A stretch of 31,348 bases of DNA from Saccoglossus kowalevskii. Its lineage: Eukaryota; Hemichordata; Enteropneusta; Harrimaniidae. Positions 1 to 31,348 of the stretch are shown here, one piece after another; within the stretch, counting starts at the first letter, position 1; the number at the start of each line of letters is the position of its first letter. The notes below the pieces were generated by a model that saw only the letters and a list, made by a program, of their open reading frames with translations, was not told the origin of the DNA and did not search any database. The stretch lies in assembly GCF_000003605.2 (NCBI RefSeq), contig NW_003116448.1, positions 780,148 to 811,495 of the forward strand, written 5' to 3'. Both the position numbers and the translations under genes were made by a program.

Positions 1-65
1 TTACATCAATAAATATATAGTATGAATAGGTATAATTTTTTAATCATGATAATAATATGAGGTTA

Positions 66-296
66 TTACGAGGATACTGCAAAGTAAACATGAAGACAGT
101 ACAGCCGGAGTATCGGCCGACACGCTGATGTTGATGCGGTTGTGTACTGTCTGAGTGCATACATCTTTTCCTCCCAGGAATACATCATGGGAATGTTAAA
201 ATCCAAAAAGTTTAGAAAAGAATCAGCGAACTTCTTTGTGTGGAGTCCTGTCAAACCCTGGTGGCAGCCATGTTTGTTTTTAGTATTAGAAGATGC
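66..296 (-). CDS. Possible terminal exon fragment of an unknown minus-strand gene
   Basis: The minus strand is open from about 296 to a TAA at 66-68 and reads protein-like text, including FLDFNIPMMYSWEEK, YALRQYTTAS and ILRLYCLHVYFAVSS. Base composition (CGGCCGACACG and neighbours) is richer in CpG than the surroundings. A plus-strand frame over 142-339 (LSAYIFSSQEY, NFFVWSPVKPWW) is also open and equally protein-like, so the strand is uncertain. No clear acceptor or poly(A) signal supports either. Not recognised. Confidence 0.22.
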   Translation of the reverse strand, partial: ASSNTKNKHGCHQGLTGLHTKKFADSFLNFLDFNIPMMYSWEEKMYALRQYTTASTSACRPILRLYCLHVYFAVSS

Positions 297-339
297 TTAC
301 ATGCATAATCATTCCATATTTGGAATTCGCATTTCCTAA

Positions 340-589
340 TATGGTAAGATGAAAATACCCTGTATAATACCGCAAAATTACGGCACGCTGTAACTTATAT
401 CGTTACCGTGACAGATGTATAATAATAACATAATAACTGAATATCATAAATTATTTAACGTTTTGTTAAATCATAAAGAGATAATTTATAATTCGTTTCT
501 TTTCATATATATATATAATATGAAAAGGTACGAGTTCCTTCGAGTCTCCTTATCTATAACTAACTAATACGGCAAATGTTTGTACCTAT
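340..589. other. AT-rich non-coding stretch
   Basis: I see no gene, only AT-rich sequence with a short TA run (about 508-520). Confidence 0.5.
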
Positions 590-928
590 CAGAGGTTAAA
601 ATTAAGGCCTTTCTACCTGTCCCAGATAGGACAGGTAAATAAATAAATTGCCTATCCCTGTGGACAGGTGAATAAAGATATCAAATTTTTACTAACTGAC
701 CAAATGGGGGTAGTCCTATGTTGTTAATATATAACAAAAAATTATAAAAAAAAAAATGATTTTGTGAAACTTATGAAATGAGGATGAGCCAAGAACTGAT
801 ATTTTATTTCCATTAATATGTGGTAATTTATTTTTCTAGTGACAGGTACATCATTAATTGGAACAGGCACTTTCATTCTTGAATCTGTCCAATAGACAAG
901 TAATTTAAATTTTTAATTTTAACCTCTG
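590..928. mobile_element. Foldback element with 16-bp perfect terminal inverted repeats
   Basis: CAGAGGTTAAAATTAA at 590-605 is exactly reverse-complementary to 913-928. Inside the left end is a 9-bp perfect hairpin, TACCTGTCC / GGACAGGTA (about 615-640). ACAGGT-type words recur through the interior. No target-site duplication is evident. It looks like a non-autonomous DNA transposon (MITE). Only one copy was seen in the window. Confidence 0.55.
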
Positions 929-1269
929 GATATATTAAAATAAAAAAGCATTACTGGTTACTGTAAAATATGTACTTGTCAAGGTGTTAAAAGCTGTTCA
1001 AATTGTATATTGTTATTTTACACAGCATGGTGGCATTTATATTTGCATGAATAGTATTTGTAGTTTCACTATGAGGCCTAATCAGTGGCTTCACAGTGTG
1101 ACAAAGCTATGCTACCTGTCAAATAAACAATTTATTTCGCTGTTCTTGCCGTTCTTGACACGAACAATGTAATTACAACTAGAAAATTTCCTTTATACAC
1201 TAGTACAGTACACTGTGTACAAAGTCTCCAAAGCTAATAACACTCTAGAGAGTGCGATTTAAAAATGAG
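929..1269. other. Unannotated AT-rich DNA
   Basis: No gene or repeat recognised. Short open frames here lack coding texture. Confidence 0.5.
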
Positions 1270-1455
1270 TACCGTAAAATCTGTATTAGAAGCCGCATCT
1301 CTAATAGAAGTCGCACCCATTCTTTTCGAACAATTGAGAAGCAAAAATTCACCATTTCTCATATGTGTAGAGATGCTCTAATAGAAGCGGCATCCCCTCT
1401 GTTGCATTGTACCATTTTAATAGAAGCCGCAGCTTCTAATACAGATTTTACAGTA
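1270..1455. mobile_element. MITE with TACYGTAAAATCTGTATTAG ends
   Basis: The left end TACCGTAAAATCTGTATTAG is complementary to the right end CTAATACAGATTTTACAGTA apart from one position. The interior carries repeated CTAATAGAAGC words, some followed by CGCAT or GGCAT. The terminal TACNGTA / TACAGTA is shared with two other element families in this window, suggesting one transposase superfamily with a TA target. The 86-residue open frame over it is an artefact of the element. Confidence 0.7.
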
Positions 1456-4400
1456 AATGTTTTAAACAAAAAACAATGTGTTGCTAATTTATTATGCTTG
1501 ACCGGTTGGTGAAAAGTGATGAATTAATTGAATATAAATGTATTTAATCATGCTTGTACAATCATAGACCTTAGAAAGAGTCTAAGGTCAATGGTACAAT
1601 TAAGGGAGATAAAACACAGTGTAACTGTCTCACTTCTCTTAAAATATTGTCTGAGTTAAGAGCACGAGTGCAGTTTGAAATATGTCCATGGACAGTGTCA
1701 CCAACAGGTGTACTGGCAAGTCTCACTAAATTACAATCAAGTAATTTGACCTTGAGTGACTTTTTCTGAAAATAGGAAAATGTTTTTCTCTTTTTTTCTT
1801 TTCTATTTGCATCTAAGATTAATTAAATGATTAAATAATTTAAAAAATATTTTCAAATTATTTGTTTTTGCATGATAACCTCATTTAAACTAGATTCTTG
1901 AATATACGCCCCCTGAGTAGTCTTATGCTTCTGACCGTCGCATCTCAATCATAATAATTCCAGGACTGATCAGTAGTATCTATACACGTTTTCTTATTTG
2001 ATACGAGTTGTACAAATACATTTAAATTATTGACACAACAAATGCATCCGTTTTATTTTTACAAATATTTATATATTTAAAAAAAGAGGTTTCTTTTGGC
2101 CGATTGTGTATCAATGGAACGTTTTTAAATGATGTTATTGCGCCCTTTGATTGGATTAACTGCCATTGAAATTTATTAATATTTATAAAAATGCCGTAAA
2201 TAGTATGTATTGTTGTGTCGATAGTATCAATATATTTATATTGATATATATCAGGTAGAAAGAACTCAACTCATAATTTGTGAGAAAATTGGTCTTAAAT
2301 CACATGACAGTGTTTATTGGTTTATTATGTACAATCATGAAACTATTGTCTCATTGCACCATGAAATAGCATTCTTTTGTGTGTTACAGTGACGTGTTTT
2401 GAGAAACTCTTCCGAATATTTCTCAAAAAACTTTGTTTTTAGAACAATTCCATAGAGCACAATGTAAAATTGCATTTTTGATACATTCTTAAAACCCGGA
2501 TTTTTGAAATAATTAAGAGCAACAAAAAGCACCCCATTATTCACACAATATATGATTGTTTCAGTCTACGTCACCAGGCTACAATATGAGATATGGCATA
2601 ATATCTCTGCCATAGGAACCCATGATAAAAGCACTATAATACTGCCAAAATAGCCACTATCCACTAAAATATAACCATTTTCTTGAAAATAAAGCTGGCG
2701 ACTCCAATTTGTTTTTAAGTCAATATCTTTAAATTCCCAGGAAGTACAATTTATTGGAAAATGAATAAATTGTGTGTATTTGAAATAATTAGTAGGCTTC
2801 CATAAAATGATCCCCTTAATGTCTGTTACACTATGGTGTTATCTTACGCTGTTGTTTACAAAATCCAGATAATAGTATAAAATATTGTCACCACACTACT
2901 TTTCGCACAAAACAAAAAAATATGTACAGCATATTCAAAAATTAAAATATTTTACTGCTGTGAAAAGGAATAAATTAAATAGCCATATAAAGAAATTGAG
3001 GTAATTACTTGAAAACAATTATCCAAAATAACTGAGTACACTTACTGCAGTAATATGTCAATTATACTGTTACATGTAAAGCATCCAGACCTTTCGATAT
3101 TTTTTAAAACAGTGCTGTAATGTATGAACATTTAACAATTTCCATATTACATAACATCTGAAATTTATCTTTCAAAATGAAGCTCCAATAAAAATTTTAA
3201 AAAAAGTCAAACATTCATAAAAAAATTATTTTTTGGTCATTTTAATACCATAGTGAAAAAGTTGTGAAAAAGTCTCAAAATTTTGTTTAGTTACATATGG
3301 TAAAAAAAATGTAGTTATAAGATGAGCTGTTTATGTTTGTCAAGAAATATTAGACATTCTGATAATTGTGATTCAATTTTTTTATTGAATAATGCTTTCA
3401 CATGGCTTCCTGGAAATTTTTCAAAAAATTAGAATTTTTTTCTTTTTTTTAGCCAATTTTACTCTAAACAAATATTTTATACTGTGGAAAAATTTAAATG
3501 TTGATTACATGCATGTGTCATAATTAATAATTATGAAATACTTTTAAAACAAAACATTTTAATAAATCGTTCACCTCTATTTGATTAAATAATTAGCTTG
3601 AATATTTATGATCTGCCAAAAAAATAATTAGAATTCATTACACTAAAAAAAATGTAATGCTAACTACATACATAAATAATACTACTTTTATTTAGTTTGA
3701 AACTAAATGGTTTATAGTGTTAGGTGCTGCCTATACTAGTCATAAATAATTCGCAAAAAGACGCAGCGCAGCATCTGATTCAAGACAGATATTAGTTTCA
3801 ACTTTTCTGTTTCCTATGATGTCTTTAGAATTAATGGCTTTTAAACTGAAATCAAAATGACCAATACAAAAGTATTTTTAAGGCACAGTGACTATTTTAA
3901 GTCATTGATATATTTTTTCACTGTTATTTATTTGTTTGATCCCATTGACATTAACAACGTGTACTTAACCCGATATCTAACACCACCGCTGTTCGTTGTA
4001 CAGCTCATTATCTCCAGAGCGGTTCTACCCAGCTAAACAACCTTTCATGGGGGCTAATTTGCATATCGTGACCATTATTTTATTACTATAGAACTAATGA
4101 ACATATCAATATCTTATTAGCATTTCTCTGGCCCAATATATTGGATAAAACATTACGGTAATTACTATTAAAGGGTGTACATGGTTATGTACATGATAAC
4201 CATACATAGACAGCTGGTTATGTAATAAACAATGCTTAGTCAAAAAATATCATTTCTAGTTTTTTTATGTAATTTGCTCTGTGTTTACTCATTTTTTTTT
4301 AAGATTAGTAATACCTAGTCCTATAAATGATAGAATCTTATTTTTGTAGTAAAGTTGTTATGTCGGTTAGTTAATCTTTTCACCATCATACTTTCTCGCC

Positions 4401-4696
4401 CACATTTTTCTGCACTTTTTTCTTTATATTTTTCACTATTTTTTGGAACCAACAGACAAAATTTGGCTATTTTTGTACCAATCATCTGAGGGACTCTAAA
4501 CAGGACTATTTTGTGAACTTCTGATGAAAAGAAGGTGGGGAAAAAATTAAGTTTTCCTAGAATAAGTTTTGGAATAAGTTAGGGTTTCAATATTTTTTAA
4601 TAGCGTTACTCTTTCAATTGCAGTAACTTAAGGTGTCATGTTTATAACCATTGCTACTTGAGATAACGATGCATGTGATGACTGACAACACACATA
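1456..4696. other. Long AT-rich non-coding stretch
   Basis: No exon, RNA gene or clear repeat array was recognised. Short palindromic words occur (for example around 2229-2255 and 4160-4200). A slightly GC-richer patch at about 3960-4075 contains the octamer ATTTGCAT near 4057. None is enough to call a function. Confidence 0.5.
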
Positions 4697-4915
4697 ATGG
4701 CTGTCATGATTCCACATACTGATGACATGCGTTCATGTCATGCAAAAAAATTCACACAGCTTTTGTCTGACTTCATGACCTTTTCAATGTACAGTGAAGC
4801 AACTCATGGACAATTGGATCTAACCTTAAATAGATTAGTTACGTTAGGACCACCCAAGCACTTGTTATTTTCAAACCACGAGTTCACTGAACCTCCTCTA
4901 AAGAGAAGATATTGA
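4697..4915 (+). CDS. Small ORF of 72 codons, possibly coding, unrecognised
   Basis: A true ATG opens a frame with more protein-like composition than its neighbours (MAVMIPHTDDM, FTQLLSDFMTF, LTLNRLVTLGPP) and a basic end PPLKRRY before TGA. It has no recognised domain, signal peptide or membrane span. No poly(A) signal follows closely. It may be chance or a fragment of a terminal exon. Confidence 0.15.
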   Translation: MAVMIPHTDDMRSCHAKKFTQLLSDFMTFSMYSEATHGQLDLTLNRLVTLGPPKHLLFSNHEFTEPPLKRRY

Positions 4916-5738
4916 CCTAATTCTGTTATTTGTTTACCTCAACCAACTTTTTGGTTTTCTAGCGATTTCTGCCTGCATAACAACTGTTGCTAAGGCCTGT
5001 AAATCTGTGTACTAAGCGAGTATCTTGGTATTTGACCCAGTATTGCCCTCGTTGCCCGGCAACATTTACATTTGGTTTGATTTTTTTTTATTAGGAAGGA
5101 CTTCCCTCTCTCAGTCTCAGTGTCACAACATCCCTGGTAACCTGGTTTCTTTATAGTGAAGTTAAGCACTTGGAGGAACATTGCTTAACATTTCCGGCAT
5201 TTTATGTTCAAATACACACCTGTAATTTTTTTTTTGATGAAATCACAACATTTCTCAGTGTCAACACTAGGGGTTACCTAAATGCTCAGATATCTACAAT
5301 GAGAGTACACACATGGGCAAGGTTTTTATAGTTTCTGTATGTTCATATTATTAAGTGATCCGGTTCCAGTATTAATGTGTTATTACAGATGAGGTATTTG
5401 TCTTTGCTAATACTATATTGTAATGATATTCTGAAGTTGGTGCATGGGAAATTATATTCGTGCATTAAATATATAATTTTAATTAAATCGTAAAGCATCT
5501 TTATGTGTTTGAATTCATTAGTGAATACCCGTTAATTGTGGGGTTTTTTATACAGCAAATCTGAATTTAAGATTCATGACAGTATTACATATGTGGTGAA
5601 AAAGTTACATTTTAAGTTTCACTGAATTATTTTTCTTTCTCTGCGTGTGTCTCTTTTTATGTAGACTAATTATAAACATTTTGTTTGTAGTTTTTTTAGT
5701 CCAAACAATTTTCCAATTTCTATTTTAGACGAATATAT
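4916..5738. other. AT-rich non-coding stretch
   Basis: No supported gene. Open frames on either strand are short and lack splice or homology support. Confidence 0.5.
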
Positions 5739-5890
5739 CATACATGCTTTGAGCAATTCACTTCAAACTTTATACACAGACAGTACATCATGGCATATGA
5801 ACAAATGTAAATTGTACATACAGTGTATACACTTACATACATATACAATAATTTTGTCATCTGATCAAAGACAGTCATTTGCTGACAATT
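5739..5890 (+). repeat. Degenerate dispersed repeat, copy 1
   Basis: The phrases ATACATGCTTT, CAATTCACTTC, ATCATGGCA and TTGTCATCT occur in the same order here and at 6225-6340, on both sides of the palindromic element at 5928-6133. This indicates an old duplication or a repeat family. Confidence 0.6.
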
Positions 5891-5927
5891 TTAATTGTTT
5901 TAAAAACATTTAATTAAATCATATAAT

Positions 5928-6133
5928 GTGGAATACTTTATTTTCGCTGGAATTAATTTTCGCTGAAAAGGTTTTTTGGGCGTTTTGTATGGAATTTATT
6001 TTCACTGATTTTTGATGAGCTTAATGTGAAATATAGGAAAAAATGTATATTTGCTGGATTTTATTTTCACGGAATCATCCCTTCAGCGAAAATAGCGAAA
6101 ATAAATTCCAAGTGAAAATAAAGTAAAATACAG
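5928..6133 (+). mobile_element. Palindromic MITE family A, copy 1
   Basis: The ~50-bp ends are reverse complements of each other (left GGAATACTTTATTTTCGCTG; right ending AAATAAAGTAAAATACAG) with repeated TTTTCGCTG blocks. Near-identical copies lie at 22152-22363 (opposite orientation) and 29306-29514. There is no coding capacity. The element is very likely a non-autonomous DNA transposon. Confidence 0.85.
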
Positions 6134-6224
6134 TAATTTGACATGAATTTTGATTTGTAAATTCAATTCAAGATGGCCGACTGACAGCCATTTTGCTTTT
6201 GACTAATTCTTTTCCAGACAGTCA

Positions 6225-6500
6225 TTCATATCTCATACATGCTTTTTGCAATTCACTTCGAATTTTATACCTATATAGCCCATCATGGCACACATATAAT
6301 AATGTTGTCATCTTGATAAAAGACGGCCAATTGCAGAAAAAACATCAAAATGTGGTCTTTTGATATATCCAGAACCAGACCTTAGGCATGTGTTGTCTGA
6401 TTTTCTTCAAACTTGGTGGAAGGAGTAACCTGAGGTCGATGCTTGTCATCTTGATTTGTAAAGTCTAATCAAGATGGCTACTGCATCATCATATGATTTA
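6225..6500 (+). repeat. Degenerate dispersed repeat, copy 2, with TTCAAACTTGG and CAAGATGGC words
   Basis: The start repeats 5739-5890. The remainder has CTTCAAACTTGGTGGAAGG and AATCAAGATGGCTAC. Similar words occur at 6168 (CAAGATGGCCGACTGACAGCC), 8150 and 17345. They look like fragments of an old interspersed repeat. Confidence 0.5.
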
Positions 6501-6852
6501 TATGCGTAAAATAGCAATGTAAAAAATGTTTACTATGCGCACAACTTGGAGCTAGATTATCCTTCAATGTGTATGGTTTTGAGATTGAACACAGAGCTTG
6601 TTCTTTGGTTATTTTATGAGTCACAATGATTATGAATAGAAACCTTTATACTAATAATTTGTGCTATGCTGTTTTCTTGGCTATAAACATGTTATCATTC
6701 ATTGTCAGATGCATAACACATGTATCACCATAGTGAAAAATACCACGAAATGCAGGTTTATGGTTGATGCTATATTCTACATCACACACCTAAACTCCAC
6801 AATTACTCACTTTATAAAAAAACAGAATTCTATATGCTTATGGTCATTAAGA
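6501..6852. other. AT-rich non-coding stretch
   Basis: No gene recognised. A short plus-strand open frame (6661-6855) has no supporting features. Confidence 0.45.
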
Positions 6853-7156
6853 TAAAGTACACAACAGGAACTGTCCATTGAAAAGTGCTTGTTTTATCTG
6901 CTTTTAGCTCTTCCCCTTTAGAAATAATGGTTTGACCCTCATATGGCTTGTCCTAAAGTACACAACAGGGACTGTGCATTGAAAAAGGCTTGTTTTATCT
7001 GCTTTTAGCTCTTCCCCTTTAGAAATAATGGTCTGACCCTCATATGGCTTGTCCTAAAGTACACAACAGGGACTGTGCATTTCAAAATGCTCGTTTTATC
7101 TGCTTTTAGCTCTTCCCCTTTAGAAATAATGGTCTGATCCTAATATGGCTTGTCCT
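6853..7156 (+). repeat. 101-bp tandem repeat, three copies
   Basis: Copies begin TAAAGTACACAACAGG at 6853, 6954 and 7055, and each includes TTTTAGCTCTTCCCCTTTAG and ATATGGCTTGTCC. They differ at only a few bases, so the triplication is fairly recent. Confidence 0.93.
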
Positions 7157-8392
7157 AAATCTAGATTCAACTAAAATCAAAGGCAGTGCCTTAGAGAACT
7201 TGGATAAACATAAACTTGAACATGACCTTAGCTAAATATGCTGCGCTTAATAATGTCATCTCTCACATTGATCAATTTCACGCATAATTTATTATTATTA
7301 TTCTCATTTACGCCTTCTGTGTTGGCCAACAAAAAATATAATTTCCATATACATCATGTGGGGTGACGTTTGAAAAAAATATTATTTCGTACTTAGTGGC
7401 TTAAATATATAAATTGTGTGCTTGAAGAATGCACATTGGTAATCAATTTAAAAAATTAAAAACAGAGAAGTTTATTGTCAATATCATGTCTCAGTTAAAA
7501 GTAATTTTTTGTGTGTAGCATATATCATGATTTGTAAAAAGCTAAATTTTCTTGAAAAAACTTTAAATATGTTCAATCCTGGTATATAAATATACCCCAC
7601 TGAGTAGGCGGTGACAGTGAAATATTTCTTGGCTTGTTAGAAATTAACTTCATGGGCTTAGAGCACTTAGATAAAAGCAAGTGTTTATAGTTTTAGTCCA
7701 TCCCCTGTACTCTGGCATTATTAAAAAATAATGAGATGCCGTGATTAAATTTACCAAGCGTCAAAGTACATGAAGTATGTTAAATGAGTCAAGAGTTTAT
7801 CTCCCAAAGAATGCTGCTCGAATTAATATCTCTCTGTAAACACATCAAAAGTATTTTGTAATCTTATGAAAAGTTGAATGATTAAAGATTTAGAATTCTT
7901 GAATTTACTGTTATTAGAATTTTGTATACATTTTTTGAGATCCATATTGAACACGGTGACGCACTTTGAGTGTGAATAGATTTTACTTGTTAGCGTACAA
8001 TGAAATATTTTGATTATACATGTACATGTATTTGCAATTTTACCTTGTCCATGTCATTGTATTTGTAGATGAAGGTCAAGGTATGCGAGGAGAAAATGTC
8101 TTTCCTCGTTGTTGCTGTCATCTTCATCTCCTCGTAAACTTTTTATCTGATTTTTTTCAAACTTGGATATTATATTGATCAGTTTGTGCTCTTGGCCAAG
8201 CTTGATTTTGGTTTGTATTCTATTTATATTTTTCAAGATAATCATTAAATTTCACCTAAAATTGTCTTCTTGTGGTTACAATAACACAATCAATTTGTAA
8301 CTGATCATCTTCAAATTTGGAAATCGTATCACTCCTTATGAAATGTCAATCAATACATGGTTTTCCGTTCAGCTGCGCGATCTCATGAGTTG
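7157..8392. other. AT-rich non-coding stretch
   Basis: No gene recognised. The part around 8060-8330 holds words of the dispersed TTCAAACTTGG-type repeat. Confidence 0.45.
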
Positions 8393-8706
8393 CGTAAAAG
8401 ACGCATGCCGAACATCTGCGGCAAAAATCGAACGATTTAATTTTGAACTCGATTTTTTTTATTTCGTAGCTCACATCGAAAGGCCGATCTTTGACAGGGG
8501 AATATTGCGTTTGAATACCCTTACTTCATTGAAATTGACCATCATCAAATGTGTACAGCACATTATTATTAAGCATGGAAATATCCCTAACATACTTTCG
8601 CATTTGTTAAATCCACACGATGTTTGACGCGACTACGATGCTATGATCTTTGTTTGTCTTGTTTTTACGTTCGATTTCACGCATACCGCGGGATCTTGCA
8701 GTGAAT
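8393..8706 (-). repeat. Dispersed ~310-bp repeat family C, copy 1
   Basis: The reverse complement of this segment matches 25348-25658 over its whole length. Shared words include TTCACTGC, ATGCGTGAAATCGAAC, GGGATATTTCCATGCTTA and AAAGATCGGCCTTTC. It is more CpG-rich than its surroundings. Both strands show open frames (8343-8627 and 8607-8789) that the second copy does not preserve. I therefore regard it as a non-coding interspersed element of unknown class. Confidence 0.75.
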
Positions 8707-9980
8707 GGAAAATGGTCTATTTCAATTTTGCACAGAATGAAGTCATTCAACTGCTGATGAGAACCGCATGTTAGTGATATGGTCTCCAAGATCTGTTTAT
8801 TTGATTAATAGTATACTAAAAATGTGACAAGTACAGGGTTTCCCCACCTTTTTGAATCTGACTAGTATTTTATTTTGCTTATACTATATATATTACTGCA
8901 CTATTTGGAAACTTTAGGGTTGTGTTTTAATTGGAGTTTAATTAAACTCAATTACAATGCAATTCAATGTAGAATTGCGTTTTACTTAAGTTTAATTAAA
9001 TAAAAGTTGAATATCCCGAAGCTTAGGTTTAGGTACAATTATTTTAATATTAATATAAATTGAATCATACCTTCCCCCTTTACTAAACCTAAGCTACGCA
9101 AACGTGACTTAAATTTGAATAAATATTAATATAAATTATGAAAATAGTGAGGGTTGTTACAATGTAGGTCCTGTCGCCACAAGTCGGTGAAAATTTAAAT
9201 TGAAGTCGTCACAACGTTGGTACCACATACATACATACATACGCGCGCACACACTACAATATAATTAATGTATAATGGATTGACGACACAGCATTGTGAA
9301 ATTGTGAACTATTTAAATGAATAAAAATAAAACAAAATTTAATTGGTAAATACTTATAGGAAGTTAATTTTATATTACAGTATAATATATTTATAAGTTG
9401 CCTCCAATTACAGTCAAATGGTTCATTGATCTGTTCATGTCTTGCACTCAAGGTGACCCCTCCATCCATAGATTATATTGTAAAAACCAAACTGCTTCGA
9501 TTAATTAAACAAGAGCCACACTTTGTAGCAGTGATTATTTCCTAGGATCCTTAATCACAATGATGACTAATTTTTCAAAATGTTATTTTTAAGAAAATCT
9601 TATTAAAATAAAATCTTAGTTCATGTTTTTTTATTATTTTTAATATTCTTTTTTATATATATAATTAATGTTTTTATATAATGTCTTTTGGACACTTACT
9701 TTGAGTGTTCATTGATATAGGCCATTCTTCTACCAAATTTCACTGTTTGCTATTTGTGGATTAAACACCATCTCAGTTTCATTGAATTACAAAAACGCAA
9801 CTTTAGTTAGTTTTCACACATTTAATGAGATGCAAATGTATTACTATCTCCCCAACTTTGTGTTTTTTCGAAAGAGAGATATTGCATCTCTCCTGAGAAT
9901 AAACTTTGGCATTTCTCAAGTGAACAAACTGATATCAACAGGCAATGTACTGAATGTGAAATGTGATGTGTTGTATCAAT
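8707..9980. other. AT-rich non-coding stretch with a hairpin and a small microsatellite
   Basis: AAGCTTAGGTTTAG (about 9020) and CTAAACCTAAGCT (about 9083) form an inverted repeat around an AT-rich spacer. ACATACATACATACATACGC then CGCGCACACAC lies at about 9227-9253. No gene was recognised. Confidence 0.55.
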
Positions 9981-11160
9981 AATCACTGCTAGGAGTCAAT
10001 CACTGATTTGAGTCATTAATCACTGATTTGAGTCCATTAATCACTGATTTTAGTCATTAATCATTGATTTAAATTAATAATCACTGACTTGAGTCACTAA
10101 TCACTGATTTAAATTAATAATCACAGATTTGGGTCATTAACCTCTGATTTGAGTCATTTACCACTGATTTGAGTCATTAATCACTGATTTGAATTAATAA
10201 TCACTGATATCAGTCAATATTCAATGATATTAGTCAATGATCACTGCTAGGAGCCAATCAAAGATTTGATTCATTAACCACTGATTTTAGTCATTAATCA
10301 CTGAGTTGAGTCACTAATCACTGATTTAAATTAATAATCATAGATTTGGGTCATTAATCTCTGATTTGAGTCATTAACCACTGATTTGAGTCAGTAATCA
10401 CTGATTTGAATTAGTAATCACTGATATCAGTCAATATTCAATGATATTAGTCAATGATCACTGCTAGGAGTCAATCAAAGATTTGATTCATTAACCACTG
10501 ATTTGATTTAACCACTGATTTGAGTCATTGATCACTGATTTGAATTAATAATCACTGATATCAGTCAATATTCAATGATATTAGTCAATGATCACTGCTA
10601 GAAGTCAATCAAAGATTTGATTCATTAACCACTGATTTTAGTCATTAATCACTGATTTAAATTAATAATCACTGAGTTGAGTCACTAATCACTGATTTAA
10701 ATTAATAATCATAGATTTGGGTCATTAACCTCTAATTTGAGTCATTAACCACTGATTTGAGTCACTAATCACTGATTTGAATTAATAATCACTGATTTTA
10801 GTCAATATTCAATGATATTAGTCAATGATCACTGCTAGGAGTCAATCAAAGATTTGATTCATTAACCACTGATTTGAGTCATTGATCACTGATTTGAATT
10901 AATAATCACTGATATCAGTCAATATTCAATGATATTAGTCAATGATCATTGCTAGGAGTCAATCAAAGATTTGATTCATTAATCACTGATTTCAGTCATT
11001 ACAATTGTAGAGGTGTTGCTAGCAAATCCTATTTTTGTAGCATTATATAGTACAAAGCTGATTGAAGAAAAGCATAGTGTTAGTGTTATTAATAATCATT
11101 GATTTGAATTAATAATCACTGATTTTAATCATTAATTACTGATTTTGATTAACAATCACA
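9981..11160. repeat. Satellite-like array of ~20-bp monomers with higher-order structure
   Basis: Monomers such as AATCACTGATTTGAGTCATT are repeated for about 1.2 kb. A diagnostic variant block, ACTGCTAGGAGTCAATC with AAAGATTTGATTC after it, recurs at 9985, 10243, 10460, 10594, 10831 and 10948. The spacing (258, 217, 134, 237, 117) reveals uneven higher-order repeats that grew by unequal exchange. A single-copy break at about 11000-11090 precedes a last few monomers. There is no coding function. Confidence 0.93.
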
Positions 11161-13130
11161 GAACTCAACCTTATATAGTAAACAGTGTTTATAGCAACCT
11201 CCACAAATTTCCCCACACAGATAAATGTTCTTTGTATAAAGATTGTGTAATTAATTATTGAAAAACAATATACCAATAATTTCCATGTTTAAATTGTATT
11301 TTGTCAACATTTCATGTATTTGAAAAAATAAATAAAAATTAAATGTCAATGCAGAGGATAATTAATGTGAATTGCTGAACATCTTTCATCATGTTGACCT
11401 TTGTACACAGTGTTAAAAGGGTGATCGCATTAGACTGGTGGCTTTTAATATAAAGGTCACATACATGTGAATTACGCTGGGACTAATCAAAGATGGTCTC
11501 TATGGGCAGTTGGTCTTTCTTGACTAACACAGGTTTGGATGTATTTGTTGATGATATGGGGTTCCATTTTCGATATACTTATAAATGTACTCCATTCCTT
11601 AAGTTGGAAATTAATAGTTTGTGATTTGGCTATAGTGTACTGGTCTCTGAATCATTTTGGATTATATGACTGTATGGAAAAATGAGTTAAAATACAGCAA
11701 TAAAGTGTGGTTACTAGTAATCCAACATCAAAAATCTGATCCAAGATTGTTTTCCAACCCTTATATACTAATAGATTTCTTCCAAAAAAACAGCTTAAAA
11801 ATATGGAATTATAAGAAAAAAACACACCAATAAAGCATTTTTTAAAAATTATGGAATCCACCTTTCTGTAGTGAATACCATAGTGGTAACTACTTGTAAG
11901 TGACCTAATAGAAACATCAATTACAAGCTTTGGCAGAGAACTAATGGGTCCCACCTTGCATATCTCTTGATACATCCAGCTCATTACTACTATCTGTTAT
12001 ACCGGTAGTCAACAATTTCTCAAAATTCATTAGTAAATAATGAAATTTATTAACTATCTTCCAGAATAATAATGATAATCATACAAAAGGAAACAAAAAG
12101 CTCCAAACTCTGTCTGGTATTAAGACTGGCCTCAATGAGTTCTGTAAATAAAATGAAATAAAGAATAATGTATTTATGTTGATACATGAATAATAATGTA
12201 CTTGTCTGAACTTTTGTCTGTGGTTTTGGTCTCACCAACGATTTGAAATCTTATAAAACCATACTCTGAGATTGAATAAATACTCTAGAAGAAAATTGTA
12301 AAAAAATCTGGAAATTGATTTGTGTGCTTGTTCTCAATAATGAAGTTACAGGCCCAGTACACAATGCTAAATATCAAGTATCATTACTAATGTTTGTTAT
12401 AGTCAACAACTTCTCAAAATTCATCTATAAATAATAATATTTATTAACTTTCTCCCAGAAAAATAATAATAGTCATACATGAAACAACAAAAACAAAAAG
12501 CTCCAAGACTTGCATTAATGAATTGGGAAGGGAAGTGACATAGGTTTTTAGCTCATAATGGAAAAATTTATCTCTTGCACTACTGGTTCTAAAATTATTT
12601 ATATGAATTTCTGCTTTGTTAAATAAATACAGTCACATAGTCCTGTATGCTGGGCAATTAATATCAAAGTGTTGTTTATCTTCAACTTTGTTTTGTGTAC
12701 ATTAGTCACATGTTTTAGAAATGAAACGCTAAATCCTCTGTTAGGTCAATTTTTGCATGGGAGGGAACTCGGGTGGAGGGGAGAACCATCAAACTTTTGA
12801 AAAAAATTGCTGCTGGAGGAAATCTCAAATAGAATGTATTTCTAGAAATAAAATGTATAGAACTAGAAATACAAGGTGGTTTGTACTTGCAATATATATA
12901 GAAAATGGTAGTTCTTTATAGTAAGGTGTTTCTATGGTCAAAATAATTTTGATTATAATGGTTCAGTATAACATATAGTTATATGCACTAAAATTCTTCA
13001 ACAAAGCTACATGTCCCTTGAGCAAATTTTCCTGAATACACAGAATTTACAAAATCCTAATTTAGCTAAAATGCTAACAACTTACTTTCTTATAAATTAG
13101 CGACATCTTGAATTAGCTTTATAATTAGTG
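11161..13130. other. Non-coding stretch with one old duplication
   Basis: About 11985-12105 and 12375-12510 share the phrases AGTCAACAA, TCTCAAAATTCAT, ATTTATTAACT and AACAAAAAGCTCCAA in order, a diverged ~120-bp duplication. A 110-codon minus-strand open frame at 11652-11984 lacks any recognised domain and is not called as a gene. Confidence 0.5.
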
Positions 13131-13337
13131 TACTGTAAAGAGGTCAATTATTCACTGGGTTTTAATTTAGTTAATTTCGCTGACTGAAAAATGCGCTAAA
13201 TTAAAACCCAGTGAAAATGTAAAATTGAGCATAGAACACATTATCTATCTAAACCGTGAATTTAAAACCTACTGAGTATGCCTGAAATGGCAAATCAGCG
13301 AAATTTAAACCCAGCGATAATTAGTCATTTTACAGTA
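13131..13337 (-). mobile_element. Palindromic MITE family B, copy 1
   Basis: The element runs from TACTGTAAAG to TTTTACAGTA, with ACTGGGTTTTAATTTAG and complementary AAATTAAAACCCAGTG arms, plus an interior with GAACACATTATCTA. Reverse-oriented relatives lie at 22904-23082 and 23768-23979. Confidence 0.85.
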
Positions 13338-14429
13338 ATATAACATTCTAGCTAAAAAGGCACGTTTTACATACAGTACACTGTACTGATGGAAATACAG
13401 TTGTAGAAAGAGACTGTACTTACCAAATTACATGTACAATGTAAATATATATATAAGTGCACATGTTGTGTGTTTGTTAAAACAGTAAACATGACCCTAT
13501 GGTGTGATATGATTGCACATTTCGTAGTCAAAACTATCTGCATATTGACATCAGATATCCATTTAGCTTTGTTCACTATTTCTCTGTATTCCTTGTTATT
13601 CCATTATCCACTGTATAGTGTAAATCAATAAATTTATGCCCAATTGTTGCTGCTGGATATTATGATGCCTTTTATACAGACTATTTACTAATTGTCTTCA
13701 CCAAAACCGCTGCTCTTCAGAGATAGTGTTAGAAATAACTATAACATTTCACGACTGACTCTGACTCATCGAATTCACCTCTCGCCGAATAAAACAGGTT
13801 TGTAGCGTTTTTGTTGATACATAGTTGTTGATAACAAAGTCGATGACAGTGTATACTCATAAAATACTATGGACCTTTGACTAGAGTTAATTGGATGTTG
13901 CCTTTAGGCTTGGCGTGCCGCGAGTTTTTTAGTTATTAGTTGAAACTAGGTTCTGTGGCGCCAAATTTGTTAGCGTATCGGTTGTTAGGTGACTGCATCT
14001 AGCAGCAACATCAGTTAGACTTTAATAATAGGACTGAACTTTGTTAACCTGAAAAAAGTTGTGCCACCACCTGTCACAATATAGGTTGATTTTAAAATTA
14101 TATTTCCTGTATATTGATTCCTCTATTAAAGCCAAGCTTGCTGAGATTGCTAGCATTTTCTGTGTATTCCTTTATTACACTCAATTACACTCCATTAATT
14201 AACTGAGATGGTATTCCTGGATTGAAGATGACCTTTATGAGTGAAGATAACCTCAACAAGTCAAATTGTTACACGTGTATCATTGTTAAGATCGCAGCTA
14301 GATTAAATACCATTGTAGTTCATTCACCTTGTCTCGTATATGTGAACGTTCTCCAGTTGCGTGACTATGTGACTATGATTGTGAAGTGTAACCTATCTAG
14401 ACAAAACACTCTAGTCTTTCATACTTTCA
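13338..14429. other. Non-coding stretch, part mildly CpG-enriched
   Basis: About 13750-14000 has more CpG and GC (TCTCGCCG, GGCGTGCCGCGAG, GTGGCGCC) than its neighbours. It could hold a promoter or an unrecognised 5' exon of HLCS. No start codon and donor pair could be supported. Confidence 0.35.
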
Positions 14430-14845
14430 ACTTTTTCTTGAAAACTACAATTCTTATTGCTTCAATACTTGGTGTATACTTTGGGCAGACCTATCTTTGA
14501 TTTGTTCATTTTGTGATGATATCTTCAATTTTCTAATTTTGATGAATATTTTTGTCATTTTTGGTAAAGAGATATTTTCAACTTCTTGTTGAAAACCACA
14601 AGTCTGATTGCTTTTATATTACATATATAGGTACTATATATTATATATATAGGTACTACATGTGGACCTCTCTCAAATTTGTTCATTTCGTGGTGATATC
14701 TTCAATTCTCTAATTTTGGTGAATATTTTTGTCATTTTTGGTAAAAAGTGATATTTTCGACTTCTCGTTAAAAACTGCAAGTCTGATTGCTTTAATACTA
14801 CACATATTGTTCATTTTCTAATGATATTTTCAGTTCTTTAATTGA
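14430..14845 (+). repeat. Three degenerate tandem units of ~150-190 bp
   Basis: The block TTGTTCATTT, then GATATCTTCAATT, CTAATTTT, GAATATTTTTGTCATTTTTGG, and CTTGAAAAC or its variant before GATTGCTTT recurs three times in order with many substitutions. The units are best seen at about 14505-14640 and 14675-14800. Confidence 0.75.
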
Positions 14846-15445
14846 AATGTGCATTGCTAACAGTGGAGCTATCTCAGTCGACAGGCTGCTTGTTGAGCGA
14901 TTTTGAAGCTTACAAAAATTATATTTATTCGATGGAATAATGAGAATTCTACACTTCTATCGGTATCGTTAACGTAAACAGTCTAAAAGAGTTCTTAAGT
15001 ATAGAAAGATAATAAATAAAGAAAATTGGTTGTTTTTTTATGTGTAATGAGATTAGGGAATGTTTCTATAGCAACACCTTCAATCTGATGAGCTATCTTA
15101 TTAGTGGTAAACCACATTTTGTTTCCATAGCAACATCCATCATCACTCTAATACTTCAGCATTTTTGCAGTTAATTTGTGTTGTTATTCGCAGTGCTCGT
15201 TAATTGGTTTGAAACAACTGAAAACCAGTTGCTTTTGTGAAACTCTGCTAATCCATCTTTTATGTTTATGCAATTTATAAACATCTTCTATACAAGATAT
15301 ACATTACCAATTTGTGTGTCCCAAGAAACAACTCTGAGCTAGCTATACATTTCTACATGACCCATGGTGCATGTTCATGTTCAAGTTCGGGGAATATTGC
15401 TCACAGAGTGAATGACATCATGGACAAGGACAAGGACATGAACAT
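14846..15445. other. Non-coding stretch with two X-box-like sites
   Basis: GTTTCTATAGCAAC (15062-15075) and GTTTCCATAGCAAC (15121-15134) resemble RFX X-box half-palindromes. No gene was recognised. Confidence 0.4.
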
Positions 15446-15860
15446 AAGGCCAGACTTTTTTTTTTTATTCCTTGTTTCTCGAGTTTTTATAAGGCATTTT
15501 TTTTTAAGGAGGGCGTAAAAAAAAAAAAAATTAATTCTTTTTTTCCATTAGATTTGTGTGATTCTCAAAGAATTGTAAGTGAGATCATTTATCAGAGAGA
15601 AGAAATGAAATAAAATGTTATTCCATGTATAACCTTGTTTCTCATCTGCGCGAGACTTCGGTACTTTGATCATGACACTCCCACGAAAATGGGAGGAAAA
15701 AAAATGAAGATAAAAATAAGTTTTTTTTAGCAATTTTTTGCACTAACAAGTCGGCGGGCGCGAGAAATTACGCTGAAATAAAATTTTATTTTTATTTCAT
15801 TTTCGGCTCCTGTTCATTCGGCGGGTTCGCGAAACAAGGGATAATAAAAGTCTGGCCTAA
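15446..15860. mobile_element. MITE with AGGCCAGACTTTT terminal inverted repeats
   Basis: The left end AAGGCCAGACTTTTT with CCTTGTTTCTCGAG is complementary to the right end CGCGAAACAAGG with AAAAGTCTGGCCT, about 35 bp with some mismatches. The interior is rich in A and T homopolymers and a few CpG-rich patches (GTCGGCGGGCGCGAG). One copy was seen. Confidence 0.75.
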
Positions 15861-16339
15861 TGTATCGTGAACATAGACCATGGATGTCTAGCTTTATGAG
15901 AAAAATAAAATTATCACCTGAATTATGGTTAAACTTTTCAAAATTGTTAATAAAAAGAAAACTTTGAGCAAACTACCTTTCTTAGAAAGTAACCAACCAA
16001 AGTTGATATTGCTACTCATTAAATTTTTTTTTTCTAAAATCTATGTTGATTTTTTCTCTACAAATTGTTTGATTATGGTCTTTCCAAAGTGCTTTGCAAT
16101 CGTTATAGTATACAAGCACGATTATGACTTAATATTGCAAAAAAAAACTAATTCTCGGGGGCGGACATCCAGGCATTTTCTTCGCATGGCAACCATCATG
16201 GTGAAAACAAAGGCCGAAAACTCTCAGAAAATAGTACTTTGGGATGGTTATTGAGACTCCCCTGAACAGTGTAACAAGATTACCCCTGCGCGTGTAACGC
16301 ATATAAATTTAATTGTTTAGGATTACTTCAAAGTTGAGT
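15861..16339. other. Region upstream of HLCS, no supported exon
   Basis: A 109-codon plus-strand frame (15925-16254) is open but has no recognised domain. A GC-box-like GGGGCGG is near 16159 and a well-placed ATGG at about 16186. A first exon of HLCS could lie here, but I could not find a phase-0 donor. Confidence 0.3.
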
Positions 16340-16555
16340 TCCTGTTGTTTTCTCAAATTTTCACCAGCTCTTCGCTTGGCGTTTCGCGTTTCTCAGCAGC
16401 ACGTGCGGACCCCATATAAATACATGGTACAGTGGTTCGCGTCTTAGCAACGTGGAACGTCTTGTGGCGTAGCTCCACCCCCGAAGATAGCCTGACAACT
16501 CAGTTATGAAGTGCTCCCCTCTATTGACCACATTTATTTTGATTTTGTCTCTCAG
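16340..16555 (+). promoter_or_regulatory. CpG-richer stretch with TATA box and E-box before the first visible HLCS exon
   Basis: TATAAATA lies at 16415-16422 and CACGTG at 16400-16405, in a stretch with several CpG (GTTTCGCGTT, GGTTCGCGTC, GGCGTAGC) unlike the flanking AT-rich DNA. This could be a TATA-driven alternative promoter for HLCS, with initiation around 16445. The segment also holds a 19-codon ORF (16506-16565) that is not in the HLCS frame. The evidence is motif-level only. Confidence 0.35.
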
Positions 16556-16877
16556 CAAGCAGTAAACCTCACGGAAGATTGGACGTCATTCATTGGTACT
16601 TCTATATCGCTGCAAGTGCCCAATGCTAAACATACGCTAGTACTAATTGAAGCCAATCTACCGCGCAAAGGAAAATATGGAAAACCCCTGTACCCGGATA
16701 TTCCTTCAGACAAAGCAGTTAAGTTGTCTGAGTTATCTACGCCTCTTGCATGGAAAGCTGGTCAGCCATTTGGATTGCTGGTACAATCGCGTTTAGACGA
16801 TTTTAGTGAAATTGGAATGGCGTTTCTTGAAGGTATCTTACAACTGGATGATGGTCTTCAAGTTGAACAAATGATGA
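16556..16877 (+). CDS. HLCS: HLCS first visible coding exon (N-terminal region)
   Basis: This exon encodes visible residues 1-107, beginning [12 protein letters not shown] and ending near LQVEQMM. The frame is closed upstream by a TGA at 16493-16495, and no ATG falls in frame before 16817. I therefore take it as an internal exon entered at the pyrimidine-rich acceptor ending CTCTCAG at 16555, in phase 0. The donor is ATGA/GTAAGT at 16877/16878, and the single overhanging base fits the next exon exactly. The frame joins smoothly to the well-supported second exon, which is the main reason for assigning it to HLCS. The match of this segment to N-terminal regions of long HLCS forms is an inference. 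An alternative is a first exon transcribed from the TATA box at 16415, with translation starting at 16817. Confidence 0.75.
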
Positions 16878-19800
16878 GTAAGTCAATGATTTCTTTTGAG
16901 TAAGTCAATGATTTCTTATGAGTGAGTCAATGATTTCTTATGAGTGAGTCCATGATTTCTCATGAGTAAGCCAATGATTTCTGATGAGTAAGTCAATGAT
17001 TTCTTAATTAAGGTCATTCACAGGCATTTGACCTACCAGTAATAAAGAGGGGCAACAAATTCATCACAATATTTTTGTTTGTGTCACATACCGGTAATTA
17101 TCGATTTCGACATATGTCATCAGTTTTTTTTTATGGTTTACCTAATGAGCAATACTGAGAAACTGACTGAAAATATGTCTATAGGAATTTATGATGAAAC
17201 ATTATTTCATTAAAAAACAAAAAGTATTCATCAACAGAATTTCTAATAATTTGTGACAACCATCAGTATCAGCATAAAACTTCAGGTAAACCAAAATTAA
17301 TTTAAACTTGCTATCAAAATTACTCAAGTTGGGTTAATGATGCATTTCAGTTTTGTTCAAAATGGCTGACTGGTGACCATTTTTTTATGAGTATTTTTCT
17401 GTTTTCTCAGATATACTTTCACAGATTTTGTTAAAGTTTAGTACAAAAAGGCAAGACGAAATGGGTTGCATGTTCTCTTTAGCTATTTTTGGATTCAGGG
17501 AAAGTTTAATTAATTGTCAGGTAAATCTATAAGAAAAACTAAAATCACAAATGTTTCCCTGGCATGTCTGGTCTGGTCTGGTCTGGTTTCATTCAAACTT
17601 GGTATGAACAACACTCATGATTTTGATTTGATTTGATTTGATTTGATTATAATATAACATAATTTTAATACACTACTATTACATCAGAGGTTACAGTGTG
17701 GTATTTTAAACACATCAGTACAACAAATGGAAGAATCTCTTCAACCGTTTCTCAGATATATCTTGGCAGAGTTTGTTTAAAGTTGTTACTTAGACATAAA
17801 GCAACACAATTCTCACACTGTACCATGGGTGTCTTGTGACTTAAACAAGTATGTAAAATGAGTTCATTGTTTATGAACAAAATTTGTACACATTTGTGCT
17901 TTACTAGAGGTTCCAGCGAACTTTATTATTAAATCATGTTTTGCACCATTTTATTTCCATAAATTTTTCATAATATCAATTCTGTAATTTTCATAAATTA
18001 TTAATAATTTGGGATGAAATAAAATGTTTTAGATTTAATAAGTAATAAATGGGATGCAAATTTGTGAGCACAAATAGAAAAACCAGTTTATACAATTTTT
18101 TGTTGTATTGCATACACTCATTGATAAGTTTCGTTTTGTTTGATTCACAGGTGTCGGCATTGAAGGTCATGCATTCACATTACTTGAATATCTACCGGGG
18201 AGACAGCGATCACCATGTACTATTAAGGGGGAGAAAAGTCGGAGGCGGAGATCCAAGCTTATGGAAGAATCTCGGAGGGAAGGCTCGCAATTATCGAACC
18301 ATACCACGTCTGCAACCTCACCCACCGGAAATAGCACCTTGTCACTATCACCTCAGTCAGCGGGACCACAGAAACATCTCCGCAGGCGACACTCCCCGCT
18401 GTTTTTGAGAAAGATGGAAGAAAAACAACGCTCACAGGAGTCATCACCCATGTCTAGTACAGCCACATCTCGTAGAGGATCGCAGGACTCTATGTCATCA
18501 GGTATTGAATTTTTGATGGACACATCGCATGACAGTACGGGATCCGCAGACGTCAACGCTATGTCAAGCATTACAAAAAGGAAGGGAATTCAGAAGCCAC
18601 CTAACGTACTGGTGTTCACAGATGACAAATCAACAAACAAAAAACTATCGCAAGTGAAAAGTATGTTAGATATGTGTCTTGAACGGAACTGCTACACTGT
18701 GTACAATATTAACAGCAGTAAGCTCGTCTCACACCCATGGATTGACAATACTGTTGCGTTAATCATCGCAACACAGGTGGAGCTCTCAGACAACGTGAGG
18801 GACATCTTGATGAGATACCTTTACAGGGGAGGACGAGTACTCAGCCTGTGTGGCCATTTTCATGTGGGACTCAAAATGGAACTTAACCCAGACAGAACAC
18901 TTGTTGAAAATATTGTATATAATTCAATAGACAATAGCCAAACTATGAACTTGGCAGTGAATTGTACGCGATATAGCTATAGACTTTCTAACATAGCGGG
19001 TCACAACGTACACGTGTTAGGTACGATGCAAGATAAACCCGTACTCTTACATGTGAATGTCGGCGAGAGTGGAATAGCCGTTCTTTCTCAGGTAAATTAT
19101 AAATGATTATACATAGAGATGCATGATACATGTAAGTAAATTATCATTTCACTAGAGAAACAATTGCAATTGTCATATCGAAAAATTTAGTGTGTTTATA
19201 TGGTACTAGAAAACACACCTAGAAAATCTACTAGATTGTGAAGAAAATCATCAATAATATTAATTTTTTTAGTGCCAAAGTCAACTTTTGTTATCAATGT
19301 TTTTTTTTTTCAAAATTTTGATCAGGATGTGTAGCCAATAAAAAATTAAGTCCATTTATGCAAAAAAAAAAATAGAAAAAATACATGAAAAAAATAAAAT
19401 GATGTAACAAAATTAGGTTGCGCAAAGGTTAAATTTAAAAAAAACAATAACGTGCAATGGTTTGATTATATGTGTATAGTTGTAGTAGATATCTACGTAC
19501 ATGGCATACAGAGCCCAATGCCAAGATCTCACTGAATCACAAAACTTTGTCTCCAAATAGAGTTCCATTCTCGCTTGTCATTATGTTGATTGTTCCAGTT
19601 GCTATGGTTAGTTACACACATCAGTGGAACAGTAGATGTGATGACGAAATAGATTGGAACACTATTCAGTATCAGTGTACATGAGTTTTGAATGGCGCAG
19701 GTTTTAAAAAAATAGGTGAAAAAAAATATTGAAATTTTTCGCATTCATACAGGACCTTACAGTATGTATATAGCCATTCACATCGCTGACTTTGTGTTTG

Positions 19801-22800
19801 AATGAATGCGGAGCTTGACTGATAAGAACTTGTATATTTTGTTGCATTTGGTTCTCAAAGGCACCAACCATGAAAAATATATTGGGGTATTTTTTTTTAG
19901 ATGTTCGTTTCTCTACATTTTCAATCACCTGACAAAAAAACAATAAAAAAAACAAAAATTTATCTCTGGTCAGCATGCATCTGTTCAACAACACTAGACC
20001 TGTATTTTGTATTCATGGTGTGAAACCTATATCTAAATTCTGTGAAATCTTACTTAACTTTAACTCCTCACTGATGACATCTGAGTCTGATTGACATCTA
20101 GGGTGACCTCATGTTGTCATGGGTCATCAAATGTAATGGAGAATCTTTGGACCATTTGATCTAAGACTCCCTAAGTTTGTGTTTCTAAATGCTTCTATCT
20201 GTCACTAGAGGGCACTCTCCAATTTCTCCACGTACTGTGTGTGCAGTTGCTTTGTCACTAGATGGTGGATAATTGATTTGCAGAGTTGCTTGTATACTAA
20301 TTAGTTAATTTGCATTAATCATTTGATGAATAATATTATATGGATTTACATGACATACCTTGCCTAGATTTTTCAGGTTGTATTTTGCCATGGCCAAACT
20401 GGAAAATAGGCACTTTTCCGCTCTACTTGAAATTCTTCGTTTTTGAACCAAAATGTCAACCTACCTGTACATGCAAGATGTGGTGTTTTGTTGAAAAATA
20501 CTCTCATATAACAGTATGGGCCAAGCAGTACTGTGGAATAATAATTTGAGAATAATTATTTAATTTTCATAAAATAAAAAAATAATTTCTACCTATCTAC
20601 CCTACGTTTCTTTTCAATGTTACCAGAAACTCATTATTAATTTTATTTGATATATGTACCTTTTCCTTGAGTCATGCTGCCAGCCACTGCAATAAGACCA
20701 ATATCTTTTGGTACCATATTCTGTAAACTAAAAAAAAACAAAAATATTTTTATATTTTGCACATGAAGTTTTTAAATTGTTAAATAAATGTAATTGTACT
20801 TGTCGTAAGGGTAGTTAGTAGTAAGTTTGTAGTCACTTATTTAAATTTTTTGGAAGGTTGTCATCTACTTAATTATTCATATATTGGGTTTTTATTCATC
20901 AGGTTTATTTAGAAGCTACTGCAGGTGACAAAGACTCCTTAGATAAAGAAACTTTTACCAGACTTAAAATATCAAATCCTGCCCGTCATCGTGTCTGGTG
21001 TGATCTACTCGGCTACTTGGGTTTGAAAGTCGGACAGAGTGAACCGCCAGCATTAACGCCATGCTATCTGTTATGCAAAAACAAGGTAGGTTCTGTTCAG
21101 TATTGATGTCGGTCATCTGGCGCCATTGGTGAATTGCAGGGACGTTGTCAGGGTCATTCTATAAGGAATGATGTTTAACAAATAAAGTATATTTTCCCGA
21201 TCCTAAATACCTTATATGCCTGAACAATCGTCGGGGTCAGTAAAGTTTACTAAATCACCTACCAGATAATCTGTGGAAATAATAAATTTCATTTATTACT
21301 CATTAGGCTTAATTACAGATTACAGCTCCAAACGGAACTACTAGAGAATATACCTGGGACCACCCTAGGTTAACATTCTCTAAGAAAAAGGCCTCACCGA
21401 AGGGTTCACTCCCAGGGCAATTATGCACAACCCTAATAATTTGCAAATTGAAGTAATCATCGAAAGTTAAACTGTTGTGCAGAAATCTATTCTGCATTTT
21501 ACTAATAAGCCACCATAGGCACTTCTGTGCGGTTGTGTCAACAGTATAGGAATACTATAGAACTATAGAATACTGTAGCATCAAAAGTCGTCAAAAATAA
21601 TCAGAAGTTTTGGTGTAGTTCGTAAAAACCTAATTTTTTTTTTCTCTTATTTAATAAACTTCAGAGTTTCAAAGAAAAGCTTTTGAAGTCATTGGCAGAG
21701 AAAGTGAATGGGGACCAAATACTGAAAGGGTCACAGGTCAGCCTTCATTTTGTTGATGCAGCAAAGGATGCTGGGACTGTGTCTGCTGACCAGTTACCGG
21801 TGGTAACCAATGAAATCATGAAGTCTGGGAGTAGTTTTGATATAGATGTTTATTGGGATAATCTAAGCGCTAAGAATCTTGGTACAGTTTTGATGTATAC
21901 TGAAGTAGTGCCCACCACTCAGCTCATCTTTCAAAGGTTAATTAACATTAACTTCTCTCAAAAATAGTTTTCAATACTGCCTGTTAAATACCAACAGTAG
22001 GGTGAAACTCACAATGGTCTAAACTCAGCCCACATTTCCGGCCAATCTTGCAACATTTTGTAAAAAAAAAATTTCGGAAATTTTTTTAATAATTTTAAAC
22101 CAAATAGATGTACCGTAGTTTCCTATTGGATGATCAATTTTTTAAAAAAAATACTGTAGAATACTTTATTTTCGCTTGGAATTTATTTTTGCTATTTTCG
22201 CTGAAGGGATGATTCCGTGAAAATAAAATCCAGCGAATATACTTTTTTTCCTATATCTCACATTAAACTCATCAAAAACCAGTGAAAATAAATTCCATAC
22301 AAAACGCCCAAAAAACCTTTTCAGCGAAAATTAATTCCAGCGAAAATAAAGTATTCCACAGTATGTCAAATGACTTTAGTATTCACAGAGTTATTGCATT
22401 CTCAGAATCTCAAGGAAGGTTTTCCTTCCGTGATGTGCTTTGCATCATGGGAAAACAAATTACAGAAGAACACAACTCAGCAAATCAAATTTGTTGCCAT
22501 ATTTCATCAGCTAAAATAAAATAGATGACAGACATTGATGACCAATATGACGCCAAACACTCAATAGACATAATGACTGCTTATTATTATTATCCCTCAG
22601 GATTTTTGAAATCACTTTCCAGCGAAATTGTTCATTTTTTTTATGGTATATGTATAAATGTATACAAGAACAAAATATCTGTTCTCACTTCAGTTGTCCA
22701 CTTTCTTGTCAAATCCACTGTCTTAGACTAGGATATCACAGCCACATTGAACAAATTGCCTAGATTTGGCAGCCATATTGAAAATCATATGCTAATGCCC

Positions 22801-25800
22801 TTGAGTCAAAGTAAAGCTTTTTACAAGATTGATCCTGATTGGACTACCCAACTGTAACACCTAACAATCGGGTCAGCTAGTTTGATGACAGATAACCTGT
22901 ATATACTGTAAAATGACTAAATTTCGCTGATTTACCAATTCAGGCATATTCACAGTTTTATCATTTAGATAATGTGTTCTATGCTAAATTTGACATATTC
23001 ACTGGGTTTTAAATTAGCGCATTTTCCAGTCAGCGAAATAAGCAAAATTAAAACCCAGTGAATAATTAATCTTTCTACAGTATGCTTTGACTCAACTGCA
23101 TACCTTTCATCACATACTTTTGTAATTTGACTCTAGAGGGCGACATTTCTAATTACAATTTTCAGTCAATTTTCGTTTTTTTTAGTTTACAGAATGTGGT
23201 ACCAAAAGATATTGGTCTTATTGCAGTGGCTGGCAGCATGACTCAAGGAAAAGGTACATATATCGAAAAACACATGACATTATTTCTTTCATTTTATCTC
23301 CAACAAAAACATGAAATGATTAGAACCACATGTATTTTCAGGTCCTTTTATTTAATTTTGTTTACTAGTATAAAAATACAGCTGTATGTCATTTGATCTG
23401 ATGATAGTTGCTTAATGTTTTTTCTAGGACGTGGCGGTAATACATGGTTAGGTCCATCTGGCTGTGCCATGTTCTCTCTGTTATTAAATATCCCAGTACG
23501 TACAGAGCTAGGTCAAAGGTTACCGTACTTACAGCATATAGCGTCCCTAGCAGTTGTTGAGGCTGTGTGTAACTTACCAGGTTATGAGGTAAGTGAGCGC
23601 TTTTTTATTCGCATGTTGATTTCCACATAAAGTGTAATTGAAGTGTAATACCAAGTCTCCATCTTGTTATCCTCTGGCATATAAGTGCTGGAGGCAGGGT
23701 GGCGTGGGGGGTGTTATTAAACATTTCACAATTTCCTAGACTTTACTATTAGTTTTAGGTATAATAGTACTGTATAATGACTTAATTTTCACTGGGTTTA
23801 AATTTCACTGATTTACCATTCCAGGCATATTAAGTGGGTTTTAAATTCATGGTTTTATCGCTTAGATAATGTGTTCTATGACAAATTTTACATATTCACT
23901 GGGTTTTAATTTAGTGCATTTTCTAGTCAGCGAAATGAGCAAAATTAAAACCCAGTGAATAATTAATCCTTTTACAGTAAATTACTTCTTTTATAAGCAA
24001 AAATATACATTAAAATGCCCCAATTGTGCATGTTTGTGATGATGTCATAGCAACAATAGTACCAGGATGTGTGACCCTTAGGGGTCATGAAAGTGATCTA
24101 TAATCAGATAATATTCATAATACAAGTTGAATTATGTCATCATTCTCTATGTGGGTCACCTGATGGAATATGACATATATTACGTTTTTTTGTTTGATGC
24201 GAATATATTTTAATGTCCCAGATTTGACCAAGGGAATTATGGTTACAGTAAATTACTTCATTTGTATTGAGTTAATTTAGTTTGACTCTACATAAAACAA
24301 CAATTTGGCTTACTCAGTGCTAGAACAGAGAATTTTGCTGAATAATTTCTACAAAATCATTTTTTGTTGTACCAAATAGTTTTGCCATTTCATTGAACAA
24401 GAAGGTTTTGTTTTCACAGGGAATAGACTTGAGGTTAAAATGGCCCAATGATATTTACTATGGCAGCGAAATGAAATTAGGTGGTGTTATCGTCAATTCA
24501 ACGTATTATTCCACTGAGTTCCGTGTTGTTATAGGTAAGGTGAAAGGGCATGATATCATTCGATGATGAATGCAAAGTGGCACTATGTTGAATTTCTTTA
24601 ATCTTAATCTTGTTAGCCCCCATACTTTACATTTTCTTGACCATATAGATGTGAGGGTTAAAGTAGTGTTTCTATTTTGTGGGTCCATAGCTCGTCTTTG
24701 TGATGGTATTTTAGTTATTTCTGATATATTTTGCGTCATTAAATTTGTTATTTTTGGACATTAGGACTGTTATCGACACAGACGAGCTACGGTTCCTCCC
24801 ATAGACTTGCGTAAAACAATCGTGCAACACCAAATGGCATCGCGAATAAAAGTTGATAAAAGCAGAATATTTTTTTGCATCACACCATCGAAGCTATTGC
24901 CAATCGATAATATGTTTATTAAACTTTCACCAAAGTCAAAACCGTGACAAAAATCATTAGTTTGTTTCTACAGTATTATGATTCTTAACCGTAATAATAT
25001 ATAACTTTTCATGCAAAATTTTTGGAGATATGAAGGAATATTCCCACTATAGGATCCAGTTTGAAAATGATAATTTTTACCATTTTTTATCATATTTCGG
25101 ACTCTTGTATCATCTTGTGACACCAAATTATTTTTTCATTTTCGGTATTTTGATGATATGAACTCATAATGACAGTATGACGAACAAAACATATAATTTC
25201 AAACTCGCCTCTGTCTTTCCCATTGAGTGTGTGGCACATTCACACAGGCTTTGGATTCTGTTTTGTCCTGTTGAACCCTGGGTATTATTTGAACCCTTAG
25301 TCCAGTGCAAAAACACTATGCTATCGATAACTAATAGATCATATCAGTTCACTGCGAGATCCTGTGTTATGCGTGAAATCGAACATAAAAACAGGACAAA
25401 CAAAGGTCATAGTGTCGTAGTGGCGACAAATATCGCGTGGGATTCGACAAACGCGAAAGTATTTCAGGGGATATTTCCATGCTTAGTAATGTGCTATAAA
25501 CATTTAATGATGGTAAATTTTGATGAAGTATCCAAATGCAACATTGCACTGACAAAGATCGGCCTTTCAATGTTAGTTACAAAATAAAGAAATTCAAGTT
25601 CAAAATCAAATTGTTTGATTTTTGCGGCAGATGTTACATGTAGGTATGCGTCTTTCAGGAAAATCACCTGTTCTAACTCAATATTTGTTACAATATTCCC
25701 TGTTTATAAATACTAAAATTACAAATTATGACATTATACTGACACTTGTGTCCAGAGATGTATAATATGCATATACTCACCATGTGTTGGTATTACAACC

Positions 25801-27105
25801 TCCTGGTGGGATCAAAGTAAATTAAAAACCTCATTTTATTATTTTATGTACTCCTAGGTTGTGGTTTCAATGTAAACAACAGTGACCCAACCATATGTAT
25901 TAATGATATAATAGAGCAATACAACAGAGATCAGGGCACTACGTTAAAGAAGATCTCAATTGAACAGCTGATTGCACGCACTGTGTCCAACATAGAAAGT
26001 ATAAACCAGGAGTTTATGGACAATGGCAAAGACTTATTTTTGTCTCGATATTATAAAAGATGGCTTCATAGGTGAGTTAGATTAGATATGCACCAGTACA
26101 TGTACAATGGGAAATCAAAAAAATGATATTAGTGTGCTGAATTAGTAGCATGGTAATACGTCAGTATATAACAAATGAGATTTTTGGTTTATGTGCGTGA
26201 TGTTTGAGATGTTTGCAATATAAGCCATGAGTTTAAACAGCTTGACTGGAAATCATATTTTGCTATGTTAAAATCATGATTGCCTGATTTACCCAACAAA
26301 GATCGGAAATTGAATTATTGCCTTTCTGGTTCTAGTAACTGCAAGATTTGTACTTCACTTGTCAAGGGGCATGTTGTTTAATACACAAGATATATATCTC
26401 GCATGAACAAAGATAGCGACTTCGGCCCGCAGATAAGCGATTACAAACTGACTGAAACATTACCAATTGGAAGGTATCAAAGAAGTCATTGGCAGTATTT
26501 AGTGCAAGTGGTGCCCAGGTCAAAGCTTGTCCTTGTGATTTCATTAGAAAAGCGCATTGAATTGTGGAAAAATCAATGTTTATCAACATAAATGTTGCGC
26601 ATGCACAGTGCAACGGCCACTGCTCTTTAATATCTGTATGGTTCTAATTATTGCCAGCACCAGGTGCTGAAGTTGTTCAATATAGTCAAGCTTGGGAAAT
26701 TTTGTCTCATAAAACAATATTACGTGAAATAGGCACCATGGATTTTGAAATTATCGTTTAATATTGTATCTTGATATAAACAATATAATATGATTTATCA
26801 TTCAATAAAAATGTTGTTTTTCTGGAAAACGTGGTGATATAATGAAAAATGCAATTTGTGTACTGGTATATGTGCATGCATCCTGAAATCATAACAGATT
26901 GCATATTATATTGTTATATTTTCATATAAACAGTGATGCTAGAGTTCGTTTGGAGAGTGAGAATGGACCTGAAGTGACCGTTATTGGCCTAGATAACCAT
27001 GGCTATTTGTCTGTTCGTAATGAATACAACCAATTATTGAGTGTGCAGCCGGATGGCAATAGTTTTGATATGATGAAGAATTTAATTATAACAAAGTCTC
27101 AATAA
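16556..27105 (+). CDS. HLCS: Holocarboxylase synthetase (biotin-protein ligase), nine visible coding exons, 5' end missing
   Basis: The enzyme activates biotin with ATP to biotinyl-AMP and transfers it to a lysine of biotin-dependent carboxylases (acetyl-CoA, propionyl-CoA, methylcrotonyl-CoA and pyruvate carboxylases) in cytosol and mitochondria. Nine exons (16556-16877, 18151-19091, 20903-21085, 21665-21936, 23186-23253, 23428-23588, 24420-24534, 25858-26071, 26934-27105) have AG/GT borders. They join without frame breaks into 2448 nt, which is 815 codons plus TAA. Numbering visible residues from 1: Ser/Arg-rich linker about 140-250, BPL_N-like domain from about 255, GRGGN at 596-600, KWPND at 656-660, KLGG at 668-671, GCGFN at 688-692, C-terminal BPL domain about 759-815. 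Human HLCS is about 726 residues with longer isoforms known, so the length fits a long form. No in-frame ATG lies at the start of the first visible exon, so at least one upstream exon is probably missing. Confidence 0.95.
16876..17007 (+). repeat. 22-bp minisatellite, six copies, starting at the HLCS exon 5' splice site
   Basis: Six units start at about 16876, 16898, 16920, 16942, 16964 and 16986, each of the form GAGTAAGTCAATGATTTCTT with small changes. Unit one contains the real exon/intron junction (GA/GTAAGT). The other units repeat it as GTAAGT, GTGAGT, GTGAGT, GTAAGC and GTAAGT. Use of the second donor would add 22 nt and shift the frame. Later ones would include an in-frame TAA at 16901. 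Confidence 0.9.
17008..18150. other. HLCS intron, remainder: simple repeats and dispersed repeat words
   Basis: Includes GGTCT repeats (about 17567-17586) and GATTT repeats (about 17622-17647), and fragments of the AAATGGCTGAC-type dispersed repeat near 17345-17420. No exon is seen. Confidence 0.6.
18151..19091 (+). CDS. HLCS: HLCS large exon: Ser/Arg-rich linker and BPL_N-like domain
   Basis: This is the largest exon, covering visible residues 108-421. It follows acceptor GATTCACAG at 18150 and ends at CTCAG/GTAAAT (19091). The first part (to about residue 250) is low-complexity, rich in Ser, Arg, His and Thr, with basic runs such as SRRRRSK and LRRRH, and looks disordered. From about residue 255 it becomes a folded domain: [10 protein letters not shown], then HPWIDN near 304, IIATQ, and RGGRVLSLC at 333-341. 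These line up with human HLCS segments of the APNILLY, DPWTDN, VIATR and QGGKVLGL type. This is the N-terminal (BPL_N, glutamine-amidotransferase-like fold) domain of eukaryotic biotin ligases, thought to help recognise carboxylase substrates. Short ORFs in other frames across the Ser/Arg-rich part are shadows. Confidence 0.95.
19092..20648. other. HLCS intron, AT-rich part
   Basis: A palindrome-rich block at 19529-19744 and short open frames on both strands are not supported as genes. The antisense exon copy follows. Confidence 0.55.
20649..20743 (-). repeat. Antisense copy of HLCS exon 5 with both splice sites
   Basis: Read on the minus strand, 20727 down to 20660 matches the 68-bp exon at 23186-23253 in 67 of 68 positions. 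The one difference is GTG to ATG in the fourth complete codon equivalent. The copy also includes the T-run plus AG acceptor and eleven bases of the donor side (GTACATATATC). Similarity stops abruptly about 15 bp outside the exon on each side. It lies in the intron 19092-20902, opposite in orientation to the gene, about 2.5 kb upstream of the source exon. It cannot be spliced into the sense mRNA. Confidence 0.93.
20903..21085 (+). CDS. HLCS: HLCS coding exon 3 of those visible
   Basis: This exon encodes visible residues 422-482 in phase 0 at both ends. The acceptor is TTTTTATTCATCAG at 20902 and the donor AACAAG/GTAGGT at 21085. The residues VYLEATAG at the start continue the AVLSQ at the end of the previous exon, as in human HLCS (AVLCQVHLE). 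The stretch [10 protein letters not shown] matches the conserved PALTPLYLL of vertebrate HLCS. It forms the tail of the N-terminal domain and the connector toward the catalytic domain. It lies only about 160 bp downstream of the antisense copy of exon 5. Confidence 0.94.
21086..21664. other. HLCS intron (579 bp)
   Basis: No exon or named repeat recognised. Short reverse-strand open frame 21309-21497 has no support. Confidence 0.6.
21665..21936 (+). CDS. HLCS: HLCS coding exon 4 of those visible
   Basis: This exon encodes visible residues 483-572 plus two bases of 573. The acceptor is AATAAACTTCAG at 21664 and the donor CAAAG/GTTAAT at 21936. Recognisable segments are [15 protein letters not shown] and [13 protein letters not shown]. 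They match human HLCS phrases of the type LSLRFV, IPVVTN and VILFAEVTPTT, the last being the entry into the catalytic biotinyl-ligase domain. An alternative reading through the donor would end at a TAG 28 bp further on. The frame carried into the next exon supports the splice. Confidence 0.93.
22152..22363 (-). mobile_element. Palindromic MITE family A, copy 2, inside an HLCS intron
   Basis: TACTGTAGAATACTTTATTT to the end AAAGTATTCCACAGTA is the reverse complement of the copy at 5928-6133 with few differences. Shared inner words are CCTATAT, CATCAAAAA and CATACAAAACGCCCA. It provides the spurious 80-codon open frame at 22282-22524. Confidence 0.88.
22904..23082 (+). mobile_element. Palindromic MITE family B, copy 2, inside an HLCS intron
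   Basis: Runs from TACTGTAAAATGACT to CTACAGTA, with ATAATGTGTTCTATGC and AAATTAAAACCCAGTG. It ends about 100 bp before exon 5. Confidence 0.85.
23186..23253 (+). CDS. HLCS: HLCS coding exon 5 of those visible (68 bp)
   Basis: This very short exon encodes residues 573-595 with phases 2 and 1. The acceptor is a run of eight T then AG (23185) and the donor AAAAG/GTACAT (23253). It reads [17 protein letters not shown] and ends MTQGK, matching the human stretch ending TEGK directly before the GRGGN biotin loop. Skipping 68 nt would shift the frame and destroy the catalytic domain, so its inclusion is critical. An almost identical copy in reverse orientation lies at 20660-20727. Two foldback elements (22904-23082 and 23768-23979) flank this exon and the next. 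Confidence 0.93.
23428..23588 (+). CDS. HLCS: HLCS coding exon 6 of those visible: biotin-binding GRGGN loop
   Basis: This exon encodes residues 596-649. The acceptor is TTTTTTCTAG at 23427 and the donor TATGAG/GTAAGT at 23588. The first complete residues are [13 protein letters not shown], the biotin/biotinyl-AMP loop equivalent to GRGRRG in E. coli BirA and GRGGNVWLSPVGC in human HLCS. It is followed by SLLLNIPVR, then [20 protein letters not shown], the core helix of the ligase fold. All expected residues of the loop are present, so the enzyme should be active. Confidence 0.96.
23768..23979 (+). mobile_element. Palindromic MITE family B, copy 3, inside an HLCS intron
   Basis: Runs from TACTGTATAATGACTT to TTTTACAGTA in the same orientation as copy 2, with matching interior words (CCAGGCATATT, AGATAATGTGTTCTATG). 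With copy 2 it brackets exons 5 and 6. Confidence 0.85.
23980..24419. other. HLCS intron remainder
   Basis: AT-rich, with no exon or named repeat recognised. Confidence 0.55.
24420..24534 (+). CDS. HLCS: HLCS coding exon 7 of those visible: KWPND and KLGG motifs
   Basis: This exon encodes residues 650-687 plus one base. The acceptor is TTGTTTTCACAG at 24419 and the donor GTTATAG/GTAAGG at 24534. It contains [11 protein letters not shown] and [10 protein letters not shown], the signature motifs of biotin-protein ligases. The KWPND segment lines the ATP/biotin pocket. The lysine of KLGG (visible residue 668) corresponds to catalytic Lys183 of E. coli BirA. The match to human [19 protein letters not shown] is nearly residue for residue. 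Confidence 0.97.
24535..25347. other. HLCS intron with a local inverted repeat
   Basis: TAGCTCGTCTTTGTG near 24689 and CACAGACGAGCTA near 24776 are nearly complementary and form a hairpin with a loop of about 70 bp. Nothing else is recognised. Confidence 0.5.
25348..25658 (+). repeat. Dispersed ~310-bp repeat family C, copy 2, in an HLCS intron
   Basis: The inverted counterpart of 8393-8706, diverged by scattered substitutions and small indels. Open frames across it on both strands differ from those of copy 1, so it is not treated as coding. Confidence 0.75.
25858..26071 (+). CDS. HLCS: HLCS coding exon 8 of those visible: end of catalytic domain
   Basis: This exon encodes residues 688-758 with phases 1 and 2. 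The acceptor is GTACTCCTAG at 25857 and the donor CATAG/GTGAGT at 26071. It opens with [18 protein letters not shown], the conserved segment closing the active site (human GCGFNVTNSNPTICIND). It then runs through a helical stretch, [14 protein letters not shown], to the YYKRWLH that precedes the C-terminal domain (human YYRYWVH). Confidence 0.96.
26072..26933. other. HLCS intron with an unexplained open segment
   Basis: Around 26400-26620 both strands are open (plus [20 protein letters not shown], and a minus frame of 83 codons) and composition is less AT-biased. The flanking HLCS exons join perfectly without it, so it is not an HLCS exon. It may be a transposon remnant or an alternative exon. 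Confidence 0.4.
26934..27105 (+). CDS. HLCS: HLCS last coding exon: C-terminal BPL domain and stop
   Basis: This exon encodes residues 759-815 and the TAA stop at 27103-27105. The acceptor is TTCATATAAACAG at 26933. It contains [18 protein letters not shown] and [14 protein letters not shown], matching the human end [13 protein letters not shown]. This is the small SH3-like C-terminal domain (BPL_C) that helps ATP binding and acceptor-domain contact. The protein ends TKSQ, at about the same place as in human. The stop codon lies within an AATAAA hexamer (27101-27106), and a minisatellite starts about 10 bp later. Confidence 0.96.
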
Positions 27106-27106
27106 A
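27101..27106 (+). promoter_or_regulatory. Possible poly(A) signal AATAAA overlapping the HLCS stop codon
   Basis: The hexamer AATAAA is formed by the last codon CAA, the stop TAA and the next base. If used, cleavage would fall 10-30 nt downstream at the edge of the minisatellite, and the 3'UTR would be only a few tens of bases. No other AATAAA appears close downstream; the next ones I noticed are near 28905 and 29248. Cleavage here is an inference. Confidence 0.35.
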
Positions 27107-27116
27107 CAAGGTAAGA
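27106..27116 (+). promoter_or_regulatory. Consensus 5' splice site just after the HLCS stop (possible 3'UTR intron)
   Basis: Directly after the stop the sequence reads ACAAG/GTAAGA, a near-ideal donor with GT at 27111-27112. An intron starting here would remove the whole 31-bp minisatellite from the mRNA. Because the stop is only a few bases upstream, this would not be expected to trigger nonsense-mediated decay. No unique matching acceptor was identified. Confidence 0.3.
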
Positions 27117-28312
27117 ATTAGCTGATTGGTTGTTTTGAATTTGTTGTAGTAGCTGATTGGCTGTTTTGAAATTGTTTAAATAACTTATTGGCTGTTTTGA
27201 ATTTGTTGTAGTAGCTGATTGGCTGTTTTGAATTTGTTGTAGTAGCTGATTGGCTGTTTTGAAATTGTTGAAATAACTTTTTGGCTGTTTTGAATTTGTT
27301 GAAATAACATATTGGCTGTTTTGAATTTGTTGTAGTAGCTGATTGGCTGTTTTGAATTTGTTGTAGTAGCTGATTGGCTGTTTTGAAATTGTTGAAATAA
27401 CTTTTTGGCTGTTTTGAATTTGTTGAAATAACTTATTGGCTGTTTTTGAATTTGTTGAAATAACTTATTGGCTGTTTTTGAATTTGTTGAAATAAATCAT
27501 TGGCTGTTTGGAATTTGTTGTAGTAGCTGATTTGCTGTTTTGAATTTGTTGTAGTAGCTGATTGGCTGTTTTGAATTTGTTGTAGTAGCTGATTGGCTGT
27601 TTTGAATTTGTTGTAGTAGCTGATTGGCTGTTTTGAATTTGTTGTAGTAGCTGATTGGCTGTTTTGAATTTGTTGTAGTAGCTGATTGGCTGTTTTGAAT
27701 TTGTTGTAGTAGCTGATTGGCTGTTTTGAATTTGTTGTAGTAGCTGATTGGCTGTTTTGAATTTGTTGTAGTAGCTGATTGGCTGTTTTGAATTTGTTGT
27801 AGTAGCTGATTGGCTGTTTTGAATTTGTTGTAGTAGCTGATTTGCTGTTTTGAATTTGTTGTAGTAGCTGATTGGCTGTTTTGAATTTGTTGTAGTAGCT
27901 GATTGGCTGTTTTGAATTTGTTGTAGTAGCTGATTGGCTGTTTTGAATTTGTTGTAGTAGCTGATTGGCTGTTTTGAATTTGTTGTAGTAGCTGATTGGC
28001 TGTTTTGAATTTGTTGTAGTAGCTGATTGGCTGTTTTGAATTTGTTGTAGTAGCTGATTGGCTGTTTTGAATTTGTTGTAATAGCTAATTGGCTGTTTTG
28101 AAATTGTTGAAATAACTTTTTGGCTGTTTTGAATTTGTTGAAATAACTCATTGCCTGTTTTGAATTTGTTGTAGTATCTGATTGGCTCTTTTGAATTTGT
28201 TGCAATACCTGATTGGCTCTTTTGAATTAGTTGCAATACCTGATTGGCTGTTTTGAATTAGTTGCAATACCTGATTGGCTGTTTTGAATTAGTTGTTAAT
28301 AGCTGATTGACT
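27115..28312. repeat. 31-bp minisatellite, about 38 copies, directly downstream of HLCS
   Basis: The unit reads approximately TAGCTGATTGGCTGTTTTGA followed by ATTTGTTGTAG. The centre (about 27500-28090) is nearly homogeneous. The two flanks hold diverged versions with AATAACTTTTTGG or GCAATACCTG segments, typical of an array growing in the middle. The array contains no gene. On the minus strand it stays open in two frames only because 31 is not a multiple of three and no phase of the unit contains a stop. Confidence 0.95.
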
Positions 28313-29305
28313 GTTTGAAATATGCATGAGCTGTGATTGCCTGTTTATTAATATTTTTTTTTTTCATATTTGAAAATTTCAAATAGTTGATTACATTGTA
28401 TCATGAAATTCCAACAATTACCTTTCTTCTAGAAAGTTAATCATTTACACCTTTATCCCTGTTCTATGAATATCAACCACAAGTGATTGTTATAGCCCCC
28501 TCATGAGTCCATTTAAGAAAATCTCTGATTCTAGATCTGGAAGGAGACTGCCCTCTACAGTTGTGAGGTTTGAATGCATGGCTTTACTTTCAACTAATAT
28601 TCCAATTAAAGACACATTAGCTGTAACTTTGTAGCAATTATTAATTTTTTTCAACCCAGCATTTAGTTATAATATCTATACTTTTTCATCACAACCTCAT
28701 TTACTTAACACCCTGGATACTCAACTCCAACAATCATGTTTCAGGTGGCTGGCGCCAATACATTATTATACAAAATTGTACAAATAGCAATTTTTACTTT
28801 GTGTCAGATTAGGGGGAATATTACGTTTTTTTGGGAAAAACAAAATTGTGAAATGAGTTGCTTTGTCTTTGATTCACACAACACTTTTACAATGACGAAA
28901 CTGAAATAAAATTTAAACAAATATGCAAATTTTATTCTAACATTGTTTATATACCATCTGTATTTATAATGTAAAAATTATTATAGTCCGTTAGAACACA
29001 GTCAAAGTCAAAATCTTCATCATCATCTTCGATTGTGTTTGATCATACACAAACTTTTGTTGCAAAGCAATTTTTCCATAATATTTTCTGAATCATTTGA
29101 CCTGCAACAACGTCCTTTGACCTAATAGGTCAAGTCTGTTATTTACCAATATGAATGCTTTGTTGTACTGACGTAATGCCCCAAGTATGCATTCTTGTAA
29201 TGCAAAGCGAAAGTGAATTACCAATTTTGAAGTATGATCTTTTGGAAATAAAGCCATAATATTTTTCAAAAATTCATGATTAGCATTTGTCTGGAAAAAA
29301 ATATT
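28313..29305. other. AT-rich intergenic DNA downstream of HLCS
   Basis: No exon recognised. AATAAA at about 28905 and 29248 could act as distal poly(A) signals of HLCS if the 3'UTR is long. Confidence 0.45.
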
Positions 29306-29514
29306 TACTGTAAAATACTTTATTTTAGTGAAACTAATTTTCGCTGAAAAGACTCTGGGTGTTTTGTATGGAATTTATTTTCGCTGATTTTTGATAAGTT
29401 GAACATAAAATATAGGAAAAAAAGTATATTCGCAGGATTTTAATTTCACTGAATCATTTCTTCAGTGAAAATAGCAAAAATTAATTCCAAGTGAGAATAA
29501 GGTATTTTACAGTA
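29306..29514 (+). mobile_element. Palindromic MITE family A, copy 3
   Basis: TACTGTAAAATACTTTATTT to GGTATTTTACAGTA, in the same orientation as copy 1 (5928-6133). The interior GTGTTTTGTATGGAATTTA and AAATATAGGAAAAAA words are shared. More diverged at the TTTCGCT blocks than the other two copies. Confidence 0.87.
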
Positions 29515-29996
29515 TTTATCATTTTTCACTGTCATCAACAGATTATTGTCAAAAAATACAATATTTATGGCAGTCAATATCCATGCTGTATTGATTACTA
29601 GTATTTGGAAAAGCTTAACAATGTCCAAAAACCAGGTTTTATGACTAAACGGTTAAATATGGTACATTTCAGAAAAAAAATTGCTATTTAGTCAAATGTG
29701 ACCTCAAAAATATAAAGGCCCCAAATGTAGGTAGTACTTGGTGCTTAGTCAAGCTTGGGTGCTAAATTAGACTACAGTATTTGATTTATATACAACTCAT
29801 GAGAAGACAAAATAGTAATAAATATTCATAACAGTCAGGGAAAAATAAAAATAAAAATGTTGAGGTGGTTTATTCAATGGTACAACTTATGTTCAATATT
29901 TGCCTTTTCACTACCAGACGTCTCACCAGTGGTGGTGAAAAAATTAATACATTTATCCTATATTGCTTTGCAATCACTTAACTTCCTCTGAAACAG
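29515..29996. other. AT-rich intergenic DNA before the candidate downstream exon
   Basis: No gene or named repeat recognised. Confidence 0.5.
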
Positions 29997-30168
29997 AAAA
30001 CAAACATTTCAGCATTCTACCATACATGGCACACTTTTCTGGAGCACAATATTGCAAAATCTGTGATCAGTATATCTTGAGTACAAATCCCTCCTCGGGT
30101 TCAACTTTCAACCCTGGAGTGTGTGTGTTACAATTACACAAAGGAAGGCCAGAACCACTGTACCCTGG
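29997..30168 (+). CDS. Candidate internal exon of an unidentified gene downstream of HLCS
   Basis: An open frame with protein-like composition includes SGAQYCKICDQYIL, NPSSGSTFNPGVCVLQL and GRPEPLYPG. It is bounded by a plausible acceptor (CTTCCTCTGAAACAG, AG at 29995-29996; a second possible AG at 30012) and an excellent donor CCTGG/GTGAGT at 30168. The CKIC pair could be half of a zinc-binding site. I do not recognise the family. The exon is in the same direction as HLCS and would belong to the next gene, since HLCS already has its stop. Its final ~25 bp are homologous to the 49-bp minisatellite that follows. It could instead be a chance open frame, although the coding-like texture and good borders argue for a real exon. 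Confidence 0.45.
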
Positions 30169-31348
30169 GTGAGTGTGCTATAGACTCAATGGGAAGGCAA
30201 ACCCCACTGTACCCTGGGTGAGTGTGCTATAGACTCAATGGGGAGGCAAACCCCACTGTACCCTGGGTGAGTGTGCTGTAGACTCAATGGGAAGGCAAAC
30301 CCCACTGTACCCTGGGTGAGTGTGCTATAGACTCAATGGGAAGGCAAAAGCCACTGTACCCTGGGTGAGTGTGCTATAGACTCAATGGGAAGGCAAACCC
30401 CACTGTACCCTGGGTGAGTGTGCTATAGACTCAATGGGAAGGCAAACCCCACTGTACCCTGGGTGAGTGTGCTATAGACTCATTCGGAAGGCAAACCCCA
30501 CTGTACCCTGGGTGAGTGTGCTATAGACTCAATGGGAAGGCAAACCCCACTGTACCCTGGGTGAGTGTGCTATAGACTCAATGTGAAGGCAAACCCCACT
30601 GTACCCTGGGTGAGTGTGCTATAGACTCAATGGGAAGGCAAACCCCACTGTACCCTGGGTGAGTGTGCTATAGACTCAATGGGAAGGCAAAAGCCACTGT
30701 ACCCTGGGTGAGTGTGCTATATACTCAATGGGAAGGCAAAAGCCACTGTACCCTGGGTGAGTGTGCTATAGACTCAATGGGAAGGCAAAAGCCACTGTAC
30801 CCTGGGTGAGTGTGCTGTAGACTCAATGGTAAGGCAAAAACCACTGTACCCTGGGTGATTGTGCTGTAGACTCAATGGTAAGGCAAAAACCACTGTACCC
30901 TGGGTGATTGTGCTGTAGACTCATAGGGAAGACAAAAGCCACTGTACCCTGGGTGAGTGTGCTATAGACTCATAGGGAAGACAAAAGCCACTGTACCCTG
31001 GGTGAGTGTGCTATAGACTCAATGGGGAGGTCAAACCCACTGTACCTTGGGTGAGTGTGCTATAAACTCAATGGGAAGGCAAAAGCCACTGTACCCTGGG
31101 TGAGTGTGCTATAGACTCAATGGGAAGGCCAAAGCCACTGTACCCTGGGTGAGTGTGCTATAGACTCAATGGGGAGGTCAAACCCACTGTACCCTGGGTG
31201 AGTGTGCTATAAACTCAATGGGAAGGCAAAAGCCACTGTACCCTGGGTGAGTGTGCTATAGACTCAATGGGAAGGCCAAAGCCACTGTACCCTGGGTGAG
31301 TGTGCTATAGACTCAATGGGGAGGTCAAACCCACTGTACCCTGGGTGA
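30140..31348. repeat. 49-bp minisatellite, about 24 copies, running off the right edge
   Basis: The unit is built around CACTGTACCCTGGGTGAGTG then TGCTATAGACTCAATGGGAAGGC. Starts of ACTGTACC at 30157, 30206 and 30255 give a period of 49. Variation is mostly in the last bases (CAAACCCC, CAAAAGCC, CCAAAGCC, GTCAAACCC). Toward the right edge, three consecutive unit types repeat as a ~147-bp higher-order block (about 31020 onward). Every unit contains a GG/GTGAGT donor-like sequence. The first unit overlaps the end of a candidate exon. Confidence 0.95.

Follow-up and report, generated by a model that had tools for sequence, protein, structure and literature searches.

In 1985, Solnick reportedly found that an engineered complementary stretch that placed an exon within an RNA secondary structure changed the splicing of that exon. 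The HLCS gene of the hemichordate Saccoglossus kowalevskii contains a natural arrangement of this kind, an inverted, nearly identical copy of exon 5 in intron 2; the complementary stretch altered splicing in the Solnick experiment and might do so in HLCS, but that of HLCS is natural and the one in the Solnick experiment was engineered. Inverted copies of exons in introns of their own gene are already known, the described case being DMD. The DMD inverted duplication reported in PMC10949565 resembles the HLCS copy in that an exon is copied in reverse orientation into an intron of its own gene; however, the DMD duplication is a patient rearrangement that the source calls likely pathogenic, whereas the HLCS copy is about 95 bp long, is found in a genome assembly and is located at the end of a repeat. 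In the DMD case described in PMC4303224, an exon is inverted, with 2-bp microhomologies, whereas HLCS contains an extra copy. More generally, the rearrangements that these and related reports attribute to FoSTeS/MMBIR and short-range template switches (PMC2621351, PMC4303224, PMC7954356) share with the HLCS locus a reversed local template, A/T-rich tracts and perhaps the scant microhomology, although in HLCS the switch points cannot be reconstructed without the ancestral sequence.

At the RNA level, the closest described systems are pairs of intronic Alu elements in opposite orientations and the reverse-complementary matches associated with circular RNAs. The Alu pairs, as described in PMC2533698, are similar to the HLCS pair with respect to the possible intramolecular duplex, exon skipping and editing, but both of their arms are intronic repeats, whereas one of the HLCS arms comprises a coding exon and its two splice sites. 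The matches described in PMC8330042 bracket the exons between their complementary arms, as the HLCS arms do; the HLCS pair differs in that its downstream arm is not purely intronic and in its length, as the zip-2 pairs given in that report measure only 7 and 13 nt.

An inverted copy of exon 5 within the HLCS gene

The window (the whole stretch of DNA that was analysed, 31,348 nt) carries HLCS, the gene for a biotin-protein ligase. The open frame at 18144-19106 contains a match to BPL_N (PF09825, E-value 1.7e-6), and a translated stretch for which exons 4-8 were joined by eye matches BPL_LplA_LipB (PF03099, E-value 8.7e-27), with exon 5 inside the match. A 252-aa stretch matched 22 PDB sequences, mostly named biotin ligases, and a PDB search with a 77-aa piece yielded 0 matches at the threshold of 0.001. 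Exon 2 ends at 19091, as read from the open frames, and exons 3, 4, 5 and 6, when joined, form one open frame (the exon numbering is that of the original prediction; see Table 1 for the features). In the home assembly, the PF03099 profile matches only exons 6 and 7 of HLCS (2 of 2 matches), which argues against a second HLCS locus or a haplotig, in a search that takes exons one by one and could be escaped by a diverged or fragmented paralogue. Known RNA genes and tRNAs were also rejected as candidates, with 0 Rfam matches at the gathering score and 0 tRNAs found with ARAGORN.

Table 1. Coordinates in the window of the exon 5 copy, its source and the adjoining features of HLCS
Feature	Position	Strand	Basis
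MITE-like repeat, right terminal repeat fused to the exon copy	20357..20649	+	43 matches listed, 20 loci compared
Antisense copy of HLCS exon 5, flanked by the acceptor tract and by the first 11 nt of intron 5 with the donor GT	20649..20743	-	repeat scan, genome search, gapped alignment
Stretch of intron 2 that separates the copy from exon 3, unique in the search	20744..20902	+	query 20744-20903 matches only itself
HLCS exon 3, bracketed by the arms	20903..21085	+	frame with exon 2 suggests a start at 20903 (the frame test used 20904)
HLCS exon 4, bracketed by the arms	21665..21936	+	open frames, frame joining
Counterpart of the copy: exon 5 with its acceptor tract, its donor and the adjoining 11 nt of intron 5	23169..23264	+	gapped local alignment, 94/97 columns
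HLCS exon 5, 68 nt, source of the copy	23186..23253	+	preceded by AG, followed by GT, in frame with exons 4 and 6
HLCS exon 6, encoding the GRGGN loop	23428..23588	+	open frames, PF03099 profile, frame joining

A gapped local alignment identifies 20649-20745 as the reverse complement of 23169-23264, with 94 of the 97 columns identical and the remainder made up by two substitutions and one extra T. The original prediction, that an antisense block matches exon 5 at 67 of 68 positions and also carries the T-run and AG of the acceptor and 11 nt beyond the donor, is borne out by this alignment. The copy lies in HLCS intron 2, approximately 160 nt before exon 3. In a repeat scan of the window, the inverted pair appears as 20643-20743 and 23170-23270, i.e., 101 nt that are 95% complementary, with 2426 nt between the arms, both of which sit in A/T-rich sequence. 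The exonic substitution is a G in exon 5 and an A in the copy (in the exon orientation); the second one, C in the source and T in the copy, is located at a CG in the acceptor tract and would fit the decay of a methylated C.

The similarity between the copy and exon 5 is far beyond chance. A search of the 572,110,611 bases of the home assembly with a 131-nt query around the copy, using a procedure that skips very common words, identifies two matches, namely the query itself (E-value 3.4e-61) and, on the other strand, HLCS exon 5 (E-value 5.1e-38, 95% over query positions 14-114). The right neighbour of the copy (query 20744-20903) likewise has a single match in the home assembly, itself. In a sample that consists of the window and the 200 kb upstream of it (one contig, 128,258 non-N bases), 104 local pairs were detected with a gap of at most 6 kb, a length of 50-600 nt and an identity of at least 88%, and the copy and exon 5 form the only inverted pair among these. 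Of the 103 direct pairs, one has two copies in the sample, and the others, mostly tandem arrays, have three or more. With relaxed limits (gap of at most 10 kb, at least 35 nt, at least 80%), the same sample contains six inverted pairs, four in the window, including that of the copy and exon 5, and two upstream, at 87% and 81%.

The window contains several other repeats. The segments 5923-6139, 22148-22364 and 29306-29517 are three copies of one repeat; the first two of these are inverted relative to each other, 94% complementary over 217 nt and 16 kb apart, so that the locus has further long complementary pairs. Another repeat family (TATTCACTGGGTTTTAA...) is represented at 22918-23082 and 23764-23987, in HLCS introns 4 and 6, and in reverse at 13123-13341. 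Long minisatellites occupy 27119-28316 (31-bp unit, 38.5 copies) and 30143-31348 (49-bp unit, 24.6 copies), and the minus strand of the 31-bp array is open over long stretches, presumably only through the repeat structure. Arrays of a 20-bp unit are found within 9998-11159, with 51.0 copies at 9998-11001, where a 217-bp higher-order period is superimposed, and 3.6 copies at 11088-11159; three tandem copies of a 101-bp unit, with 94% matches, make up 6853-7159.

The adjoining repeat and the origin of the copy

A search with the 519 bases to the left of the copy lists 43 matches, of which 40 were scored and one is the query itself; most of them lie within query positions 224-519. Twelve of the 43, again counting the query itself, end at 20648, the last base of the query. 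Twenty family loci were fetched by picking down the list, not randomly; 16 of them have a best match to the window that stops at 20643-20654, and in the other four it stops at 20577, 20584, 20621 and 20664. The right end of the family is TTTGGCC in eight of the 20 loci and a one-base variant of this motif in six more (14 in total: L028, L030-L034, L037-L040 and L043-L046), with such an end lacking in L029, L035, L036, L041, L042 and L047. The family consensus is approximately 340 bp long and has terminal inverted repeats (GGCCAAAT...ATTTGGCC); being short, bounded by terminal inverted repeats and present in many copies, the family is MITE-like, and the flanks of the fetched copies, read by eye, gave no consistent target-site duplication. 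The element in the window ends at TTTG, without the final GCC of the family, and the antisense exon starts at once. Most of the family ends run past TTTG and the window element stops there, so that the left edge of the block is a transposon terminus. The limits originally given for the block were good, but what had been taken for an abrupt end on the left is the terminus of the MITE-like repeat, which had been overlooked. The left terminal repeat of the window element is unrecognisable, and the predicted hairpin is accordingly weak (DNA fold of -26.6 kcal/mol, compared with -46.2 kcal/mol for the trimmed family consensus).

These features bear on how the copy arose. The copy extends into intron sequence at either end of the exon, and its template was therefore DNA or an unspliced transcript. 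A retrocopy of spliced mRNA is rejected because the copy retains the acceptor tract and 11 nt of intron 5. The fragment is not cargo common to the repeat family either; its only two matches genome-wide are the copy and exon 5, so the family did not bring it in. Gene fragments captured by Pack-TYPE or Helitron-like transposons are located within the ends of the element and are multiplied with it. Here, the fragment is outside the right terminal repeat and has no other match in the genome, and the 160 bases to the right of it match no repeat, which argues against this type of capture.

The copy is probably a local inverted duplication, a piece of filler that was made by template switching or break repair at the MITE-like end and persisted as a tolerated accident. 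Under this scenario, approximately 95 bp, running from the last part of intron 4 through exon 5 into intron 5, would have been copied in reverse orientation into intron 2 and placed directly against the terminus of the MITE-like element, with the filler synthesised, most likely, by template switching at a stalled fork or by break repair at the inverted-repeat end. Template switching or filler synthesis at the element terminus would explain why the left edge is sharp, why the copy is reversed and why its source lies nearby. As in template switching and MMBIR, the block reproduces, in reverse complement, a neighbouring sequence that has itself remained in place. The microhomology at the left junction is a single shared G, or else an imperfect TTTG/TTCG match, and that at the right junction is an A-rich similarity. 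In the MMBIR model, microhomology junctions are followed by stretches copied from elsewhere, and cruciforms or hairpins are listed among the sites of single-stranded DNA (PMC2621351); in the great-ape template switches described in PMC7954356, poly(dA:dT) tracts are enriched around the switch points. The copy, the lack of other relatives in the assembly and the repeat junction are directly observed; the mechanism of copying and the tolerance of the copy, which was probably not selected, are inferences. The original preference for a template switch over transposition is thus supported in the sense of local copying, by the two matches genome-wide.

The abutment of the copy and the repeat could be a coincidence, given that no exon-like filler was found at the ends of the 20 other copies (approximately 1.5 kb of flank on each side, 69,839 non-N bases). 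The scan of these flanks detected two inverted pairs. One, of 42 nt in L029, starts about 30 bases beyond the element but is inside another repeat (TACTGTAGAATAC...); the other, in L040, measures 38 nt. Direct pairs were found in L028, L035, L039 and L045. The base rate refers to 128 kb of one contig and 70 kb of repeat-centred loci. The weak hairpin of the window element and the very short microhomology at the left junction also weigh somewhat against filler synthesis at the element. A random 95-bp block would, moreover, rarely contain the whole of exon 5 together with both splice dinucleotides (by plain arithmetic, in 24 of approximately 31,254 placements in the window), which likewise counts against an accident, although it was this very feature that drew attention to the copy.

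The divergence of the copy was compared with that of the element. The element differs from the consensus of 16 other copies (L036, L042, L045 and L047 were left out of the 20, and the poorly aligned left end was excluded) at 22 of 286 sites, compared with two of 94 for the copy (Fisher p = 0.083) and one of 68 for the exon alone (p = 0.095); neither comparison reaches significance, and we propose no relative order for the two insertions. An older copy could have been kept similar to its source by gene conversion between the arms, and the adjoining element, at 22 of 286 from its consensus, is indeed set against a copy only two substitutions away from the exon 5 block; this is nevertheless improbable because, at these p values, one recent event suffices. 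The high identity of the copy would be equally expected of a recent neutral event.

The reversed piece could also have been placed in intron 2 by a chimeric read or contig, in an assembly in which 103,090 of the 200,000 letters upstream of the window are N, whether as gaps or as withheld stretches. Such an artefact is, however, very improbable: the window itself is free of N, two substitutions and one T distinguish the copy from exon 5 and its flanks, and the copy is only about 95 bp long and located exactly at a repeat end, whereas a chimera would usually be identical and longer.

Predicted consequences for the HLCS transcript

According to RNAduplex, pairing between the arms has an energy of -161.3 kcal/mol and covers exon 5 and both splice sites, whereas the best energy among random 101-nt pieces taken from 18000-26000 (60 draws, less those that began close to the arms) is -43.1 kcal/mol and their mean is -25.5 kcal/mol. 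In the minimum-energy fold of 20300-23700, 92 of the 101 bases of the copy pair with the exon 5 arm; the native fold has an energy of -914.9 kcal/mol, compared with -804.5 to -816.4 kcal/mol in four folds with the copy shuffled, i.e., shuffling costs 98 to 110 kcal/mol in four trials. Skipping of exon 5 would shift the frame and lead, after four codons, to a stop (...FQRTWR-stop). These computations agree with the original prediction of a long, near-perfect pre-mRNA duplex over exon 5 and both its splice sites and of a frameshift upon skipping, and the coordinates confirm that the arms bracket exons 3 and 4. The built-in switch, the circular RNA and the editing of the original prediction are unsupported.

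If intron 2 has not yet been removed from a nascent transcript by the time exon 5 is synthesised, the long duplex could form. A minority of the transcripts may be edited; a minority may skip exon 5, with the ensuing frameshift, early stop and decay; and a minority may skip or circularise exons 3-4. Such RNA-level effects on splicing, circular RNA and editing are plausible, each of them as a prediction from the pairing. The energies carry no information on timing, and intron 2 may already have been spliced out when the polymerase reaches exon 5. HLCS is presumably an essential gene, which makes it unlikely that exon 5 is blocked by the duplex in the majority of transcripts.

With respect to editing, the genome contains six matches to the adenosine-deaminase domain (A_deamin, PF02137), two of them full length in stop-free frames. 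This domain is also present in ADAR relatives such as ADAT1. The two full-length matches (G000:C4122:1096975-1097934 and G000:C4125:150476-151444) are in single uninterrupted frames of 754 and 570 aa and possibly represent intronless gene copies; the other pieces include those at C3995, which are apparently split by introns, and one at C2610.

The pair of arms could function as a selected cis-antisense switch, in which pairing, possibly controlled by editing, sets the proportion of productive HLCS mRNA and of a skipped, decaying form. This is highly unlikely, even though the predicted duplex covers the whole of exon 5 with both splice sites and dominates the predicted fold, skipping yields an early stop, adenosine-deaminase domains, two of them full length, are encoded in the genome, and, as reported in PMC2533698, an opposite Alu pair in one intron shifted a downstream exon from constitutive to alternative. 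The identity of the copy fits a young neutral copy equally well, the distance of 2426 nt between the arms exceeds the 2000 nt used for dsRNA-forming pairs in the Alu paper (PMC2533698), and intron 2 may be spliced out before the transcription of exon 5. Furthermore, a lone antisense Alu in that paper gave almost total skipping unless its partner was present (PMC2533698), so that pairing does not simply mean more skipping. There is likewise only a slim prospect that HLCS is a natural, single-gene case of a sequestered exon turned into a regulator, in which the output of HLCS would be set by whether intron 2 removal, or editing or unwinding of the duplex, occurs before exon 5 is made.

Alternatively, the pair could act mainly as a reverse-complementary match that promotes back-splicing or joint skipping of exons 3-4, a role that requires no selection and is compatible with an accidental origin. 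The arms bracket these exons, and, in Caenorhabditis elegans, deletion of such matches lowered both circular and skipped transcripts (PMC8330042), while circles formed by complementary matches are described as modulated by ADARs (PMC8938519). The downstream arm, however, is mostly exon with its splice sites, so that the pairing that would drive back-splicing also covers exon 5, and this role appears doubtful, if somewhat conceivable.

The tolerated accident, then, is the reading that we favour. If the copy is fixed in the species, HLCS would be a natural test of splicing in a situation where a coding exon can fully pair in cis, and a single gene would show in which order introns are removed and the duplex is edited or unwound; if the copy is polymorphic, individuals with and without it would provide the control. 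The locus further suggests a way in which long duplexes specific to one gene can arise, through an event at the end of a transposon; such duplexes would be raw material for the evolution of hairpin RNAs or regulated splicing.
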